Of a stretch of DNA of 64,000 nucleotides, positions 1 through 64,000 are shown piece by piece (within the stretch, counting starts at the first letter, position 1; each line of letters begins with the position of its first letter). This DNA is from Eubacteriales bacterium (GTDB taxonomy: Bacteria > Bacillota > Clostridia > Oscillospirales > Oscillospiraceae), in the NCBI GenBank assembly GCA_030536515.1, contig JAUNPV010000006.1, positions 61,312 to 125,311 of the forward strand, read 5' to 3'. The notes under the pieces were generated by a model. The model did no database searches. It was not told the DNA's origin and worked only from the letters and a program-made list of their open reading frames with translations. The position numbers were made by a program, and so were the translations under genes.

Positions 1-350
1 TCAATGGTGCCGTCCTCCCGCTGCTCCACCTTCTCCACCGCCTGCCCGGCGGTCAGGTAGACCCGGGCATTCAGAACCGTTTCCACATTCACATACAGAC
101 TCACCAGAATCAGCACCGCCAGCAGGGCCGTTAAAATCCGGCGCTTGCGGATGGCCTTTTTCACCCGGGTCAGGGTGTGGACCGGCAGCTCCCGGTCGAA
201 TTCCGCCGGGCGGCGCAGGTCGCTGAGAAACTGCCTGCAGCCGTCGCAGGCGCGCAGATGCTCGTCCACCATGTCGTTGGATGCCCGACTGGTCATGTTT
301 TCTGCATACAATGGCAGAAGGTCACGGATGATGTCACAGGAAATTTTCAT
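1..350 (-). CDS. Anti-sigma factor with zinc-binding N-terminus (partial, 3' end outside window)
   Basis: The visible part encodes a zf-HC2/ZAS-type anti-sigma domain: H31-x3-C35-x2-C38 within the first 40 residues, followed by one transmembrane helix at about residues 71-88 and the start of an extracytoplasmic part. Such proteins hold an ECF sigma factor inactive at the membrane until a stimulus releases it. The start ATG at 350 overlaps the sigma-factor stop (ATGA) and is preceded by GGAGGG, so the two are translationally coupled and form a cognate pair. The reading frame runs off the left edge of the window, so the sensor part cannot be judged and the stimulus is unknown. Confidence 0.85.
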   Translation of the reverse strand, partial: MKISCDIIRDLLPLYAENMTSRASNDMVDEHLRACDGCRQFLSDLRRPAEFDRELPVHTLTRVKKAIRKRRILTALLAVLILVSLYVNVETVLNARVYLTAGQAVEKVEQREDGTI

Positions 351-832
351 AGCATTCCCTCCATTTGTTCCTGGATTTTTTTCCTGGCCCGGTGATAGGT
401 GACACAGGCCCAGTTTGGTGTGCGGCCGAACAGGCCGCCGATGTCCCCAAAGGACAGCTCGCCGAAGACCCGCAGAGAAAAGACCTCCTTGTATGGCTCC
501 GGCAGGGCGTGGAGGCAGCGGTGGATGATTTTCGCCGTGTCCCGGTCCGCCAGCCGCTCCTCCAGAGGGGTGTCCGGGTCGGGGACCTGCAATTCATCGA
601 TGGAGTCCGTGGGTCTAACCTTGCGCAGATGGGACAGGTAACAGTTTTTGCCCATGGCGCAGAGCCAGGTCCGGATATCGCAGTCCCCCCGGAAGCTGGG
701 CAGGGCCTTCATCGCCTGAAAAAACACCTGCTCGGTCAGCTCCTCCGCCAGGGATTCGTCCCGGCAGACGGAGCGTAAGTACAGCTCCACCTCGGTAAAA
801 TAGGTGCGGTAAATGGCCTCAAATTCCTTCAC
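347..832 (-). CDS. ECF-type RNA polymerase sigma factor
   Basis: A 161-residue sigma-70 family protein of the ECF type. An N-terminal sigma-2 region (FEAIYRTYFTEVELYLRSV, then the RGDCDIRTWL block) and a C-terminal sigma-4 helix-turn-helix (LPEPYKEVFSLRVFGELSF) are clear, with no sigma-1 or sigma-3 region. I choose the GTG at 832 rather than an in-frame ATG at 853. The strong ribosome-binding site AAGGAGG lies between the two and fits only the GTG, and an ECF-like promoter ends at 854, so the ATG would lie at or before the transcript start. The gene is coupled to the downstream anti-sigma gene. The regulon is unknown. Confidence 0.88.
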   Translation of the reverse strand: MKEFEAIYRTYFTEVELYLRSVCRDESLAEELTEQVFFQAMKALPSFRGDCDIRTWLCAMGKNCYLSHLRKVRPTDSIDELQVPDPDTPLEERLADRDTAKIIHRCLHALPEPYKEVFSLRVFGELSFGDIGGLFGRTPNWACVTYHRARKKIQEQMEGML

Positions 833-853
833 GCTCTCACCTCCTTCACTCAT

Positions 854-881
854 TAGACGCAGGAACCGGGGGAATCTTACA
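854..881 (-). promoter_or_regulatory. Putative autoregulatory ECF sigma promoter
   Basis: On the minus strand the sequence reads TGTAAG, 16 bases, CGTCTA. The CGTC-type -10 and short spacing resemble Firmicutes ECF (SigW-like) promoters rather than the vegetative TTGACA/TATAAT type. It sits immediately upstream of the sigma gene, as expected for autoregulation. No vegetative promoter is obvious nearby. Assignment is by motif resemblance only. Confidence 0.5.
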
Positions 882-903
882 GAAAATTTTATAAAAAAAG
901 AAA

Positions 904-1032
904 TGTCATTGCGAACCAGCGCTCACGCTGGTGTGGCAATCCGTCCTCTTTGCGGTGCAAAGCACCGCGCGATGCTTCGCATCGCAGGGATGCGGATTGC
1001 CACACCAGTCTACAGACTGGTTCGCAATGACA
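904..1032. repeat. Family A intergenic repeat, long form
   Basis: About 129 bases bounded by the inverted ends TGTCATTGCGAACCAG and CTGGTTCGCAATGACA, with inner palindromic parts (GCGATGCTTCGCATCGC). It fills the gap between the sigma gene and the end of the Clp gene. A second long copy lies at 44428-44555 and short copies at 23594 and 53331. It has no coding capacity and may act as a MITE-like element or a hairpin in the transcript. Confidence 0.8.
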
Positions 1033-1038
1033 AACACA

Positions 1039-3327
1039 TTATTTTGCGTTTACGCAAATATTGTCGCCGTCGGCGGTGACGGTGATTGCGGAGATGGGGG
1101 ACTCGAAGGAGTCGATGATGGCCTCGCTGATGGGGTCCTCCAGCTCCTTCTGGATGGTGCGGCGGAGGTTCCGGGCGCCGTAGGTGGTGGAGAAGGCCTT
1201 CTTCACCAGCTTTTGGCGGACCTCCTCGGTCCAGGTCAGCGTCAGGCCCCGGGCCGCCAGGCTGTCCCGCAGCTCGGTGAGCATGATGTCGGCAATGCCC
1301 AGGAAGTTTTCCTCGCTGAGATGGTTGAAGGTAATGATTTCATCCACCCGGTTCAAAAACTCGGGGCGCAGGAAGCTGCGCAGGGCCTTCATAGTCTTTT
1401 CCTTGACCATGTCCCCGTCGGTGCGGCCAAAGCCCATGCCGCCCACATTTCCCTCGCTGCCGGCGTTGGAGGTCATGACGATGATGGCGTTTTCAAAATT
1501 CACCACCCGGCCCTGGGCATCGGTGATGCGGCCGTCGTCCAGCACCTGCAGCAGCACGTTCAGCACGTCCGGGTGGGCCTTTTCGATTTCGTCAAAGAGG
1601 ACCACTGAGTAGGGACGGCGGCGGATTTTCTCCGTCAGCTGGCCCGCCTCGTCATAGCCCACGTAGCCCGGAGGGGAGCCGATGAGCTTGGAAACCGTGT
1701 GCTTTTCCATATATTCGGACATATCCAGCCGGATGAGACTGTCCACGCTGTCAAACAGGTCGCTGGACAGCTGCTTGACCAGCTCCGTCTTTCCCACGCC
1801 GGTGGGTCCCACGAAAATGAAGGACACGGGCCGCTTCTTGGGGGAAATGCCCACACGGCTCCGGCGAATGGCCCGGGCCACCGCCTCCACGGCCTCATCC
1901 TGGCCCACAATGTGGCCTTTCAGCCGGTCAGACAGGCCCTTAATCTGCTGATACTCCTGGGCCTTGATTTTGGAGGCGGGGATTTTCGTCCACAGCTCGA
2001 TAATCCGGGCCAGGTTTTCCATGGTGACGGCGGGCTTGGGCAGCTTTTCCAGCTCCTCAATTTTGGCCGCCAGCTGCATGAGCTTGGACCGGAGCGTGGC
2101 CAGGCGCTCGTAGTTCTGGTTCTCGGTGTCGTCGTTCAGCATCCGAAGCTCCAGCTCGTAGTCGTCCCGCTCCTTTTTAAGCTCCGCCAGCTGGGAAATC
2201 TCCTTGCAGCGAAGGTTTACGTCGGAGCAGGCCTCGTCCAGCAGGTCGATGGCCTTATCCGGCAGGAACCGGTCGGTGATGTACCGCTCGGAGAGGACCA
2301 CGCACTGGTGGGCAATCTCCGGGGAAATCTCCACCCCGTGGAAGGCGGCGTAGGCTTTGGAAATGCCCTGCATAATCTGGCTGGCCTCGGCAATGGTCGG
2401 CTCCGCCACGGAAACCGGCTGAAACCGACGCTCCAGAGCGGCGTCCTTTTCGATATATTTGCGGTACTCGGCAAAGGTGGTAGCGCCGATGACCTGGATT
2501 TCACCCCGGGACAGGGCGGGCTTGAGGATGTTGGCGGCGTTCATGCTGCCCTCGGCATCCCCGGCGCCCACCAGATTGTGGACCTCATCAATCACCAGGA
2601 TGATGTTGCCGCACTCCTTGATTTCGCCGATGAGGCTCTTCATCCGGCTTTCAAACTGGCCCCGGAACTGGGTTCCGGCCACCAGGGCCGTCAGGTCCAG
2701 GAGGAAAACCTCCTTGTCTCTCAGCTTATAGGGCACCTCCCCGGCGGCGATGCGCTGGGCCAGGCCCTCGGCAATGGCGGTTTTGCCAACGCCGGGCTCG
2801 CCGATGAGGCAGGGGTTGTTCTTCTGGCGGCGGTTGAGGATTTGAATGACCCGCTCGGTCTCCACATCCCGGCCAATGACGGCATCCAGCTTTCCCTCCC
2901 TGGCACGGCCTGTCAGGTCCATGCAGTAGCTGTCCAGGAATTTGTGCTTTTTGTTCTTTTTCTTCTTGGACTCCTCCTGGGGCTCCTCCTTTTTGACGGG
3001 CCGGGGGGCCTGGGCGGGCAGGTCGCTGCTCTGGCCGCCAAAGAGCTGGTTCAGCAGGGGGAAGGTGGCGGTCTGGCTGTCGATTTCGTCGTCGCCGGTG
3101 TCCTCCCGCTGGCCGAACATACTGCTCATCTCATCGCTGAGCAGGTCCAGGTCCTCCTCGCTGATGCCCATTTGCCGGACGGCCTGGTCAATCTGGGGAA
3201 TGCCCAGACTCCGGGCGCACTTGAGACAGTAGCCCTCGTTTAACGTCACGCCGTTCTCCATTTTGGTGATAAAGACCACGGCAATATTTTTCTTACACTT
3301 GCTGCACATTTTCGGCTGCATATTCAT
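1039..3327 (-). CDS. clpE: ClpE-like ATP-dependent protease ATPase subunit
   Basis: A 762-residue Hsp100 unfoldase with two AAA+ modules: Walker A GEPGVGKT at about 176-183 with Walker B VIDEVH at 245-250, and GPTGVGKT at about 507-514 with [12 protein letters not shown] coiled-coil middle region lies at about 380-430. The N-terminus carries a four-cysteine zinc motif (C8, C11, C34, C37) in place of the ClpC repeat domain, as in ClpE. An MGFG loop after TSNAG matches the ClpP-docking position, so it probably feeds ClpP (not in this window). The start at 3327 has AAGGAG 5 bases upstream; longer in-frame readings lack a site. ClpC is the main alternative name. Confidence 0.9.
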
Positions 3328-3332
3328 CACAC

Positions 3333-3383
3333 TCCTTGTACAAGGAAAACTTCCTTTTCGATGCAGTATAGCACATTGTGTGC
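3333..3383 (-). promoter_or_regulatory. Promoter region of the Clp gene with two palindromes
   Basis: On the minus strand an extended -10 (TGC TATACT) is seen at 3365-3370 with only a weak -35. Directly upstream of the -10 is the inverted repeat GCACA-CAA-TGTGC (3371-3383), and around the ribosome-binding site is the 14-base perfect palindrome TCCTTGTACAAGGA (3333-3346). No match to the CtsR heptad repeat is visible. The palindromes are candidate operators, inferred from position alone. Confidence 0.4.
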
Positions 3384-3420
3384 CGAAAAGGAAAAACAAA
3401 TTATAAACATTGGGTTCTTC

Positions 3421-3543
3421 CCGTAGGGCGGCCTGCCCTCAGGCCGCCGCAATATCGGTTCCGCTGGTTCTTCAGTACAACACAGGATAGGCTGCCCCAG
3501 GAATCCAACTGACACGGCGGCCTGAGGGCAGGCCGCCCTACGG
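3421..3543. repeat. Family B intergenic repeat
   Basis: A 123-base unit with perfect inverted ends: GTAGGGCGGCCTGCCCTCAG at the left and its complement ending CCGCCCTACGG at the right, around a non-coding centre. The same ends occur at 15034-15170 and, in part, at 50120-50214 and 62211-62240. It separates truA from the Clp gene and resembles a miniature inverted-repeat element without coding capacity. Confidence 0.75.
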
Positions 3544-3556
3544 TGCAGTGGTTCAT

Positions 3557-4336
3557 TTACTCCGTCCAGTCGCTGCCCGCTTCGAATTTTTCTATCCCGT
3601 CGTCGTACCACAGGTGGGTCATGTACAGACCGCCCGGGGGGACGGTGGGGCCGGCGGCGGTGCGGTTGCCGGAATCCAGAATGGCGCCGATGTCCTCGGG
3701 CTTGATTTTTCCCTCGGCGGCATAGACCACGGTGCCGGCCATGGCCCGGGCCATGTTGTAAAGAAAGCCGTTGGCGCAGACCTTCAGGGTCAGGATACTG
3801 CCCTGACGCTCCACGTGATAATAGTATACGGTGCGGACCGTGGATTTAACATCGGTGCCCACACTTCGGACCGCTGCAAAATCATGGGTGCCCACGAACT
3901 GGTCGGCGGCGGCCTGCATGAGCTTCTCGTCCAGGTGCTTGGGGTAAAACCAGGCACGATTCACGTAGAAGGGGTCCTTCAGCCGGGAGTTGTAGATTTG
4001 ATAGGTATACTCCTTGCGGACGCAGGAGCCGATGGCGTTGAAGTTCTCATGGACCTCAAAGGCCCGGGTCACCACGATGTCGCAGGGCAGGTGGGTGTTC
4101 AGCGCATAGGGCAGCCGGTCGCAGGGAATGGTGGAGGTGGTGCGGAAATTGGCCACATAGCACCGGGCGTGAACGCCTGCATCGGTGCGGCCGCAGCCGG
4201 TGACGTGGACCGGGTGGCCCACAATCTGCTGGCAGGCCCGCTCCACGGTTTCAGCAACGGTTGGCAGGTTTTTCTGAACCTGCCAACCGTGATAGTTTGT
4301 GCCGAGATATGTCAAAAAAATGGCAATGTTGCGCAT
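3557..4336 (-). CDS. truA: tRNA pseudouridine synthase A
   Basis: A 259-residue TruA protein that isomerises uridines 38-40 in the tRNA anticodon stem. The catalytic block GCGRTDAGVHA gives the active-site Asp52, and the C-terminal FLYNMARAMAGT segment is also typical. The start at 4336 gives the normal family length; the frame stays open upstream inside ecfT, but that part is unlike TruA. It is the last gene of the ecfA1-ecfA2-ecfT-truA operon, starting 8 bases after ecfT ends. The linkage of truA to ecfT is widespread in Firmicutes. Confidence 0.96.
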   Translation of the reverse strand: MRNIAIFLTYLGTNYHGWQVQKNLPTVAETVERACQQIVGHPVHVTGCGRTDAGVHARCYVANFRTTSTIPCDRLPYALNTHLPCDIVVTRAFEVHENFNAIGSCVRKEYTYQIYNSRLKDPFYVNRAWFYPKHLDEKLMQAAADQFVGTHDFAAVRSVGTDVKSTVRTVYYYHVERQGSILTLKVCANGFLYNMARAMAGTVVYAAEGKIKPEDIGAILDSGNRTAAGPTVPPGGLYMTHLWYDDGIEKFEAGSDWTE

Positions 4337-4344
4337 AGCGTTCC

Positions 4345-5151
4345 TCACAGTCCGAACTGCCCCAGGATGCAAATTGCGGCCATCAGCGCCGCGCCCACGC
4401 CGAAGGCGGTGAAGTCGCTGCGGCGGTAGTGCAGCAGCTTCATTTTGGTCCGGCCCTCGCCGCCCTGGTAGCAGCGGCACTCCATGGCCGTGGCCAGCTC
4501 GTCGGCCCGGCGGAAGGCGCTGATGAACAGGGGCACCAGAATGGGAATCAGGGCTTTGGCCTTGTCCATGAGGCTGCCGCTTTCAAAATCGGCGCCCCGG
4601 GCCTTCTGGGCGGACATGATTTTGCCGGTTTCCTCGATGAGGGTGGGGATGAACCGCAGGGCAATGCTCATCATCATGGCAAGCTCGTGGACCGGGACCC
4701 GGACCTTTTTCAGGGGCTTCATCAGAGATTCCAGCCCGTCGGTCAGGGCAATGGGGGAGGTGGTGTAGGTCAGCAGGAAGGTGCCGGAAATCAGCAGCAG
4801 AATGCGGGACATCATTTGAATGGCCTTGGCAACGCCGCCCCAGGTAACGGTAATCACCCAGAACTTCACCAGCACCTTGCCTGAATTGTAAAAGAAGATA
4901 TTCATAATGCCGGTGAAGGCCACAATCATCACCAGCGGCTTTAAGCCCCGGACGATGGATTTGTAGGGAATGGTGGAAATATGAATCACCGTCAGCAAAA
5001 ACGCCAGCATCAGCAGATACGACACAATGCTTTCGGCAAGAAACAGGGCCACCACGTACACCACCAGCACAATCAGCTTGGTTCTGGGGTCCAGACGGTG
5101 GATGGGAGAATTTCCGGGGAAATACTGGCCAAGGGTGATATCCTTAAGCAT
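4345..5151 (-). CDS. ecfT: Energy-coupling factor transporter transmembrane protein EcfT
   Basis: A 268-residue membrane protein with several hydrophobic helices in the N-terminal half and the two cytoplasmic coupling motifs that dock onto the ATPases: AQKARGADF and the later AMECRCYQGG (normally ARG-type). EcfT connects the EcfA1/EcfA2 ATPases to exchangeable vitamin- or metal-binding S components, none of which is encoded here. ATG 5151 is preferred over the in-frame GTG at 5160 because GGAGG is 8 bases upstream of the ATG but abuts the GTG. The gene overlaps the end of ecfA2 by 8 bases. Confidence 0.94.
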   Translation of the reverse strand: MLKDITLGQYFPGNSPIHRLDPRTKLIVLVVYVVALFLAESIVSYLLMLAFLLTVIHISTIPYKSIVRGLKPLVMIVAFTGIMNIFFYNSGKVLVKFWVITVTWGGVAKAIQMMSRILLLISGTFLLTYTTSPIALTDGLESLMKPLKKVRVPVHELAMMMSIALRFIPTLIEETGKIMSAQKARGADFESGSLMDKAKALIPILVPLFISAFRRADELATAMECRCYQGGEGRTKMKLLHYRRSDFTAFGVGAALMAAICILGQFGL

Positions 5152-6004
5152 GGAGGCCACCTCCGATCTTTTTCAGCGCCTGTACCGCCTGGTCGATGGT
5201 GTAGACGCTGTTCACATCCAGGCCCATGGCCTGCAGGTGCAGGAACACCTGGGTCACCTGGGGGATGCTCAGGCCCATGTCCAGCAGCTCCCGGGCGTGG
5301 GCAAAGACGTTGGCGGGGGTATCGTCCATGGCGAGCCGGGAGCCGTTCATCACCAGCAGCCGGTCGGTGAGCCTTGCCACATCCTCCATGGAGTGGGATA
5401 CCATCATAATGGTGGCATTTTTGGCCCGCCGGTAGTCCTCAATATTGCCCAGAATTCCGGCCCGGCCCACAGGGTCCAGTCCGGCGGTGGGCTCGTCCAG
5501 AATCAGCACCTCCGGCTCCATGGCAATCACGCCTGCAATGGCCACCCGGCGCTTCTGGCCGCCGGACAGGTCAAAGGGAGACACCTGGAGCTGGGCCTCG
5601 GTCAGGCCCACAAATCCGGCGGCCTCCCGGACCCGGCGGTCGATTTCCTCGGGAGAAAGGCCCATGTTCTTCGGGCCGAAGGCAATGTCCTTGTAGACCG
5701 TTTCCTCAAACAGCTGATACTCCGGGTACTGGAACACCAGCCCCACCCGGAACCTTGCCTGGCGGGTGAGCTTCTTGTCGGACCAGATATCCTGGCCGTC
5801 CAGAAGGATTTGACCGGCGGTGGGCTTTAGCAGCCCGTTCAGCTGCTGCATCAGGGTGGATTTTCCGGAGCCGGTATGTCCAATGATACCGATGAACTCC
5901 CCCCGGCGGACGGCAAAGGACACATTGTCCAGAGCCTTGTGCTCAAAGGGGGTGCCGACGCTGTAGACATAGCTGAGGTTTTTTACTTCCAGAATCGGTT
6001 CCAT
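5144..6004 (-). CDS. ecfA2: Energy-coupling factor transporter ATPase EcfA2
   Basis: A 286-residue ABC ATPase with Walker A GHTGSGKST, Q-loop LVFQYPEYQLFEETV, signature LSGGQKRR and Walker B LILDEPTAGLDP. The FQYPEYQLFEETV sequence is typical of EcfA2 subunits. It forms the nucleotide-binding heterodimer with EcfA1 and powers group II ECF vitamin and metal transport. Its start lies 1 base after the EcfA1 stop and its end overlaps ecfT, so the three subunits are made from one coupled message. Confidence 0.95.
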   Translation of the reverse strand: MEPILEVKNLSYVYSVGTPFEHKALDNVSFAVRRGEFIGIIGHTGSGKSTLMQQLNGLLKPTAGQILLDGQDIWSDKKLTRQARFRVGLVFQYPEYQLFEETVYKDIAFGPKNMGLSPEEIDRRVREAAGFVGLTEAQLQVSPFDLSGGQKRRVAIAGVIAMEPEVLILDEPTAGLDPVGRAGILGNIEDYRRAKNATIMMVSHSMEDVARLTDRLLVMNGSRLAMDDTPANVFAHARELLDMGLSIPQVTQVFLHLQAMGLDVNSVYTIDQAVQALKKIGGGLHA

Positions 6005-6005
6005 G

Positions 6006-6866
6006 TCAGATCCTCCCCTCTTTGGTGAATGTTTCGTAAATGGCCCGGGCGCAGGCCTCCGGGTCCAGCTCCGTCAAGGGCAGGTCGAAGCCCTCCCGAT
6101 TCAGGGCCCAGCACAGCTCCACGGTGTCCGGGGCGGCCAGGCCGATGCTGTGCAGCAGCTCCACCTGGGAGAAAACCTCCTGGGGGGTGCCGTCGGCGGC
6201 AACAACGCCCCGGTTCATCACCACCACCCGCTGAGCCTTGGCAGCCTCGTCCATGTGGTGGGTGATGAGAACGACGGTGATGCCCTTTTCCCGGTTCAGC
6301 CGGCTGACGGTCTCAATGACCTCCCGGCGGCCCCGGGGGTCCAGCATGGCGGTGGGCTCGTCCAGGACGATGCACTTTGGCTCCATGGCAATGACACCTG
6401 CAATGGCAATGCGCTGCTTCTGGCCGCCGGACAGCAGATGGGGGGCGTGCTTGCGGTATTCGTACATATCCACCTGCTTTAAGGCCCGGTCCACCCGGTT
6501 TCGGATTTCCGGGCTGGCGACTCCCAGATTCTCCGGGCCGAAGGCCACGTCCTCCTCCACCACGTTGGCAACTATCTGGTTGTCCGGGTTCTGGAACACC
6601 ATGCCCACGTTCCGGCGGACGGTCATAATCCGGTCTAAATTGGCTGTATCGATGCCGCAGACGTAAACCTTGCCGCCGGTGGGCAGCAGGATGGAGTTAA
6701 AATGCTTGGCCAGGGTGGATTTGCCGCAGCCGTTGGTGCCAAGGATGGCCACAAAGCTGCCCTGCTCGATGCGCAGGTTCATGTCCTGAAACACGGCAAC
6801 GCCGGGCGTGTCCTCCACGCCCGGATAGGAATAGGCCAGATGCTCAACAGAAATGATATCACTCAT
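6006..6866 (-). CDS. ecfA1: Energy-coupling factor transporter ATPase EcfA1
   Basis: A 286-residue ABC ATPase: Walker A GTNGCGKST, Q-loop MVFQNPDNQIVANVVEEDV (the EcfA1 hallmark), signature LSGGQKQR, Walker B IVLDEPTAMLDP. It pairs with EcfA2. The start at 6866 (MSDIISVEHLAYSYPG) is preceded by GGGAG; the open frame continues upstream into the methyltransferase gene, but only this start gives the normal N-terminus. In many Firmicutes the ecf genes follow rplQ in the ribosomal-protein operon; here they follow a methyltransferase gene instead. Confidence 0.95.
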   Translation of the reverse strand: MSDIISVEHLAYSYPGVEDTPGVAVFQDMNLRIEQGSFVAILGTNGCGKSTLAKHFNSILLPTGGKVYVCGIDTANLDRIMTVRRNVGMVFQNPDNQIVANVVEEDVAFGPENLGVASPEIRNRVDRALKQVDMYEYRKHAPHLLSGGQKQRIAIAGVIAMEPKCIVLDEPTAMLDPRGRREVIETVSRLNREKGITVVLITHHMDEAAKAQRVVVMNRGVVAADGTPQEVFSQVELLHSIGLAAPDTVELCWALNREGFDLPLTELDPEACARAIYETFTKEGRI

Positions 6867-6874
6867 ATGCTCCC

Positions 6875-7747
6875 TCACTTTCCGGGGGTCCAGCGGCCGG
6901 TGGCGCCGCAGGGCAGCACCAGGCCGGAGGCCCGCACAGGAAGCCCCAGCTCCCCGGCCTCGGTATGCCCGCCGAATTTGGAGCCGAACACCACATCCGA
7001 GGCGTAGGCCACGGCGGAGGGGGCAAGGCCCGTGGTATAGGAATTGATGATGACAAACAGCGGGTCGTCGGACAGGACCTTGGCGGTCTCCTGGAGGAAG
7101 GGATAGAAGCTGGTCTCCATCTTCCAAATCTCACCGCTGGGACCCCGGCCGTAGCTGGGGGGGTCCATGATGATGCCGTCGTACCTCCGGCCCCGGCGGA
7201 TTTCCCGCTGGATGAATTTGGCGCAGTCGTCCACCATCCAGTGGATGGGCTTGTCGGCCAGGCCCGATGCCTGGGCGTTTTCCTTGGCCCAGGCCACCAT
7301 GCCCTTGGAGGCATCCACATGGAACACCTCCGCTCCCCCGGCTGCCGCCGCCAGGGTAGCCCCGCCGGAGTAGGCGAACAGGTTCAGCACCCGGACGGGT
7401 CGGCCGGCCTTTGCTACCCGCTCCCGGATAAAGTCCCAGTTGGCGGCCTGCTCCGGGAACACGCCGGTGTGCTTGAAGTTCATGGGCTTGACGTTGAAGG
7501 TCAGGTAGTCCTTATAGTGAATCTGCCAGCGCTCGGGCAGATTGTGGTCGGTCCAGTGGCCGCCGCCGGTGTTGGAGCGGACATAGCGGGCATCGTAGTC
7601 TTTCCACTCCCGGGCGATCCGGGGGGTGTTCCAGATCACCTGGGGGTCCGGGCGGACCAGGATTTTGCTGCCCCACCGCTCCAGCCGCTCCCCGTCGGTG
7701 GCATCCAGCACCTCATATTCTTTCCATTCATCGGAAATCCAAAGCAT
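6875..7747 (-). CDS. Class I SAM-dependent methyltransferase, RlmI-like
   Basis: A 290-residue protein with a Rossmann methyltransferase domain. The SAM-binding loop VLNLFAYSGGATLAAAA and the acidic strand end VFHVDAS are at about residues 134-165, and the MDPPSYGRG catalytic loop follows. These resemble the C-terminal half of RlmI-type 23S rRNA cytosine methyltransferases, but the N-terminal PUA domain is missing or replaced by about 120 unrelated residues, so the target is uncertain. The start at 7747 has AGGAGG 7 bases upstream. It is the first gene of the operon leading into ecfA1, 8 bases away. Confidence 0.85.
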   Translation of the reverse strand: MLWISDEWKEYEVLDATDGERLERWGSKILVRPDPQVIWNTPRIAREWKDYDARYVRSNTGGGHWTDHNLPERWQIHYKDYLTFNVKPMNFKHTGVFPEQAANWDFIRERVAKAGRPVRVLNLFAYSGGATLAAAAGGAEVFHVDASKGMVAWAKENAQASGLADKPIHWMVDDCAKFIQREIRRGRRYDGIIMDPPSYGRGPSGEIWKMETSFYPFLQETAKVLSDDPLFVIINSYTTGLAPSAVAYASDVVFGSKFGGHTEAGELGLPVRASGLVLPCGATGRWTPGK

Positions 7748-7819
7748 GGGATCTCCTCCTCTTTCTAAGTAAAATTCCTGTTTATGATTCAAGCGTAAAC
7801 CGTGAAGAAGCAGGGTGTT

Positions 7820-7842
7820 GGCTTCGCCTGCGCGGCGAAGCC
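7820..7842. repeat. Short inverted repeat between PBP gene and methyltransferase gene
   Basis: GGCTTCGCC-TGCGC-GGCGAAGCC, a 9-bp perfect stem in the 122-base gap between the two genes. No T-run follows on either strand, so it is not a typical intrinsic terminator. Confidence 0.5.
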
Positions 7843-7869
7843 TCACCATGCCCATTGCTTCTTATCCAA

Positions 7870-10623
7870 TCATCCCCAGCCGTCGTCAAAGCCGTCGTCC
7901 GGGTCCGGGTCGTAAAAATCGTCGCCATTGCCGCCCTCGTCGTCGGGCATCTGGCTCTGCTGGTAGTCGTCCCAGGCGCTTTCGTTGTGCAGGGGGCACA
8001 CCAGGTAGGGGGCATCAAAGCTGTGGTTGGAGCTGCCGTCAAAGCCGTACCATGCCAGGGCCTCCCCGTCGCTGTCCACATAGTAGACGTAGCCGTCGGA
8101 GTAGTACAGCTCGTTCAGGCCCACGCCGATGGCATCCCGAATCTCCTGGACCTCCTCCTGGGTCAGCTTCACCAGGGAGCGGCTCTCCACATCCGCATCG
8201 TCAAACATGGAGCAGTACTCCGTGGCAACGCCCCCGCCGGTGACGCAGTATTCTACGCTCACGTGCTTGTCGCAGGTGCCCTCGGGCTCGTCGCCGGGGT
8301 AGACGTTGACGCTTACCACACGGTCTGCGCCCCGGACATCATTGCGGCAGGCATCGGTGGCCAGCAGGCCGGAGTCCAGGCAGATGGAAACCGTGCGGAA
8401 AGCGCCGCCGTCGTACAGCCCCTCGGCGCTGAGGCCCTGGTGGATGGGCTGCATGACCTTTTTCCACAGCTGGGCGGCGGGGTTGGTGTTGATATAGATT
8501 TGCTCCGGCTGGTCATAGCCGCACCAGACGGCGGCGGTATAGTGGGAGGTATAGCCGCAGAACCACCGGTCCCGGTTGGAGGAGGTGGTGCCGGTTTTGC
8601 CGGCGATATACTGGCCGGGGAAAATGGCTGCGCCGCCGGTGCCGGAGTTGGCTGCGTTATACAGGCAGTAGTTGATATAGTTGACGCTTTTCTCCCCCAG
8701 AATCTTCCGGTTGTCCTGGGTGTTGTCCACCACCAGCTGGCCGTCGCTGTTGTAAATCTTGGTATACAGCCGGGGCTCCCGGTAGACGCCGTCGTTGGCG
8801 AAGGTGGCGTAGGCGGCGGACATCTCCCGGACCGTGGAGCCCAGGGTCAGTGCGCCCAGGGCCAGGGGGGCCCGGCCCACGTCGGACAGGCTCTTGCCGT
8901 TGGGCTGGGGATAGTCCTCCACCAGATTGTTCTGGCCGAAGTTATACTTGGCGAAGCTGTAGCCGTACTCATGGCCGATCTCGTCCAGGGTCCGGACGGA
9001 GATGGTGTTCACCGAGCTGACGATGCCCTGGTAGACGGTCCGGGCGTACTGATAGCGCCGGTTGTCGTTTTTAGGCCAGTTGCCGTTGGTGTAGTCCACA
9101 GGCAGGTCCTTGAACACCGTAGCCGGGGTCACCTTGCCGGACTCAAAGGCGGGGGCATAGACGGAAATAGGCTTCTGGGCGGAGCCGGTCTGGAGCTTGG
9201 CCTGGGTGGCCCGGTGGTAGCCCAGGAAGGTGTCCTTCTCCCCCACGCCGCCGGCCAGGGCCACCACGTCGCCGGTGCGGTTGTCAATGACCACAATGGC
9301 GGACTGGAGCTGCTGCTGGCTGTTGGTCTTGGGGATGTTGTCCAGGTTGCCGTAAATCTCGTCCACCTGCCGCTGGACGCTCATGTCCATGGTGGTGTAG
9401 ATATGGTAGCCGCCCTTCTGAATTTTTTCCAGGTAGATATCCCGCTCGCCCTTGTCCAGGCTCTCCCAGCTCCGGCCGTCCTGCTCTGCCAGGTACTGGG
9501 CAAAGTCAATGATGACCGCATCGACAAACCAGGAGTAGATGTGCTGGGAGGCATCCTTATAGACCAGAGCCTCGGTGCCGCAGTTGGGGCAGTAGAACTT
9601 GCCGTCGCCCTCGGTAAAGGTGTTCCGGGCCCCCTCGTAGCCGCACTCGGTATTTTTGCAGACGGTCCAGCGGTCGGCCTCGTCGATGCCCTCTTTAAAG
9701 ACCAGCTCCTGGTTGACCGCCTCGTCGTACTGCTCGTCTGTAAGGAAGCCCTGCTCCTTCATCTGCTCCAGGACGTTCAGCTGGCGCATCCGGTTCCGGG
9801 CTGCGCCGTCGGTCTCCTGGCCCTTGTAGGTAAAGACGTTGTCGGAATAGGGGTTAAACAGGGAGGGGTTGTTGGTAATGGAAATCAGGCTGGCGCACTC
9901 GGCCACCGTCAGGTTCCGAAGCTCCTTGCCGAAATAGGCGGCGGCGGCGCTCTTGACACCGTAGCAGCCCTTGCCCATGTAAATCCGGTTCAGGTACTCC
10001 TCCATAATGAGGTCCTTGTCGTATTTCCGCTCAAACAGCTGGGCTCTGAAAATCTCCATGACCTTCCGCTGAACGGTGACGCTTTTCTCGCCGGAGGCGT
10101 TTTTGATGAGCTGCTGGGTGATGGTGGAGCCGCCGAAGGTGTCCCCTCCCCCACCGAAGAACATATTCAGGCACGCCTTCACGGTGGTGACCCAGTCCAC
10201 GCCCTGGTGCTCATAAAAGCGCTTATCCTCAATGGCCACGGCTGCATCCACCAGTGCCTGGGGGATTTCGTCCAGGGAGGCGGGCTGCCGGTCGGTGGTG
10301 GTGTAGATTTGCTGCAGCTGCTGAATATCGCCGCTGGAATCCACATAATATATAAAGGAGGTCAGGTCTGCGCCGTAGTCGTCCATGGACCACTGGCCTG
10401 CCTCGGTGAGAATCGCGTCATTCAAATAGTCGCCCAGAGTGCCCACGAACACCGTGGCGCAGATGAGCAGAATCAGCAGCACCGTTGCGGCGGCGCCCAC
10501 AGCGATTTTGGCTGCGGAAAATGCAGCGGACACCGCCGTGTAGACCAGCTTGACCAGCCAGTGGGGGTTCCAGTCCTGGCGGGGCTTTCGCTTTCTCCAC
10601 CCAAATTTCTTTTCATTTGCCAT
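7870..10623 (-). CDS. Class A penicillin-binding protein (PBP1A-type) with inserted zinc ribbon
   Basis: A 917-residue bifunctional peptidoglycan synthase. It has a basic cytoplasmic tail, a transmembrane helix at about 41-62, a GT51 glycosyltransferase with catalytic E132 in EDKRFYEHQG and GGSTITQQLIKN, and a transpeptidase with S481-x-x-K484, S537-V-N539 and K676-T-G678. Between the two, at about 322-348, is a four-cysteine cluster (C322-x4-C327...C345-x2-C348) resembling a zinc ribbon, which ordinary PBP1A proteins lack. The C-terminal tail is rich in Asp and Gly. It builds and cross-links the cell wall at the outer membrane face. An extended -10 lies at 10737-10742. Confidence 0.95.
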   Translation of the reverse strand: MANEKKFGWRKRKPRQDWNPHWLVKLVYTAVSAAFSAAKIAVGAAATVLLILLICATVFVGTLGDYLNDAILTEAGQWSMDDYGADLTSFIYYVDSSGDIQQLQQIYTTTDRQPASLDEIPQALVDAAVAIEDKRFYEHQGVDWVTTVKACLNMFFGGGGDTFGGSTITQQLIKNASGEKSVTVQRKVMEIFRAQLFERKYDKDLIMEEYLNRIYMGKGCYGVKSAAAAYFGKELRNLTVAECASLISITNNPSLFNPYSDNVFTYKGQETDGAARNRMRQLNVLEQMKEQGFLTDEQYDEAVNQELVFKEGIDEADRWTVCKNTECGYEGARNTFTEGDGKFYCPNCGTEALVYKDASQHIYSWFVDAVIIDFAQYLAEQDGRSWESLDKGERDIYLEKIQKGGYHIYTTMDMSVQRQVDEIYGNLDNIPKTNSQQQLQSAIVVIDNRTGDVVALAGGVGEKDTFLGYHRATQAKLQTGSAQKPISVYAPAFESGKVTPATVFKDLPVDYTNGNWPKNDNRRYQYARTVYQGIVSSVNTISVRTLDEIGHEYGYSFAKYNFGQNNLVEDYPQPNGKSLSDVGRAPLALGALTLGSTVREMSAAYATFANDGVYREPRLYTKIYNSDGQLVVDNTQDNRKILGEKSVNYINYCLYNAANSGTGGAAIFPGQYIAGKTGTTSSNRDRWFCGYTSHYTAAVWCGYDQPEQIYINTNPAAQLWKKVMQPIHQGLSAEGLYDGGAFRTVSICLDSGLLATDACRNDVRGADRVVSVNVYPGDEPEGTCDKHVSVEYCVTGGGVATEYCSMFDDADVESRSLVKLTQEEVQEIRDAIGVGLNELYYSDGYVYYVDSDGEALAWYGFDGSSNHSFDAPYLVCPLHNESAWDDYQQSQMPDDEGGNGDDFYDPDPDDGFDDGWG

Positions 10624-10736
10624 AGGGTATTTCCTCCAAATCGCAGCAGGGCGCTGCGGATAACGGCCGCAGTTGAAAACGGCCAGGTCCTTTGTTTGAA
10701 CAGGGATTGATGTGCTGACACAGAATCAGTCGTACT

Positions 10737-10742
10737 ATTATA
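10737..10742 (-). promoter_or_regulatory. -10 box of the PBP gene promoter
   Basis: Minus strand TATAAT preceded by TGC (extended -10). The -35 region is poor (TTTCGT at 17 bases). It lies 114 bases upstream of the PBP start, in the divergent spacer shared with the small gene at 10835. Confidence 0.5.
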
Positions 10743-10834
10743 GCATACCCAGATAAAAAACGAAAGACCCAAATTTATAAATATATTTGAATTTCCCGGG
10801 GACAATAGTCACAGGAGAAAGGAGTGGGCATAGA

Positions 10835-11056
10835 ATGAACAAACGGCTGAATGCAGCGCTGCTTGCCCTGTATGTGGTGCTGGGGACCTGGAAGGGGTAT
10901 GTGGCAATCTTCAACGAGGGCCGGGAGGAGCCCAGGCAGATTTTCCCCACCCAGGTATCAACCCTGCCGGAGCAGGACCAGGCGGCCCTGGGAAGGGGCA
11001 TCATCGTCCGCAACGACCGGGACCTGCAGGCCCTTCTTGAGGATTTTTTGTCATAA
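10835..11056 (+). CDS. Small conserved-looking protein with N-terminal membrane helix
   Basis: A 73-residue protein: one hydrophobic N-terminal segment (ALLALYVVLGTWKGYVAIF), then a soluble tail ending in a patterned GRGIIVRNDRDLQALLEDFL. ATG 10835 follows AGAAAGGAG, and the earlier in-frame ATG at 10787 has no site. I do not recognise the family with certainty. It is divergent from the PBP gene and may be a membrane-tethered small regulator or a sporulation protein, but nothing in the sequence proves that. Confidence 0.7.
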   Translation: MNKRLNAALLALYVVLGTWKGYVAIFNEGREEPRQIFPTQVSTLPEQDQAALGRGIIVRNDRDLQALLEDFLS

Positions 11057-11089
11057 AAAATATGATTGAATTCTGTACAATTTTGCCTC

Positions 11090-11118
11090 TTGCTTTTTTG
11101 GCGCTTTCACTGTAGAAT
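11090..11118 (+). promoter_or_regulatory. Promoter of the DUF1292 gene
   Basis: TTGCTT, 17 bases, TAGAAT, 31 bases upstream of the ATG at 11149. GATCGGAGG serves as the ribosome-binding site. Confidence 0.6.
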
Positions 11119-11148
11119 ATAGCCAGACAAGATCGGAGGAAAACCTGC

Positions 11149-11421
11149 ATGGATGAATACGGTTCTGATTATATTACCATTGTAGACGAGGACGGCACCG
11201 AATACGAGCTGGAGGTCCTCAGCACCCTGGACTATGACGGGTCCAGCTACCTGGCCGTGGTCCCTGCCGACAGCGAGGACGGTCAGGAGCTGGAGGTCAG
11301 CATTCTCAAAAGCGTGGAGGAGGACGGCGAGAGCATCCTCACCGCCATTGACGACGAGAAGGAGCTGGAGGCCGTTTACGATTTGATTATGGAATCCCTT
11401 TACGAAGAGGACGAAGAATAA
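11149..11421 (+). CDS. DUF1292 (YrzB-family) protein
   Basis: A very acidic 90-residue protein with the DUF1292 pattern: ITIVDEDGTEYELEVL near the start, then YLAVVP and a glutamate-rich C-terminus. In many Firmicutes this family sits beside yrrK (ruvX) and udk genes; here ruvX is about 3 kb downstream. The function is unknown; it is soluble and lacks catalytic motifs. It has its own promoter, and a strong terminator follows about 200 bases downstream. Confidence 0.85.
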   Translation: MDEYGSDYITIVDEDGTEYELEVLSTLDYDGSSYLAVVPADSEDGQELEVSILKSVEEDGESILTAIDDEKELEAVYDLIMESLYEEDEE

Positions 11422-11444
11422 ATTTGTTTTTTCTGCTTGGTGCG

Positions 11445-11655
11445 TAGTGCATCCTTTTGGACCCACATTTTTTAATCGGGAAGTTAGACTTCCTGGCCTG
11501 TTTGCAGACCTCCCGCCGCCGCTTTGACGGATGGTGGATGCTGGGAGCAGTGATGGTCAGGAGCGGCAACCCACCTGCCATTACGTGCAGGTCATAATTG
11601 GATGTGGTACGGCCAAAGCGGAGGGTCTGGGGAGCTTCGGCTCCCCAGATTTTTT
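11445..11655 (+). ncRNA. Candidate structured RNA, possibly 6S-like
   Basis: This roughly 200-base gap has no convincing reading frame but has nested complementarity. GGACCC (11459-11464) can pair with GGGTCT near 11624; CCGCTTTG (11519-11526) pairs perfectly with CAAAGCGG (11614-11621); GGAAG-TTAGA-CTTCC (11479-11493) and ACCTGC...GCAGGT form local hairpins. The unit ends in a perfect intrinsic terminator. Length, a rod-like closing stem and a large internal bubble fit 6S RNA (ssrS), but I cannot confirm a family match. A long structured 3' UTR of the DUF1292 gene is the alternative. Confidence 0.4.
11626..11655 (+). terminator. Intrinsic terminator
   Basis: TCTGGGGAGC-TTCG-GCTCCCCAGA followed by TTTTTT. 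A 10-bp perfect stem with a UUCG tetraloop, it ends the DUF1292 or structured-RNA transcript and lies upstream of the next promoter. Confidence 0.95.
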
Positions 11656-11737
11656 GCATTGCGCCAGGCGGCGGGGTTGTCCCGGGGAAAAATCCCTGAA
11701 CTTTTTCTAAAATATCGTGAAATTTTGTATTTTCCTC

Positions 11738-11766
11738 TTGAAACCCCAGACGCAATGGGTTATAAT
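11738..11766 (+). promoter_or_regulatory. Promoter of the foldase gene
   Basis: TTGAAA, 17 bases, TATAAT, 61 bases upstream of the ATG at 11827. A near-consensus vegetative promoter. Confidence 0.88.
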
Positions 11767-11826
11767 GCAGGGGTCTATGCAAAATTTCTTAGACTACCAA
11801 GGACTACATTGAGAGGAATTGATCAC

Positions 11827-13458
11827 ATGAGTGCATCCAGCAAGAAAAAGCTCCGGAAGGAGCAGGAGTCTGCCAAGCTCACCGAGCAGCAGCTTTCTGC
11901 CCGGAAGGAAGCCAGAAAACTGAACCTTTACACCATCATTTTCGTGGCCGTCATGGCAGTGCTGCTTGTGGTAGCCGTCACCGTCGGTGTCAGCAAGTCC
12001 ATCGCAGGCAGCGGCATCCGGGAGAAGAAAACCACTGCCCTGACTGTTGCCGACCACAAGCTCAGCAGCGTGGAGCTGAACTACTTCTACATGGACGTGG
12101 TCAACCAGTTCGCCCAGCAGTACGGCAGCTATGCTATGTTCCTGGGCCTGGACACCACCAAGCCCCTGGACGAGCAGGTCCAGGACCCCGAAACCGGCGC
12201 AACCTGGGCTGACAACTTCCTGGAATCCGCCAAGGAGCAGGCCAAGGCTGTCTACGCCATGACCGATGCCGCAGCCGCCGCCGGCTTCACCCTCAGCGAT
12301 GAGGAGATTGCCTCCGTGGAGGCCAACGTCAGCAACATGGAGGCCTTTGCCAAGCTCTACGGCTATGCAGATGCCGACGCCTACCTGAAGGCCATGTACG
12401 GCCCCGGCTCCTCCAAGGACAGCTTCCTGGCCTACAGCAAGCTGCTGACCCTGGCCAACGCCTATCACAACAGCTACGCCACCGGCCTGACCTATCAGGA
12501 TGCCGACCTGCGGGCTGTGGACGCTGAGAAGCCCGAGACCTACTCCACCTTCTCCTACAACGCCTACTACCTGGCTGCCTCCCGGTTCCTGGAGGGCGGC
12601 ACCACCGACGACGAGGGCAACACCACCTACTCTGACGAGGAGAAGGCCGCCTCCGTGGCCGCTGCCGAGGCGGCTGCCAAGGCTCTGACCGGCGAGGAGA
12701 TTGTGGATGTCGCCACTCTGGACGCTGCCATCGCCGCCCTGGATGTGAACAAGGACACCGAGGACGCCGCCAGCACCGCCAGCGAGACCCTGTACACCAG
12801 CATCTCCGACCTGTACGCAGACTGGCTGGCCGACAGCAGCCGCAAGGCCGGTGATGTGGCCTACTTCGCCAGCACCTCCACCGATGCCGAGGGCAATGAG
12901 ACCGTCAACGGCTACCAGGTGGTGATGTTCCAGTCCGTCAATGACAACACCTTCGCCCTGCCCAACGTCCGTCACATTCTGGTGGCCTTCGAGGGCGGCA
13001 CCAAGGACGAGAATACCGGCGTGACCACCTACACCGAAGAGGAGAAGGCCGCTGCAAAAGCCGAGGCTGAGCAGGTTCTGTCCCAGTGGCAGTCCGGCGA
13101 CGCAACCGAGGAGAGCTTCGCCGCCCTGGCCAACGAGAAGTCCGACGACGGCAACGGCACCACTGGCGGCCTGTACGAGAACATCGTGCCCGGCCAGATG
13201 GTAGTAAACTTCAACGACTGGTGCTTCGAAAGCGGCCGCAAGGCCGGCGACACCGGCATTGTGGAAACCGAGTACGGCTATCACGTGATGTACTTTGTGG
13301 GCGACAGCGAATACACCTACCGTGACTACATGATTGAAAACGAGCTGCGCAGCGCCGACACCCAGGCCTGGTACAACAGCATCGTGGACCCCGTCACCGT
13401 CACCGAGGGCTCAACCAAGTATATCCGCCGGAACCTGGTTCTGAGCCAGGGCCAGTAA
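11827..13458 (+). CDS. Membrane-anchored peptidylprolyl isomerase (parvulin/PrsA-SurA type)
   Basis: A 543-residue protein with a charged cytoplasmic start, one transmembrane helix at about 33-55, an alpha-helical SurA-N-like region, and a PPIC rotamase domain in the last third (VRHILVAFEGGT ... SDDGNGTTGG ... VETEYGYHVMYFVGD). It lacks a lipobox, so it is membrane-anchored rather than a PrsA lipoprotein. It probably helps secreted proteins fold at the outer face. The body has many Ala, Asp, Glu and Thr residues. ATG 11827 is chosen because it lies just downstream of a strong promoter and gives a normal signal-anchor; the open frame extends upstream through the promoter. Confidence 0.9.
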   Translation: MSASSKKKLRKEQESAKLTEQQLSARKEARKLNLYTIIFVAVMAVLLVVAVTVGVSKSIAGSGIREKKTTALTVADHKLSSVELNYFYMDVVNQFAQQYGSYAMFLGLDTTKPLDEQVQDPETGATWADNFLESAKEQAKAVYAMTDAAAAAGFTLSDEEIASVEANVSNMEAFAKLYGYADADAYLKAMYGPGSSKDSFLAYSKLLTLANAYHNSYATGLTYQDADLRAVDAEKPETYSTFSYNAYYLAASRFLEGGTTDDEGNTTYSDEEKAASVAAAEAAAKALTGEEIVDVATLDAAIAALDVNKDTEDAASTASETLYTSISDLYADWLADSSRKAGDVAYFASTSTDAEGNETVNGYQVVMFQSVNDNTFALPNVRHILVAFEGGTKDENTGVTTYTEEEKAAAKAEAEQVLSQWQSGDATEESFAALANEKSDDGNGTTGGLYENIVPGQMVVNFNDWCFESGRKAGDTGIVETEYGYHVMYFVGDSEYTYRDYMIENELRSADTQAWYNSIVDPVTVTEGSTKYIRRNLVLSQGQ

Positions 13459-13473
13459 GACGTATAAAAACTT

Positions 13474-13510
13474 ACCTCCCATGGAAAACTTCCATGGGAG
13501 GTGTTTTTTT
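13474..13510 (+). terminator. Intrinsic terminator that overlaps the next gene's ribosome-binding site
   Basis: ACCTCCCATGGAA-AAC-TTCCATGGGAGGT then GTTTTTTT. A 13-bp perfect stem ends the foldase transcript. The descending arm contains GGGAGG (13496-13501), which is also the only ribosome-binding site for the TSUP gene. Confidence 0.9.
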
Positions 13511-13871
13511 GCGAAGGATTCCATATTTGGGCTACGTCCTGGCAGGTGCGGGAGCCGGGGCGGTGACGGGGCTGTTTGGGGCCGGGGGCGGCATGGTGCT
13601 CATTCCCCTTTTGACCCTGTGTACTGACCTGCGGGAGGAGGAACTGTTCCCCGCCTCCATTTCCGTGATTCTGCCTATCTGTGTGGTGAGCCTGGGAGCC
13701 ACCGCCCTGTCCGGGGCGCTCCCCTGGCGGGAGGCTCTCCCCTACCTGCTGGGCAGCGCCGCCGGAGGGCTGCTTGCGGGAAAATACGGCGGAAAAATTC
13801 CGGCGGTGTGGCTTCACCGGGGGCTGGGCATTTTGATTTTGTGGGGAGGCTTCCGGTATTTATGGCCGTGA
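13509..13871 (+). CDS. TSUP (TauE/SafE) transporter, N-terminal half protein
   Basis: A roughly 120-residue membrane protein with about four helices and the TSUP-type glycine block AGAVTGLFGAGGGMVLIPLL. It matches one repeat of the usual eight-helix TauE/SafE sulfite/organosulfonate exporter fold, so it probably pairs with the overlapping second half. I favour the TTG start at 13509, 7 bases after GGGAGG; an ATG at 13494 lies inside the terminator stem with no site of its own. The substrate is unknown. Confidence 0.75.
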   Translation: MRRIPYLGYVLAGAGAGAVTGLFGAGGGMVLIPLLTLCTDLREEELFPASISVILPICVVSLGATALSGALPWREALPYLLGSAAGGLLAGKYGGKIPAVWLHRGLGILILWGGFRYLWP

Positions 13872-14209
13872 TGGTGGGAGCGGTGCTGGGCTTTCTGTCG
13901 GGGCTGGGCATCGGCGGCGGGAGCCTTTTGATTCTGTATCTGACGCTGGCAGCAGGAATGCCCCAGGCCGCCGCCCGGGGCATCAATCTGCTGTTCTTTC
14001 TCCCCTGCGCCGCCACCGCCGCCTTCCTGCGCTGGCGGCAGGGGGCGGTGGACCTGAAAAAGCTGTGGCCCGCCATGGCCGCCGGGTGTGCATCGGCAGC
14101 TGCACTGACCATCCTGGGCCCCGAAGCAGACTCCGAGGCCTTACGAAAGGGCTTCGGCGTGCTGCTCCTGGTCACCGGCCTGCGGGAGGTGCTTTACCGG
14201 AAGCGCTGA
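13862..14209 (+). CDS. TSUP (TauE/SafE) transporter, C-terminal half protein
   Basis: A 115-residue membrane protein in a different frame, overlapping the previous gene by 10 bases. It carries the second TSUP glycine block (VGAVLGFLSGLGIGGGSLLILYL) and about four helices. The two products together equal one full-length TSUP transporter, which fits a heterodimer. Each half has its own start and its own conserved motif, so this reads as a natural split rather than a sequencing frameshift, although a single frameshift cannot be excluded from sequence alone. Confidence 0.75.
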   Translation: MAVMVGAVLGFLSGLGIGGGSLLILYLTLAAGMPQAAARGINLLFFLPCAATAAFLRWRQGAVDLKKLWPAMAAGCASAAALTILGPEADSEALRKGFGVLLLVTGLREVLYRKR

Positions 14210-14310
14210 GCCTTGTAGTCCATCCAATCTTCTGATCGGTTTGGAGACTTTCCCGGGGAAAATGTGGTAACGGCTTCGCCGATTGCTCACCTTCCCCCGC
14301 CTCAAAACCT

Positions 14311-14572
14311 TCCCCCGGGGGGAAGGTGGCACGGCGTTAGCCGTGACGGATGAGGAATTCGGGCAGGAAGATCGGATATCAGATACGTACGTGCCTCCTG
14401 GTGGGTAACGATACCAGCCAGCAGGCACGGACCTATACCGCACATGACGTTATCTCCCGCATTCCTCTTCCGCCCCAGTTTGCGAACTGGGGCACCTTCC
14501 ACCCGCAAGGGGTGCGCCACATCCGTAAGCAGCTATAGCTGCAACGGCTGTGCAGCCCCCGGGGGAAGGTAT
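14311..14572. repeat. Family C composite repeat
   Basis: It begins with CCTTCCCCCGGGGGGAAGG and the TGGCACGGCG..CCGTGACGGATGAGG block and ends with GCAGCCCCCGGGGGAAGG. Inner palindromes include CCAGTTTGCGAACTGG. It fills the 380-base gap between the TSUP genes and ruvX. No gene is seen in the remainder of this gap. Confidence 0.7.
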
Positions 14573-14589
14573 TGGGGGTGCCGGAACTT

Positions 14590-15006
14590 TCAGCGTTTCT
14601 TATAGGCCAGATACCCTTCCAATATCAGGGAGGCGGCGACTGCGTCCACGGTATTTTTTCGCTTTTGACCGTGGTAGTTGTGCTGGGAGAGGATGTTGTG
14701 GGCCTCTACCGTGGTGCGGCGCTCGTCCCACAGTTCGACGGGCAGGCCGGTGGCCTCCCGGAGGCGCTGGGCAAAGGCCCGGCACAGCTCCGCCCGGGGG
14801 CCCTCCGTGCCGTCCATGTTCCGGGGCAGACCCACCACAATCTCCCCCACCTGGTTTTCCCCGGCGATGCGGACAATGTCTGCAACGGCCTTGTCCGTGT
14901 TCCGGCTGGGCACCACCTGGGCAGAGCCCACAATGGAGCACAGCAGGTCCGAAACAGCAACCCCGGTCCGGGCATCGCCGTAATCAATTCCCATGATTCT
15001 CTTCAT
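14590..15006 (-). CDS. ruvX: Putative pre-16S rRNA nuclease / Holliday junction resolvase YqgF
   Basis: A 138-residue RNase H-fold protein of the YqgF/RuvX family. Motifs in order: MGIDYGDARTGVAVSD with the first catalytic Asp, the IVVGLPRNMDGTEGP strand and turn, and WDERRTTVEA with the second acidic site. Members process the 5' end of 16S rRNA and may resolve recombination junctions. The start at 15006 follows AAGGAG; the open frame upstream is repeat sequence. It is transcribed alone, away from its more usual alaS-linked position. Confidence 0.93.
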   Translation of the reverse strand: MKRIMGIDYGDARTGVAVSDLLCSIVGSAQVVPSRNTDKAVADIVRIAGENQVGEIVVGLPRNMDGTEGPRAELCRAFAQRLREATGLPVELWDERRTTVEAHNILSQHNYHGQKRKNTVDAVAASLILEGYLAYKKR

Positions 15007-15033
15007 AATATTCTCCTTTTTACGTATATCACT

Positions 15034-15170
15034 GTAGGGCGGCCTGCCCTCAGGCCGCCGGGCAGTCATGGGCGGTCGGAAGGAACGGATACGCATTTGG
15101 ACATTTCCCCGCAAAGTTTCATGCGCAGGCCCGGAACATTGCGGCGGCCTGAGGGCAGGCCGCCCTACGG
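15034..15170. repeat. Family B intergenic repeat
   Basis: Inverted ends GTAGGGCGGCCTGCCCTCAG and CTGAGGGCAGGCCGCCCTAC around about 85 bases. Same ends as the copy at 3421-3543, with a different centre. Confidence 0.75.
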
Positions 15171-15179
15171 ACGCGGTGC

Positions 15180-15430
15180 GTAGGGACAGCCCTTGCGGCT
15201 GTCCGGCCATGCTTTGCATGGCGTCATTTCCAAAGGAAATGACCGGGAGGGGGCGAGCCCCTCCCCTACGAAGTAAAGGCGGAACGGATGAATCCGTTCC
15301 CTACGGGTGCTCTGAAGGGGTGACACCCCTCATCCGTCAGCTTCGCTGACACCTTCCCCCGAGGGGCTGCGCAGCCGTTGCAGCTTTCGCTGCTTACGGA
15401 TGCGGCGTCCCCCTTGCGGGGAGAAGGCTT
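15180..15430. repeat. Chain of partial repeats (families C and D)
   Basis: Successive palindromes: GGACAGCCCTTGCGGCTGTCC, GGAGGGGCGAGCCCCTCC-like, GGAACGGATGAATCCGTTCC with CCTACGG (family D), then ACACCCCTCATCCGTCAGCTTCGCTGAC and CACCTTCCCCCGAGGGG (family C). Together with the preceding family B unit it fills most of the 633-base gap between ruvX and rpmG. No gene is seen. Confidence 0.65.
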
Positions 15431-15477
15431 TTCCCATATCATACATCAAAATGTTCCAAAAATAAAGGAAAAAATCA

Positions 15478-15506
15478 TTGACAATGGACGGGGGGTGTGA
15501 TATGAT
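15478..15506 (+). promoter_or_regulatory. Promoter of the rpmG-secE-nusG-rplK-rplA operon
   Basis: TTGACA, 17 bases, TATGAT, about 134 bases upstream of rpmG. A near-consensus strong promoter. The 130-base leader has no obvious attenuator. Confidence 0.88.
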
Positions 15507-15639
15507 ATCGCTACCTGTGAAAAAAGGGCTTTTTTTATGCGTCTTTTTTCAGCTCCGGAGCGGAAATTGTAGTGTCCGCTGACTAAATTTTTACTAGGCC
15601 GGGGTGATACAGGGAGGCAATTTTTAAGGAGGTGCCGTT

Positions 15640-15789
15640 ATGCGCGTGAAAGTCACTTTGAGATGCTCTGAGTGCAAGCAGAGAAACTACAACACCATGA
15701 AGAACAAGAAGAACGACCCCGACCGTCTCGAGATGAAGAAGTATTGCAGATTCTGCAAGAAGCACACCGTCCACAACGAGACCAAGTAA
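15640..15789 (+). CDS. rpmG: 50S ribosomal protein L33
   Basis: A 49-residue L33: [19 protein letters not shown] near the start and [15 protein letters not shown] at the end. The two CxxC pairs make it the zinc-binding (C+) form. AAGGAGG precedes the ATG. L33 next to secE and nusG is the standard order in Firmicutes. It starts the secretion/transcription/ribosomal block and ends 15 bases before secE. Confidence 0.97.
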
Positions 15790-15804
15790 GGAGGCGCGAT
15801 CATC

Positions 15805-16035
15805 ATGGCTGAAGTCAAAAAGGAAAACTGGTTCGCCAGAACCTGGCACAAGGTTGCCAAGTATTTCCGCGAACTGAAAAGCGAACTGAAGAAGGTCGTT
15901 TGGCCCACCCCCCAGCAGGTTCTGAAGAACACCGCCATCGTCGTCGGCTGTGTCATCGCCGTCGGCGTGTTCATCTGGCTGTTCGACTTTGTGGCCCAGA
16001 TTGGCATTGATGCTCTCATCGGCATCTTCCACTAA
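15805..16035 (+). CDS. secE: Preprotein translocase subunit SecE
   Basis: A 76-residue single-pass SecE: an amphipathic helix with the conserved ELKKVVWPT motif, then one membrane helix (IVVGCVIAVGVFIWLF). It clamps SecY in the translocon. It ends 11 bases before nusG, in the usual order. Confidence 0.97.
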   Translation: MAEVKKENWFARTWHKVAKYFRELKSELKKVVWPTPQQVLKNTAIVVGCVIAVGVFIWLFDFVAQIGIDALIGIFH

Positions 16036-16046
16036 GGTGCCCGGCT

Positions 16047-16577
16047 ATGGCAGAAACTGCAAAATGGTATGTCGTGCATACCTATTCCGGCTATGAGAAC
16101 ACCGTAAAGGCTACCATCGAAAAAACCGTGGAGTCCCGTGGTCTGCATGAGCAGATTCTGGCTGTCTCCATCCCCCTGGAAACCGTCACCGAAATCACCG
16201 AGTCCGGCGCCAGCAAAACCTACGACCGCAAGGTCTACCCCGGTTATGTGCTGGTGAAGATGGTCTACAGCGATGATACCTGGCACGTCATCCGGAATAT
16301 CCGGGGCGTCACCGGCTTTGTCGGTACGTCCAGCAACGATCCCACTCCCCTGACCGAGGACGAGGTCTACGCCATGGGTGTGGAGAAGAAGGAGATCATC
16401 GTGAACTACAGCGTGGGCGATACCGTCCGCATTCTGGACGGCCCCCTGAGCTCCTTCACAGGCCTCGTGGAGAGCATCGATGTCGACGCCAATGCCGTCG
16501 GCGTGGTTGTGTCCATGTTTGGCCGTGAGACCTCCGTCGAGTTTGAGCTCGACCAGATTGAGGTCGTTTCCCAGTAA
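16047..16577 (+). CDS. nusG: Transcription termination/antitermination factor NusG
   Basis: A 176-residue NusG. The NGN domain spans about 1-120 ([29 protein letters not shown]) and the KOW domain is at the C-terminus ([23 protein letters not shown]). It binds RNA polymerase and couples it to ribosomes or Rho. It is followed by a 103-base leader that carries an L1-binding-like motif before rplK. Confidence 0.97.
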
Positions 16578-16605
16578 ACGCATCGGACCGGTTTTGCCGG
16601 TCGGA

Positions 16606-16659
16606 ACGTGGGAGGGGCTTTGCCCCGAAAAAATGCGCAAAAGCGTATCATTACCACAT
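16606..16659 (+). promoter_or_regulatory. Putative ribosomal protein L1 binding site ahead of rplK
   Basis: GTGGGAGG at 16608-16615 and TACCAC at 16652-16657 face each other across a stem (GGGGCTTTGCCCC inside). The same bases, GUGGGAGG...UACCAC, form the L1-binding helix of 23S rRNA, so the message appears to mimic rRNA. Translational repression by L1 is well known for L11-L1 operons; the exact fold here is inferred. Confidence 0.65.
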
Positions 16660-16680
16660 TTTATTCAGGAGGTGCTTATT

Positions 16681-17106
16681 ATGGCACAGAAAGTCACTGG
16701 CATTATCAAACTGCAGATCAACGCCGCTAAGGCTACTGCTTCCCCCCCTGTCGGCCCCGCTCTGGGTCAGCACGGCGTGAACATCGCTGCCTTCATCAAG
16801 GAGTTCAACGCCCGTACCAAGGACATGGAGGGCTACAAGATTCCCGTCGTCATCACCGTTTACGCTGACCGCAGCTTCACCTTCATCACCAAGACTCCTC
16901 CGACCCCCCTGCTGATCACCAAGGCGATTGGTCTGGAGAAGGGCTCCGGTGTCCCCAACAAGAACAAGGTTGGCACCATCACCAAGGCTCAGATCACCGA
17001 GATCGCCAAGACCAAGATGCCCGACCTGAACTGCGCTACCCTGGAGGCCGCCGAGACGCAGGTCGCCGGTACCTGCCGTTCCATGGGCGTCACTGTCGTC
17101 GACTAA
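16681..17106 (+). CDS. rplK: 50S ribosomal protein L11
   Basis: A 141-residue L11. The proline-rich N-terminal part ([16 protein letters not shown]) precedes the C-terminal rRNA-binding domain ([17 protein letters not shown]). It forms the GTPase-associated stalk base. ATG follows AGGAGG. It is separated from rplA by 77 bases that hold a second L1-like site. Confidence 0.97.
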
Positions 17107-17136
17107 TTGCTTTTGTCCGGGCAGCTTGACCCGGAA

Positions 17137-17166
17137 ATGTGGGAGGATTTTTCCGCATCACCACTT
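17137..17166 (+). promoter_or_regulatory. Putative ribosomal protein L1 binding site ahead of rplA
   Basis: TGTGGGAGG (17138-17146), a short loop, then CCGCATCACCAC (17153-17164), directly before the rplA ribosome-binding site AAGGAGG. It has the same GTGGGAGG/ACCAC framework as the site ahead of rplK. Bound L1 would block the adjacent ribosome-binding site. Confidence 0.6.
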
Positions 17167-17183
17167 TAAGGAGGATAATTACA

Positions 17184-17876
17184 TTGTTTAGAGGCAAAAA
17201 GTATCAGGAGAGCGCCAAGCTGATTGACCGCTCCGTTCAGTATGACCCCAACGAAGCCCTGGATCTGGTTGTGAAGGGCGCTTCCGCTAAGTTCGACGAG
17301 ACCGTCGAGCTGCACATCAAGCTGGGCGTTGACTCCCGTCACGCTGACCAGCAGGTCCGCGGTGCCGTGGTTCTTCCCAACGGCACCGGCAAGACCCGCC
17401 GTGTTCTGGTGTTCGCCAAGGACGCCAAGGTCGAGGAGGCCAAGGCTGCCGGCGCTGACTATGTCGGCGGCATGGACCTGGTGGAGAAAATCACCAAGGA
17501 GAACTGGTTCGAGTTCGACGTGGTCGTCGCTTCCCCCGACATGATGGGCATTGTCGGCCGTCTTGGTAAGGTTCTGGGCCCCAAGGGTCTGATGCCCTCC
17601 CCCAAGGCCGGCACCGTCACCCCCAACGTGGCCGCTGCCGTCAAGGAGATTAAGGCCGGTAAGGTCGAGTACCGTCTGGACAAGACCAACATCATTCACT
17701 GCCCCATCGGCAAGGTCTCCTTCGGCGCTGAGAAGCTCCAGGAGAACATGGACACCCTGATGACTGCCGTCGTCAAGGCCAAGCCCGCCGCCGCCAAGGG
17801 CCAGTATATCAAGTCCTGCACCGTGGTCTCCACCATGGGCCCCGGCGTGAAGGTCTCCACTGCCAAGTATCTGTAA
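17184..17876 (+). CDS. rplA: 50S ribosomal protein L1
   Basis: A 230-residue L1 that starts at TTG ([14 protein letters not shown]), with GGAGG 8 bases upstream. A GTG farther upstream lies inside the L1-binding motif and adds residues foreign to L1. Typical L1 motifs are [35 protein letters not shown] and [12 protein letters not shown]1 binds 23S rRNA and usually represses its own operon. A strong terminator follows, so rplJ and rplL are not read through from here. Confidence 0.96.
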
Positions 17877-17890
17877 GATGCGCTGTTTTA

Positions 17891-17925
17891 CCCCCACAGG
17901 CGTAAGCCTGTGGGGGTTTTCTTTG
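17891..17925 (+). terminator. Intrinsic terminator of the rplKA operon
   Basis: CCCCCACAGGC-GTAA-GCCTGTGGGGG then TTTTCTTT. An 11-bp perfect stem. Confidence 0.95.
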
Positions 17926-17949
17926 TACAGACCCAATATTGTGGGCACC

Positions 17950-18285
17950 CGTAGGGCCCGGCATCCTTGACGGGCCAGTGCACAGGGCGGCACGTCCGGG
18001 AGGCCGTGCCCTACGGGGTGGTGAAAATTTAGCAACGCACCCACAATACCTTCCCCCGGGGGTGGTGCTCTGCGCAGCAGATAAAAATAGAACGATTGCC
18101 GGTGGCAATCGCTCCTTAATTCAATAGGTGGCCGAGCGCAAGCGAGGTCGGATGAGGGATGGCGTGCAGTTATGGCTTGTACCATTTGGCAGTAGTGCAT
18201 ACCGGGTCCAGCCTGTCGCCATCCCTCATCAGTCACCAGTCTGCGGACTGGTGACAGCTTCCCCCCGGGGGAAGCTATGGGGTGC
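17950..18285. repeat. Family C repeat (left flank of the BlaI/M56 module)
   Basis: It contains GTAGGGCCCGG..CCCTACGG, CCTTCCCCCGGGGG, then GGATGAGGGATGGCGTGCAG...GTCGCCATCCCTCATC and AGTCTGCGGACTGGTGACAGCTTCCCCCC. The right half (about 18150-18285) is nearly identical in order and sequence to 21000-21130 on the other side of the module. No gene is seen in this 521-base gap. Confidence 0.75.
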
Positions 18286-18310
18286 TTCCTAATTTATTAA
18301 GTTTTCCTTA

Positions 18311-18378
18311 TACTACGGTTGTAGTATTGACATTTTGATAAGACTGTGGTAGTATAGCATCGTAGCTACTACTATTGT
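18311..18378 (+). promoter_or_regulatory. Promoter and operators of the BlaI/M56 module
   Basis: Promoter TTGACA (18327-18332), 17 bases, TAGTAT (18350-18355). The perfect inverted repeat TACTAC-GGTT-GTAGTA (18311-18326) abuts the -35, and a second set of TAGTA...TACTACTA half-sites spans the -10 and start region. TAC/GTA inverted repeats are typical BlaI/MecI operators, so autorepression by the first gene is likely. Confidence 0.8.
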
Positions 18379-18397
18379 CTTACAGGAGGACTGTCCT

Positions 18398-18769
18398 ATG
18401 GAAATTAAACTGGTGGATTCGGAATTGAAGGTCATGGATGTTCTGTGGAAGCAGGGGGACCTGCCTGCCCGGTCTGTTGCCCAGGTGCTGACCGGGGAGC
18501 TGGGGTGGAATGTGAACACCACCTATACCCTTATCAAGCGGTGCATCAGTAAAGGGGCCATCCAGCGGACCGAGCCGAATTTTATGTGCCACGCCCTGAT
18601 TCCCAAGCAGGCCGTTCAGGAGGCGGAAACCAACGAGCTGATTCAAAAGGTATTCGACGGCTCTGCGGACAAGCTCTTTGCCGCCCTGCTGGGCCGGAAA
18701 AAGCTGAGTCCCCAGCAGATTGCCCATCTGAAGCAGATTGTCGGTGACCTGGATGAGGTGACGCCATGA
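18398..18769 (+). CDS. BlaI/MecI/CopY-family transcriptional repressor
   Basis: A 123-residue winged-helix repressor: LVDSELKVMDVLWKQGDLPARSVAQVL, then NVNTTYTLIKRCISKGAIQR as the recognition helix and wing, and a C-terminal dimerisation helix. In this family the repressor is cleaved or released when the partner M56 membrane protease senses a signal. The stop overlaps the start of the M56 gene (ATGA), and matching operators lie upstream. It sits between rplA and rplJ, an unusual place. Confidence 0.93.
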   Translation: MEIKLVDSELKVMDVLWKQGDLPARSVAQVLTGELGWNVNTTYTLIKRCISKGAIQRTEPNFMCHALIPKQAVQEAETNELIQKVFDGSADKLFAALLGRKKLSPQQIAHLKQIVGDLDEVTP

Positions 18770-20931
18770 GTCTGACGGAAATGAGCCTTGCCGGGACCGT
18801 GATGATTCTGGTCATTGCCGCTGTGCGCTGCTTCACCGTCAACCGGCTGCCCAAAAGCACCTTTTCCCTGCTGTGGCTGGTGGCCCTGGTCCGGCTGCTG
18901 GTGCCCTACTCCCTGCCGTCGGTTTACAGCGTGTATTCCATGGTAGACCGGCTGCCAGCGGCCCAGCCTGTGGCGGCTCCCCCGGCTCCCATCCCCTTCT
19001 CCCCTGTTCAGCCTGAGGCTCCGCTGGCCGTCACCGGTCCCGGGGCGGCGGCCAGGCCGGTGAATTGGTGGGCTGTCCTCTGGCTGGCCGGTGCGGTGGC
19101 TTGCGTTCTCTGGTTTGCCCTTTGCTATCTCCGCTGCCGCCGGGCCTTTCGGCAGTCTGCGCCGGTGGAAAACAGCTTTGTCTGCCACTGGCTCGCCACC
19201 CACCGTCTTTATCGGCCCATAGAAATTCGCCAATCCGACCGCATCGCCGCTCCCCTGACCTACGGCGTCCTTCGGCCGGTGATTCTGGTTCCCAGTTTGA
19301 CCGACTGGACGGACACCTCCACCCTGAGCTACGTTCTGGAGCACGAATTCATCCATATCCGCCGGTTTGACGCCGCCGCCAAGCTGCTGTTCACCGCCGC
19401 ACTGTGTCTGCACTGGCTGAATCCGGCGGTGTGGCTCATGTATTTCCTTGCCAACCGGGACATGGAGCTGAGCTGCGACGAGGCCGTCATCCGGCTGTTC
19501 GGTCAAAACGCCCGTTCGGGCTATGCCATGGCGCTGATACACATGGAGGAAACCAAGGGCAGCCTTTCGCCCCTGTCCAACGGCTTCAGCAAAAATGCCA
19601 TTGAAGAAAGGATTAAAGCCATTATGAAAACAAAAAAACGCACCCTTTGGGTGTCGCTGATTGCCCTGGTGCTGGTGGGCACCGTGGCCATTCTCTTTGC
19701 CACCTCCCCCAAGGAGGCCACGGCCCCCGAGACCACCGCCGAGACCGGCTCCGTCCGGCTCCTGGACGGCATCACCCTCCAGCTGCCCCCATCGGTCTCC
19801 CGCCAGGCCGTGTCCGACACCCGGGACGAATTTACCCGGGACGGCCAGGTCATCGGCGGCCTTGCGGTTCTGGAGCTGACTGTGGACCAGATGCAGGACC
19901 AAGCGCAGCTGCTTACTTATCTGCAAACCAATATCGCCGAAGGACTGCGGCCTGCTGATTTTGACTACTATATGGCCTCCAGCGGCAGCATCGGGGAAAC
20001 GGTCATTGAAACAGGCACCCTGGACCGGCACTTCACCCACCACATCTACCAGGGACAGGCCGCCTCCTACGACCTCTGGTTTGAGGACCCGCTGTCCAAC
20101 ACCGGGGAGGTCCAGCAGATTGCCGCCAGCATCCGCTCTGAGGACCTTACGGCCTATGCCCCGTCCTCCGGCTTCCGCCCCGAGGCTGTGGAGCGCATTG
20201 CCTTTGATAACTATTCCCTGCCCGACGGCAGCTGGACCGCAGAGGATTTACAGGCCCTGCTGACGGCCATTGGGGAAGACGCCGCCGCCGGGACCATGAT
20301 TCCCGCCGGTCCCCACGCCCAGTTCCACTTTGATGACAGCACCTACGCCATCTTCGAGGAAGGGACCCATGACTCGCCCTACATTCTGCTGGATCTGTTT
20401 GCGCAGGACGGCAGCCTGACCTACACCGTCTACCCGGAATGCGAAAGCATCCTGGCCTGGATGGAGGCCCGGGGCATTTTGGAAACAATGCACGGCTCCG
20501 TGCTGGTGACGTGCACAGGCCCAAATTCGGAAGCGCTACCCTTTACCTTCAACGTTCCCGACGGATATGAGATAACGGCTGACTCTGACACCGCCGTGAC
20601 CATAACGCGGGACGGCCAGGCTGTGGGCGGCATTCGCCTGACTGATTTGGATGAAAGCGGGGTTTTCGACAGCGAAAACAGCCGGTTGTCCGACTATCTG
20701 GACCAGCTCGCCCCCTCTCCTCTGATAGCGGAATACCTCAGTTTGAACTTCGGCGGCGACGCCTATATCACCCTGAAAATCACCGACCCGGCCACCGGCA
20801 AAGTCTGGGAGCAGTCCCACCATCTGTTCCCCCGGGATGGCGTCTACTTTGACTACTGGGTGGATTATGCCCTTGTCACAGAAGATGAGCGGGATGCGAT
20901 TTTTGCAGCAATCCAAAAGACGGAGAATTGA
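18766..20931 (+). CDS. M56-family (BlaR1-like) membrane metalloprotease with tandem extracytoplasmic modules
   Basis: A 721-residue sensor protease. N-terminal membrane helices at about 10-50 and 100-122 surround a Pro-rich linker. The M56 protease domain has H193-E-x-x-H197 and the downstream MELSCDEAVIRLFG block, and a final helix lies at about 292-312. The C-terminal 400 residues are outside the membrane and are not the penicillin-binding domain of BlaR1. They hold two related modules (about 335-458 and 592-718; compare FTRDGQVIGGLAVLEL with ITRDGQAVGGIRLTDL) around a distinct central segment. The signal is unknown; a beta-lactam sensor is unlikely because no SxxK/KTG set is present. No target gene other than itself is adjacent. 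Confidence 0.88.
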   Translation: MSLTEMSLAGTVMILVIAAVRCFTVNRLPKSTFSLLWLVALVRLLVPYSLPSVYSVYSMVDRLPAAQPVAAPPAPIPFSPVQPEAPLAVTGPGAAARPVNWWAVLWLAGAVACVLWFALCYLRCRRAFRQSAPVENSFVCHWLATHRLYRPIEIRQSDRIAAPLTYGVLRPVILVPSLTDWTDTSTLSYVLEHEFIHIRRFDAAAKLLFTAALCLHWLNPAVWLMYFLANRDMELSCDEAVIRLFGQNARSGYAMALIHMEETKGSLSPLSNGFSKNAIEERIKAIMKTKKRTLWVSLIALVLVGTVAILFATSPKEATAPETTAETGSVRLLDGITLQLPPSVSRQAVSDTRDEFTRDGQVIGGLAVLELTVDQMQDQAQLLTYLQTNIAEGLRPADFDYYMASSGSIGETVIETGTLDRHFTHHIYQGQAASYDLWFEDPLSNTGEVQQIAASIRSEDLTAYAPSSGFRPEAVERIAFDNYSLPDGSWTAEDLQALLTAIGEDAAAGTMIPAGPHAQFHFDDSTYAIFEEGTHDSPYILLDLFAQDGSLTYTVYPECESILAWMEARGILETMHGSVLVTCTGPNSEALPFTFNVPDGYEITADSDTAVTITRDGQAVGGIRLTDLDESGVFDSENSRLSDYLDQLAPSPLIAEYLSLNFGGDAYITLKITDPATGKVWEQSHHLFPRDGVYFDYWVDYALVTEDERDAIFAAIQKTEN

Positions 20932-20959
20932 CCGGATTGTCCCGGCGGCGCACCCTAAT

Positions 20960-21130
20960 ACCTTCCCCCGGGGGGAAGGTGGCACGGCGTAGCCGTGACG
21001 GATGAGGGATGGCGTGCAGTTATGACTTGCAGCATCTGACGGTGGTGCATACCGTGTCCAGCCTGTCGCCATCCCTCATCAGTCACCAGTCTGCGGACTG
21101 GTGACAGCTTCCCCCCGGGGGAAGCTATTG
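20960..21130. repeat. Family C repeat (right flank of the BlaI/M56 module)
   Basis: Starts CCTTCCCCCGGGGGGAAGG-TGGCACGGCGTAGCCGTGACGGATGAGGG, includes TGGCGTGCAGTTATGACTTG...GTCGCCATCCCTCATC, and ends GGTGACAGCTTCCCCCCGGGGGAAGC. It is in the same orientation as, and very similar to, the copy at 18150-18285. Confidence 0.8.
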
Positions 21131-21164
21131 GGCCGGTGGAAGGCTTTGGGGCGGGAGAAATTTT

Positions 21165-21370
21165 TTACCGCACCCGTAGGGGAGGGTCACTGACCCTCCC
21201 GTCGGCCCCCGGCGAGGGGGCCGCAATCGGCTTTCCAATCAGGAAAGCCGATTCAGCTGCATTTACCGTTCAGCAAGCACGGACCTGTGCCGCGCTTTAG
21301 GTTGCTGCCCGCATTCCTCATCCGCCCCAGTGTGCGCACTGGGGCACCTTCCCCCCGGGGGAAGGTTTTG
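21165..21370. repeat. Second family C-type repeat before the rplJ promoter
   Basis: It contains GGAGGGTCACTGACCCTCC, AATCGGCTTTCC..GGAAAGCCGATT, CCAGTGTGCGCACTGG and a closing CACCTTCCCCCCGGGGGAAGG. It fills the rest of the gap up to the rplJ promoter. No gene is seen. Confidence 0.65.
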
Positions 21371-21406
21371 GGACGGGAGATTTGTTGATTTTTCTGAAAA
21401 TAATGC

Positions 21407-21435
21407 TTGACATATCTATATAAATATGGTACACT
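21407..21435 (+). promoter_or_regulatory. Promoter of rplJ-rplL
   Basis: TTGACA, 17 A/T-rich bases, TACACT. It gives rplJL an independent transcript starting just before the L10 leader. Confidence 0.88.
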
Positions 21436-21439
21436 CTAG

Positions 21440-21538
21440 TAGTTGCCAAAGACAGCAGGTATCCAGTAAATCCTGCCGAGGTGCGTTGAATGAGATTTCT
21501 GCGTGTCTTTCTGTCTTCTGGCAGGAAGACACTTTTTT
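21440..21538 (+). promoter_or_regulatory. L10 leader with attenuator
   Basis: The sequence AGACAGCAGGT...TCCTGCCGAGGTGCG is the conserved L10-leader pattern bound by the L10(L12) complex. It is followed by a terminator, GTGTCTT...AAGACAC then TTTTTT (21503-21538). Excess L10-L12 favours termination and lowers rplJL expression. This autoregulation is established for Firmicutes. Confidence 0.88.
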
Positions 21539-21557
21539 ATTTTCGGAGGTGAAAATT

Positions 21558-22085
21558 ATGCCCAACGCTAAGGTTCTTGAGAGCAAGAAGGCAGTCGTTG
21601 AATCCCTGACCGGCAAGATTAAGGAAGCTACTTCCGTGGTTTTCGTCGATTACAAGGGCATCACTGTTGCTCAGGATACCGAGCTGCGTAAGCAGTTCCG
21701 TGAGGCCGATGTGGAATACTCCGTTGTTAAGAACACTCTGACCAATTTCGCAACCAAGAATGCCGGTTACGACTTTGCCGAGGTTCTGAACGGCACTACC
21801 GCTATGGCTTCCACCACCGGCGACCCCATCGCCCCTGCCCGCATCATCTGCGAGTTCGCCAAGAAGAACAAGCTGAAGACCCTGTCCATCAAGGGCGGCG
21901 TCGTGGAAGGCTCTGTCCTGTCCGCCGATCAGCTGAACGGCTTTGGTGAGCTGCCCAGCAAGAATGCCCTGGTCGCTTCTGTCCTGGGTACCTTCCTGGC
22001 ACCTATCTCCAGCTTGGCCTTCGTTCTGGATCAGATCCGGATGCAGAAGGACGGCTCCGCTCCTGCCGCAGAAGCAGAAGCCTAA
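21558..22085 (+). CDS. rplJ: 50S ribosomal protein L10
   Basis: A 175-residue L10. The N-terminal rRNA-binding domain (VVESLTGKIKEATSVVFVDYKGITVAQDTELRK) is followed by the C-terminal helix that carries L7/L12 dimers (ASVLGTFLAPISSLAFVLDQIRMQK). The ATG at 21558 follows GGAGGTG; the open frame upstream is the L10 leader. It is cotranscribed with rplL. Confidence 0.97.
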   Translation: MPNAKVLESKKAVVESLTGKIKEATSVVFVDYKGITVAQDTELRKQFREADVEYSVVKNTLTNFATKNAGYDFAEVLNGTTAMASTTGDPIAPARIICEFAKKNKLKTLSIKGGVVEGSVLSADQLNGFGELPSKNALVASVLGTFLAPISSLAFVLDQIRMQKDGSAPAAEAEA

Positions 22086-22141
22086 GTTCGTAAAACCACC
22101 AAACACACACTTACTTTTTAACTATTAGGAGGATTATTACC

Positions 22142-22513
22142 ATGGCTAGTGAAAAGATCACTGCTCTCGTTGAGGAAGTCAAGGGCCTGACCGTTCTGGA
22201 GCTGTCCGAGCTGGTCCACACCCTGGAGGAAGTTTTCGGCGTTTCCGCCGCTGCTGCCGCTGTTGCCGCTCCCGCCGCTGCCGCTGAGGCCGTCGAGGAG
22301 AAGACCGAGTTCGATGTCATCCTGAAGGCTGCCGGCGCTTCCAAGCTGGGCGTTATCAAGGTTGTCCGTGCCGCTACCGGCCTGGGCCTGAAGGACGCCA
22401 AGGACCTGGTTGACAACTGCCCCAAGACCCTGAAGGAAGCTATCTCCAAGGAAGATGCAGAGAAGCTGGTCGCCGAGCTGAAGGAAGCTGGCGCCGAGGC
22501 CGAGATCAAGTAA
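22142..22513 (+). CDS. rplL: 50S ribosomal protein L7/L12
   Basis: A 123-residue L7/L12: an N-terminal dimerisation domain ([26 protein letters not shown]), an Ala-rich hinge, and the C-terminal factor-binding domain ([24 protein letters not shown]). It recruits elongation factors to the ribosome stalk. AGGAGG precedes the start, and an intrinsic terminator follows. Confidence 0.98.
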
Positions 22514-22542
22514 GATATCTTCTTACTCTCCCTTACAAGCCT

Positions 22543-22572
22543 GCCGCTGCCAGAAATGGCAGCGGCTTCTTT
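22543..22572 (+). terminator. Intrinsic terminator of rplJ-rplL
   Basis: GCCGCTGCCA-GAAA-TGGCAGCGGC then TTCTTTT. A 10-bp perfect stem with a GAAA loop. Confidence 0.95.
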
Positions 22573-22596
22573 TACCGCAAGACGGGCAGCTGATAC

Positions 22597-22622
22597 GGAG
22601 CGGATGAATCCGCTCCCTGCGG
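22597..22622. repeat. Family D repeat, single unit
   Basis: GGAGCGGATGAATCCGCTCC followed by CTGCGG, a variant of the GGAACGGATGAATCCGTTCC/CTACGG unit. Confidence 0.6.
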
Positions 22623-22663
22623 TGCATTTTTGATCTATGTGCCGGACATGAAAGGACTATCAT

Positions 22664-23584
22664 ATGGATTTAGAATCAACCCTGTCCACCATTGGGGATA
22701 TGCTCCCGGAGGACCTGGACATTGGACAGATTGTTTCCTCGGCCTCGGATTATCTCCCCGACCAGCTGGAGGGGGTCATCCGGCACGCCGCCCGGTATGT
22801 GCCCACGGAGCTGGAGCTGACCACGGCACTGCAGTTTCTGCTGTATTTCTCCGTGGCCTCTCTGGTGCTGGGGGTCCTGGGCCGGGTGGTGCTGGGCAGG
22901 CGGTCCAGCCTGAACCACTCGCTGTCCTCGGTGATGGGCATTTTGTTTGTCTACGCCGTGACCATTGTGGTGTTCACCTTCAAGCCCTGGGAGCTGCACA
23001 ACCTGCTGTCTCCCCTGCCCTTTGTGACGCTGTCCGGGGACTATCTCATCATTCTGCCCATGATGGACACCCAGCTGCCGGCCCTCTGCTCGGAGCTTCT
23101 GGCCCTGGTGATTCTGGCCTTCCTGGTGAACCTGCTGGACACCTTCATGCCCAAGGGCAAGGACATCATCTCCTGGTACATTCTCCGGTTTATCACCGTG
23201 GTGCTGGCCATGGGGCTGCACATCGTGGTCCGGTGGGCCTTCCATACGTATCTGCCCGATGTGCTGGTGACCTACGCCCCGGGCATTCTGCTGGCGCTGC
23301 TGGCCTTTATGGTGCTGGCGGGGCTGCTGAATCTGGTGCTGGGGCTGGTGCTTACCATTATGAATCCCTTTATGGGGGCCATGTACACCTTTTTCTTCTC
23401 CAACATCATCGGCAAGCAGATCAGCAAGGCCATTTTCTCCGCTGCCATTGTCTGCGGCGTGTTCTACTGCCTGAACCTGTTTGGCTTTACGGTCATCCAC
23501 ATCACCGCCGCCGCCCTGGCCGCCTACATCCCTCTGGTCATTGTGCTGCTGCTTCTGTGGTATCTGATTGGGCACGTTTTATAA
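22664..23584 (+). CDS. Polytopic membrane protein of unknown function
   Basis: A 306-residue protein with a soluble N-terminal segment of about 65 residues (two amphipathic stretches) and then about seven or eight hydrophobic helices. I see no transporter signature, catalytic motif or charged membrane residues that assign a function; part of the glycine-containing helix pattern is faintly CvpA-like, but not enough to name it. The start at 22664 has AAAGGA 7 bases upstream. It stands alone between the rplL terminator and a palindromic repeat that may end its transcript. Confidence 0.8.
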   Translation: MDLESTLSTIGDMLPEDLDIGQIVSSASDYLPDQLEGVIRHAARYVPTELELTTALQFLLYFSVASLVLGVLGRVVLGRRSSLNHSLSSVMGILFVYAVTIVVFTFKPWELHNLLSPLPFVTLSGDYLIILPMMDTQLPALCSELLALVILAFLVNLLDTFMPKGKDIISWYILRFITVVLAMGLHIVVRWAFHTYLPDVLVTYAPGILLALLAFMVLAGLLNLVLGLVLTIMNPFMGAMYTFFFSNIIGKQISKAIFSAAIVCGVFYCLNLFGFTVIHITAAALAAYIPLVIVLLLLWYLIGHVL

Positions 23585-23593
23585 TATTCTACA

Positions 23594-23640
23594 CTATGTC
23601 ATTGCGGGTCAGTCTGGCGGCTGGCCCGCAATGACATAGT
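23594..23640. repeat. Family A repeat, short form
   Basis: ACTATGTCATTGCGGGTCAG, a short loop, then CTGGCCCGCAATGACATAGT: a near-perfect 20-bp inverted repeat. It may act as a transcript hairpin after the membrane-protein gene. Confidence 0.8.
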
Positions 23641-23648
23641 TCGTTCAT

Positions 23649-23677
23649 TTGACGCTGAAAGCATTCTATGCTATAAT
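23649..23677 (+). promoter_or_regulatory. Promoter of the NagZ-like gene
   Basis: TTGACG, 17 bases, TATAAT, ending 19 bases before the ATG at 23697. Confidence 0.82.
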
Positions 23678-23696
23678 CGGCGGCGAGGTGAATTAC

Positions 23697-24842
23697 ATGA
23701 AAATCCTTTTGATGATGATATTATGCTTTTTTCTGGCTGGCTGTGCCCCTGTGGGCACTACCCCTTCCCTTCCCACGGTCCCTGCGGAATCGGTCTTGGC
23801 GCCCACGGAGGCTCCCGAAACCGTGCCTGAGACCACGGTGCCCGACCCTGTCGGGGCGCTAATGGAGGCGCTGAGCGTGGAGGAGAAGGTTGGCCAGCTG
23901 TTCCTGGCCCGGTGCGATGCCCAGCGGGCGGTGGAGGACATTGCCGCCTGCCACCTGGGCGGGTTTGTGCTGTTCAAGGCCGACTTTGAAAACGAGACCC
24001 CCGACACCCTCCGCTCCAAGCTCCGCTCCTACCAGGACACCGCCAGCATCCCCCTGCTGCTGGCGGTGGACGAGGAGGGCGGCACCGTCACCCGCATCAG
24101 CCGGTTCCCCGCCTTCCGGGACCAGGTGTTCCCCTCCCCCCGGGAGGCCTATGATTACGGCGGCTTTGGCTGGGCCCTGGTGATGGAGGATGAGAAAATC
24201 AGAATGCTGGCGGACCTGGGGCTGAATGTGAATCTGGGCCCCGTGTGCGACATGGCGGACGACCCCGCCGGGTTTATGTATGAGCGGTCCCTGGGCCAGG
24301 ATGCCGAGACCACCGGAGAATTCGTGGCCATGACCGTGGATTTGATGTCCCAGAACCGCATTGGCAGCGTCCTCAAGCACTTCCCCGGCTACGGCAACAA
24401 CGCCGACACCCACGTGGGCATGGCCCGGGACAGCCGGAGCCTTTCTGAGCTGGAGGGCCGGGACCTGCGACCCTTTGCCGCCGGCATCGAAGCCGGGGCG
24501 GATGCCGTTCTGGTGACCCACACCATCGTGGAAGCCCTGGACGGCGAGCTGCCCGCCTCCCTGTCTCCGGCGGTCCACCGGTATCTGCGGGAGACCATGG
24601 GCTTTGCCGGGGTCATCCTCACCGACGATTTGGTGATGGAGGCCATCACCGACCGGTACGGAGCCGGAGAGGCCGCTGTGCTGGCGGTTCAGGCGGGAAA
24701 CGACCTGCTGTGCTCCACCGACTATCTGACCCAGTACCAGGCCGTCCTGGAGGCCGTGGAGGACGGAAGGATTGACATGGAGGTCCTGGACGCCGCCGTT
24801 CGGAACGTGCTGGAATGGAAAATGGAGCTGGGACTCATCTAA
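23697..24842 (+). CDS. Lipoprotein glycoside hydrolase family 3, NagZ-like beta-N-acetylhexosaminidase
   Basis: A 381-residue lipoprotein: signal peptide with lipobox LAGC (Cys16), a Pro/Thr-rich tether to about residue 50, then a GH3 barrel. The NagZ marks are KHFPGYG at 227-233, the catalytic Asp237-Thr-His239 acid/base pair and the ILTDD nucleophile region with Asp310. There is no C-terminal GH3 sandwich domain. It probably trims GlcNAc from cell-wall fragments outside the cell, as in Bacillus NagZ. A strong bidirectional terminator follows. Confidence 0.92.
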   Translation: MKILLMMILCFFLAGCAPVGTTPSLPTVPAESVLAPTEAPETVPETTVPDPVGALMEALSVEEKVGQLFLARCDAQRAVEDIAACHLGGFVLFKADFENETPDTLRSKLRSYQDTASIPLLLAVDEEGGTVTRISRFPAFRDQVFPSPREAYDYGGFGWALVMEDEKIRMLADLGLNVNLGPVCDMADDPAGFMYERSLGQDAETTGEFVAMTVDLMSQNRIGSVLKHFPGYGNNADTHVGMARDSRSLSELEGRDLRPFAAGIEAGADAVLVTHTIVEALDGELPASLSPAVHRYLRETMGFAGVILTDDLVMEAITDRYGAGEAAVLAVQAGNDLLCSTDYLTQYQAVLEAVEDGRIDMEVLDAAVRNVLEWKMELGLI

Positions 24843-24880
24843 AAAAAGATAACCACCGCCCCCGGTGGTTATCTTTTTTT
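24843..24880. terminator. Bidirectional intrinsic terminator
   Basis: AAAAAGATAACCACC-GCCCCC-GGTGGTTATCTTTTTTT. It serves the NagZ-like gene on the plus strand and the XRE gene on the minus strand. Confidence 0.95.
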
Positions 24881-24912
24881 CTGAAATTTCCATTATCCTT
24901 TCTGGTCCGCCG

Positions 24913-25110
24913 CTATTCCTCTACGGTAAAAATCTCCTCGATGGGCACGCCAAACACCTCTGCGATATTCCAGGCCAGCACCAAGGAGGGATTGTACTTC
25001 CCCTTTTCCAGGTTGCCGATGGTTTCTCTGCGAACGCCTACCAGCTTTGCAAGGTCATCCTGCTTCATGTCACATTTTGCTCTGTATTCCTTTATTCTGT
25101 TTTTAATCAT
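24913..25110 (-). CDS. XRE-family transcriptional regulator (cassette 1)
   Basis: A 65-residue single-domain Cro/CI helix-turn-helix protein: [50 protein letters not shown], ending in PIEEIF. Its start overlaps the end of the membrane-protein gene by 8 bases, so the two are coupled. A paired operator lies ahead of that gene, suggesting autoregulation. A paralogous regulator is at 25644-25844. Confidence 0.9.
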   Translation of the reverse strand: MIKNRIKEYRAKCDMKQDDLAKLVGVRRETIGNLEKGKYNPSLVLAWNIAEVFGVPIEEIFTVEE

Positions 25111-25459
25111 TTTCTGCCCCTTTTCGTTCCTTCCACTCCAGGACAGTCAGCGCAACCGTAAACACAATAATCGTAACGGCAAAGCTCAAGCCGAAGGACA
25201 TCGGAACTGCTTTTGCCCCGTCATAAATATAGGCGCAAATAAACATAAACGGTACAAGAGAGATCATCTCTGCCATGACTGCAACTGTAGCTGCTTTTTG
25301 AACATTGAGCAGGAAAAATTCATCGGGGATTACCCAAAAATACCGAATGTACGCCGCAAATCCGAAGAATCCATATAGCCCGATATTACCGGTGCGCCAG
25401 CCTAAGATTGCAATGAGTGACAAAAGAGACAGAAAGCCCAGGTAGTTGATTTTTTTCAT
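25103..25459 (-). CDS. Small membrane protein, DUF3796-like (cassette 1)
   Basis: A 118-residue protein with about four hydrophobic helices and the opening MKKINYLGFLSLLSLIAILG, then NIGLYGFFGFAAYIRYF, which resembles proteins annotated DUF3796 that sit beside small XRE regulators in Firmicutes. AAGGAGG precedes the ATG. The base composition is clearly lower in GC than the neighbouring genes, suggesting acquisition. The function is unknown. Confidence 0.78.
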   Translation of the reverse strand: MKKINYLGFLSLLSLIAILGWRTGNIGLYGFFGFAAYIRYFWVIPDEFFLLNVQKAATVAVMAEMISLVPFMFICAYIYDGAKAVPMSFGLSFAVTIIVFTVALTVLEWKERKGAEND

Positions 25460-25477
25460 AATCGTTTTTCCTCCTTG

Positions 25478-25537
25478 TAATGTGGTGTATTTCGCTCTTG
25501 GTGTTATAAATATACCACATTATAACAGAGAAGTCAA
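25478..25537 (-). promoter_or_regulatory. Promoter with paired operator, cassette 1
   Basis: Minus strand TTGACT (25532-25537), 17 bases, TATATT (25509-25514). Two 12-base half-sites in inverted orientation, TAATGTGGTGTA (25478-25489) and TATACCACATTA (25511-25522), match at 11 of 12 positions. One overlaps the -10 and the other the leader, a fit for repression by the XRE product. Confidence 0.75.
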
Positions 25538-25643
25538 TAGGGAATCCCGCAAAATTTTCCCCGTCCCGGATATCGCCCAAATTGAAGCCCGGCGAACGCA
25601 GGAATACAGCCTGCTTTCGCCGGGTCAAAATTATGGTACAGTA

Positions 25644-25844
25644 CTATTCGAAAATAAAAATCTCCTCAATTGGCGCTTCCACCGCCCGGGAGATGTCGAT
25701 GGCCAGCTTCAGCGAGGGGTTGTACAGCCCCTTTTCCAGGCGCATGATGGTCTCCCGGCGGACGCCCACCTGCTCCGCCAGCTGGCCCTGGGTCAGGTTT
25801 TTCAGCTGGCGGAAGGTTTTCAGTCTGCATTCAAATTCCGCCAT
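25644..25844 (-). CDS. XRE-family transcriptional regulator (cassette 2)
   Basis: A 66-residue helix-turn-helix protein ([45 protein letters not shown], ending PIEEIFIFE), clearly paralogous to the regulator at 24913, with VGVRRETI and EKG.YNPSL.LA shared. It follows the 217-residue membrane gene by 3 bases. Together these make a second copy of the membrane-protein/regulator cassette in the same orientation. Confidence 0.9.
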
Positions 25845-25847
25845 GGC

Positions 25848-26501
25848 TCATTCCCCGTCGGCCTGGTCGTCGTGGTCGTAGCGGTACAGAAGGTATTCGC
25901 TGAGGAAAATGCCCAGGCCCATGGTCAGTGAGAGGGAGACCAGCAGGCCAATCATGGCATTCTCGAAGCTGCCGAAGAATCGCCCGCCGGAGCCGGCAAA
26001 CACCATCAGCGCCAGATACACAATGCTCACCGTAATCCGCAGGGCCTTCAGCTGGGCCTTGGCCGCATTTTCCCGGAACCGCTCATCCATGAAGGTGCCG
26101 GACATTTTTCCCTCGTAGTAAAACCCGAAAAAGCCGAAGAACACGAAAAACACAAAGGCCGTGGTATCCCCCGTGGCCCGAAAGGCGGGAAATCCCAAAA
26201 ACCCCAGGAAGCCAAGAAAGCCCAAAAAGCCCAGCACCGGGTTCAGCTTCCGGGTGGTGGTCCCGGGGTCCTTCTTCCTCCTGAAAATGTGCACCACCAG
26301 CAGCCCCGCCAGGGTCAGCACATAGCCGGTCACCAGCACCAGCGCCAGGACCATGGGCAGGTCCCTGCTTTCCAGCTGAAAGCTCCCGTCCATGGGCACC
26401 ACCAGTCGGGAATCGTTGAAGCGGACGGAATAGGCCGTGGCTGCCAGCAGGAAAATCAGGCAGCAGACCCCGGCGGCAATCAGTAACGTTCTTTTTTTCA
26501 T
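25848..26501 (-). CDS. Membrane protein with FLG/FFG repeat helices (cassette 2)
   Basis: A 217-residue membrane protein: an N-terminal signal-anchor, a second helix at about 48-70, then an unusual run of repeated LGF triplets followed by VFFVFFGFFGFYYEG, and two C-terminal helices. The Gly/Phe-rich part resembles DUF3796-type proteins; the C-terminal half resembles small membrane proteins that accompany XRE regulators. No catalytic motif is seen. It is coupled to the XRE gene downstream and has its own regulated-looking promoter. Confidence 0.78.
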   Translation of the reverse strand: MKKRTLLIAAGVCCLIFLLAATAYSVRFNDSRLVVPMDGSFQLESRDLPMVLALVLVTGYVLTLAGLLVVHIFRRKKDPGTTTRKLNPVLGFLGFLGFLGFLGFPAFRATGDTTAFVFFVFFGFFGFYYEGKMSGTFMDERFRENAAKAQLKALRITVSIVYLALMVFAGSGGRFFGSFENAMIGLLVSLSLTMGLGIFLSEYLLYRYDHDDQADGE

Positions 26502-26519
26502 AAACAGCCTCCATAAAAT

Positions 26520-26575
26520 GAGATATATTTATCTCTTGATAGGACAAATATATCACACCCTATTTCGGTTGTCAA
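26520..26575 (-). promoter_or_regulatory. Promoter and operator, cassette 2
   Basis: Minus strand TTGACA (26570-26575), 17 bases, TATATT (26547-26552). Downstream is the perfect inverted repeat GAGATA-TATT-TATCTC (26520-26535), a candidate operator different in sequence from that of cassette 1. Confidence 0.75.
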
Positions 26576-26588
26576 CCCCCAATGGCAA

Positions 26589-26624
26589 AAAATTCCCTCA
26601 CCCCCATGGGGGTGAGGATAATTT
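26589..26624. terminator. Bidirectional intrinsic terminator after the Mrp gene
   Basis: CCTCACCCCCATGGGGGTGAGG, an 11-bp perfect palindrome, with T-rich or A-rich runs on each side. It ends the Mrp transcript on the minus strand. Confidence 0.92.
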
Positions 26625-26625
26625 T

Positions 26626-27450
26626 TTAATTCATTTTCTCGATGGCTTCCAGAACATCCGCCAGCTTGTCGGTGTTGACGGTCTCCATCATTCCTGCGTC
26701 GTAGGCCTCGGCCACACTGGGGTCGATGGGCAGACGGGCCAGGATGGGCAGGCCGAACTTGGCGGCGGTCTCGTCCAGGTGGCTCTTGCCGAAGACATTG
26801 ATTTTCTTCCCGCAGTCGGGGCATTCCAGGTAGGCGTAGTTCTCCACGAAGCCCAGCACAGGAATGTGCATCATCTCCGCCATTTTGGCGGCCTTGGCCA
26901 CAATCATGGAAACCAGGTCCTGGGGGGAGGTGACGATGATGATGCCGTCCACCGGCAGGCTCTGGAACACCGTCAGCGGCACGTCGCCGGTTCCGGGAGG
27001 CATATCCACAAACATATAGTCTACGTCCTCCCAGATGACATCGGTCCAGAACTGCTTGACCGCCCCGGCGATAACGGGACCGCGCCAGACCACGGGGTCG
27101 GCGGGGTTATCCAGCAGCAGGTTGATGGACATGACCTGGATGCCCCCCCGGGTCAGAGCCGGGTACAGGCCGTCCTCGTTGGCCCCCTGGCACTCGGAGA
27201 CACCGAAGGCGGTGGGCGCAGAGGGGCCGGTGATGTCGGCGTCCAGAACGCCCACGTGCTTACCCCGGCGGGCCATGGCCACGGCCAGCATGGCGGTCAA
27301 AGTGGACTTGCCCACGCCGCCCTTGCCGGACACCACGGCGATGACCTTTTTCACCGTGGACTTGGGGTTCAAAGTAGCCAGCAGGCTCTCCGCCTTGCGG
27401 TCGGCGCAGTCGGAGGAGCAGCTGGAGCAGTTGCCATTACAGGAACTCAT
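26626..27450 (-). CDS. Mrp/NBP35-family ATP-binding protein (iron-sulfur carrier)
   Basis: A 274-residue P-loop ATPase. N-terminal cysteines C4, C8, C11 and C15 form a cluster; deviant Walker A SGKGGVGKST is at 41-50, DMPPGTGD at 149-156, and CPDC at 210-213 is the conserved cluster-bridging motif of the dimer. It scaffolds or delivers [4Fe-4S] clusters in the cytoplasm. AGGAGA precedes the ATG. It stands alone with its own promoter and terminator. Confidence 0.93.
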   Translation of the reverse strand: MSSCNGNCSSCSSDCADRKAESLLATLNPKSTVKKVIAVVSGKGGVGKSTLTAMLAVAMARRGKHVGVLDADITGPSAPTAFGVSECQGANEDGLYPALTRGGIQVMSINLLLDNPADPVVWRGPVIAGAVKQFWTDVIWEDVDYMFVDMPPGTGDVPLTVFQSLPVDGIIIVTSPQDLVSMIVAKAAKMAEMMHIPVLGFVENYAYLECPDCGKKINVFGKSHLDETAAKFGLPILARLPIDPSVAEAYDAGMMETVNTDKLADVLEAIEKMN

Positions 27451-27483
27451 TGGAAAATCTCTCCTTTTTGTTTATCTTGTGAT

Positions 27484-27512
27484 ATTATAGGACGTTATGG
27501 CGGCTGTGTCAA
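27484..27512 (-). promoter_or_regulatory. Promoter of the Mrp gene
   Basis: Minus strand TTGACA, 17 bases, TATAAT: a consensus promoter, 34 bases from the start codon. Confidence 0.9.
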
Positions 27513-27525
27513 CCGTAAAACGCAT

Positions 27526-27600
27526 CGTAGGGAACGGATTCATCCGTTCCGCATTCACGGCAGTGCGTACTTTCGGAACGGATAAATCCGTTCCCTACGG
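27526..27600. repeat. Family D repeat, paired form
   Basis: CGTAGGGAACGGATTCATCC at the left and GGATAAATCCGTTCCCTACG at the right, in inverted orientation around about 20 bases. The unit ends 6 bases from the ABC-F stop codon. Confidence 0.75.
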
Positions 27601-27606
27601 TGCCGC

Positions 27607-29469
27607 CTATTCCTGGGCCGCCTCCCATTGTTCCATCAGGTCCATGAGGGTCTGCTCTGCCTTTTCCTTTTCTTCCAGCAGCCTTGACAGCTCCTGGTAG
27701 TCGGCGGCGGCGGCTTCGATTTGGGGGGCGTAGGCTTCAATCAGCTGCTCCTGCTTTTCAATCTCCCGTTCCAGGCGGCGGACCAGCTTGTCTACGTCCT
27801 TGGTGCCGCCCTTGGGCTTTTCCTTTTTGGGCTTGGGAGCCGCTGCAAGCACCGGCTTGGCGGCGGCCTCGTGGTCCAGGATGGAGCGGTATTTTTCATA
27901 CCCGCAGGGGAAATCCCGGATGGCGCCGTCCTCCAAAAGCCAGATGCGCTCGGCAAACTTTTCAATAAAGTACCGGTCGTGGGACACAAACAGCAGCACG
28001 CCCTCGAATTCCTCGATGGCCGCCTCCACCCACTCCCGGGAGGCGATGTCCAGATGGTTGGTGGGCTCGTCCAGAATCAGCAGGTTGATTTTTTCATCCA
28101 TCAGCATACAGAGTCTGAGCCGGGACTGCTCGCCGCCGGAGAGGTTTCCCACGGTTTTGAACACGTCCTCCCCCTGGAACATGAACGCGCCCAGCCGGTC
28201 CCGGGCCACCTGGGGGGTGCAGTTTTTCTCGTAGAGCATGGTGTCATAGAGGCTGCGCTCCGGGTGGTCAAAGTGGATAATCTGGGGGAGATACCCCACC
28301 TTCACCGTGGGGCCGAACTGGATTTTGCCCTGGCAGTCCTCGTCCCCCAGCAGGCACTTGATGAAGGTGGACTTGCCGGTGCCGTTGTCCCCCAGCAGGG
28401 CAATGCGCTCGCCGCCCTCCACGTTCAGATTCACGTCGGAGAACAGTGTCCGCTCCCCGAAGGATTTGGACACGTTTTTCATTTTGAACACCACGTCCCC
28501 GGAAAAGTCCCGCTGGCCGAAGGAAGCCTTCATGGTGTGCTCTTTTTTGGGCTTCTTGGTTTTTTCAATGCGCTCCATCCGGTGCTGGATGGACATGGCC
28601 CGGCGGTACAGGGTCCGGTTGTTGATGCCCCAGCCCTTCATCCGCTCCAGGGTGAAGCCAAGCTGCTTCAGCTTCGCCTGCTCCACCTGGTACTGCTTCA
28701 TCTGCAAATCAAACCGGGCCTGCTTTTCGTCCATGTAGAAGGAGTAGTTGCCGGAGTAGAACTCGGCGTGGCCCTCGGTGATTTCGATGACCCGCTGGGC
28801 CACCTGGTCGATGAAGTAGCGGTCGTGGGAAATGGCCAGGACCGTGCCCTTGAAGGTTTCCAGGTACTTTTCCAGCCACTCCACGCTGTTTAAGTCCAGA
28901 TGGTTGGTGGGCTCGTCCAACAGTAGGATGTCCGTTTTTTCCAGCAGTAGTCTTGCCAGGTTCACCCGGGTCTTTTCGCCGCCGGAGAGGCTGCCGAAGT
29001 TCTGCTGTCTCTGGTCGGCGGTGATAGCCAGACCGTTGCAGATTTTGTCCACCTCCACGTCCATGTCGTAGCCGCCGCCGGACTGGAAGCGGTTACCCAG
29101 GGTATCGTACTGGTGAAGCAGCTCGTCGCTTACCAGAGTTGCCATCTGCTGTTCCAGCAGCTCCATCTTCTTTTTGATATTGGTAAGCTCCTCATAGGCC
29201 GAGCGGAGAACGTCCTCCACGGTGTAGCCCTCGGGGAACCGGGGAATCTGGGAAATTAGGCCCAGCCGCTTGTCGGGGTTTACGTAGACCTCGCCGCTGT
29301 CGTAGTCCATCTGGCGGGTTAGGATGTTGAACAGCGTGGTCTTGCCGCAGCCGTTGCGGCCTAAGATTGCCACCCGCTCCCCCTCCTGGATTTCAAAGGT
29401 CAGGTCCTCCAGGAGATTTTCGCCGATGACGAAGAATTTCGTTAAGTTTTTTACGGATATATCAACCAT
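27607..29469 (-). CDS. ABC-F family ATPase (ribosome-associated)
   Basis: A 620-residue protein with two ABC cassettes (Walker A GRNGCGKTT and GDNGTGKST; signatures LSGGEKTR and LSGGEQSR; Walker B LLLDEPTNHLD and LILDEPTNHLD), joined by a basic linker of about 80 residues, with no membrane domain. A C-terminal coiled coil (about 545-620) follows. Such proteins act on ribosomes as translation factors, some giving antibiotic protection. The linker and C-terminal coil resemble Uup/YdiF-like housekeeping members more than known resistance proteins. Its start overlaps the end of rnmV by 8 bases. Confidence 0.92.
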   Translation of the reverse strand: MVDISVKNLTKFFVIGENLLEDLTFEIQEGERVAILGRNGCGKTTLFNILTRQMDYDSGEVYVNPDKRLGLISQIPRFPEGYTVEDVLRSAYEELTNIKKKMELLEQQMATLVSDELLHQYDTLGNRFQSGGGYDMDVEVDKICNGLAITADQRQQNFGSLSGGEKTRVNLARLLLEKTDILLLDEPTNHLDLNSVEWLEKYLETFKGTVLAISHDRYFIDQVAQRVIEITEGHAEFYSGNYSFYMDEKQARFDLQMKQYQVEQAKLKQLGFTLERMKGWGINNRTLYRRAMSIQHRMERIEKTKKPKKEHTMKASFGQRDFSGDVVFKMKNVSKSFGERTLFSDVNLNVEGGERIALLGDNGTGKSTFIKCLLGDEDCQGKIQFGPTVKVGYLPQIIHFDHPERSLYDTMLYEKNCTPQVARDRLGAFMFQGEDVFKTVGNLSGGEQSRLRLCMLMDEKINLLILDEPTNHLDIASREWVEAAIEEFEGVLLFVSHDRYFIEKFAERIWLLEDGAIRDFPCGYEKYRSILDHEAAAKPVLAAAPKPKKEKPKGGTKDVDKLVRRLEREIEKQEQLIEAYAPQIEAAAADYQELSRLLEEKEKAEQTLMDLMEQWEAAQE

Positions 29470-30061
29470 TGTCTTTCTCCAAAGTTTCTGCGATGGTGGT
29501 CAATTCCTCCACGGAATACAGTAAATTCAACGCCCCCAGCATGGCATTGGGGCTCATGCGTTCGGGCAGGTTCAGTTTTTTCAGTAAGGCCAGCCGCTTT
29601 TCGCTGGCATTGGGGCCGCCGGAAAGGCCCAGGGCCATCAAATCCTGCTTGGTGATTTGGTTAGAGGCTGTAACTTCCTCCCCTTCTATGGTGGCCCCGG
29701 CGCTGCGCAGGGCTTCCAGGAGTATCTCCCGGGTCATGCCCTCCACCCCCAGCTTCCCCTCCTTGCCCGGGGCGGCCTTCCGGCGCTCCTTGCCGTAGAT
29801 GTCGGGGATGTAGGCGTGTTTCAGAAATTTGCCGGGGATGGCGCTTTTGATGTGGTTGCGGATGACGAAGCCCGCCCCGTCGGAGTCGGTGAATACGATG
29901 AGGCCCCGGGTCTGGGCCACCCGCCGCAGCAGGTCCATCTGGGCCTTGTCCTTGAAAATGCCAAAGCCTGCCGTTTCCAGAATGGGGGCGTCCACAATCT
30001 GGCTGAGGGTATTTTTGTCGTAACGGCCCTCCACCACAATGGCTTCTCTGATTTTAACCAT
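29462..30061 (-). CDS. rnmV: Ribonuclease M5
   Basis: A 199-residue Toprim-domain nuclease: REAIVVEGRYDKNTL with the catalytic Glu, IVFTDSDGAG with the metal-binding DxD, and the RNase M5-specific C-terminal region (LGLSGGPNASEKRLALLKKL). It matures 5S rRNA in Firmicutes. It overlaps holA by 8 bases upstream and the ABC-F gene downstream, so the four genes comEC-holA-rnmV-ABC-F read as one operon. Confidence 0.93.
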   Translation of the reverse strand: MVKIREAIVVEGRYDKNTLSQIVDAPILETAGFGIFKDKAQMDLLRRVAQTRGLIVFTDSDGAGFVIRNHIKSAIPGKFLKHAYIPDIYGKERRKAAPGKEGKLGVEGMTREILLEALRSAGATIEGEEVTASNQITKQDLMALGLSGGPNASEKRLALLKKLNLPERMSPNAMLGALNLLYSVEELTTIAETLEKDNG

Positions 30062-31097
30062 GGCTCGCCTCCTGGGCCAGCTGCAATATCAGCAGCTCCA
30101 GCAGCCGCTCCGGGTCGTCATAGGAGGTTTTCATGTTGTAGTCCGTTTCCAGCACCAGCACCGAGGCCTTCCGGCAGAAATCGGCGCTGAACCGCCGGGC
30201 GGCCTCCATGGTTTTGCGGGCGGGATAGTCGGGCAGACCGCAGAGTTTTTGCAGGTCTGAGGCATTTTTGCCAGAGTCCAGCAGGGTTCTCGCAGTGGCG
30301 ATGCGGCGGAAACTGCCGCCCACAGCCCCTAAAATCGCCAGAGGCTCCTGCTGCATTTTCAGCAGCTGCTGCAATTTCAGCAGCGCCTGGTCGTAGCGTC
30401 CGGCGCTTAACAGGTCCGTCATCTGGAACACCACCGCATCCAGCACCGGCTCGGTGACGGCATCAATATCCGACTTTTTAATCTCCGGAATCCCGGAAAA
30501 GGCGCAGATTTTGTCAATTTCCCCACTGAGGGCCGTCATGGTCCCCCCGGTGATGTCGATGAGGTAGATACACAGGTCCGTGGAAATCCGCTTGCCCCGG
30601 GCCGCAAAATGACGGCTGACCCAGGCCACCAGGTCCCGCTGGTCCTGCTTGGCAAACTCCACAATGGAGCCAGCCTCCACGGCCTCCCACAGCTTTTTAA
30701 GCCGCTTGTCCGGCTTCCAGGGGGCGGTGATGTAGGTGAACACCACGGTGCAGTAGTCGGGGATATCCGACAGGATGTCGATAATCTTGGTCCGGTCACC
30801 CTCGTTCAGCTTGAACAGGTCGATGTCGTCCACCTGGACCAGGGTGTGCTCGGCCATCATGGGCAGGTTCTCCACGGCATCGGCAAAGCTGCGGATATCG
30901 AAGGACTCGTTTGTAAGCCGGTGAAAATTGAAGGATTCCGTCAGCTCGTCCAGCAGCTGCTTTTTCATCTGACCCAGGTAGTGGTGCAGAAGAAAGACCT
31001 CCTCCCCGTGGAAAAAGTACAGGCGGCCCAGCTCCTTGCTTTTCAGAGCTGCCTTCAACTCCTGGAGACCGGTGGAAGGGGTCGGTTTTTTTGCCAT
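30054..31097 (-). CDS. holA: DNA polymerase III subunit delta
   Basis: A 347-residue HolA clamp-loader subunit: the N-terminal region (LKSKELGRLYFFHGEEVFLLHHYLGQM) resembles an AAA+ domain without a true Walker A, and the C-terminal helical collar ends in LELLILQLAQEA. With DnaX (encoded at 42766) it loads the sliding clamp. ATG 31097 is preferred over GTG 31106 because AGGAGG is 8 bases from the ATG but touches the GTG. It follows comEC with a 5-base gap, a common Firmicutes arrangement. Confidence 0.92.
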   Translation of the reverse strand: MAKKPTPSTGLQELKAALKSKELGRLYFFHGEEVFLLHHYLGQMKKQLLDELTESFNFHRLTNESFDIRSFADAVENLPMMAEHTLVQVDDIDLFKLNEGDRTKIIDILSDIPDYCTVVFTYITAPWKPDKRLKKLWEAVEAGSIVEFAKQDQRDLVAWVSRHFAARGKRISTDLCIYLIDITGGTMTALSGEIDKICAFSGIPEIKKSDIDAVTEPVLDAVVFQMTDLLSAGRYDQALLKLQQLLKMQQEPLAILGAVGGSFRRIATARTLLDSGKNASDLQKLCGLPDYPARKTMEAARRFSADFCRKASVLVLETDYNMKTSYDDPERLLELLILQLAQEASHG

Positions 31098-31102
31098 GGT
31101 GT

Positions 31103-33295
31103 TCACCTCCTGATGATGATGGTTCCGTTTCGGTCGGTGCGGTAGACCCTTCGGCCGGAAAGCCGCTCCAGGGTTTCCGGGGCGGGGTGGCCGAAGGGGT
31201 TGCCGGCCCCGGCGGAAATGCAGACAATCTCCGGGTCCGCCGCCGTCAGCAGCTCTGGGCCGGTGGCGTCCCCGGCCCCGTGGTGCCCCGCAATCAGCAC
31301 ATCCACCTTGGGAATGCGCGCATACCGCAGCAGCATCCGCTCGCCGAAGGCACTGCGGTCACCGGTAATGAGTATATCACATTTTTCCGTATCAAACAAG
31401 ACGCAAAGGCTCTTTTCGTTGCCGGATTTTGGATATTGGGAGGCAAAAACCGTCACGGCCGCCCCGTCAAAGGTGAATTGCAGGTCCTCCCGGGCATAGA
31501 CAATCTCGCCAACCGTGGAAAATTGAGTCTTTCCGGGAATGGGCGGCAGGACCAGCACGTCCGTGTCCACCCGGGTCAGCAGATTGGCGGCGGCTCCGGC
31601 GTGGTCCCGGTCCAGGTGGGTCAGAATCAGGCCATCCAGCCGGGTGATGCCCTGGCTGAGCAGGGTTTCGGCGGCAATGTCGGCGGTGTGGCTGTCGCTG
31701 TCGCCGCCGCAGTCCACCATGTAGGTCCGGCCCTCCGCCTCCACCAGGATGCACTGGCCCTGGCCCACGTCCAGCACCGTCAATCGCACATCGTCCAGCA
31801 TGGGCTCCAGGTAGGATGCCGCCAGAGCCATGGACAGCCCCAGCACGGCGCAGCAGATCAGCACCACCGGCTGCCTCTTCTTTGACAGCCCAAACACCGC
31901 CAGCAGCCCATACACGAACACCACCCAGGCGGTGATATAGGGGCTGTGGGTGTAGACCGCCGCCAGAGGGAATTTGGCCAGGGTTTTCGCCGTCAGCAGA
32001 ATGTAGCGGATGGGCAGAGCGATAAGCTGAGCCACAAACGCCGCTGCCGTCATCGAAAAGGTGCTGAGCAGGCAAACCGCCATACAGCCGTAGAAAATCA
32101 GGAAAATCAGCCACAGGGTCAGAAGATTGGTCACCACCCCGATGAGACTCACCGTTCCAAAATAGACGGCGCACAGCGGCACCGTGGTCACCAGCACGCT
32201 GAGGGTGACGGACACGGAGGTTGCAAACCACCGCAGCAGCACGTCCTGCTTTCCCGGGGTCTTATGCCCCGTAATCCAGCGGAAAATGGGGCTGTAAAAC
32301 AGGTAAATCCCGGCCACGCTGGCAACGGACAGCTGAAAGCCCACGGAGGTGATGACCAGCGGCTGCACCGCAAGCATGGTAAGCGCCGCAAAGGACAGCG
32401 CCGTTGGCCCGTCGTACTCCCGGTCCGTCAGCCGGGCCAGCAGCATCAGCCCCGCCATGATGCAGGCCCGGTTCACCGACGGGGTAAACCCGGACACCGC
32501 CGCAAAGACTGCCAGCACCGGGAAGCCCACCAGGGCCGTCAAAAACCGCCTGTGCAGAGTCAGCGCAGACAGCAGCGCAAATAATATGGACACATGAAGG
32601 CCGGATACGGCCACCACATGGCGGATGCCGCTGATTTTGAAGCTGGAATCCATGTCATAGCTCATGTCCTCGGTGCAACCCAGCAGCAGGGCCTTGGCAA
32701 AGGGGGCGGCATCCGCCGGGAAGCAGTGGTCCAGGATTTGCAGCAGCGTCTTTCGGAGCCTGGCCGGGAAATCCCGCCAGGCCTTCTCAGGACCCTGCGT
32801 GACCTCCACCTCCCCGTCCTGGTAGGCAAGCAGAAATATCCCCTCTCCTGCGTGGTAGGTGTCTGCGCCGTCGGGGGTGGTCAGACGGAAGCGGAAGGAA
32901 CCGTTCAGAACCGTTCCGGGGCAAAGGGTCCGCTCTTCGTTCAGGTATACCCGGACCCGGCAGCTTACGCCGTTTAAGTCCATGGTCCCGTCGGCGGCGG
33001 TGCCGTAGGGCGTGGCCCAGCCAAAATCGTCGATGCGGATGGTCTGCTCCTCCACCCGGCCGTCCAGGGCTCCGGCACCGGCCAGGCGGGTCTGCCCATA
33101 GTGGCTGCACCAAAGCAGTCCCAGGGCGCAGCCCAGGAAAATCAGGGCAATTTTTCGGAAGGGCGGCCACTTTTTGCGAAACAGCCAGCCGAGGACCGCC
33201 CCGGCCAGAGCCAGCCAGCCGGAAATGGCAAGGTCCCAGGCCCACAGGCCGCAGGCGGCGGCAAAGCCGATGGAAAACCACATGAGTCTGCGCAT
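31103..33295 (-). CDS. comEC: DNA internalisation-related competence protein ComEC/Rec2
   Basis: A 730-residue membrane protein: N-terminal helices, a DUF4131-like extracellular OB region, the Competence domain with many helices at about 210-480 (RHVVAVSGLHVSILFALL is typical), and a C-terminal metallo-beta-lactamase-like domain (HLDRDHAGAAANLL, then IAGHHGAGDATG). It forms the channel for single-stranded DNA uptake. Other uptake genes (comEA, comG pilus genes) are not in this window, so natural competence is possible but not shown. Confidence 0.94.
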   Translation of the reverse strand: MRRLMWFSIGFAAACGLWAWDLAISGWLALAGAVLGWLFRKKWPPFRKIALIFLGCALGLLWCSHYGQTRLAGAGALDGRVEEQTIRIDDFGWATPYGTAADGTMDLNGVSCRVRVYLNEERTLCPGTVLNGSFRFRLTTPDGADTYHAGEGIFLLAYQDGEVEVTQGPEKAWRDFPARLRKTLLQILDHCFPADAAPFAKALLLGCTEDMSYDMDSSFKISGIRHVVAVSGLHVSILFALLSALTLHRRFLTALVGFPVLAVFAAVSGFTPSVNRACIMAGLMLLARLTDREYDGPTALSFAALTMLAVQPLVITSVGFQLSVASVAGIYLFYSPIFRWITGHKTPGKQDVLLRWFATSVSVTLSVLVTTVPLCAVYFGTVSLIGVVTNLLTLWLIFLIFYGCMAVCLLSTFSMTAAAFVAQLIALPIRYILLTAKTLAKFPLAAVYTHSPYITAWVVFVYGLLAVFGLSKKRQPVVLICCAVLGLSMALAASYLEPMLDDVRLTVLDVGQGQCILVEAEGRTYMVDCGGDSDSHTADIAAETLLSQGITRLDGLILTHLDRDHAGAAANLLTRVDTDVLVLPPIPGKTQFSTVGEIVYAREDLQFTFDGAAVTVFASQYPKSGNEKSLCVLFDTEKCDILITGDRSAFGERMLLRYARIPKVDVLIAGHHGAGDATGPELLTAADPEIVCISAGAGNPFGHPAPETLERLSGRRVYRTDRNGTIIIRR

Positions 33296-33383
33296 GAGGG
33301 CCCCCCTTCCTCCGTGTCACGGAAAAGTTTGAAAAAGGGCACCGCCGACAGCGGCAGTGCCCTTTGGATGATAGAAGCTCTGA

Positions 33384-36026
33384 TTACTTGCCCAGCTTGG
33401 CGACCACGAAATCGTCCACCAGCGCCAGGGCGTTGTCCATTCTGGTGGGGTCCTTGCCGCCGCCCATGGCGGAATCGGGCTTGCCGCCGCCGCTGCCGCC
33501 GCAGCAGCAGCACACCTGCTTCACCAGGTCGCCGGCCTTGATGCCCTTGGCAATGGCCTCCTTGCCGCAGACGGCCAGGAAGGTGACCTTCTCGCCGTTG
33601 GCGCTGGCCAGAACGGCCACCACATTGGCATCCTTGTCCCGGAGGCCGTCGCCCATCTGGCGCAGCTTTCCGGCGTCGGCGTCGGGCACCGCAGCAGTAA
33701 TGACCCGCAGGCCTTCAATCTTGTGAGCGCCAAAGAGGATGCGGTCAATCTCACCGGCGGTCTCTCTGGCCTTGTAGGTCTCAATGGCCCGGCGCAGCTC
33801 CTTGACTTCGTCCAACTGAGACTGGATTCGGGCGATGAGCTCCACAGGCTTGGTTTTCAGCTTGGCAGCGGCCTCGAGGAGCATATTCTGATTCCGTTCC
33901 ATCCGCTCCAGGCAGGCCTTGCCGGTGATGGCCTCGATGCGGCGGACGCCGGAGGCCACGGATGACTCGCTTTCCAGGCGGAAGGGGCCCACCTTGGCGG
34001 TGTTGTCCAGATGGGTGCCGCCGCACAGCTCGATGGAGTAGTTGCCCATGTTGACCACCCGGACGGTGTCGCCGTACTTTTCGCTGAACAGCGCCGTTGC
34101 GCCCATGGCCTTGGCCTCGTCAATAGCCATTTCCCTGGTCACAATGGGGTAGCCCTCCAGAATGGAGTTCTGGACCAGCAGATTGACTCTGGCAATCTCC
34201 TCGGGGGTCATGGCGGAGTAGTGGGTGAAGTCAAAGCGGAGCCGGTCGGGCTCCACGTAGGAGCCAGCCTGGTGGACATGGTCGCCCAGGACGCTCTGCA
34301 GGGCCTTCTGCAGCAGGTGGGTGGCGGAGTGGGCCCGCATGATGGCCTTCCGGCGCTCCACATCGATGGAGGCCAGCACTTCGTCGTCCACCTTGATGGA
34401 ACCGGCAATCATTTTGCCGTGGTGCAGGTACTTGCCGCCCTTGTCCTTCTGGACGTTGTTGACCTCAAAGCGGCTGCTGCCCACCAAAATCACGCCCTGG
34501 TCTGCCACCTGGCCGCCCATTTCGGCGTAGAAGGGAGTCTTGTCCAGCACCAGAATGCCGCTTTCGCCGCCTGCGATGGTGCCGGAGACCTCCTCGCCCA
34601 CGCAGACCGCCAGGACCTTTGCCTTGCAGTTGTTCTCGGTGTAGCCCACGAAGGTGGTGGGGGTGTTATCCAGGCCCAGGTCGATGCCTGCCCAGGCCAG
34701 GTCGCCCAGGGCCTTACGGGCCTCCCGGGCGCGGACCTTCTGCTCCTGCATCAGCTGGGCAAACTCCTGCTGATTCAGGGTCATGTCCTCATCGGCCACC
34801 ATTTCCAGAGTCAGGTCAATGGGGAAGCCGTAGGTATCGTAGAGTTTGAAGGCATCGGCGCCGGAGAACTCGGTCTCTCCGGCGGCCTTGTGGCTTTCCA
34901 GCATTTCAGAGAAAATGCGCATACCGCCGTCGATGGTCCGGGCGAAGTTCTCCTCCTCCACCTTGACAACCTTGGTGATATAGTCAGCCCGCTCCCGCAG
35001 GTAGGTGTAGTGGCCCTCATTCTCCTGGACCACGGTCTCCACCACCTTGTAAAGGAAGGGATTGTTAACGCCCAGGAGCTTGCCGTGGCGGGCAGCCCGG
35101 CGCAGCAGGCGGCGCAGGACATAGCCCCGGCCCTCGTTGCTGGGCAGAACGCCGTCGGCAATCATAAAGGTGGAGGCCCGGATGTGGTCGGTGATGACCC
35201 GCAGGCTCACGTCCATCTTGACGCTCTGGCCGTAGGAAGCACCGGTGAGCTCGGTGACCTTGTTGGTGATGTTCATAACGGTGTCCACGTCGAACAGGGA
35301 GTTTACGTCCTGGCACACCACGGCCAGACGCTCCAGGCCCATGCCGGTGTCGATGTTCTTCTGGGCCAGCTCCGTGTAGTTGCCGTGGCCGTCGTTGTCA
35401 AACTGGGAAAAAACGTTGTTCCAGACCTCCATGTACCGGTCGCAGTCGCAGCCGACAGTGCAGCCGGGCTTGCCGCAGCCGTACTTCTCGCCCCGGTCGT
35501 AGTAGATTTCGGAGCAGGGGCCGCAGGGGCCGGAGCCGTGCTCCCAGAAGTTGTCCTCCTTGCCAAAGCGGAAAATCCGCTCGGCGGGGACCCCCACCTC
35601 CTTGTTCCAGATGTTGAAGGCCTCGTCGTCGTTTTCATAGATGGAGGGGTACAGCCGGTCCTCGGGCAGGCCCACCACCTTGGTCAGAAACTCCCAGCTC
35701 CAGGCAATGGCCTCATGCTTGAAGTAGTCGCCAAAGGAGAAGTTGCCCAGCATCTCAAAATAGGTGCCGTGGCGGGCGGTCTTGCCGATGTTCTCGATAT
35801 CGCCGGTGCGGATGCACTTCTGGCAGGTGCACACCCGGTGCCGGGGCGGCTCCACCTCGCCGGTGAAGTAGGGCTTCATGGGGGCCATGCCGGAGTTGAT
35901 GAGCAGCAGAGAAGCATCGTTCTGCGGAATCAGGGAAAAGCTGGGCAGGCGCAGATGGTCCTTGCTCTCAAAAAAGCGCAGGAACATCTCACGCAGTTCG
36001 TTGACACCATAGGGCTTGGGATTCAT
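33384..36026 (-). CDS. alaS: Alanyl-tRNA synthetase
   Basis: An 880-residue class II synthetase. The N-terminal catalytic core (FLRFFESKDHLRLPSFSLIPQNDASLLLINSGMAPMKPYF) leads into the tRNA-binding region, the editing domain with the zinc-binding HSATHLL and later CGGTH motifs, a coiled coil, and the Gly-rich C-terminal DHHA1-type domain (CCCGGSGGGKPDSAMGGGKDP). Length and order match bacterial AlaRS. It is controlled by a T-box leader at 36274-36497; a family C repeat lies between leader and gene. Confidence 0.98.
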   Translation of the reverse strand: MNPKPYGVNELREMFLRFFESKDHLRLPSFSLIPQNDASLLLINSGMAPMKPYFTGEVEPPRHRVCTCQKCIRTGDIENIGKTARHGTYFEMLGNFSFGDYFKHEAIAWSWEFLTKVVGLPEDRLYPSIYENDDEAFNIWNKEVGVPAERIFRFGKEDNFWEHGSGPCGPCSEIYYDRGEKYGCGKPGCTVGCDCDRYMEVWNNVFSQFDNDGHGNYTELAQKNIDTGMGLERLAVVCQDVNSLFDVDTVMNITNKVTELTGASYGQSVKMDVSLRVITDHIRASTFMIADGVLPSNEGRGYVLRRLLRRAARHGKLLGVNNPFLYKVVETVVQENEGHYTYLRERADYITKVVKVEEENFARTIDGGMRIFSEMLESHKAAGETEFSGADAFKLYDTYGFPIDLTLEMVADEDMTLNQQEFAQLMQEQKVRAREARKALGDLAWAGIDLGLDNTPTTFVGYTENNCKAKVLAVCVGEEVSGTIAGGESGILVLDKTPFYAEMGGQVADQGVILVGSSRFEVNNVQKDKGGKYLHHGKMIAGSIKVDDEVLASIDVERRKAIMRAHSATHLLQKALQSVLGDHVHQAGSYVEPDRLRFDFTHYSAMTPEEIARVNLLVQNSILEGYPIVTREMAIDEAKAMGATALFSEKYGDTVRVVNMGNYSIELCGGTHLDNTAKVGPFRLESESSVASGVRRIEAITGKACLERMERNQNMLLEAAAKLKTKPVELIARIQSQLDEVKELRRAIETYKARETAGEIDRILFGAHKIEGLRVITAAVPDADAGKLRQMGDGLRDKDANVVAVLASANGEKVTFLAVCGKEAIAKGIKAGDLVKQVCCCCGGSGGGKPDSAMGGGKDPTRMDNALALVDDFVVAKLGK

Positions 36027-36080
36027 GGGAAATTACCTCCAAAATATAGATACTGATGTTCTGAATTTGCTGCACACCGA

Positions 36081-36250
36081 CAGCTTTCCCCCGGGGGAAA
36101 CTGTCCCAGACTGCGCAGCAGGCTGTGACTGATGAGGGATGGCAAAATGTTGAGTTTTGTATGCACATACGGAAATGGGACAGAAGGGGACTGCTCGCCA
36201 TCGCTCATCCGTCTCGGCTTCGCCGAGCCACCTTCCCCCCGGGGGAAGGT
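36081..36250. repeat. Family C repeat inside the alaS leader
   Basis: Begins CAGCTTTCCCCCGGGGGAAACTG, contains GACTGATGAGGGATGGC and CTCATCCGTCTCGGCTTCGCCGAG, and ends CCACCTTCCCCCCGGGGGAAGG. It lies between the T-box terminator and the alaS start, so it is part of the alaS 5' untranslated region. Confidence 0.8.
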
Positions 36251-36273
36251 ATTGGCTGTGCATTTTCTCACCC

Positions 36274-36497
36274 AAAAAATAAACCCCGCCCCCAGGTATA
36301 GGGGCGAGGAAAATCGCGGTACCACCCTAATTCGTCCAAAGCGGACATCTTAGACGCTCTGTAACGGGAGCACCCGTCCCGGTCCTCCCGGGCGACGCAG
36401 AAAATGGCTTGCAGGGTCAGGCCGAGGGCTTTCACCAATCCCCTCTCGCTTGGGACTTCACCCCTGCTTGGTTTTCTGAATGTCTTTGCATATCTCA
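36274..36497 (-). promoter_or_regulatory. T-box riboswitch controlling alaS
   Basis: The minus strand contains the conserved T-box AGGGTGGTACCGCG (36315-36328). It is followed by a terminator whose stem is CCTCGCCCC...GGGGGCGGGG with TTTATTTTTT (36274-36309). Upstream is a long structured stem I region (GAGAGGGGATTGGTGAAAG part). Uncharged tRNA-Ala would stabilise the antiterminator and allow alaS transcription. I did not place the specifier codon with certainty; alanine is inferred from the downstream gene. Confidence 0.92.
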
Positions 36498-36500
36498 GAT

Positions 36501-36528
36501 ATTCTACCACAAAAGTGAAAAATGTCAA
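36501..36528 (-). promoter_or_regulatory. Promoter of the alaS T-box transcript
   Basis: Minus strand TTGACA, 16 bases, TAGAAT. The -35 overlaps the stop codon of the upstream gene at 36525. Confidence 0.85.
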
Positions 36529-37457
36529 TGATAATCTGGATATTCTGCGATATTTTTTCTCACCGGCACATCAGGGAAGGGCTCATCGGTCTCCGGGTCC
36601 CAGGGACGGATGACCTGGCGGGCGCAGGCGGGGAGCTTGGGCAGCTTCTCCCCCGGAAAAACCACCATTTCCAGCTCCAGGCCGTATCTGCTGCGGCGCA
36701 GGGAGAAATCCAGAATACTGGTCCAGCTGAGCAGGCTCTCCGCCATGTCCGCCAGCTGCCGGTCCCCGGCGTCCCAGTGACGGCGGTCCACCAGCCGGGG
36801 GCCTGGTCTGCCGCAGGGGCAGGGGCTTCTGTCCATCCGGCCGTATTCCCCGGGGCAGATGCTGAGCTCCGGGCGGCCCACAGGCCACAGCTGCCACCGG
36901 CCCAGCTCCCCATCGGGCAGGGGGCGGCCCTGGGGGTCCAGCACCTGGATTTCATATTCCGAGGTCCGCAGGTGGATGCCATGGCCGCAGGAAAAGCCCG
37001 CCACCACCCCGGAGGTGAACAGGCCCATGGTGCTGAAAATCCGGCAGTCGAGGGCCTGGGCGATGCCGTCTTTCATCCAGTCGGTGCAGGGATATCCGGC
37101 GGTAATCACATTGCGGATGTACAGGGGGATGGACATGGCCTTTTTCAGCTTGCACAGGCCCAGCACCACGCAGGGCGTGCCGACGACGGTAACCGCCCGG
37201 CTGGTAAAGGCCTGGCGCAGGATGGTTTTCCAGCGGTGGTCCTCCCCCAGGGGCACCGGACGGCCGCCGCAGGCGAGCACCGCCTGCTCCATCAAAGAGC
37301 AGAGGTCACCGTCCTCCCGCTGATGAAAGCACAGCAGCACCGGCTCCCCCTGGCCGACGATGGGGCGGAGCTGCTCTGTCAGATAGGCAGCCGTGCGCTC
37401 CCGCATGGCGTGCTCCGACGCAAGCTCCAGAATCTGATTGTATACCTGCCGATTCAC
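36525..37457 (-). CDS. Reduced adenylate-forming-enzyme (PaaK-like) relative
   Basis: A 310-residue protein that recalls the middle and late parts of phenylacetate-CoA ligase-type enzymes: VVGTPCVVLGLCKL, ITAGYPC..WMKDGIAQAL, then GLFTSGVVAGFSCGHGIHL, YEIQVLDPQGRPLPDGELGR, and CPGEYGRMDRSPCPCGRPGPRL. It is about 120 residues shorter than PaaK, and I find no clear Thr/Ser/Gly-rich ATP-binding loop of the TSGTTG kind, so it may not adenylate anything. CPCGR near 213 resembles the PaaK linker motif. It lies alone upstream of alaS. The substrate is unknown. Confidence 0.65.
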   Translation of the reverse strand: MNRQVYNQILELASEHAMRERTAAYLTEQLRPIVGQGEPVLLCFHQREDGDLCSLMEQAVLACGGRPVPLGEDHRWKTILRQAFTSRAVTVVGTPCVVLGLCKLKKAMSIPLYIRNVITAGYPCTDWMKDGIAQALDCRIFSTMGLFTSGVVAGFSCGHGIHLRTSEYEIQVLDPQGRPLPDGELGRWQLWPVGRPELSICPGEYGRMDRSPCPCGRPGPRLVDRRHWDAGDRQLADMAESLLSWTSILDFSLRRSRYGLELEMVVFPGEKLPKLPACARQVIRPWDPETDEPFPDVPVRKNIAEYPDYH

Positions 37458-37623
37458 CGGTTATCCCCTCCTCATCGTGATACCATCATTATACACAATC
37501 GGAGGGTAAAATTGCAAGGGCTTTCTTCCTGTTTTTTACAACAATTTTCCTTTGTAAAAGCGGGCAAAAGTTTCATTCGTTTCAAAAGACAGTCAGAGGC
37601 AAAAAATGCCAAAAATGTACAAG

Positions 37624-37661
37624 CAAAAAAAACGGGAGGCGCCCCAGGGGGCAGCCTCCCG
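37624..37661 (-). terminator. Intrinsic terminator of the pepF operon
   Basis: Minus strand CGGGAGGC...GCCTCCCG with a C-rich loop, followed by a run of eight T. It lies about 90 bases after the small gene that follows pepF. Confidence 0.93.
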
Positions 37662-37748
37662 TCAGTCAGGGAACCTATGATGCAACCGGCAAGCACTGGC
37701 AGCGAGGGATTTTGGCCATGCTTTCCAGCCGATGGATTCCGAGGTTCC

Positions 37749-38015
37749 TTAGATTCTCTCCTTCAGCCACTGAATCATGGCGGTCCGGCCCTCCTCGCTC
37801 ATGGGGAAGGTGTTCTCCCCCTCCATGGTGCTTTTTTCGTAGCAGAAGGGGCCGTGCCAGTATTCCACGAAAATGCTGCTCTGGGCGAAGTCCACCTCCT
37901 TGGGCGTGGCCATGACCACATTGGGCTTGGCCCGGAACCGGAAGGGGCCCATGGAGCCGGTGAAGATGTTGTTCATGGCGAAGGTGTGCAGGGTGGGGAT
38001 GAACAGCTCTGCCAT
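37749..38015 (-). CDS. Small protein linked to pepF, unknown function
   Basis: An 88-residue soluble protein (FIPTLHTFAMNNIFTGS, later FVEYWHGPFCYEKSTMEGEN) with no signal peptide or membrane helix. It starts 3 bases after the pepF stop and is followed by the operon terminator, so it is made together with the peptidase. I do not recognise its family. Reading frame, coupling and codon use support a real gene. Confidence 0.75.
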   Translation of the reverse strand: MAELFIPTLHTFAMNNIFTGSMGPFRFRAKPNVVMATPKEVDFAQSSIFVEYWHGPFCYEKSTMEGENTFPMSEEGRTAMIQWLKERI

Positions 38016-38018
38016 GGC

Positions 38019-39821
38019 TCAGTCCCTGGTCAGCGCTTCCATCTCGTCCAGCAGGCGGCCGAACAGCTCCAGAGCCTGGTTCACCGGGGCGGGGCTGGTC
38101 ATGTCCACACCGGCCCCCTTCAGCAGGTCGATAGGAGACTTGGACCGGCCGCCGGACAGGAAGCCGATATAGTCCTTCACAGCGCTCTCCCCCTCGCTGA
38201 GAATGCGGCGGGACAGGGCGATGGCGGCGGAGTAGCCGGTGGCGTACTGGAAGACGTAGTAATTGTAGTAGAAATGGGGAATTCTCGCCCACTCCATGGC
38301 AATCCGGTCGTCCACCACCATGTCGGGGCCGTAGTACAGCTCGTTGAGCCGCTTGTACTCAGCAGACAGGGCCTCGGCGGTGAGGGTCTTGCCCTGGGCC
38401 ACCATTTCTCCGATGTTCAGCTCGAACTCGGCAAACATGGTCTGGCGGTAGATGGTACCCTTGAACTGGTCCAGGAAGTGGTTGATGAGGTAGGCCCGCT
38501 CCCGCTTGTCGGTGGTTTTGCCCAGAAGGTATTCCATCAGCAGGGCCTCGTTGCAGGTGGAGGCCACCTCGGCCACGAAAATCACATAGTCGGCATCCAC
38601 CGGGTTCTGGTACTTGTTGGAGTGGTAGGAGTGGAGGGCGTGGCCCATTTCGTGGGCCAGGGTGAACTGGCTGTCCAGGGTGCCGGTGTAGTTCAGCAGC
38701 ACATAGGGATGGACGGCGGTTCCGGCGGAGTAAGCACCGCTGCGCTTGCCCTGGTTCTGGTAGACATCAATCCAGCGGTTTTCGAAGCCCTCCTTGAGGA
38801 TGGCCCGGTAGCTCTCGCCCAGCGGGGCCATGGCATCATAGATGGTCTGCTTGGCCTGGGCGTAGGGAATGTGCTTGTCCACGCCGGGCACCAGGGGGGT
38901 GTAGATGTCGTAGAAGTGCAGCTCGTCCAGGCCCAGCAGCTTCTTGCGCAGGCGGACGTAGCGGTGCATCTTGTCCAGGTTCTGGTGGACGGCCTCGATG
39001 AGGTTGCGGTAGACGGAGGTAGGCACGTTGGTGTTGAACAGGGCGGCATCGAAGGCGGTGTCGTAGTGCCGGGCCTCGGCGAAGAATTTCAGCTGCTTGT
39101 TCTGGGCGTTGAGGATGGCGGCGGCGGTATTCTTGAATGCGCCGAAGCCGTCGTAGAGATTTTCATAGGCGGAGCGGCGCAGCTCCCGGTCGGCGCTCTC
39201 CTCCAGCTGGACGAAGGTGCCCTGGGTCAGGGGGTGTTTGCCGCCGTCTGCGTCCACGGCATCCCAGAAGGAGATGTCGGCATCGGCAAAGGAGCTGTAG
39301 ATGGTGTCGGGCGCACCGGCCATTTCCCCGGCGGCAGCCAGCAGCTTTTCCTCAGCGGCGGACAGGGTGTGCTCCTTCTTCCGGCGCAGGTCCGTCAGGG
39401 CCCGGCGGTACCGCTCCAGCTTGGGGCAGGCGGCGTAGAAGCCGTCCAGGGTCTCGTCGGAAATGGCCATCATCTCAGGCACAGCGAAGCTGCTGGCGGC
39501 ATTGAAGGCCACCATCACGCTCATAAAGCTGCCCACCATGGCCTGGTAGGTGGCGTTGCGGGTGTCCTCGTCGGACTTGCGCATACAGTAGTTGGCCAGC
39601 TTCTCAAACTTGGCCTCGCTCTGCTCGTCCAGCTCCAGGAAGCTGTAAAGGGTCTCGGCGCTTTCGCCCAAGCGTCCGGCAAAGGCCGCTGCCTTCTCCT
39701 GGTCCTGGGCCACGGTAGAGAGCTCCTGCTGCCACAGCTCGTCGGTTGCGTACAGGTCCTCGATGGCCCACTTGTCCTCCATGGGAAGCTCCTCACGGGC
39801 GGGGATTTTTTTCTGTTCCAT
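38019..39821 (-). CDS. pepF: Oligoendopeptidase F
   Basis: A 600-residue M3-family metallopeptidase. The zinc motif HEMGHALHSYH is followed by the downstream Glu-containing helix (ADYVIFVAEVASTCNEALL). The N-terminal helical half is typical of PepF/M3B. It cleaves short peptides in the cytoplasm. ATG 39821 has CAGGAGG 6-7 bases upstream; a longer in-frame start lacks a site. It is coupled to the 88-residue gene. Confidence 0.95.
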   Translation of the reverse strand: MEQKKIPAREELPMEDKWAIEDLYATDELWQQELSTVAQDQEKAAAFAGRLGESAETLYSFLELDEQSEAKFEKLANYCMRKSDEDTRNATYQAMVGSFMSVMVAFNAASSFAVPEMMAISDETLDGFYAACPKLERYRRALTDLRRKKEHTLSAAEEKLLAAAGEMAGAPDTIYSSFADADISFWDAVDADGGKHPLTQGTFVQLEESADRELRRSAYENLYDGFGAFKNTAAAILNAQNKQLKFFAEARHYDTAFDAALFNTNVPTSVYRNLIEAVHQNLDKMHRYVRLRKKLLGLDELHFYDIYTPLVPGVDKHIPYAQAKQTIYDAMAPLGESYRAILKEGFENRWIDVYQNQGKRSGAYSAGTAVHPYVLLNYTGTLDSQFTLAHEMGHALHSYHSNKYQNPVDADYVIFVAEVASTCNEALLMEYLLGKTTDKRERAYLINHFLDQFKGTIYRQTMFAEFELNIGEMVAQGKTLTAEALSAEYKRLNELYYGPDMVVDDRIAMEWARIPHFYYNYYVFQYATGYSAAIALSRRILSEGESAVKDYIGFLSGGRSKSPIDLLKGAGVDMTSPAPVNQALELFGRLLDEMEALTRD

Positions 39822-39854
39822 TGTTTTTTCCTCCTGTTTTATACATATCAAATA

Positions 39855-39883
39855 TTGAATGTAGCTATTTTATATGGTACAAT
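39855..39883 (+). promoter_or_regulatory. Promoter of the low-GC orphan gene
   Basis: TTGAAT, 17 bases, TACAAT, 32 bases before the ATG at 39916. It overlaps the divergent upstream region of pepF. Confidence 0.75.
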
Positions 39884-39915
39884 AAGGATTATTATTGTAA
39901 AGGGTGGGTTTATTT

Positions 39916-40440
39916 ATGGGTGTATATGATGATTTGGTGCGGCAGGCGTATCGTAATGTGAACACAATTGTCGAAACTGACCTTAATATCCACAAATGCA
40001 GTGACCATACGATCGGTTTTATGATACTTCTTGAAGGCGAAGGACCTGCAAGAGTAGAATACAATGGCAATGGTCATAATTATCAAGCTGTGATAGACGC
40101 AATCCATGATTATTACAGAGTCAATAGCAAAGTCAGTGGCAATGAAACATTTCCTCAAAGTTTTCAGAAAGCAATAGAGGGGTTTGCACGTTTCTGCTCA
40201 AAAGGGAAAACATTCCAGTCGGTATTCAATTTCATCTCCTACCAGCTCTACAAAGAAAAAGAAGGCTCTGCCACATTCCAGATAGACTGCGCGGCCGTTC
40301 TGAATCTGTGGTCTAAGACCATCAGTGAGAATCACGAGAAACTTGTGGCTGAAACGCCCAATCTTGACAGCTGGCTCCGGGAGACATACGATTATTTGAG
40401 AAACACCTACGGCATCCGGTGGGACAGCCGGGGGTTCTAA
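39916..40440 (+). CDS. Low-GC orphan gene, unknown function
   Basis: A 174-residue soluble protein with no signal peptide, membrane helix or catalytic motif that I recognise; the sequence is mixed alpha/beta (FMILLEGEGPARVEYNGNGHNY, then helical). Its base composition is much richer in A and T than the flanking genes, and it uses codons such as AAA, ATA and AGA that neighbours avoid, which suggests horizontal acquisition. It has its own promoter. No linked mobility gene is seen. Confidence 0.8.
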   Translation: MGVYDDLVRQAYRNVNTIVETDLNIHKCSDHTIGFMILLEGEGPARVEYNGNGHNYQAVIDAIHDYYRVNSKVSGNETFPQSFQKAIEGFARFCSKGKTFQSVFNFISYQLYKEKEGSATFQIDCAAVLNLWSKTISENHEKLVAETPNLDSWLRETYDYLRNTYGIRWDSRGF

Positions 40441-40540
40441 TGCAGCCGCCGTACCCGGTTATTATACCACGCCTGTAAAAAAATGCAAGGGCGCTTGCTT
40501 TTTTTCGGGTAGTATGGTAGAGTAACCGGCGGTGATAAAA

Positions 40541-41437
40541 ATGAAAGCTGAAACAAAAAATCAATTTAAGGGGACGCTGTGCCTGCTGACCGGCACCACC
40601 ATCTGGGGCTTTGCCTTCATCGCCCAGAGCGTGGGCATGGAGAAGCTGGGGCCCTTTACCTTCCAGGCGGTGCGGTGCGGTCTGGCGGTGGTGTTTCTGG
40701 TGCTGGCGGCCTTTGTCCTGGACAAGTGCAGCCTCCGGGAGTCCTGCCGCCGGTGGGCCTCCAAAAAGCTCTGGACCTCGGGCATCGTCTGCGGTGGGGC
40801 GCTGTTTGTAGCCGCCAGCTTACAGCAGATTGGCCTGGTGTACACCGACGCCGGGAAGGCGGGGTTCATCACCGCCATGTACATCGTACTGGTGCCGGTG
40901 CTGGGGCTGTTCCTGGGAAAGCGGCCCGGGGCAAATGTGCTCGCCAGCGTGGCCCTGGCGGTGGTGGGGCTGTACCTGCTCAGCTGCATGGGGGCCTCCG
41001 GGGTCAACCGCGGCGACGTGTGCCTCATGGGCTGCGCCCTGGCCTTTGCCGTCCAGATTAACTGCATCGACCGGTACGCCGCCAGCCTGGACGGCCTGCG
41101 GCTCAACTGCATCCAGAGCCTTGTGGTCACGGTGCTGAGTCTGCCGTTCATGGCGTTGACCGAGACCGTGGTACTCAGCGACATTCTCGGCTGCTGGCAG
41201 GCACTGTGCTTTGCCGGCGTGCTGTCCATGGGCGTTGCCTACACCCTGCAAATTGCGGGCCAGAAGCATTTGGAGCCCACCGCCGCTTCCCTGCTGATGA
41301 GCCTGGAATCGGTATTTGCAGCCCTGGGCGGCTGGTGGCTGCTCCACGAGCGCATGACCGCCTGGGAGCTGACCGGCTGCGGCTTGGTGTTTGCAGCTGT
41401 GGTGATTTCTCAGCTGCCCTCCAAAAAGAAACAATAA
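40541..41437 (+). CDS. EamA/DMT-family transporter
   Basis: A 298-residue protein with ten predicted helices in two EamA repeats (GTTIWGFAFIAQSVGMEKLGPFTFQAVR; second repeat with GVLSMGVAYTLQIAGQKHLEPTAASLLMSLESVFAALGGW). Members export or import metabolites and amino acids; the substrate is not predictable. The ATG at 40541 is taken over a GTG three codons earlier; GGTGAT is the only weak ribosome-binding site. It converges on recR. Confidence 0.92.
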   Translation: MKAETKNQFKGTLCLLTGTTIWGFAFIAQSVGMEKLGPFTFQAVRCGLAVVFLVLAAFVLDKCSLRESCRRWASKKLWTSGIVCGGALFVAASLQQIGLVYTDAGKAGFITAMYIVLVPVLGLFLGKRPGANVLASVALAVVGLYLLSCMGASGVNRGDVCLMGCALAFAVQINCIDRYAASLDGLRLNCIQSLVVTVLSLPFMALTETVVLSDILGCWQALCFAGVLSMGVAYTLQIAGQKHLEPTAASLLMSLESVFAALGGWWLLHERMTAWELTGCGLVFAAVVISQLPSKKKQ

Positions 41438-41443
41438 TGCAAA

Positions 41444-41494
41444 CGAAGGATCCCCTTTGTCGAACAAGAAGCGTCGATTGAAGGGGATCCTTCG
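41444..41494. repeat. Inverted repeat between convergent genes
   Basis: CGAAGGATCCCCTT and AAGGGGATCCTTCG, a perfect 14-bp stem with a 23-base loop, between the transporter gene and recR. It probably forms a hairpin terminator for both, although the T-runs are weak. Confidence 0.7.
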
Positions 41495-41514
41495 CTTACA
41501 CTCAGGATGGTTTT

Positions 41515-42114
41515 TTACATTTCCTGTCTGCCCTCCAGGGCTCTGGACAGGGTGACCTCGTCGGCGTATTCCAGCTGGCTGCCTACGGGAACACCGTAGG
41601 CCAGGCGGGTGACCTTCACCTCCATGGGGCGAAGGAGCCGGGAGATGTACATGGCGGTGGCCTCGCCCTCGGTGTCCGGGTTGGTGGCCATGATGACCTC
41701 CCGGACGTTCCCCTGGCCCACCCGCTGGAGCAGCTCCTTGATGCGGATATCGTCCTGGGTCACGTGGTTTAAAGGGGAAATCACGCCGTGGAGCACATGG
41801 TAGACCCCCCGGAACTCCCGGGCCCGCTCCATGGCGATAACGTCCCGGGCCTCGGCCACCACGCAGATGAGCCCCTGGTCCCGGGCCGGGTCGTCACAGA
41901 TGGGGCACAGCTCCCGGTCCGTCAGATTCTGGCACCGGGGGCAGGTGTGGACCTGGCGCTTGGCCTCCAATATGGCGGCGGAAAATTCCTCCGCCTCCTC
42001 CAAAGGCAGGCTCAGAACATGAAAAGCCAGCCGCTGGGCCGTCTTGCCGCCAATGCCCGGAAGCCGGGCGAACTGGTCCGCCAGATTTTGCAGGGCTGCG
42101 GGAAAAAACTGCAT
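41515..42114 (-). CDS. recR: Recombination protein RecR
   Basis: A 199-residue RecR: helix-hairpin-helix (FARLPGIGGKTAQRLAFHVL), zinc finger CPRCQNLTDRELCPIC, and the Toprim domain (ICVVAEARDVIAMERA, later ATNPDTEGEATA). It works with RecF and RecO in gap repair. It is the last gene of the classic dnaX-ybaB-recR cluster. Confidence 0.97.
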   Translation of the reverse strand: MQFFPAALQNLADQFARLPGIGGKTAQRLAFHVLSLPLEEAEEFSAAILEAKRQVHTCPRCQNLTDRELCPICDDPARDQGLICVVAEARDVIAMERAREFRGVYHVLHGVISPLNHVTQDDIRIKELLQRVGQGNVREVIMATNPDTEGEATAMYISRLLRPMEVKVTRLAYGVPVGSQLEYADEVTLSRALEGRQEM

Positions 42115-42151
42115 GGATGTTCTCCTTTTGATAAAATAGAGGTTATCGTAC

Positions 42152-42207
42152 GCCCCTCATCAGTCACGCCTTACGGCGTGCCAGCTTCCCCCGAGGGGGA
42201 AGCCTTC
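42152..42207. repeat. Family C repeat fragment
   Basis: CCCCTCATCAGTCACGCC-TTACGGCGTG then CCAGCTTCCCCCGAGGGGGAAGCC, between ybaB and recR. Confidence 0.65.
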
Positions 42208-42208
42208 C

Positions 42209-42553
42209 TTAGAACAGGCCGCCCAGGTTCAGGCCGCCGGTGAGGCGGGACATATTGTTGGCGGCCTCGGAATCGGCGGCGCGCATAGCCTCGTTGACGG
42301 CGGCAATGACCATATCCTGGAGCATTTCCACGTCGTCGGGGTCCACAGCCTCGGGGTTGATGGCGATTTCCACCAGCTCATGCTTGCCGTTGACAGTGGC
42401 GGCCACCATGCCGCCGCCGGCCTTGGCGGTGAAGGTCTTTTTCTCCTGCTCCTCCTGCATCCGCAGCATCTCCTGCTGCATCTTCTGGGCCTGCTTCATC
42501 ATAGCCGCCTGATTCATTCCCCCGGGCATCCCCCGGAATCCACCTTTTGCCAT
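42209..42553 (-). CDS. ybaB: YbaB/EbfC-family nucleoid-associated protein
   Basis: A 114-residue DNA-binding protein: GMPGGMNQAAMMKQAQKMQQEMLRMQEE, then the compact core GGGMVAATVNGKHELVEIAINPEAVDPDDVEMLQDMV. It has the standard place between dnaX and recR. It forms tweezer-like dimers that bind DNA. Confidence 0.96.
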   Translation of the reverse strand: MAKGGFRGMPGGMNQAAMMKQAQKMQQEMLRMQEEQEKKTFTAKAGGGMVAATVNGKHELVEIAINPEAVDPDDVEMLQDMVIAAVNEAMRAADSEAANNMSRLTGGLNLGGLF

Positions 42554-42593
42554 TGTTTTATTCTCCTATCTTAAATAAAATATTTTCAAATTT

Positions 42594-42764
42594 GGCTTCC
42601 CCCCTGGGGGAAGCTGTCGCCAGCCAAAGGCTGGTGACTGATGAGGGGTGTTCAATGACAACCCTGTCAATAAGAGCGCCGTCTACTGCACCGCTCAAAA
42701 GTGGTCACTCCCCTCATCCGCCCAGTGTGCGCACTGGGCACCTTCCCCCGAGGGGGAAGGCTTT
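42594..42764. repeat. Family C repeat between dnaX and ybaB
   Basis: GGCTTCCCCCCTGGGGGAAGC-TGTCGCCAGCC...GGTGACTGATGAGGGG at the left and CCCCTCATCCGCCCAGTGTGCGCACTGGG-CACCTTCCCCCGAGGGGGAAGG at the right. It fills the 212-base gap between two genes that are normally close together. Confidence 0.78.
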
Positions 42765-42765
42765 T

Positions 42766-44397
42766 TTAGCTATTTTTAATTTTCACAACATCCGAATGGG
42801 CACGGCCGAAGTTCATCAGCTGCTCCATTCTGGGATTGCCGGCGGGCTTTGCCGACAAATCCGTCACCGTGACCCGGACCGGGCGGCTCAGCATGGCGCC
42901 GGCCTTTCTGGCCACCACCTCCAGGATGTCCGGCTTGTCGATGGTTTCGGCGATGAAGGTGTTGCTGCACCGAAGCTCCAGCTTCCCCTCCGTCAGCACC
43001 CCCTGGACCGGGCCGTTGGGGGTGGCGGTGAAGAAACCAAAGGCGGGCGGCTTCAACTCCTTGCGGACGGCCCCGCACAGCTCCGACCAGAAGCCCACCG
43101 GGGCCTCGTCCGGAACCGGGGCCGGTCTGGGCGGCTCCTCCCCTTCCACCGGAGGGGCATCGTCATCATCGGGCATGGGAGGCCGGTCGTCGTCCTCGTC
43201 CCGGGCCGGGGTGGGCTGGGGGGCGGCGGAGACGGTGATGGCCCCGGACTTAAGCTGCTCCTCCAGGCGGGTCAGCCGGGCGTTGATGGCCTTGGCGTCC
43301 AGGCTCAGCTCCGGCTGGCACAGCTCCAGAATGCACAGCTCCGCATCCATCCGGCGGCTGGAGCTTCTCAGGAACCCAGCCATGGTGTCCTGCAGCAGGT
43401 TCATCATCCGCACCAGCTCGGCGCTGCCCAGAGCCTTTGTAAGCTCCAGCACCTCTCTGTCAGAGGCCACCCCGGACAGCATGGTGATTCCGGCGTTTCC
43501 CGCCGTTTTCATCACCAGCAGGTCCCGGGTCAGGCAGGCCATTTCGTCCAGCATGGCCCCCAGGTCCTTGCCCTCGGTGTAGAGCCGGTTAAACAGCTCC
43601 AGCGCATGGCGGGTGTCGTGGGCGGCGATGTAGCCCATCAGCTCCCCGCATTTCTGCTCCCCGGCAATGCCCAGGCAGGCGTAGACCCGCTCAGCGGTCA
43701 GCTCCCCGGTGGTGGCCGAGGCGCACTGGTCCAGCAGGCTCAGACCGTCACGCATACCGCCGTCGGCCAGCCTCGCCAGGACCCGGGCGGCGGAGTCGTC
43801 CAAATCGATGCTCTCCTGGTAGGCGACGTACTGAAGCCGGGCGGCAATGTCCTCCTGGCTGATGCGCCGGAAGGAAAACCGCTGGCACCGGGACAAAATG
43901 GTGGCCGGGACCTTGTGCAGCTCCGTGGTAGCCAGAATGAACAGCAGATGCTCCGGCGGCTCCTCGATGATTTTCAGCAGGGCATTGAAGGCCGAAATGG
44001 ACAGCATATGGACCTCGTCGATGATATACACCCGTTTTTTCACCTGGGAGGGGGTGTAAACGGCATCGTCCCGGAGGTCACGGACGTTGTCCACGCCGTT
44101 GTTGGAGGCGGCGTCGATTTCCAGCACGTCCATGCAGGAGCCGGCGTCGATAGCCCGGCAGGCCTCACAGCGGTTGCAGGGGTTGCCTCCCTCCGGGTTC
44201 AGGCAGTTGACGGCCTTGGCCAGAATTTTGGCGCAGGAGGTCTTGCCGGTGCCCCGGGAGCCGGTGAACAGGTAGGCGTGGCTCATCTTTCCGGTGACCA
44301 GCTGGGTTTTCAGCGTCTGGGTCACCGCCAGCTGCCCGGACACATCATCAAAGGTCTGGGGACGGTATTTTCGGTACAAGGCCTGGTATGCGGACAT
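42766..44397 (-). CDS. dnaX: DNA polymerase III subunit gamma/tau
   Basis: A 543-residue clamp-loader ATPase: MSAYQALYRKYRPQTFDDVSG, Walker A GSRGTGKT (46-53), zinc-binding cysteines C65, C74, C77 and C80, Walker B IIDEVHMLS, then the collar domain and a Pro/Asp-rich linker (about 410-450) to a C-terminal domain. I choose ATG 44397; the open frame extends upstream into a family A repeat that is not part of the protein. It is the first gene of the dnaX-ybaB-recR cluster. Confidence 0.96.
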   Translation of the reverse strand: MSAYQALYRKYRPQTFDDVSGQLAVTQTLKTQLVTGKMSHAYLFTGSRGTGKTSCAKILAKAVNCLNPEGGNPCNRCEACRAIDAGSCMDVLEIDAASNNGVDNVRDLRDDAVYTPSQVKKRVYIIDEVHMLSISAFNALLKIIEEPPEHLLFILATTELHKVPATILSRCQRFSFRRISQEDIAARLQYVAYQESIDLDDSAARVLARLADGGMRDGLSLLDQCASATTGELTAERVYACLGIAGEQKCGELMGYIAAHDTRHALELFNRLYTEGKDLGAMLDEMACLTRDLLVMKTAGNAGITMLSGVASDREVLELTKALGSAELVRMMNLLQDTMAGFLRSSSRRMDAELCILELCQPELSLDAKAINARLTRLEEQLKSGAITVSAAPQPTPARDEDDDRPPMPDDDDAPPVEGEEPPRPAPVPDEAPVGFWSELCGAVRKELKPPAFGFFTATPNGPVQGVLTEGKLELRCSNTFIAETIDKPDILEVVARKAGAMLSRPVRVTVTDLSAKPAGNPRMEQLMNFGRAHSDVVKIKNS

Positions 44398-44427
44398 ATT
44401 CCCCATCCTCTCTAAAAATACAGATTC

Positions 44428-44555
44428 TGTCATTGCGAGGAGCGCAGCGATGCGGCAATCCGTTCTCCCCTGCGATGCTGCGCATCGCGCGACACAAATG
44501 TGCCGCAAAGGAAACGGATTGCCACACCAGTGTGCGCACTGGCTCGCAATGACAT
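44428..44555. repeat. Family A intergenic repeat, long form
   Basis: TGTCATTGCGAGGAGCGCAG at the left and CCAGTGTGCGCACTGGCTCGCAATGACA at the right, with inner GCGATGCTGCGCATCGC. It is the second long copy (first at 904-1032), between the SRP RNA gene and dnaX. Confidence 0.8.
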
Positions 44556-44570
44556 GGTTTTCCAAGCAAA

Positions 44571-44876
44571 AACGACCGGCTCATAACAAGATCGCACACC
44601 CACATTTGAACAAGTTGAATATCTGTTACCGGCGCAGTTAGCTCAAGAACGGCAACCCCGCGGCACACGAGAAGATCCGCTTAATGCTGCTTGGTTCCCC
44701 ACCTGACATGGTTCACGGGATCCCGTTGCGCAAGACCGATCTCTCAACACCACTTACGACGGTCAGACAATATTCAAAACTTGCCCGGGTGTGGGAATTC
44801 ATCCCTGCTGTAGCGGATTGCAGGCAGAGGGCACCGCTATCTCCCCGACTAGTGCGACCTTGTTATAAGCCGGTCA
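44571..44876 (-). ncRNA. ffs: Large bacterial SRP RNA (4.5S/6S-type with Alu domain)
   Basis: On the minus strand the 5' part carries the Alu-domain pattern GTCGGGGAGATAGCGGTGCCC...GCAATCCGCTA, and the middle has the Ffh-binding domain ATGTCAGGTGGGGAACCAAG-CAGC with a GGAA tetraloop. The two ends, 44574-44599 and 44851-44876, are complementary over about 24 bases and form the long closing helix, followed by GTTTTT. This is the large SRP RNA form found in many Firmicutes. It begins about 20 bases after acpP ends. Confidence 0.93.
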
Positions 44877-44897
44877 ACGCTTTTGTATTAACTTCGC

Positions 44898-45119
44898 TTA
44901 GTTCAGCTTGGACTCGATGAAGTCGGCCAGCTCCTGGAAGGTGGTGATCTTCTGATCCTCCATGTCCAGCTCCACGCCCAGCTCGCTCTCCAGGTCCATA
45001 ATCATCTCCACCACGTCCAGGGAGTCGATGCCCAGGCTTTCAAAGGTGGAATCCGGGGTGATGTCGGAAATGTCCAGCTCCAGCTGCTTGGCTGCGTATT
45101 TAACCAGTTTGTCGTACAT
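44898..45119 (-). CDS. acpP: Acyl carrier protein
   Basis: A 73-residue acidic ACP with the phosphopantetheine attachment motif GIDSLD (Ser33). It carries acyl chains in fatty acid synthesis. It stands apart from other fab genes, just upstream of the SRP RNA gene. Confidence 0.95.
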   Translation of the reverse strand: MYDKLVKYAAKQLELDISDITPDSTFESLGIDSLDVVEMIMDLESELGVELDMEDQKITTFQELADFIESKLN

Positions 45120-45161
45120 AGACTTGTCCTCCTGTCGTTCTATCGGGCACTATCTTCGGGT

Positions 45162-45190
45162 ATTTTAGTATATTTTTTGCTGTTTGTCAA
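45162..45190 (-). promoter_or_regulatory. Promoter of acpP
   Basis: Minus strand TTGACA, 17 bases, TAAAAT. A strong vegetative promoter, possibly also driving the SRP RNA. Confidence 0.88.
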
Positions 45191-45233
45191 TAAGGGATTT
45201 TTTAAGAAATCAATTTAGCCATTTTGTACTGAT

Positions 45234-45719
45234 TCAAAAGGACACCGGCAGCTGGTACAACGCCATTGTCCTGCCATTTCCGCATTCTATCGTTTTCACA
45301 ATTTGAAAGCCTGCATCCAGATAAATTGCTTTGACCTTTTCCTCATCCATCGCTGTATCCAGGCGAAGATACGGTATCTTCTCTTGCTTGCACCAGTCCT
45401 TTAATGCCGCTATCAACTGCTTTGACATGGATTGATGAGCATATGCACGCCGCACACAGAGCTTGTGTAAATATACAGCCTCCCCTTTCGGTGCATCCCT
45501 CCAGTATTCCTGATCCTGTCGCTGTAGAATAAAACCGCAGACAACTTCCCCACCGACTTTTCCAATGCAAAAGTCCTCTGGCCTAGCATCCGCACTCACC
45601 AGTTCTTCCATAGTCAGCCAATCCAGCGGCCAAACACGAAGCCCACAGTCATGGCCCCACTGTGCGACCTCCCGCATGACAGCAATCGCTTTGGACGGTT
45701 CATCAAAATAAAGTTCCAT
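45234..45719 (-). CDS. GNAT-family N-acetyltransferase
   Basis: A 161-residue acetyltransferase-fold protein: FCIGKVGGEVVCGFILQRQD, VYLHKLCVRRAYAHQSMSKQLI as the acetyl-CoA-binding loop region (motif A, although the usual Q/RxxGxG/A is degenerate as RAYAHQSM), and YLRLDTAMDEEKVKAIYLDAGFQIV. The substrate is unknown. The start at 45719 overlaps the stop of the flavoprotein gene, so it is translationally coupled. Base composition is lower in GC than the neighbours. Confidence 0.88.
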   Translation of the reverse strand: MELYFDEPSKAIAVMREVAQWGHDCGLRVWPLDWLTMEELVSADARPEDFCIGKVGGEVVCGFILQRQDQEYWRDAPKGEAVYLHKLCVRRAYAHQSMSKQLIAALKDWCKQEKIPYLRLDTAMDEEKVKAIYLDAGFQIVKTIECGNGRTMALYQLPVSF

Positions 45720-45720
45720 G

Positions 45721-46944
45721 TTACATACTTGCCGCCTGGGCGGCTGCCTGGGCGGTGGACCAGGCGATTTGGAGGTTGAAGCCGCCGGTGTAGGCGTCGC
45801 AGTCGATGATTTCTCCGGCAAAATACAGCCCGGGCACCAGTCTGCTCTGCATGGTTTTGGGGTCGATTTCAGATACCTTCACGCCGCCGCTGGTGACGAT
45901 GGCCTCGGCTACGGGGCGCTTGCCGGTGATGTCCACCGGGAAGGCCTTCAAAAGCTCCACCAGGCAGCGGCGCTTCTGGCGGGTCAGGGAGTTGGCCTGC
46001 ATTTCCGGGTCAATTTCCAGGCGGCGCAGGACCACGGGAATCATGGACCGGGGCAGCAGGTCCGTCAGCGCGTTTTCCATGGCCCGGTTCTGATAGAGCG
46101 CAAGGTCCCGCTGGATGCGCTCGTCCAGCTTGCTTTCCTCCAGGGCGGGCTTCAGGTCGATGAGGAGCCTGCACCCCTCCCCCTTCAGATGGCAGCTGGC
46201 GGACAGCACCGTGGGGCCGGAAATGCCGAAGTGGGTGAACAGCAGCTCGCCGAAGTCCTTGTACAGCACCTTGCCCTTGGCGTTTAAGAGCTTCACGGCC
46301 ACGTTCCGCAGGGACAGGCCCTGCATTTCCTGGCAGTCGCTTCCGGCGGTTTCCAGAGGCACCAGGCTGCCCTGGGGGGGCACGACGGTGTGGCCCAGCC
46401 GAGCCGCCATGTCATAGCCGTCGCCGGTGGAGCCGGTGGCGGGATAGGAGGCCCCACCGGTGGCGAGAATCACCCATTTGGCCCCGATTTTCTCCGTGCC
46501 GGTGTCCACCCCCACGGCCCGGCCCTCCCGGGTGAGAATTTCCCGGACCCGGGCGGTTTTCACCGCGACCCCGGCGGCTCTCAGCTGCCGCTGGAGGCAG
46601 TCCAGAATGGACTGGGATTTATCCGTCACCGGAAATACCCGATTGCCCCGCTCGGTTTTCAGCGGGCAGCCGTGCTCCTCGAAAAAGGCCTTGGTTTTCT
46701 CCGGGGGAAAGGCCGTCATGGCGCTGTAGAGGAAGCGGCCGTTCCGGGGGGTGTTTTGCAGCACCTCCTGGGCGGTGCAGTCGTTGGTCACATTGCAGCG
46801 GCCCTTGCCGGTGATGAGCAGCTTTTTGCCCAGCCGGTCGTTCCGCTCCAGCAGCAGCACCCTTGCGCCGCTGCCGGCGGCGGTGATGGCCGCAAACATT
46901 CCGGCGGGGCCGCCGCCGATGACAATGCCGTCGTAATTCATCAT
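45721..46944 (-). CDS. NAD(P)/FAD-dependent oxidoreductase, BaiN/YhiN (HI0933) family
   Basis: A 407-residue flavoprotein: N-terminal FAD-binding GGGPAGMFAAITAA, then LLITGKGRCNVTN typical of the HI0933 family, WVILATGGASYPATGSTGDGY, TSGGVKVSEIDPKTMQS, and the C-terminal GLYFAGEIIDCDAYTGGFNLQIAWSTA. Family members include BaiN-type reductases, but most have no known substrate, so I do not infer bile-acid chemistry. Its start overlaps the RpiR gene stop, forming an operon RpiR-flavoprotein-GNAT. Confidence 0.92.
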   Translation of the reverse strand: MMNYDGIVIGGGPAGMFAAITAAGSGARVLLLERNDRLGKKLLITGKGRCNVTNDCTAQEVLQNTPRNGRFLYSAMTAFPPEKTKAFFEEHGCPLKTERGNRVFPVTDKSQSILDCLQRQLRAAGVAVKTARVREILTREGRAVGVDTGTEKIGAKWVILATGGASYPATGSTGDGYDMAARLGHTVVPPQGSLVPLETAGSDCQEMQGLSLRNVAVKLLNAKGKVLYKDFGELLFTHFGISGPTVLSASCHLKGEGCRLLIDLKPALEESKLDERIQRDLALYQNRAMENALTDLLPRSMIPVVLRRLEIDPEMQANSLTRQKRRCLVELLKAFPVDITGKRPVAEAIVTSGGVKVSEIDPKTMQSRLVPGLYFAGEIIDCDAYTGGFNLQIAWSTAQAAAQAASM

Positions 46945-47807
46945 TTCTCTACCTGCTTTTCATAAACGTCGTATTCATCCCAAATCTGCTCCAGATTGGC
47001 AAAGGTCTGGGAAAGCTCCCGCTCCCGCTGGGCGGCAATGGCCACAATCAGGGCATTGACCACGCTCAGCGGGGCCACCAGGGAGTCAACCAGCGAAACC
47101 ATGTCGCTTTTGGCCACCAGCACCTGGTCGCTGCACTGGCCCAGGGGGGAGAGCATGGAGTCGGTGATGCCGATGACCGTGGCCCCCTTGCTGCGGCAGT
47201 ACCTGGCCCCCTTGGTGGTGGAGGCGGAGTACCGGGGGAAGGAAAAGGCAATGACCGCATCCTCCGAGCCCACGCCCACGATTTTTTCGAACATCTCCCC
47301 GGTGCCGAAGCCGGACACCACATGGACGTTGTTGAACATATAATCCAGGTAATAGCCCATAAAATTGGCCAGCGGGGCCACGGACCGGACCCCCAGAATG
47401 TAAATCCGGCGGGCGTTCAAAATGGCCTTCACCGCCGCCCGGAAGGCGCTGCGGTCCAAGGCCTCCCCGGTCTGGCGGATTTTCTCCATGTCGGCGTGGA
47501 GGACCATGGACACCACGTCCTGGTCGCCCAGGCGGTTGTTGGCCACCTCAATGCGCTGGACGGAGGTCAGGCGGTTGAGCACCATCTCCTGCATGGCCTT
47601 CTGCATACTGGGATAGCCGTCAAACCCCAGGTCCACGGCAAAGCGGACCACGGTGGACTCGGAAACGCCCACGGTCTTGCCCAGGGTGTGGGCGGTCATA
47701 AAGGCGGCCTTGTCGTAGGCCTCGGTGATATAGCGGGCAATCCGGCGCTGGCCCTTGGAGAAGGCGGGCTCTTTTTCCCGCAGGATTGAGAAAATGTCGT
47801 GACTCAT
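46941..47807 (-). CDS. MurR/RpiR-family transcriptional regulator
   Basis: A 288-residue regulator: N-terminal helix-turn-helix (AAFMTAHTLGKTVGVSESTVVRFAVDLGFDGYP) and a C-terminal SIS sugar-phosphate-binding domain (ARRIYILGVRSVAPLANFMGYYL, later CRSKGATVIGITDS). Such proteins usually sense sugar phosphates, yet no sugar gene is adjacent; the coupled genes are a flavoprotein and a GNAT enzyme. A long perfect palindrome lies over its promoter. Confidence 0.93.
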   Translation of the reverse strand: MSHDIFSILREKEPAFSKGQRRIARYITEAYDKAAFMTAHTLGKTVGVSESTVVRFAVDLGFDGYPSMQKAMQEMVLNRLTSVQRIEVANNRLGDQDVVSMVLHADMEKIRQTGEALDRSAFRAAVKAILNARRIYILGVRSVAPLANFMGYYLDYMFNNVHVVSGFGTGEMFEKIVGVGSEDAVIAFSFPRYSASTTKGARYCRSKGATVIGITDSMLSPLGQCSDQVLVAKSDMVSLVDSLVAPLSVVNALIVAIAAQRERELSQTFANLEQIWDEYDVYEKQVEK

Positions 47808-47835
47808 AGCGCGCTCCTTGCTTTTTCTGTGCTTC

Positions 47836-47878
47836 TATGGTAGCAAAAGACGCCGCATTTTGCAAGTCAAAATGCGGC
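47836..47878 (-). promoter_or_regulatory. Palindromic operator and promoter of the RpiR gene
   Basis: The perfect inverted repeat GCCGCATTTTG-ACTTG-CAAAATGCGGC (47852-47878) overlaps a possible -35 TTGCAA; 17 bases on is TACCAT. This position suits autoregulation by the SIS regulator, whose dimers bind such palindromes. It could instead be part of a neighbouring transcript hairpin. Confidence 0.55.
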
Positions 47879-47910
47879 ATCTTTCAAAAAGTTTTGCTGA
47901 CAGCCAAAAC

Positions 47911-48165
47911 CTTCCCCCGGGGGGAATGTGGCACGGCGTAGCCGTGACGGATGAGGGATGGCGACAGGTGAAAATGAGTGAAGAAGTAATAGTGAAAAGT
48001 GAAGAGTTGAGGTGTGGCTTCGCCACTTATTCAAATCATCGGCGAAGCCGATACCTCACTTCTTACTTCTTCACTATTCACTATTCACTAAATTCAGGTG
48101 CACGCCATCCCTCATCCGCCCCAGTGTGCGCACTGGGGCACCTTCCCCCCGGGGGAAGGTTTTTA
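47911..48165. repeat. Family C repeat with a nested palindromic unit
   Basis: The outer part is family C: CCTTCCCCCGGGGGGAA-TGTGGCACGGCG at the left, CCAGTGTGCGCACTGGGG-CACCTTCCCCCCGGGGGAAGG at the right. Nested inside is a different inverted unit with arms rich in AGTGAAGAAGTAATAGTGAA and its complement, plus TGGCTTCGCCA..TCGGCGAAGCCGA. It fills the 362-base gap, and no gene is seen. Confidence 0.72.
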
Positions 48166-48169
48166 GCGG

Positions 48170-48871
48170 TTATCTGAGCTTTTCCACCTCGTCGGGGGTT
48201 AAGTACCGCCATTTGCCCGGGGGCAGGTCGTCCAGGGAAAGGCTGCCCTCTTTGATGCGGCGCAGCCTGGTCACCTGCATTCCGGCGGCCTGGCACATCC
48301 GGCGGACCTGGCGGTTGCGGCCCTCGTGGATGGTGATGAGGAATCTGGCCTTCCCGCCCTCGGCCCTTTGCAGCTCCACCTTGGGAGGCCGGATGGCATA
48401 GCCGTCCAGGGTGATGGGCCGGGCCAGCCGGGCCTCCGCCCCGGGGACATAGCCGGTGACCCAGGTCAGGTAGGATTTTTTCACCTCATGCCTCGGGTGC
48501 ATCAGGCTGTTGGCAAAGGCCCCGTCGTTGGTAAACAGCAGCAGGCCCTCGGAATCCATGTCCAGCCGCCCCACGGGATAGACCCGGACACCGCAGTCGG
48601 CAACCAACTGGGCAGCCTCCGGGCGGCCCCTTTCGTCGGACAGGGTGGTGACGTAGCCCCGGGGCTTGTTGAGCATCAGGTAGACGAAGGTCTCCTGTTT
48701 GGGCAGGGGGTTTCCTTCGATGCGGATGTCGTCAGTCTCCGGGTCGGCGGTCTGGCCCAGGGTGGCGGGAACGCCGCCCACGGTCACCACGCCCTGCCGA
48801 ATCAGCTCCTCCGCCCGCCGCCGGGAGGCCACCCCCCGGGCAGAGAGTATCTTTTGAATGCGTTCAGGCAT
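48170..48871 (-). CDS. rluB: RluB/RsuA-family 23S rRNA pseudouridine synthase
   Basis: A 233-residue protein: an S4 RNA-binding domain at the N-terminus (RIQKILSARGVASRRRAEELIRQGVV), then the RsuA-type catalytic domain with YPVGRLDMDSEGLLLFTNDG (catalytic Asp) and HEGRNRQVRRM near the end. ATG 48871 follows AAGGAG. It lies downstream of dacF and the scpAB operon, its usual neighbourhood in Clostridia. Confidence 0.92.
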   Translation of the reverse strand: MPERIQKILSARGVASRRRAEELIRQGVVTVGGVPATLGQTADPETDDIRIEGNPLPKQETFVYLMLNKPRGYVTTLSDERGRPEAAQLVADCGVRVYPVGRLDMDSEGLLLFTNDGAFANSLMHPRHEVKKSYLTWVTGYVPGAEARLARPITLDGYAIRPPKVELQRAEGGKARFLITIHEGRNRQVRRMCQAAGMQVTRLRRIKEGSLSLDDLPPGKWRYLTPDEVEKLR

Positions 48872-48942
48872 ATGTTTCTCCTTATTGATACGTTCCCTTT
48901 GGAAGCAATCGTCAATTACCGGGGGGAAAATGCGGCTTCGCC

Positions 48943-48973
48943 GACGGAACGGATAAATCCGTTCCCTACGGAC
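48943..48973. repeat. Family D repeat, single unit
   Basis: GGAACGGATAAATCCGTTCC-CTACGG, between dacF and the pseudouridine synthase gene and overlapping the dacF stop region. Confidence 0.65.
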
Positions 48974-50054
48974 GGTGGAAGAGTTTATCCCAGAAGGAGG
49001 GTTCCTCTGTGGGGGTCTGCTCCACGGTGGCGCCGTAGACTGTGGGGACCTTGCCGATGGCGGTGCCGGCCACCAGGACGTAGACGTATCCCGCCTCCGC
49101 ACCCGCCACCGCCGGGGCATAGACGAAGCCCGGGCCTGGGAGGGCCAGCTGGGTATTTTCGTCTTGTGCCAGGGCGTAGGAGAAGTCCTCCGCCGCCAGC
49201 ACCTCCACCTGGGCCCGGGTGCCGCCCTCCACCTCGAGGGTCCCCACCCGGTCCCCGGCCTTCAGAATGGGCCGGATTGCATAGCGGGAGAAGCCCTCCT
49301 CCAAAAGTCTGGCATGGTCGTTCCAGTCGTCGGGGGCGTTGATGGTGACCGCCACAATCCGGCGGCCCTGGCGCATGGCGCTGGACACCAAAATCCGCCC
49401 GGCGGCCTTGGTATAGCCGGTTTTCACGCCGTCAGCTCCCTCCACCCGCCACAGGAGCTTGTTGTGGTTGGTCAGATACCGGTCCCCCACCTTCACGGAT
49501 TTGGCCGACACGGTCTTGGCAAAAATCGGGTCCTTCATGGCGTAGACGGCCAGCTTCGCCAGGTCCCTGGCAGTGGAATAGTGGCCGGGGCTGTCCAGGC
49601 CGTTGGGGTTTTCAAAGTGGGTATCGGTCATGCCCAGCAGCCTTGCCTTGTCGTTCATCAGCTGGGCAAAGCCCTCCACGGTGCCGCCGCAGTAGATGGC
49701 AAGAGCCACCGCCGCATCGTTGCCCGAGGACAGCATGAGGCCGTACAGCAGCTCCTGGAGGGTCAGCACCTCCCCCTCTTGCAGGTACATGGAGGACCCC
49801 TCAATGCCCACCGCCTCCCTGGGGATGCGCATTCGGTCCAGGACGTTGCACTGCTCGCAGACAAGCAGTGCCGTCATCATTTTGGTGGTGCTGGCAATGA
49901 GGCTTCGCTCCCCTGCCGACCGCTCAAACAGCACCCGGCCGCTGAGAGCGTCCACCACATAGGCGTGCTCGGCGGAGACAGCCTCCGCCTTCATCGGGAA
50001 AAGCAGAGCGGCGGCCAGCAGTGCAGCCGCCGCTCCGGCGAAAAATCGTTTCAT
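48966..50054 (-). CDS. dacF: D-alanyl-D-alanine carboxypeptidase (PBP5/DacF-type)
   Basis: A 362-residue exported enzyme with a signal peptide (residues 1-25), S55-T-T-K58, S110-G-N112 and K211-T-G213, and a C-terminal beta domain (about 265-345). It trims peptidoglycan pentapeptides. Placement after scpAB-DUF2953-gerW is typical of the sporulation-linked DacF/DacB-like enzymes of Clostridia. The C-terminal tail ends in a short amphipathic part (FWDKLFHRP), which may anchor it to the membrane. Confidence 0.93.
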   Translation of the reverse strand: MKRFFAGAAAALLAAALLFPMKAEAVSAEHAYVVDALSGRVLFERSAGERSLIASTTKMMTALLVCEQCNVLDRMRIPREAVGIEGSSMYLQEGEVLTLQELLYGLMLSSGNDAAVALAIYCGGTVEGFAQLMNDKARLLGMTDTHFENPNGLDSPGHYSTARDLAKLAVYAMKDPIFAKTVSAKSVKVGDRYLTNHNKLLWRVEGADGVKTGYTKAAGRILVSSAMRQGRRIVAVTINAPDDWNDHARLLEEGFSRYAIRPILKAGDRVGTLEVEGGTRAQVEVLAAEDFSYALAQDENTQLALPGPGFVYAPAVAGAEAGYVYVLVAGTAIGKVPTVYGATVEQTPTEEPSFWDKLFHRP

Positions 50055-50119
50055 GTTTCCTCACCCGGAGGTAGAATGCCCCGGGAAGGAAATATTATTC
50101 CAAAAACCTGGATGTATCC

Positions 50120-50214
50120 TGTAGGGCGGGCTGCCCCCAGCCCGCCGCCAGCAGAAGCATCACGCCGCTTTGACCCAGTCAGGCTGCGGCGGCCTGAGGG
50201 CAGGCCGCCCTACA
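50120..50214. repeat. Family B repeat, variant
   Basis: GTAGGGCGGGCTGCCCCCAG at the left and CTGAGGGCAGGCCGCCCTAC at the right, directly after the small membrane-protein gene. Confidence 0.7.
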
Positions 50215-50216
50215 GT

Positions 50217-50423
50217 CTATTTTTCCTCTTTCGGGGTGTGGTTAATGATTGCGCTGATACCCCGGCAGGTGCCCCAGGCAATGCCACCCAGGACCACGTA
50301 CAGCAGGCAGGCGGTAAAATAGTCGTGAAAGTCACCGCCGCTGAGAATCCAGCCCACCACAAACAGGCCCAGGGACACGGCGATGATGAAAATGGCCGTC
50401 GCCAGCCGCCACAACTGTTCCAT
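50217..50423 (-). CDS. Small membrane protein in the scpAB-dacF operon
   Basis: A 68-residue protein with two hydrophobic helices (FIIAVSLGLFVVGWILSGG and LLYVVLGGIAWGTC) and a charged tail. It starts 3 bases after the gerW stop. I do not recognise the family. The place between gerW and dacF suggests a sporulation or envelope role, but this is inference. Confidence 0.75.
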   Translation of the reverse strand: MEQLWRLATAIFIIAVSLGLFVVGWILSGGDFHDYFTACLLYVVLGGIAWGTCRGISAIINHTPKEEK

Positions 50424-50426
50424 GGA

Positions 50427-50810
50427 TTACGCCTCCTTATTGGTCTTAGCGTCGATGAAGGAGGAGATTTTTTCCAGGGTGTCGGGGACCATTTCCACGA
50501 TGCGGTCTGCCGTGGTGCTGGCCGGGGCCGCCACAGGCATCATGCGGACGTTGCCGTCCTTGACGATGAGAAAGCAGATGGGGGTCACCTTCACGCCGCC
50601 GCCCACGCCGCCGCCGAAGGGCAGCTCGCCGCCGGACTTGGAGGCAAAGTCGCTGCCGCCGCCGCCAAAGCCAACGCTGACCTTGGACACGGGGATGATG
50701 GTAACGCCGTCGGGGGTGGAGATGGGGGTTCCGATGACGGAATTCACGTCCACCAGCTCACGGATTTTCTGGATGGTACTATCCAGCATATTGGGAAGTT
50801 TCTGGCTCAT
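50427..50810 (-). CDS. gerW: GerW (YtfJ) family sporulation protein
   Basis: A 127-residue protein with the YtfJ pattern: TPDGVTIIPVSKVSVGFGGGG, then GGGVGGGVKVTPICFLIVKDGNVRMMPV. In Bacillus, YtfJ/GerW is made in the forespore and needed for efficient germination. It overlaps the DUF2953 gene by 4 bases, its standard neighbour. Confidence 0.94.
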   Translation of the reverse strand: MSQKLPNMLDSTIQKIRELVDVNSVIGTPISTPDGVTIIPVSKVSVGFGGGGSDFASKSGGELPFGGGVGGGVKVTPICFLIVKDGNVRMMPVAAPASTTADRIVEMVPDTLEKISSFIDAKTNKEA

Positions 50811-51436
50811 TTCAAAGCACCGCCTTTTCTTTTCTTACGTATTGTGAAATATTCCTTCAAGGCCCGGAGGCCGTAGACCGCGGCTAAGGACAGGAGCCTT
50901 CCGATGGTGACGGTCAGCTCCATCCGGGCAAAAATCACGGTTTGTTCTGCGGTAAAGTCGCACTGGACCTCTACGTCCCGCTTTTTGATGACAAAGCACC
51001 GCTCCAGCAGGGGCAGCAGATTCCCCATCGCGGCGTTGGCCCGGCCGTAGCTCACCGCCAGGTCGCAGGGGTCGTCCCCTGCCAGGGTCAGCTTCAGCTC
51101 CAGCCGGTTCACCCGCAGCTTCCGGCGGAAGTCCCCCAGGAAATTCAGGCCCAGCCTGACAAGAGGCAGGAAGTCCGTCCAGCTGCCGCCGGATTGCTGG
51201 TTGGGTGCCGCCTGGGCCGGGGGAGCCTGCCGGGGCTCGGGGGCCGGGTCCGGGGTCTTTTGGGGGGCTTCCTTCTTGGGCGGCTTTCGTTCCTTTTTCG
51301 GCCTGGGATAGAGGGTCAGGCCCACGGGGCCCAGAATGGCTCTGGCCCAGGGGCCCCTTTCATCGTAGCGAAGGGCGATTCCCAGCGGAATGGCAGCCAG
51401 CACCGCCAGGACCCCCAGGGCAATCAGCCAGCCCAT
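50807..51436 (-). CDS. DUF2953 protein
   Basis: A 209-residue protein with an N-terminal membrane helix, a proline- and lysine-rich linker (about 45-80), and the DUF2953 domain (ELKLTLAGDDPCDLAVSYGRANAAMGNLLPLLE). It is always close to gerW in spore formers, which suggests a sporulation role. The function is unknown. It overlaps scpB by one base. Confidence 0.88.
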   Translation of the reverse strand: MGWLIALGVLAVLAAIPLGIALRYDERGPWARAILGPVGLTLYPRPKKERKPPKKEAPQKTPDPAPEPRQAPPAQAAPNQQSGGSWTDFLPLVRLGLNFLGDFRRKLRVNRLELKLTLAGDDPCDLAVSYGRANAAMGNLLPLLERCFVIKKRDVEVQCDFTAEQTVIFARMELTVTIGRLLSLAAVYGLRALKEYFTIRKKRKGGALK

Positions 51437-51993
51437 CAGGTGGCCTCCGGCTCCTGGGGCAGCTCGATGGGCTCGCCGAAGGAGATTTTGTCAATGGGAG
51501 GCAGCTCCTCCAGGGAGCTCAGGCCGAAGGTCCGGAGGAAGTCCGGGGTGGTCCTGTACTGAATGGGCCTGCCGGGGACGTTGAGGCGGCCCGCCTCCTC
51601 GATGAGCTTTTTGTTCAGCAGGGCCGACACCGAATAGGCGCTGTCCACGCCCCGGATTTGCTCCACCATGGCCTTGGTGGCCGGCTGGTAGTAGGCGATG
51701 ATGGTCAGGGTTTCCAGCTGGGAGGAGGAAAGCCGGGGGGGCTTTCTTGTCTCCAATGCCTTGGTGATGTAATCGGCCATTTCGCCGGAGGACACCATCT
51801 GGTAGCCCTTTTCCAGCTTCAGAATGCGGATGCCCCGGCGGTCAAAGGCGTACTGGTCCGCCAGAGCGTCGGCGGCCTTCTCGATATCGGAAGGGTCCGT
51901 TTCCAGGGCGAAGGCCAGCCGGGCGATGTCCATGCGCTCGCCGGCGGCAAAGAGGATGGCCTCAATGGCCCGCTGCAGCTGTTCAGTTTCCAT
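51436..51993 (-). CDS. scpB: Segregation and condensation protein B
   Basis: A 185-residue ScpB with two winged-helix domains (ALETRKPPRLSSSQLETLTIIAYYQPATKAMVEQIRGVDS is typical) and the late YRTTPDFLRTFGLSSLEELP. It binds ScpA in the SMC condensin. It overlaps scpA by 11 bases. Confidence 0.96.
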   Translation of the reverse strand: METEQLQRAIEAILFAAGERMDIARLAFALETDPSDIEKAADALADQYAFDRRGIRILKLEKGYQMVSSGEMADYITKALETRKPPRLSSSQLETLTIIAYYQPATKAMVEQIRGVDSAYSVSALLNKKLIEEAGRLNVPGRPIQYRTTPDFLRTFGLSSLEELPPIDKISFGEPIELPQEPEAT

Positions 51994-52777
51994 GGTTTTC
52001 CTCCTTTATCCTGTCCAGCAGGCGGACGTTGGGGTTTTCCCCGTTGACATCGTCCTCCAGCGTGACGGAATTGGTTTTGCACAGGTCCAGCACAGCCAGG
52101 AACGTGGCCACAATTTCCGACCGGCTTTTGTTGCCCCGGAACAAATTTTTAAGCCTTTCAATGCCGTGCAGCAGCAGCTGCCGCAGAACCTCTCCGGCCT
52201 TCCGGCCCACAGGGTATGGCTCCTTGCCCACGATGCCCCGGAAATTGGAGGTGGGCGGCGGGAGCTGGCTGAGATTTCGCTGGGCAATGGTCTCCAGGGC
52301 CCGCAGCAAATCGATGATATCGTGCTGGTAGCGGTAGCCCTTTTCCCGGCGCAGTGGCTCCGGGTCCTTGGTAAACAGGCAGCGGCCGATATCGTTTCTC
52401 GGCTCCAGCTCGGAAACGGCCAGGCGAATCTGCTCCATGGCCTCCTTCCGCCTGCGCTCCACCAGGGACTGCCGCAGCAGGTCCAGCTCGCTCTCCGCCT
52501 CCGCCTGCTCCGCCGCAGACAGCAGCATTTTCGTCTTAATGAGCATCAGGTGGGAGGCCATGGTGATGAACTCGCTGGCAATCTCCATATCCAGCCGCTT
52601 CATCTCATCCAGATACCCCAGGTACTGCTCCAAAATGGCGGTGATGGACACGTCCTGAATCTCAATTTTGTTTTTGCTCAGCAATTCAAAAATCACGTCC
52701 AGAGGGCCCTCAAAATCCTCCATTTCCTCGCTTCGGGTATGGACGATGCCCTCCAGGCGGTACTGCGGTTCTGCCAT
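51983..52777 (-). CDS. scpA: Segregation and condensation protein A
   Basis: A 264-residue kleisin: FEGPLDVIFELLSKNKIEIQDVSI at the N-terminus for SMC neck binding, ITMASHLMLIKTKMLL, and the C-terminal winged helix (ATFLAVLDLCKTNSVTLE). With SMC and ScpB it condenses and segregates chromosomes. It is the first gene of the operon that continues to dacF. Confidence 0.96.
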   Translation of the reverse strand: MAEPQYRLEGIVHTRSEEMEDFEGPLDVIFELLSKNKIEIQDVSITAILEQYLGYLDEMKRLDMEIASEFITMASHLMLIKTKMLLSAAEQAEAESELDLLRQSLVERRRKEAMEQIRLAVSELEPRNDIGRCLFTKDPEPLRREKGYRYQHDIIDLLRALETIAQRNLSQLPPPTSNFRGIVGKEPYPVGRKAGEVLRQLLLHGIERLKNLFRGNKSRSEIVATFLAVLDLCKTNSVTLEDDVNGENPNVRLLDRIKEENHGN

Positions 52778-52810
52778 AAATTCTTCATGCCTTCCAATGT
52801 ATTCCGGTTT

Positions 52811-52839
52811 ATTATATCACTATTTTGCCTTAGACGCAA
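52811..52839 (-). promoter_or_regulatory. Promoter of the scpA operon
   Basis: Minus strand TTGCGT, 17 bases, TATAAT, about 34 bases from the scpA start. Confidence 0.78.
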
Positions 52840-52875
52840 GAGGAACGGAAAATTTTGAGTTTCTTGCAGAAATTA

Positions 52876-52904
52876 TTGCTTTTTTCGATAGGGTGTGGTA
52901 TCAT
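52876..52904 (+). promoter_or_regulatory. Promoter of the small membrane-protein gene
   Basis: TTGCTT, 17 bases, TATCAT, 36 bases before the GTG at 52940. A weaker promoter, divergent from the scpA promoter. Confidence 0.6.
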
Positions 52905-52939
52905 AGGCTTACGAGAAAAAATTCCTGGAGGGATGAGAA

Positions 52940-53248
52940 GTGGCTAAACGCAACCGTTACCGTGAAATGGAATCCAACATGACCAAAATTATCGTGATTG
53001 ATGCACTGGTATTCGTGCTGTATCTGGTGTGCGCCCGGTACAGCAGCAACGCAACGCTCAACGTCTGCAAGGTAATTACCGCCATTATCTCCATTTTTGG
53101 CTCCCTTTTATGCACCGGCTGGCTGTATCTGACCGGTGAATTCGGCCGCCGCAGGAGCCTGTGGATGGTGACGGCCTTTATCTGCATCATCATCACCGTG
53201 GCCGTATCCCTGCTGCTGGGCTACCCCTGCCCTCCCGCAACGGCCTGA
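52940..53248 (+). CDS. Small membrane protein, unknown function
   Basis: A 102-residue protein with three hydrophobic helices (IVIDALVFVLYLVCARYS, VCKVITAIISIFGSLLCTGWLYL, MVTAFICIIITVAVSLLLGY) and a basic start. The GTG at 52940 has GGAGGG about 9 bases upstream; an ATG eleven codons later is possible. No family is recognised. A strong terminator follows, so it is monocistronic. Confidence 0.8.
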   Translation: MAKRNRYREMESNMTKIIVIDALVFVLYLVCARYSSNATLNVCKVITAIISIFGSLLCTGWLYLTGEFGRRRSLWMVTAFICIIITVAVSLLLGYPCPPATA

Positions 53249-53261
53249 TTGGAATGCTTCG

Positions 53262-53295
53262 CCCCCGGCTGCATTGTTGCAGCCGGGGGTTTTCT
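53262..53295 (+). terminator. Intrinsic terminator
   Basis: CCCCCGGCTGC-ATTGTT-GCAGCCGGGGG then TTTTCT. An 11-bp perfect stem. Confidence 0.95.
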
Positions 53296-53330
53296 CATGC
53301 TGAGAGGATGCAGCACCTAAAAAATACAGA

Positions 53331-53371
53331 ATGTCATTGCGAGCCAGGGGTTACCCTGGCTCGCAATGACA
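53331..53371. repeat. Family A repeat, short form
   Basis: ATGTCATTGCGAGCCAGGG, GTTA, CCCTGGCTCGCAATGACA: a near-perfect hairpin between convergent genes. Confidence 0.8.
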
Positions 53372-53440
53372 ATCGGTTGTTTTCGGTATTACACGCCATT
53401 TAGTCACCGCACTTGCGGGCTCGTGCCGAGAAGCGCTTTT

Positions 53441-55144
53441 TTATTTTCTATAGAAGGAATTGCCCCCGATGAACTCCCTCACCAGGCTGGTGGGGGGAAT
53501 TTCGTCGTCCACGTCGGCGGACTGGACGTAGTTGAGGATTTTGACGATGTTTCGCACCTGGTCGTAGCACTCGTCCTCGGGCTGGACCTGGGTCAGCAGG
53601 GGGAAGATGTGCTTTTTCAGCACCGCCAGCTCATAGAGGGTGGAGCTGTTGAAAATCACGTCGGCGTTTTCCTGGTAGGGGAAAATCCACCGCCGCTCGC
53701 CCCGCTGGACCGACTCCCACATACTCAAGGTCCGCTGGACCGAGGAGCCCCGGGTCTCGTAGTCCCGGACGGTCCGGCGCAGGAGGCGCAGGTAGCTGGT
53801 GGGGATGCGGTTGTGGTCGTCCAGGTTCAGCGGGAGCAGGGGGCTGACGTACATCCGGAAAATCAGCCTCGGCTCCACATGGTCCGGCAGCATGGCGGGA
53901 TTCAGCCCGTGAAGGCCCTCCACGATGATGACGGAGGTGTCCTGAAGCCGCAGCTGATGGCCCTTCCACTCCCGGCGGCCGGTGAGGAAATTGAAGCTCG
54001 GCAGCTCCACCTCCCGGCCCAGCAGCAGGCTTTCCAGATGGGAGCGGAACAGGGCGGTGTCGATGGTGTTGATGTGCTCTAAATCCAGCTTGCCGTCGGG
54101 GCCGGGGGCGATTTTGTCCCGGTCGATGTAGTAATCGTCCAGGCTCATCAGCACCGGCTGCTTTCCGTGGACCCGCAGCTGGGTGGCCAGCCGGTGGGCG
54201 GAGGTGGTCTTACCCGAGGAGGAGGGGCCAGCAATCATCACAGCCCTGGCCCCCCGATGGCAGACCATGTCCGCCACCTGGGCAAAGCGCTTTTCGTGGA
54301 GGGCCTCGTTGACCCGGATCAGCTCCCGGATTTTCCCGGAGCCGGTCAAATCGTTCAAATCCGCCACAGTCTCGCATTCCATCAGACTGCACCACCGCTC
54401 GCCCTCGGAAAACACGGAGAAGAAGTTGGGCATGGAGGGAATTTTGGCGCAGGCATCCGGGTCCCGGTCGTCGGGGCAGACCAGCAGGAAGCCCCCGTCC
54501 GCCGGGTGGATATCCCAGATGCGAAGATAGCCGGTGGAGGGCATCATCTCGCCGTAGTAGTAGTCGGCAAAATCCCCGTAGGCATATTCGTCAAAATAGT
54601 CCACCGTCCGCCAGGCCAGCAGCCTTGCCTTGTCGGTCTGGTGCTGGGCGGTGAAGCGGTGGGCTGCCTCCTGCAGCGGCACCCGGCGGCGCAGCAGGGG
54701 GATATCCCGGTCCACCAGCTCCCGGACCCGCTGCTTCAGCGCGGCGGCGGAGAAGCCAAAGCCCGGCTCCACCTGGAAATAGACGGTGGAGCCCAGGGTG
54801 CAGTTCATTTTGGTGTGCATCTCCGGCCACAGCTGCCGCAGGGCCAGGAACAGGACAAACTGGGCGGTGCGTATATAGCAGTCTTTACCGGCGGAATCGG
54901 AATACCGCAGCAGCCGCACCCGTCCGCCGGAGGCCGCCATGGCCCGGCGCATGGAGGGCCGCTCCGCCTGGGCGTCGCTCTCCCGCTGTGGGATGTAATT
55001 GAGCGTAAAGACCTCGCCGGCAATCTTGGCCGCCAGAGGCCGCTTGGCCAGGGACGCTTCGTCCAGGTGAAGCTCCCGCACCAGCTCCAGCAGGGACTTT
55101 CCGGGACTGGTGGTAATGTGCAGGCCGTCAATGATGAGATTCAT
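53441..55144 (-). CDS. Nucleoside (uridine) kinase with N-terminal TGS/synthetase-like domains
   Basis: A 567-residue fusion. Residues 1-60 are TGS-like, and about 60-280 resemble the second additional domain of threonyl-tRNA synthetase (HRFTAQHQTDKARLLAWRTVDYF). The C-terminal part is a P-loop phosphoribulokinase/uridine kinase (GPSSSGKTTSAHRLA at 306-320, LMSLDDYYIDRD, IIVEGLHGLNP, FRMYVSPL). This architecture is known in Firmicutes and annotated as nucleoside kinase; the catalytic synthetase core is absent. It likely phosphorylates uridine or cytidine; the role of the TGS/SAD part is unknown. Confidence 0.88.
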   Translation of the reverse strand: MNLIIDGLHITTSPGKSLLELVRELHLDEASLAKRPLAAKIAGEVFTLNYIPQRESDAQAERPSMRRAMAASGGRVRLLRYSDSAGKDCYIRTAQFVLFLALRQLWPEMHTKMNCTLGSTVYFQVEPGFGFSAAALKQRVRELVDRDIPLLRRRVPLQEAAHRFTAQHQTDKARLLAWRTVDYFDEYAYGDFADYYYGEMMPSTGYLRIWDIHPADGGFLLVCPDDRDPDACAKIPSMPNFFSVFSEGERWCSLMECETVADLNDLTGSGKIRELIRVNEALHEKRFAQVADMVCHRGARAVMIAGPSSSGKTTSAHRLATQLRVHGKQPVLMSLDDYYIDRDKIAPGPDGKLDLEHINTIDTALFRSHLESLLLGREVELPSFNFLTGRREWKGHQLRLQDTSVIIVEGLHGLNPAMLPDHVEPRLIFRMYVSPLLPLNLDDHNRIPTSYLRLLRRTVRDYETRGSSVQRTLSMWESVQRGERRWIFPYQENADVIFNSSTLYELAVLKKHIFPLLTQVQPEDECYDQVRNIVKILNYVQSADVDDEIPPTSLVREFIGGNSFYRK

Positions 55145-55175
55145 GCAGGCACCTCCTTGGGTAAAATCAACAAGC

Positions 55176-55214
55176 GGTATGCTTTATTATAGCATACCGT
55201 TGTTGTTTCTGCAA
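55176..55214 (-). promoter_or_regulatory. Promoter with palindromic operator of the kinase gene
   Basis: Minus strand TTGCAG (55209-55214), 17 bases, TATAAT (55186-55191). The perfect inverted repeat GGTATGCT-ATAATAA-AGCATACC (55176-55198) covers the whole -10. A repressor bound there would block transcription. The binder is unknown. Confidence 0.75.
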
Positions 55215-55216
55215 TA

Positions 55217-55711
55217 TCATCCCTGAGAGTTTTCTTTATTTTTACATTTGCACAGACGGAAATAGAGCAGCAGGCACAGGACAAATACAGCTGCGATGAT
55301 GCCGATTTTCGCACTGTCGTGCACCCGGGTAGTGATAAACATTGCCGTTGGGCCGTCTGCGCCTCCGATGATGCCGACGGAGCGCTCATATAATTTGAAA
55401 CCCATTGAAACATACAGGCCAAGCATCACCCAATCATTCAGAAGGCTCAGGCCGCACAGCACCGCCACAGCCAGCGGGACCATCCGCCAGGGGCTTTTCC
55501 GGTAGGCGAATTCCTTCATTTCCTCCATGTACTCTGCCGCCACCTGGGCGGGGGTGCCCAGGCTCTCCCGGATGACCGGCCAGTCCTCCCCGGCCTCCAT
55601 CCGGGCGGCGATGGTGGTTTCCAGGTCGCTGAGGAGCCGGGTGCGGATGTCCCGGGGCAGGTTCAGCCGGCGCTTGACGGAGCGCAGATATTTTTTAATC
55701 TCTTTATCCAT
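55217..55711 (-). CDS. HAAS-domain membrane protein carrying an IGGADGPTA motif
   Basis: A 164-residue protein. Residues 1-72 are a HAAS/DUF1700-type helical domain (KYLRSVKRRLNLPRDIRTRLLSDLETTI, LGTPAQVAAEYMEEM). Then come two helices, and at 111-129 the motif SVGIIGGADGPTAMFITTR, followed by a last helix and a basic tail. The GGADGPTA pattern recalls a loop of sodium-pumping decarboxylase beta subunits and is appended to various Clostridial membrane proteins. The gene overlaps the PadR gene, the standard partner of HAAS proteins. Confidence 0.85.
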   Translation of the reverse strand: MDKEIKKYLRSVKRRLNLPRDIRTRLLSDLETTIAARMEAGEDWPVIRESLGTPAQVAAEYMEEMKEFAYRKSPWRMVPLAVAVLCGLSLLNDWVMLGLYVSMGFKLYERSVGIIGGADGPTAMFITTRVHDSAKIGIIAAVFVLCLLLYFRLCKCKNKENSQG

Positions 55712-56051
55712 GGTTTTTCTCCTCCAAAAATTGACTGACGGTTTCCGAAAAGGTCTGCCACAGGGCGTGCCGCCGCAGATTTTCCGCCCGGCCCTTCTGG
55801 GTGGCGCTGTAGATTTTCTTGGGGGCGGCCCGGCCCTTGCCCTGCTGCCAGCCGGATTCGATGAGGCCGTCGTCCTCCAGGCGGTACAAAATGGGGTACA
55901 GCGTCCCCTCCTTCAGCTGAAACAGGCCGCCCGATTCCTCTTTCAGCCGCTTTTGAAGCTCGTAGCCATAGCTGGGGCTGTCGCAGATCAAGCGCAGCAC
56001 CAGCAGCTCCAGAACGCCCTTTTTCAGCTGCTGAAGAAATTTATCCTCCAT
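55704..56051 (-). CDS. PadR-family transcriptional regulator
   Basis: A 115-residue winged-helix regulator: LKKGVLELLVLRLICDSPSYGYELQKRLKEE, then LKEGTLYPILYRLEDDGLIESGW and KIYSATQKGRAENLRR. It belongs to the short (subfamily 2-like) PadR proteins that pair with a HAAS membrane protein as an antagonist. It overlaps the downstream HAAS gene by 8 bases. Confidence 0.94.
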   Translation of the reverse strand: MEDKFLQQLKKGVLELLVLRLICDSPSYGYELQKRLKEESGGLFQLKEGTLYPILYRLEDDGLIESGWQQGKGRAAPKKIYSATQKGRAENLRRHALWQTFSETVSQFLEEKNHG

Positions 56052-56076
56052 GGGTTTTGCCTTCCTTTCTATTTAG

Positions 56077-56122
56077 TATTGCTAAGCATTTATAATATAG
56101 CATTATCTTTATCCGTTGTCAA
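56077..56122 (-). promoter_or_regulatory. Promoter and possible operator of the PadR/HAAS pair
   Basis: Minus strand TTGACA (56117-56122), 17 bases, TATATT (56094-56099). Just downstream is AAATGCTTAGCAAT, with the short palindrome TGCTTAGCA; PadR sites are typically AT-rich palindromes in this position. Confidence 0.72.
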
Positions 56123-56146
56123 GGGAAAAATGCCGCTTCGCGGTCG

Positions 56147-56172
56147 GAACGGATAAATCCGTTCCCTACGGT
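56147..56172. repeat. Family D repeat, single unit
   Basis: GGAACGGATAAATCCGTTCC-CTACGG; its right end overlaps the spoIID stop region. Confidence 0.65.
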
Positions 56173-57122
56173 ATTTCCGAAAGGGCCGTTCCCGGGTAGT
56201 AATGGGCTAAAATCTCCCTGTAGGTGCTTCCTGTGGCGGCCATGGCGTCGGCGCCGTACTGGCTCATCCCGACCCGATGGCCGAAGCCCCGGGTGGTGAT
56301 GACGATTTCCCCATCCGCCGCCTCCAGGGTAAAGGCCGTGGACCGCAGGCCCAGCAGGCTCCGCAGCCGGGTGCCGGGATAGGTTGTCCCGGCAATCTCC
56401 ATGGACTTTACGCCCCCGCCGTCGGTGTAGCGCACCTCTCCGAACCAGTCCTCCCCTTCTGGCAGGTCCGCCCCCAGGGCCTGGGCAAATTCCGCATCGG
56501 TAAAGCGGACGGTGTCGGTAAAGTGGGCGGCTCCCTCCTCGCCGGGGCTTTGGACCGCCTGTAAATAGGGAAACTCCGTCCCCCACACGGCGGCGGCGTC
56601 CTCGGTGCTGCCGCCGCTGCAGGAAAAATAGGTGGCCTCAATCAGCTCCCCCTCGTAGGTCAGCACCTGGCCCCGGGTGGCCTCCACGGCGGTGCGGACC
56701 CTGGCCAGGTCCGAAAGGGCTCCGCCCCGGCTCAGATATTCCTCCGGGTCCATGTAGGCCTGGCAGCAGGCAGCGTCCCGGCACAGGCTGCCGTCCCCAT
56801 GTTTGCCGCCGGTGGTCCGGGCCTTCTGGGTGTAGGTCCTGGCCGCCACCGCCTGGGCCTTCAGCGCCTCCTCCTCAAAGGAGGCGGGCATTTCCGCCAG
56901 CACCACCCCCAGAAGGTACGCCTCCCGGTCCACCTCCTCCGTGCTCCCGTCCTCCCGGCGCAGGACCATGGGGTCAGACGGAACCGGGATTGTGGCCTGG
57001 GTGGTCTCCCGGGTCTCCACCGGCGGCCTGTCCATCACCAGAGCGGCGGCATTCAGCATCACCCCGGGAACCACCGCCCCCATCAGCAGAGCGGTGAGTA
57101 TGTCCTTTAGAATCGACTGCAT
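56166..57122 (-). CDS. spoIID: Stage II sporulation protein D
   Basis: A 318-residue SpoIID. It has an N-terminal membrane helix, then the SpoIID domain with EEALKAQAVAARTYTQKA (catalytic Glu region), ATYFSCSGGSTEDAAAVWG, and the C-terminal GFGHRVGMSQYGADAMAATG. It is a lytic transglycosylase of the engulfment machinery in the mother cell. The start at 57122 has GGAGGGG upstream. It is good evidence that the organism, or its recent ancestor, forms spores. SpoIIP, SpoIIM and others are not in the window. Confidence 0.95.
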   Translation of the reverse strand: MQSILKDILTALLMGAVVPGVMLNAAALVMDRPPVETRETTQATIPVPSDPMVLRREDGSTEEVDREAYLLGVVLAEMPASFEEEALKAQAVAARTYTQKARTTGGKHGDGSLCRDAACCQAYMDPEEYLSRGGALSDLARVRTAVEATRGQVLTYEGELIEATYFSCSGGSTEDAAAVWGTEFPYLQAVQSPGEEGAAHFTDTVRFTDAEFAQALGADLPEGEDWFGEVRYTDGGGVKSMEIAGTTYPGTRLRSLLGLRSTAFTLEAADGEIVITTRGFGHRVGMSQYGADAMAATGSTYREILAHYYPGTALSEIP

Positions 57123-57390
57123 GATATCCCCTCCCGGAGGGTATGGTAGCATAAAAGCCCATCAAAAAACCGTGGAAGAAGGGCCCCTCCACGGTGAATT
57201 TTGCGAAAGCCTATCCGCATTCGGCCAGATTGCCCCGCCAGGGAAAAATCTTTTCCACATCCCAAAACGATTGCAGCGGCTGCCCTCTTTCTTTTTGCCG
57301 GATTTTGTGGTAGAATGTGGAGCGAAAAAAATTCAGTCATCCCGGCCGCCGGTGAAGGACCGCCGGGATGGCGCAGCAAAGGAGAACAAA

Positions 57391-59529
57391 ATGCAGTCGA
57401 TCACTGAAATTCTGGCCCGGGAGCTGGGGCAGAAGCTGGAATATGTCCAAAACGTGGTGAGCCTCATGGACGAGGGCAACACCATTCCCTTTATCGCCCG
57501 GTACCGGAAGGAAATGCACGGGGCCATGGACGACACCACCCTGCGGGCTCTGGAGACAAGGCTTAACTACCTGCGGAATCTGGAAAGCCGCCGGGAGGAG
57601 GTCAAAAAGTCCATTGAAAACCAGGGCAAGCTGACCGAGGACCTGTCCGCCGCCATCGATGCCGCCGCCACCATGACCGAGGTGGAGGACCTGTACCGGC
57701 CCTATAAGCAAAAGCGCCAGACCCGGGGCTCCATGGCCCGGGAAAAGGGTCTGGCCCCGCTGGCCGAGGCCATTTTCGCCCAGGACGGCCGGGACCCCGC
57801 CGCTCTGGCTGCCGATTTTGTGGACGAAGAAAAGGGGATCTGCTCTGTGGAGGAGGCTTTGCAGGGTGCCAGCGACATCATCGCCGAGGACCTTTCCGAC
57901 GACGCAGACCTGCGCAAGGCCCTCCGGGCGCTGGTGCTGCGCAGGGGCAATCTCACCTGCAAGGCGGAAAACCCGGAGGAGGACAGCGTTTACCGGCTGT
58001 ATTTCGACTTTTCCCAGCCAATTCAGCGGCTGCTGGACCACCAGATTCTGGCCCTGAATCGGGGCGAAAAGGAGGGGATTTTGAAGATTTCCGTGGCCCT
58101 TCCCGGCAATGACGGCCCCGCTCTGGTGTGCCGCCATGCGCTGAAGCCCACGCTGAATGTCTCCGCCTTTGTCCGTGCCGCCGCCGAGGATGCCTACGAC
58201 CGGCTGATTTTCCCCGCCATTCAGCGGGAGGTGCGCAATGAGCTGTCCGACCGGGCCTACGGCGGAGCCATTCACAACTTTGCTCTGAACTTAAAGCCCC
58301 TGCTGATGCAGCCGCCGGTCAAGGGCTTCGTCACCATGGGCCTGGACCCGGGCTACCGCAACGGCTGCAAGGTGGCGGTCATCGACCCCACCGGCAAGGT
58401 GCTGGACACCGCCGTGGTGTACCCCACCTTCAACGAGCGGAAAAAGCAGGAGGCCATTTCCGTCCTGTCCGGCCTCATGCGCCGCCACGGGGTCCGGCAC
58501 ATTGCCATCGGCAACGGCACCGCCTCCCGGGAGACCGAGGAAATGGCCGTGGAGCTGCTGCGGTCCTTCCCCGAGGCCAGCTATATGATTGTCAACGAGG
58601 CGGGCGCTTCCGTTTACTCCGCCTCTCCCCTGGCGGCCGAGGAATTTCCCGAGTATGACGTAAACCTCCGGTCCGCCGTGTCCATCGCCCGGCGGCTCCA
58701 GGACCCCCTGGCAGAGCTGGTGAAAATCGACCCCAAGGCCATCGGCGTGGGCCAGTATCAGCACGACTGCCCCCAGAAGGAGCTGGACGCCGCCCTGGGG
58801 GCGGTGGTGGAGGACTGCGTCAACGCCGTGGGCGTGGATGCCAACACCGCCTCCCGGAGCCTTTTGCAGCAGGTGTCCGGCCTGACGGCCACCACCTCGA
58901 AGAACATCGTGGCCTACCGGGAGGAAAACGGCCCCTTTGCCAGCCGGGCCCAGCTGAAAAAGGTCCCCAAGCTGGGACCCAAGGCCTTTGAGCAATGCGC
59001 AGGGTTCCTGCGCATCCCCGAAAGCCGGGAGCTTCTGGACAACACCGGCGTCCACCCGGAGTCCTACGCCGCCGCCAGGGCGCTGCTGAATCTGCTGGGC
59101 TTCCAAAAGGGCGGGGACTTCTCCCAGCTGACGGCCAGGCTGGAGAAATACGGCCCTTCCCGGGCCGCCGCCGAGCTTGCCGTGGGCGAGCCGACCCTGC
59201 GGGACATTGCCAAGGAGCTGTCTAAGCCCGGCCGGGACCCCCGGGATGAGCTGCCCGCCCCCATTCTGCGCAAGGACGTGCTGGACATGAAGGATTTGAA
59301 GCCCGGCATGGAGCTGACTGGCACCGTCCGCAACGTCATCGACTTCGGCGTCTTTGTGGACATCGGCGTCCATCAGGACGGCCTGGTCCACATTTCCGAG
59401 GTATGCAGCCGCCGCCTGCGCCACCCCAGCGAGGTGGTGAAGGTAGGCGATGTGGTGAAGGTGGTGGTGCTGGCCGTGGACGAAAAGAGAAAGAGAATCA
59501 GCCTTTCCATGAAGCAGGCGGCAAAATAA
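57391..59529 (+). CDS. tex: Tex-family RNA-binding transcription accessory protein
   Basis: A 712-residue Tex protein: helical N-terminal region (ILARELGQKLEYVQNVVSLMDEGNTIPFIARYRKE), YqgF-like nuclease fold (TMGLDPGYRNGCKVAVIDPTGKVLD), helix-hairpin-helix region (VGQYQHDC, then FASRAQLKKVPKLGPKAFEQCAGFLRI), and a C-terminal S1 domain (GMELTGTVRNVIDFGVFVDIGVHQDGLVHIS). It binds RNA and affects transcription and ribosome function. ATG 57391 follows AAAGGAG; the frame is open far upstream, but that part overlaps spoIID. Confidence 0.96.
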   Translation: MQSITEILARELGQKLEYVQNVVSLMDEGNTIPFIARYRKEMHGAMDDTTLRALETRLNYLRNLESRREEVKKSIENQGKLTEDLSAAIDAAATMTEVEDLYRPYKQKRQTRGSMAREKGLAPLAEAIFAQDGRDPAALAADFVDEEKGICSVEEALQGASDIIAEDLSDDADLRKALRALVLRRGNLTCKAENPEEDSVYRLYFDFSQPIQRLLDHQILALNRGEKEGILKISVALPGNDGPALVCRHALKPTLNVSAFVRAAAEDAYDRLIFPAIQREVRNELSDRAYGGAIHNFALNLKPLLMQPPVKGFVTMGLDPGYRNGCKVAVIDPTGKVLDTAVVYPTFNERKKQEAISVLSGLMRRHGVRHIAIGNGTASRETEEMAVELLRSFPEASYMIVNEAGASVYSASPLAAEEFPEYDVNLRSAVSIARRLQDPLAELVKIDPKAIGVGQYQHDCPQKELDAALGAVVEDCVNAVGVDANTASRSLLQQVSGLTATTSKNIVAYREENGPFASRAQLKKVPKLGPKAFEQCAGFLRIPESRELLDNTGVHPESYAAARALLNLLGFQKGGDFSQLTARLEKYGPSRAAAELAVGEPTLRDIAKELSKPGRDPRDELPAPILRKDVLDMKDLKPGMELTGTVRNVIDFGVFVDIGVHQDGLVHISEVCSRRLRHPSEVVKVGDVVKVVVLAVDEKRKRISLSMKQAAK

Positions 59530-59585
59530 ACCCATACCTGATTTTTTACAAAATCATGTCCAAACTGTAACGTTTCCCCATGCAC

Positions 59586-59614
59586 TTGACTTTTCTGGGC
59601 ATATGTTGTATAAT
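59586..59614 (+). promoter_or_regulatory. Promoter of the leucine-rich-repeat gene
   Basis: TTGACT, 17 bases, TATAAT, 33 bases before the ATG at 59648. Confidence 0.88.
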
Positions 59615-59647
59615 TTGATGAGATTCTCTCGAAACGGAGTTCTTTTT

Positions 59648-61366
59648 ATGAAAAAAACAACCAGATTTCTGGTGCCGCTGCTGCTGGTGATTGTGATTTT
59701 CGCCTCCATCTTCTGGTATCTGTTCGATTACGACCGTGCCTTCACCCGGGATACCCTGCTGTCTCAGGCCCGTTTTAACGACCTGCACGGCAATTCCCGG
59801 CTGTCCAGCTGGTTTTATAACCTGGCCTACAGCTTCTCCAACCACGATGAAAACGTGGCGGTGGAGCTGGCGAACCAGTATAAGGACCAGGGCAACTTCA
59901 CCAAGGCGGAGTACACCCTCACCGTGGCCATCAACAACGAGCCCTCGGCAGAGCTGTACGAAAACCTGTGCAAGACCTTTGTCCAGCAGAACAAGCTGCT
60001 GGATGCGGTGAAAATGCTGGAAAACATCCCCGACAGCGCCATCAAGGCGGAGCTGGATGCCGCCCGGCCTGCGGCCCCTGTGGCGGACCATGCCGCCGGG
60101 TTCTACAGCAAGTACATGGACATCCACCTGTACGCCGCTCCCGACACCACCATTTACTACACCACCGACGGAACCTACCCCTCCACCCAGGGTCCCAGCT
60201 ACGCCGGTCCCATCACCCTGCCCGCCGGTGAGACCACCCTGTACGCCATCACCGTGGACAAAAACGGACTGGTCAGTCCCCTCACCGTGCTGGGCTATAC
60301 CGTCACCGGTGTCATTGAAGAGGTGACCTTCGTGGACCCCGCCATGGAGGCTGCCATTCGGGAGGCCATCGGTGCCCGGGAGAGCCGCACCATCTACACC
60401 AACGACCTGTGGCCCATCACCGAGTTCACCGTTCCGGCGGAGGCTGCCTCCTATGAGGACCTGGCGCTGCTTCCCTATCTTCTGAAGCTGACCATTCAGG
60501 ACCAGGCCATGCCTTCTCTGGCTCCGCTGGCCACCCTCACCGGACTGACCACCCTGGACCTGTCCGGCACCTCCTTCCCGGTGGATGATTTGTCCATCCT
60601 GGCCACGCTTCCCTATCTTGCCAGTCTGAACCTGTCCAACTGTGACATCAGCACCATTGCCGGTCTGGAGGGTGCTCCCAGCCTGAGTCTGCTGGATTTG
60701 AGCAACAACACCGTCCGGAATCTGGAGGTGCTGGAGCCCATGACCAATCTGACGGAGCTGTACCTGCAGCACAACGCCGTCCGGGAGCTGACCAGCCTGA
60801 CCGGGCTGAGCAAGCTGTCCAAGCTGAACGTTTCCTACAATGCCCTCACCTCCCTGAAGCCCCTGAGCAGCTGCGCCGCCCTGACCTGGCTGGAGGCGGA
60901 CAACAACCAGCTGGAAACCCTGGAGGGTGTGAATCTGCTGGGCAATCTTATCCATCTGTCCGCCAATTCCAACGCCCTCACCGGTGTGTCCATTCTCTCC
61001 GGCAGCACGGGCCTGGAATATCTCAGCATTTCTCACAACCAGGTGGCGGACATCACCTCTCTGTCGGGCCTGACGAAGCTGACCAGCTTCAACTTCTCCA
61101 ACAACCAGGTGGAGGCCCTCCCCGACTGGCCCCGGGAGTGTGCACTGACCACCATCGACGGCTCCAACAACGCCATTGCCAGCCTGGATGTGCTGCGGAA
61201 GATGGAGTCTTTGACCCATGTGTATATGGACTACAACAAGATTACCAACATCGACGCCCTGGCCGACAACTACTGCCTGGTCCAGGTGAACGTCTTCGGC
61301 AACGAAATCGAGGACGTGTCCAAGCTCCGGGACCACGATATCATCGTCAATTACGACCCCACCTGA
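59648..61366 (+). CDS. Membrane-anchored protein with TPR-like, CHB_HEX-like and leucine-rich-repeat regions
   Basis: A 572-residue protein: an N-terminal signal-anchor (residues 6-25), a short helical TPR-like region (about 45-135), a chitobiase/hexosaminidase C-terminal-like beta domain (IYYTTDGTYPSTQGPSYAGPITL, about 155-220), and 12 or so leucine-rich repeats of about 22 residues (LTTLDLSGTSFP, LSLLDLSNNTV and the like, about 275-560), internalin/SDS22 style. No LPxTG or other sorting signal. It is probably a surface protein for binding a ligand. No ribosome-binding site is obvious. Confidence 0.85.
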   Translation: MKKTTRFLVPLLLVIVIFASIFWYLFDYDRAFTRDTLLSQARFNDLHGNSRLSSWFYNLAYSFSNHDENVAVELANQYKDQGNFTKAEYTLTVAINNEPSAELYENLCKTFVQQNKLLDAVKMLENIPDSAIKAELDAARPAAPVADHAAGFYSKYMDIHLYAAPDTTIYYTTDGTYPSTQGPSYAGPITLPAGETTLYAITVDKNGLVSPLTVLGYTVTGVIEEVTFVDPAMEAAIREAIGARESRTIYTNDLWPITEFTVPAEAASYEDLALLPYLLKLTIQDQAMPSLAPLATLTGLTTLDLSGTSFPVDDLSILATLPYLASLNLSNCDISTIAGLEGAPSLSLLDLSNNTVRNLEVLEPMTNLTELYLQHNAVRELTSLTGLSKLSKLNVSYNALTSLKPLSSCAALTWLEADNNQLETLEGVNLLGNLIHLSANSNALTGVSILSGSTGLEYLSISHNQVADITSLSGLTKLTSFNFSNNQVEALPDWPRECALTTIDGSNNAIASLDVLRKMESLTHVYMDYNKITNIDALADNYCLVQVNVFGNEIEDVSKLRDHDIIVNYDPT

Positions 61367-61375
61367 GATAAAACG

Positions 61376-61446
61376 GAAAGCCGCCCAGCCGGGCGGCTTT
61401 TCCTTTTTGACGCGCCAAAAAAGCCTTCTCCCGGGGAGAAGGCTTT
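61376..61446 (+). terminator. Two successive intrinsic terminators
   Basis: First AAGCCGCC-CAGCC-GGGCGGCTT with TTTCC and TTTTT; second GCCTTCTCCCGGGGAGAAGGC with TTT and preceded by AAAAAA. Both follow the leucine-rich-repeat gene; the second also reads on the other strand. Confidence 0.88.
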
Positions 61447-61488
61447 GCTCTGTAGTATTAAGATTTCCTTAAATTACCATTCTTTCCC

Positions 61489-61516
61489 TTGATTTTCTGT
61501 CTGAAAGTGGTATTCT
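61489..61516 (+). promoter_or_regulatory. Promoter of the VanZ-like gene
   Basis: TTGATT, 16 bases, TATTCT, 24 bases before the ATG at 61540. Confidence 0.6.
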
Positions 61517-61539
61517 TGAGAAAAAGGAGGGGTTTTGTC

Positions 61540-62154
61540 ATGCTTTTGATTCTGGTGCGTCGGATTTTGTTTACCTCGGTGGATGTGCTGGCGGCGGCTG
61601 TTCCGCTGGTTCCGGTGATGATTGTTCTGAATTTCATCCGGTTCCGCAATGGGCGGCGGACGGCGGCGTATATTCTGTTCGGTCTGTACCTGGCGGCGGT
61701 TGCCGCCCTGGTGGGGCTTCCCAGCGTGGTGTATGTGCGGTTCGGGCCGAACCTCAACCTGGTCCCCTTCCGGGATCTGGCGGCGGACCTGGGCAACTGC
61801 TGCATGAATATGGCCCTGTTTGTGCCGCTGGGCATTTTTCTGCCCTGCCTGTGGCGGAAGTACCGCAGTCTGGGGGCCACGGCGTTTCACGGGCTGTGCC
61901 TGTCCCTGACCATCGAGGTGATGCAGATTTTCGTCTCCCGGGCCTCGGATGTAAACGATCTCATCTTCAACACCGCCGGGACGGCGGTGGGCTGTTTTCT
62001 CGGGAAATGGCTGGTCAAGACCCTCCGCATCTCCGGCCGCACCGACCGGGACCTGCCCTGGGTCTACGGGGCGGTGTTTGGAGTGATGTTTTTCTTGCAG
62101 CCCTTTGTTTCCAATTTCTTCTGGGATTTTCTGCTGGAACAGGGAATATTCTAA
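61540..62154 (+). CDS. VanZ-like family membrane protein
   Basis: A 204-residue membrane protein with five or so helices and the VanZ pattern: NLVPFRDLA, then NMALFVPLGIFLPCLW and LSLTIEVMQIFVSRASDVNDLIFNTAGTAVGCFLG. Members of this family are widespread; VanZ itself gives slight teicoplanin resistance, but most copies are not resistance genes. The ATG follows AAGGAGG. It stands alone. Confidence 0.92.
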   Translation: MLLILVRRILFTSVDVLAAAVPLVPVMIVLNFIRFRNGRRTAAYILFGLYLAAVAALVGLPSVVYVRFGPNLNLVPFRDLAADLGNCCMNMALFVPLGIFLPCLWRKYRSLGATAFHGLCLSLTIEVMQIFVSRASDVNDLIFNTAGTAVGCFLGKWLVKTLRISGRTDRDLPWVYGAVFGVMFFLQPFVSNFFWDFLLEQGIF

Positions 62155-62160
62155 CCCACT

Positions 62161-62240
62161 TGTCATTGCAAACCAGTCCGCTTTCCCATGTTTTCCATAG
62201 GAAAACATGGGCGGCGGCCTGAGGGCAGACCGCCCTACAG
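62161..62240. repeat. Degraded repeat: half of family A joined to half of family B
   Basis: TGTCATTGCAAACCAG (family A left end), GTTTTCCATAGGAAAAC, then GGCGGCCTGAGGGCAGACCG-CCCTAC (family B right end). It shows that the two families are found joined. Confidence 0.6.
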
Positions 62241-62271
62241 TCTTTGCTGCGTCATCCCGATAAGCACAAAC

Positions 62272-62318
62272 AAAAAAGCTGTCATCCTTCGTTTTTCTCA
62301 GGATGACAGCTCTTTTTT
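62272..62318. terminator. Bidirectional intrinsic terminator
   Basis: AAAAAAGCTGTCATCCT...AGGATGACAGCTCTTTTTT. The stem of 11-12 bp ends the CinA-domain gene on the minus strand and the VanZ-like transcript on the plus strand. Confidence 0.92.
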
Positions 62319-62781
62319 ATGGATTATGGGCCAGAATCAGGTTCAGGGCTGCTTCGATGGTCTGGGTTCGGATTTGGTCCCGGGTGCCCTTGAACAGGCA
62401 GCAGCGGACCTCGGCGCAATTTTCGTCCTCGTAGCCGATGAACACCGTGCCCACGGGGTTTCCGAATTCGTCGCCGCCGGGACCGGCCAGGCCTGTGACG
62501 GACACCGCCACATCCGCCTGCATCAGCCGCCGCACCCCCGCCGCCATGGCCTGGGCCGTGGGCCGGGAGACTGCGCCGAACTGGTCCAGGATGTACCCAT
62601 CCACTCCCAGGATGTTGTCCTTCACCCAGTTCGTGTAGCTGATAACGCCCCCCCGGTAGACCTCGCTGGCCCCGGGCACCGCGGTCAGGGCCGCCCCGAT
62701 GCCGCCGCCGGTGAGGCTTTCGGCGGTGACCAGGGTCCTGCCCCGGAGGGCTTCCAGGACCTCAGATGCGAGCATCGTCAT
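62317..62781 (-). CDS. CinA C-terminal domain protein (PncC-type nicotinamide-nucleotide amidase)
   Basis: A 154-residue protein made of the CinA amidase domain alone: LVTAESLTGGGIGAALTAVPGASEVYRGGVISYTNWVK, then SVTGLAGPGGDEFGNPVGTVFIG. It deamidates nicotinamide mononucleotide in NAD salvage in known cases. The N-terminal MoCF/COG1058 domain of full CinA is absent. The start overlaps the end of thiI by 20 bases, so the two are cotranscribed. Confidence 0.92.
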   Translation of the reverse strand: MTMLASEVLEALRGRTLVTAESLTGGGIGAALTAVPGASEVYRGGVISYTNWVKDNILGVDGYILDQFGAVSRPTAQAMAAGVRRLMQADVAVSVTGLAGPGGDEFGNPVGTVFIGYEDENCAEVRCCLFKGTRDQIRTQTIEAALNLILAHNP

Positions 62782-63952
62782 GGTAGCTCACCCGAATCCG
62801 CTCGATATCCGCCAGGGCCCGCTCTATCAGCGCCTCCCGGGCCAGCTTTTCCTCCGCATGGACCAGCTGGCCCAGGGTGGGCTTGGTCTTGGGGTGCTTG
62901 GGGGTAAAGACGGTGCAGCAGTCCTCATAGGGCAGGATGGAGGTCTCCATGGTGCCGATTTTCCGGGCGATGGTCACAATCTCCTCCTTGTCCATGCCAA
63001 CCAGGGGCATGAAAATGGGAATGTCCACCACGGCCCCGGTGACCGCCATGGCCTCCATGGTCTGGGAGGCCACCTGGCCCAGGTTTTCGCCGGTAATCAG
63101 GGCCCCGCAGCCGTCGTCCTTGGCAATGCGCTGGGAAATCTCCATCATAAACCGGCGCATGATGAGGGTGAAGTACTCCTCCGGGCAGTTGTCCCGGATG
63201 GCCTCCTGGATTTCCGTGAAGGACACCACATTGACGGTCATTTTGCCGCAGTATTTGGTAACCAGCCGGGCCAGCTCCACCACCTTGTCCTTGGCAAGCT
63301 CCGAGGTGTAGGGGTAGGAGAAGAAGTGGACGCACTCAATCTCCACGCCCCGCTTGGCAATCATATAAGCGGCCACGGGAGAGTCGATGCCGCCGGACAG
63401 CAGGCACATGGCCCGGCCCCCTACCCCGGTGGGCAGGCCGCCGGCGCCGGGCTCGGCAGGGCCGTGGACATAGGCCGCCAGGTCCCGGACCTCCACATAG
63501 ACGGTGTACTCCGGATGGTGGACATCCACCTTCACGTGGGGATGGGCCTCGGCCAGGCGGCCGCCGATCTCCTGGGACAGCTGAATGGAGCCTAAGGGGA
63601 AGCGCTTGTCAGACCGCTTGGACTCCACCTTGAAGGACTTTGCGCAGTCCAGGTCGTCGCCCAGGTAGTTCTCCACCGCCTCAAAAATGGCATCCACGTC
63701 CTTGTCGCAGGGCCGGCACCGGCACAGGCTCACCACGCCGAAAATACTGCGGCAGGCCTCCCAGGCCCCGTCCACATCGGCCAGCTCGTCCTTGGGCTCC
63801 ACATAGACGGTGGACTGCATGATATACACGTCGAAGTCACCGTACTGTTTCATCCGGCGGCGGACATTCTTGCGCAGGGTTGCCTCAAACTGGCGTTTGT
63901 TGGCCCCTTTCAGGACGATTTCGCCCAGCTTTAAAAGGAAGATTTCTTTCAT
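62762..63952 (-). CDS. thiI: tRNA 4-thiouridine synthase ThiI
   Basis: A 396-residue ThiI: the N-terminal ferredoxin-like region and THUMP domain (LLKLGEIVLKGANKRQFEATLRKN, later VKVDVHHPEYTVYVEVRD) lead into the PP-loop ATPase with SGGIDSPVAAYM. The C-terminal rhodanese domain of proteobacterial ThiI is absent, as usual in Firmicutes. It thiolates U8 of tRNA and can feed thiazole synthesis. The start MKEIFLLKLGEI fits the family, although no ribosome-binding site is seen; the frame stays open to the window end, so an upstream coupling gene may exist. Confidence 0.94.
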   Translation of the reverse strand: MKEIFLLKLGEIVLKGANKRQFEATLRKNVRRRMKQYGDFDVYIMQSTVYVEPKDELADVDGAWEACRSIFGVVSLCRCRPCDKDVDAIFEAVENYLGDDLDCAKSFKVESKRSDKRFPLGSIQLSQEIGGRLAEAHPHVKVDVHHPEYTVYVEVRDLAAYVHGPAEPGAGGLPTGVGGRAMCLLSGGIDSPVAAYMIAKRGVEIECVHFFSYPYTSELAKDKVVELARLVTKYCGKMTVNVVSFTEIQEAIRDNCPEEYFTLIMRRFMMEISQRIAKDDGCGALITGENLGQVASQTMEAMAVTGAVVDIPIFMPLVGMDKEEIVTIARKIGTMETSILPYEDCCTVFTPKHPKTKPTLGQLVHAEEKLAREALIERALADIERIRVSYHDDARI

Positions 63953-64000
63953 TTCAATCAACCATTCGGTCGCTATGCGTCCGCACAAATAGGAACGAAA

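Follow-up and report, generated by a model that had tools for sequence, protein, structure and literature searches.

The window analysed here, that is the whole stretch of 64,000 nucleotides from an Oscillospiraceae genome (assembly GCA_030536515.1, contig JAUNPV010000006.1), contains the ribosomal protein genes rplK, rplA, rplJ and rplL with two further genes placed between rplA and rplJ. The parts of this seam located below, repeat arrays aside, all lie on the + strand. The left flank of this seam is rplA (L1; 17187..17876), the sole L1 match in its own genome, which is followed by a strong terminator-like stem with a T-rich tail (17890..17917). A composite repeat array (17946..18283), consisting of an inverted-repeat element (17946-18019) and a palindrome-rich element (18125-18283), precedes a promoter (TTGACA-17-TAGTAT; 18327..18355) and the genes for a BlaI-type repressor of 123 aa (18398..18769) and an M56 membrane metalloprotease of 721 aa (18766..20931), which overlap by 4 bp. 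A second composite array (20955..21372, with parts at 20955-21130, 21165-21290 and 21306-21372), predicted to form very stable hairpins as RNA, is followed by the rplJL promoter (TTGACA-17-TACACT; 21407..21435), an L10 leader (RF00557; 21428..21547; scoring 46.8 bits where the gathering threshold is 44), rplJ (L10; 21558..22085; PF00466 and the L10 equivalog NF000955) as the right flank, and rplL (L7/L12; 22142..22513), which remains with rplJ. This anatomy, from rplK-rplA through terminator, repeats, repressor, protease and repeats to the promoter, leader and rplJ-rplL, is that given in a preliminary description of the same DNA, and all of its elements are present.

The repressor belongs to the BlaI/MecI/CopY family (PF03965; 76.8 bits against a gathering score of 22.6, E 2.2e-21). 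Its partner matches PF05569 (163 bits, E 1e-47), is matched over residues 103-283 by BlaR1 in the PDB, and carries an HExxH motif (HEFIH at residue 193) and a downstream E..D motif (ELSCD at 234). The last hydrophobic segment of the protease spans residues 291-316, and its C-terminal part contains two related segments (internal similarity at E 7e-7). No penicillin-binding sensor domain was found on this C-terminus; similarly, Pfam searches at E values of up to 10 returned no recognised sensor domain there and a sub-threshold HtaA match only (E 0.059). No relatives of the C-terminus were found in 300 genomes of the family except for two weak matches in one of them (G371; 32% and 21%), while a single-sequence AlphaFold2 model of residues 310-721 was uninformative (mean pLDDT 37). 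Both proteins score far below the curated cut-offs for BlaI, MecI and BlaR1, and the curated BlaR1 (NF000326) matches residues 11-312 of the protease only, with 89.6 bits against a cut-off of 400. A check for beta-lactamase or PBP neighbours identified rplA and rplJ as the next genes of the cassette, and an ORF at 22664-23584 without a Pfam match. The GC3 of the cassette (0.73-0.76) is below that of rplA and the two next genes (0.82-0.83) and close to that of nusG (0.76); a foreign origin was considered on the basis of composition and set aside, as these slightly low values are not decisive.

Three candidate operators accompany the blaI promoter. These dyads, arranged in 28-bp steps, fit TACTACNNNNGTAGTA with 0, 2 and 2 mismatches, respectively: operator 1 (TACTACGGTTGTAGTA; 18311..18326) lies immediately 5' of the -35, operator 2 (18339..18354) overlaps the -10 and operator 3 (18367..18382) lies 3' of the -10, the positions of the latter two being common to two homologous modules. 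The window contains 3 such dyads against an expectation of 0.17, and a search of the window with a looser consensus of the homologs (ACTAYNGNNRTAGT) finds operator 1 alone. The homologous modules (in G070 and at locus L147) have the same layout, with three operators per module and steps of 26-28 bp across all three modules, and the earlier statement that the module has its own promoter and BlaI-type operators can be retained. A search of the entire genome allowing at most one mismatch returned a single place, the module's own promoter, and no operator was found at the rplJ promoter. Since three operators lie at its own promoter and no other close match occurs in the genome, the repressor probably controls only itself, as far as may be judged from sequence. 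Regulation of the ribosomal genes by the repressor, considered as a main reading, was rejected on account of this single operator place, which, together with the operator-free rplJ promoter, also leaves unsupported the functional link to growth-rate control that had been suggested for the module, though read-through may occur.

Textbooks present rplKAJL as a conserved operon, and its four genes had been presumed to be normally adjacent in Firmicutes. This premise often fails in the family, where the rplKA and rplJL units of other genera are often unlinked (in a survey that omits 7 of 110 genomes, 3 for belonging to the genus itself and 4 for lacking an L10 match). In 50 of the family genomes the two genes lie on different contigs. 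Within the genus, rplA and rplJ are collinear within 5 kb in 50 of 101 genomes. The genus genomes are mostly drafts, with L1 found in 74 of 101 and L10 in 75 of 101, both on different contigs in 17 and neither in 21; five genomes that yielded L1 but no L10, and five with the reverse, could not be paired. The pairing omits second or partial matches (G027:C31, G028:C29, G052:C300 for both L1 and L10, G078:C34, G019:C100 and a 35-aa L10 piece of G021), and among the split genomes stretches were examined for part, the ends of six being inspected by eye. The 50 collinear intervals measure 189-275 bp in 19 cases, 330-446 bp in 3 and 604-4308 bp in 28, including the present genome. Conversely, the two neighbouring within-unit gaps, which served as the control for this variation, are near constant, at 82-106 bp between rplK and rplA (39 of 39 measurable) and 50-129 bp between rplJ and rplL (47 of 47 measurable). 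Comparison of the rplA-rplJ interval across relatives, as proposed in the preliminary description, thus yields empty-site versions (19 of the 50), while this BlaI/M56 pair occurs in none of the 49 other collinear intervals, supporting the view that the module is an insertion; the outcome named there as refuting a recent insertion, with the module at this locus in all close relatives and no empty site, was not observed. The open-access literature yielded no paper describing DNA inserted at the rplA-rplJ junction of this group.

In 46 of the 50 intervals a terminator-like site lies within 90 nt of the end of rplA (1.0 in shuffled sequences), and a TTGAC-type promoter precedes rplJ in all 50 (1.3 in shuffled sequences). 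At the four loci without a scored terminator (G053, G096, G074 and G060) a stem is visible by eye, three of them having a poor T tail, and in a looser test without a control the stems after rplA fold at -9 kcal or better in 50 of 50. Shared terminator/promoter stems were seen in three cases among the inspected interval sequences. Both signals are also present at empty sites, indicating that the split between the two units predates the insert; the idea that the module split the block or brought the separate terminator and promoter with it is therefore not supported.

The occupants of the seam are mostly unrelated to one another, the 65 ORFs that reach 90 aa or more yielding 13 matching pairs between different genomes. 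Their Pfam matches include metallophosphoesterase, alanine racemase, DUF218, SPFH and glycosyltransferase 8, and additionally pyruvyl transferase, F420-hydrogenase beta subunit, pseudouridine synthase and parts of ABC transporters. No transposase or integrase is among 25 of the 34 Pfam families, or among the 21 PHROG families, matched by the occupants. Some of the ORFs may be spurious, for example the lone antisense ones of G013 and G006. On a tree of 42 loci (8 of the 50 were too short and were omitted) the occupied state requires 12 changes, and at least 10 of these changes are forced by well-supported branches. One loss is directly visible, as the 330-bp gap of G060 retains the end of an ORF carried by its sister G091 (86% over 279 bp). 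The rplA-rplJ seam thus combines conserved flanks with diverse content between them, as would be expected of a candidate hotspot. We consider it probable, at roughly three chances in four, that the rplKA/rplJL boundary is a recurrent site of insertion and turnover, which here holds a self-contained blaI-M56 cassette. Since the relatives show this spot to be a recurrent landing place for many different genes, the BlaI/M56 pair looks like a passenger there rather than a switch built into the ribosomal genes.

The preliminary description had the module entering, probably, through its flanking repeats, which could have occurred as a recombined circle or as a composite element bounded by direct repeats. 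A 134-nt direct repeat, presumably the 'family C' of that description, is found at 18149-18282 and 20999-21132, and its two copies are 93% identical, lie 2850 bp apart and bracket both genes; the family is also widespread, matching 92 of 136 genus genomes at E 0.001, many of them over 50-60 nt only. However, both copies sit inside the larger composite arrays (17946-18283 and 20955-21372) of a family that is common throughout this genome (319 and 257 first-look candidates, few of them scored), and they are no special pair, because the left copy matches one elsewhere (C4:9509; 94.4% of 143 nt) at least as well as it matches its right-hand counterpart (93.3% of 134 nt). A rough placement model, with rough gene calls and 1 of 6 repeat arrays assignable to the rough intergenic list, predicts 1.2 such close pairs per window by chance, with a probability of approximately 0.77 of at least one. 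Furthermore, the palindromic family is absent from all 49 other collinear intervals although 27 of these are occupied, and nothing comparable was found at the edges of these 27, where the longest exact matches are 7-14 nt as against 18 nt here. In the 7 kb surrounding the cassette's nearest relative (G070, L152), no match to these repeats is seen at E 1e-6. Between the arrays, the repressor and protease are the sole recognised genes, and neither a transposase or integrase nor unit-specific end repeats were detected; no paper on this repeat family was found in the open-access literature. Entry by way of the repeats is thus unlikely.

It is similarly unlikely that the cassette is old at the seam and was lost in the relatives. 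This could be argued from the frequent rplKA/rplJL splits in the family, from the isolated position of the species at a fork of the tree that is not resolved, and from G098, in which another BlaI/M56 pair lies approximately 0.9 kb beyond rplA on a contig without rplJ. However, identity to the G098 pair is just 32% and 27%, and that pair is encoded on the other strand. G098 also counts against the passenger reading given above, since it could mean that such pairs are drawn to the place; by a rough estimate a second case is close to what chance would give, M56 genes being frequent in the genus (found in 76 of 101 genomes). The absence of the cassette from the 49 other intervals also stands against great age, as do its nearest relatives found (BlaI 73% and 66%), which occupy other places, namely contig C33 of G070, whose own seam holds other genes, and locus L147 of Acutalibacter sp. 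1XD8-36.

Very improbable in our assessment is that the cassette regulates rplJL, a surface signal tuning L10/L12 synthesis through read-through from the induced blaI promoter or through repressor binding. The cassette does lie directly upstream on the same strand, and no intrinsic terminator with a T tail was detected on the + strand from the M56 stop codon to the rplJ promoter; in 10 of the 28 occupied intervals the last ORF is co-directional and ends 3-44 bp ahead of the rplJ -35, with no intervening terminator-like stem. Against this, the operator search described above leaves the rplJ promoter free, a promoter of its own precedes rplJL in every one of the 50 intervals, the cassette is separated from it here by 475 bp that hold very stable hairpins, and the arrangement recurs in none of the 49 other intervals, while the G098 pair points the other way. 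The broader notion that occupants transcribed towards rplJL read into the L10 leader, so that their gain and loss retunes L10/L12 supply and the M56 sensor here adds dependence on a surface signal, is about as improbable. The preliminary description is thus partly supported: insertion stands, whereas splitting of the block, entry via the repeats and a growth-rate link are not supported.

Recurrent insertion and turnover at the seam may be explained by the separate ends of each unit, a terminator after rplA and a promoter with L10 leader before rplJ, as incoming DNA could then lodge between the units and leave both intact. Gain and loss of different genes would have recurred at this point many times over, with homologous recombination at the conserved ribosomal flanks of imported and resident DNA as the probable route, and transposition with lost ends or illegitimate joining as other possible ones. 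In the present occupant, the repressor is predicted to bind the three operators over its own promoter; following the BlaI/BlaR1 paradigm, an extracellular signal sensed by the C-terminal part of the M56 protein should activate the cytosolic zinc protease, which would inactivate the repressor and allow the cassette to induce itself. No direct target other than the cassette itself was found, rplJL having no operator. In this genus the middle seam of rplKAJL shows the turnover of an accessory-gene site between neighbouring gaps that are nearly fixed, which illustrates how a boundary formed by a terminator and a promoter can come to serve as a safe landing place. It also cautions that a regulator beside ribosomal genes in one genome is no ground for inferring function from neighbourhood.

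The rplA-rplJ case is of a known kind, namely a gene-turnover site without a visible mobile element, where the operon is already known to break. According to the part of Oliveira et al. 2017 (PMC5635113) drawn upon here, mobile elements are missing from many hotspots, which show recombination at flanking core genes, and the present seam resembles them in its conserved core-gene flanks, its diverse and mostly unrelated cargo, its turnover and the absence of a visible integrase or transposase. It differs from those hotspots, as described there, in that theirs are within species while one genome per species of a genus was compared here, and in being a ribosomal seam with small cargo (up to ~4 kb). 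The proteobacterial rplKAJL-rpoBC operon is described, in the passages used of PMC4481853, as splitting mostly between rplKA and rplJL-rpoBC, which is where the break lies here; in contrast to that account, the present case concerns another family, in which genes have entered the seam and each seam examined carries a promoter. The cassette itself resembles BlaI/BlaR1 (MecI/MecR1) pairs in its BlaI-family repressor, its M56 protease with HExxH and its three operators, a number likewise given for the bla region of B. licheniformis in the section consulted of PMC3305447, while it differs from these pairs in having no penicillin-binding sensor domain that could be found and in neighbouring rplA and rplJ instead of a resistance gene. 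A parallel in regulatory reach is BlaI_1845 of Clostridium thermocellum, whose regulon, in the portion of PMC8457756 considered, is one operon, its own: self-only control and ordered dyads over its own promoter are shared (here as read from sequence), whereas that operon has two further genes and the present cassette comprises only the repressor and the protease.

On contig C36 of the source draft genome (2.63 Mb), nusG, rplK and rplA are followed by a terminator-like stem, a repeat array, genes for a BlaI-type repressor and an M56 protease (together, the cassette), a second repeat array, a promoter, an L10 leader, rplJ and rplL. The anatomy given in the preliminary description was borne out, with a strong stem after rplA (17890-17917), composite arrays on the left (17946-18283) and right (20955-21372), a repressor of 123 aa (18398-18769), a protease of 721 aa (18766-20931) whose gene overlaps that of the repressor by 4 bp, the rplJ promoter (21407-21435) and, upstream of rplJ, the L10 leader (RF00557). 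The ORF next after rplL (22664-23584, beyond a gap at 22513-22664) has no Pfam match and is thus not rpoB.

Searches of 101 genus genomes matched L1 in 74 and L10 in 75; both lay on one contig in 52 genomes and on different contigs in 17 more. In 50 of the 52, rplA and rplJ were collinear within 5 kb, while the remaining two had 64.9 kb between the genes and an opposite-strand arrangement, respectively. The rplA-rplJ interval (the seam) of the collinear loci measured 189-275 bp in 19, 330-446 bp in three and 604-4308 bp in 28, including the source genome, and the comparison with relatives proposed earlier thus yields short-interval versions. Since rplK and rplA lay 82-106 bp apart in all 39 measurable loci, and rplJ and rplL 50-129 bp apart in all 47, the seam alone among these three gaps varies strongly.

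Judged from sequence, the separation of rplKA from rplJL predates the cassette. A terminator-like site occurs within the first 90 nt past rplA in 46 of the 50 intervals (1.0 expected from dinucleotide shuffles) and a TTGAC-type promoter precedes rplJ in all 50 (1.3 expected); both are visible by eye in empty intervals, and the six unlinked cases inspected (G054, G034, G057, G093, G097 and G009) have the stem past rplA and the promoter ahead of rplJ. The earlier claim that the insert made the split is therefore not supported. Additionally, the premise that rplK-rplA-rplJ-rplL are normally adjacent fails in this family: among 103 other-genus genomes having both L1 and L10 genes, the interval was 184-438 bp in 44 and 1576-3321 bp in four, five had other one-contig arrangements, and 50 had the genes on separate contigs; in at least 30 of the latter, the partner's expected place was covered by more than 5 kb of contig. 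rplL adjoined rplJ downstream in all seven separated cases checked. In three short intervals (L065, L066 and L067, from G007, G055 and G003; 189, 189 and 195 bp), the same bases serve in both the rplA stem and the rplJ promoter: the stem encloses the -35 TTGACA, the spacer contains the T-run and the -10 comes after 17 nt; the stem of G003 contains a compensated change.

All 50 collinear intervals were retrieved and inspected. The 28 long ones contain 65 ORFs (90 aa or longer), some possibly spurious. An all-versus-all comparison gave 13 matching between-genome pairs; most occupants are unrelated to each other. Shared genes include a metallophosphoesterase (G015, G016 and G075), an alanine-racemase-like gene (G059 and G064) and a DUF218 gene (G078 and G092), and Pfam matches give additional kinds; no transposase or integrase was among the 25 Pfam families listed (of 34) or the 21 PHROG families of the occupants. 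By eye, two intervals of 420 and 446 bp (L085 of G076 and L086 of G041) hold an inverted-repeat element beginning GTAGGG and no long ORF; in G076 a portion of the terminator sequence recurs on either side, resembling a target duplication.

The claim of an insertion stands, as the repressor and the protease domain, compared by tblastn with all 88 seam-side loci retrieved, had no match in any of the other 49 collinear intervals. The single match (L171, G098 C28:1-3755) is another BlaI/M56 pair at 722-2664, on the opposite strand and with 32% and 27% identity, which ends approximately 0.9 kb past rplA on a 3.8-kb contig without rplJ; an L10 search of G098 gave no match, and its seam membership is therefore putative. 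This pair counts against a simple reading of the seam, and BlaI/M56 pairs may possibly favour it. M56 genes are frequent, with matches at E 0.001 in 76 of the 101 genus genomes, and a rough estimate puts a second occurrence in about 75 seams close to chance expectation.

A tree built from 42 rplA+rplJ pairs requires 12 changes of the occupied state, of which well-supported branches force at least 10, and 10 of the empty state, at least eight of them forced. Clustering was weak, with 86 (occupied) and 27 (empty) of 500 shuffles equally low. Loss is directly visible in the 330-bp interval of G060, which retains the tail of an ORF that is complete in its sister G091 (86% over 279 bp).

Entry through the flanking repeats, as first suggested, is possible but lacks specific support. 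The palindromic family of the arrays is abundant: the source genome gave 319 and 257 candidates at first look (40 and 6 of them scored), and 92 of the 136 genomes of the genus had matches, many only partial. A copy on contig C4 resembles the left copy as closely as the right copy does. The family is absent from the other 49 collinear intervals, and these repeats gave no match at E 1e-6 in 7 kb around the cassette's nearest relative (L152, G070). The element at 17946-18019 has short matches in the intervals of G041 and G090. A locus of G000 (L157, C3:57311-60958) carries two arrays in mirrored order around a segment of approximately 1.1 kb, a layout resembling the cassette's surroundings.

The closest relatives found, in G070 (BlaI 73%, M56 N-terminal part 54%), Acutalibacter sp. 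1XD8-36 (66%, 50%) and G121 (63%, 40%), all have repressor then protease and lie elsewhere than the seam; in a whole-protease search of 136 genus genomes (E 1e-50), only G070 and G121 passed besides the source genome. Three operator-like dyads at the blaI promoter of the cassette (18311, 18339 and 18367) have counterparts in the G070 and Acutalibacter modules, lying upstream of the -35, on the -10 and downstream in 26-28 bp steps, and with at most one mismatch the operator occurs at a single place in the source genome. Because three other M56 loci there (L148, L149 and L150) have, by eye, their own, different dyads, the repressor-operator pairs are suggested to be insulated from each other. 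Past its last hydrophobic segment the protease comprises two related segments (24%, E 7e-7), with no recognised domain in a Pfam search, and this part is nearly unique among 300 family genomes. By analogy with BlaR1/BlaI, a signal would act through the protease to cause loss of the repressor and hence self-induction.

No support was found for the suggested link to ribosomal gene control, and the rplJL promoter has no operator. Read-through from the cassette into rplJL is possible since no same-strand, T-tailed terminator is listed between the M56 gene and the rplJ promoter, but the 475 bp that separate them contain highly stable hairpins. In 10 of the 28 occupied intervals (e.g. L096 of G064, L104 of G059 and L088 of G091), the last ORF points to rplJ and its end lies 3-44 bp short of the rplJ -35, the space between being free of terminator-like stems, making read-through a fair general question for the seam.

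The cassette is thus a real insertion, ordinary in kind, at a known seam and one among many occupants; its interest lies in being a clear case of turnover within a textbook ribosomal block. According to a proteobacterial survey, the rplKAJL-rpoBC block likewise splits mostly at the rplKA|rplJL seam (PMC4481853).
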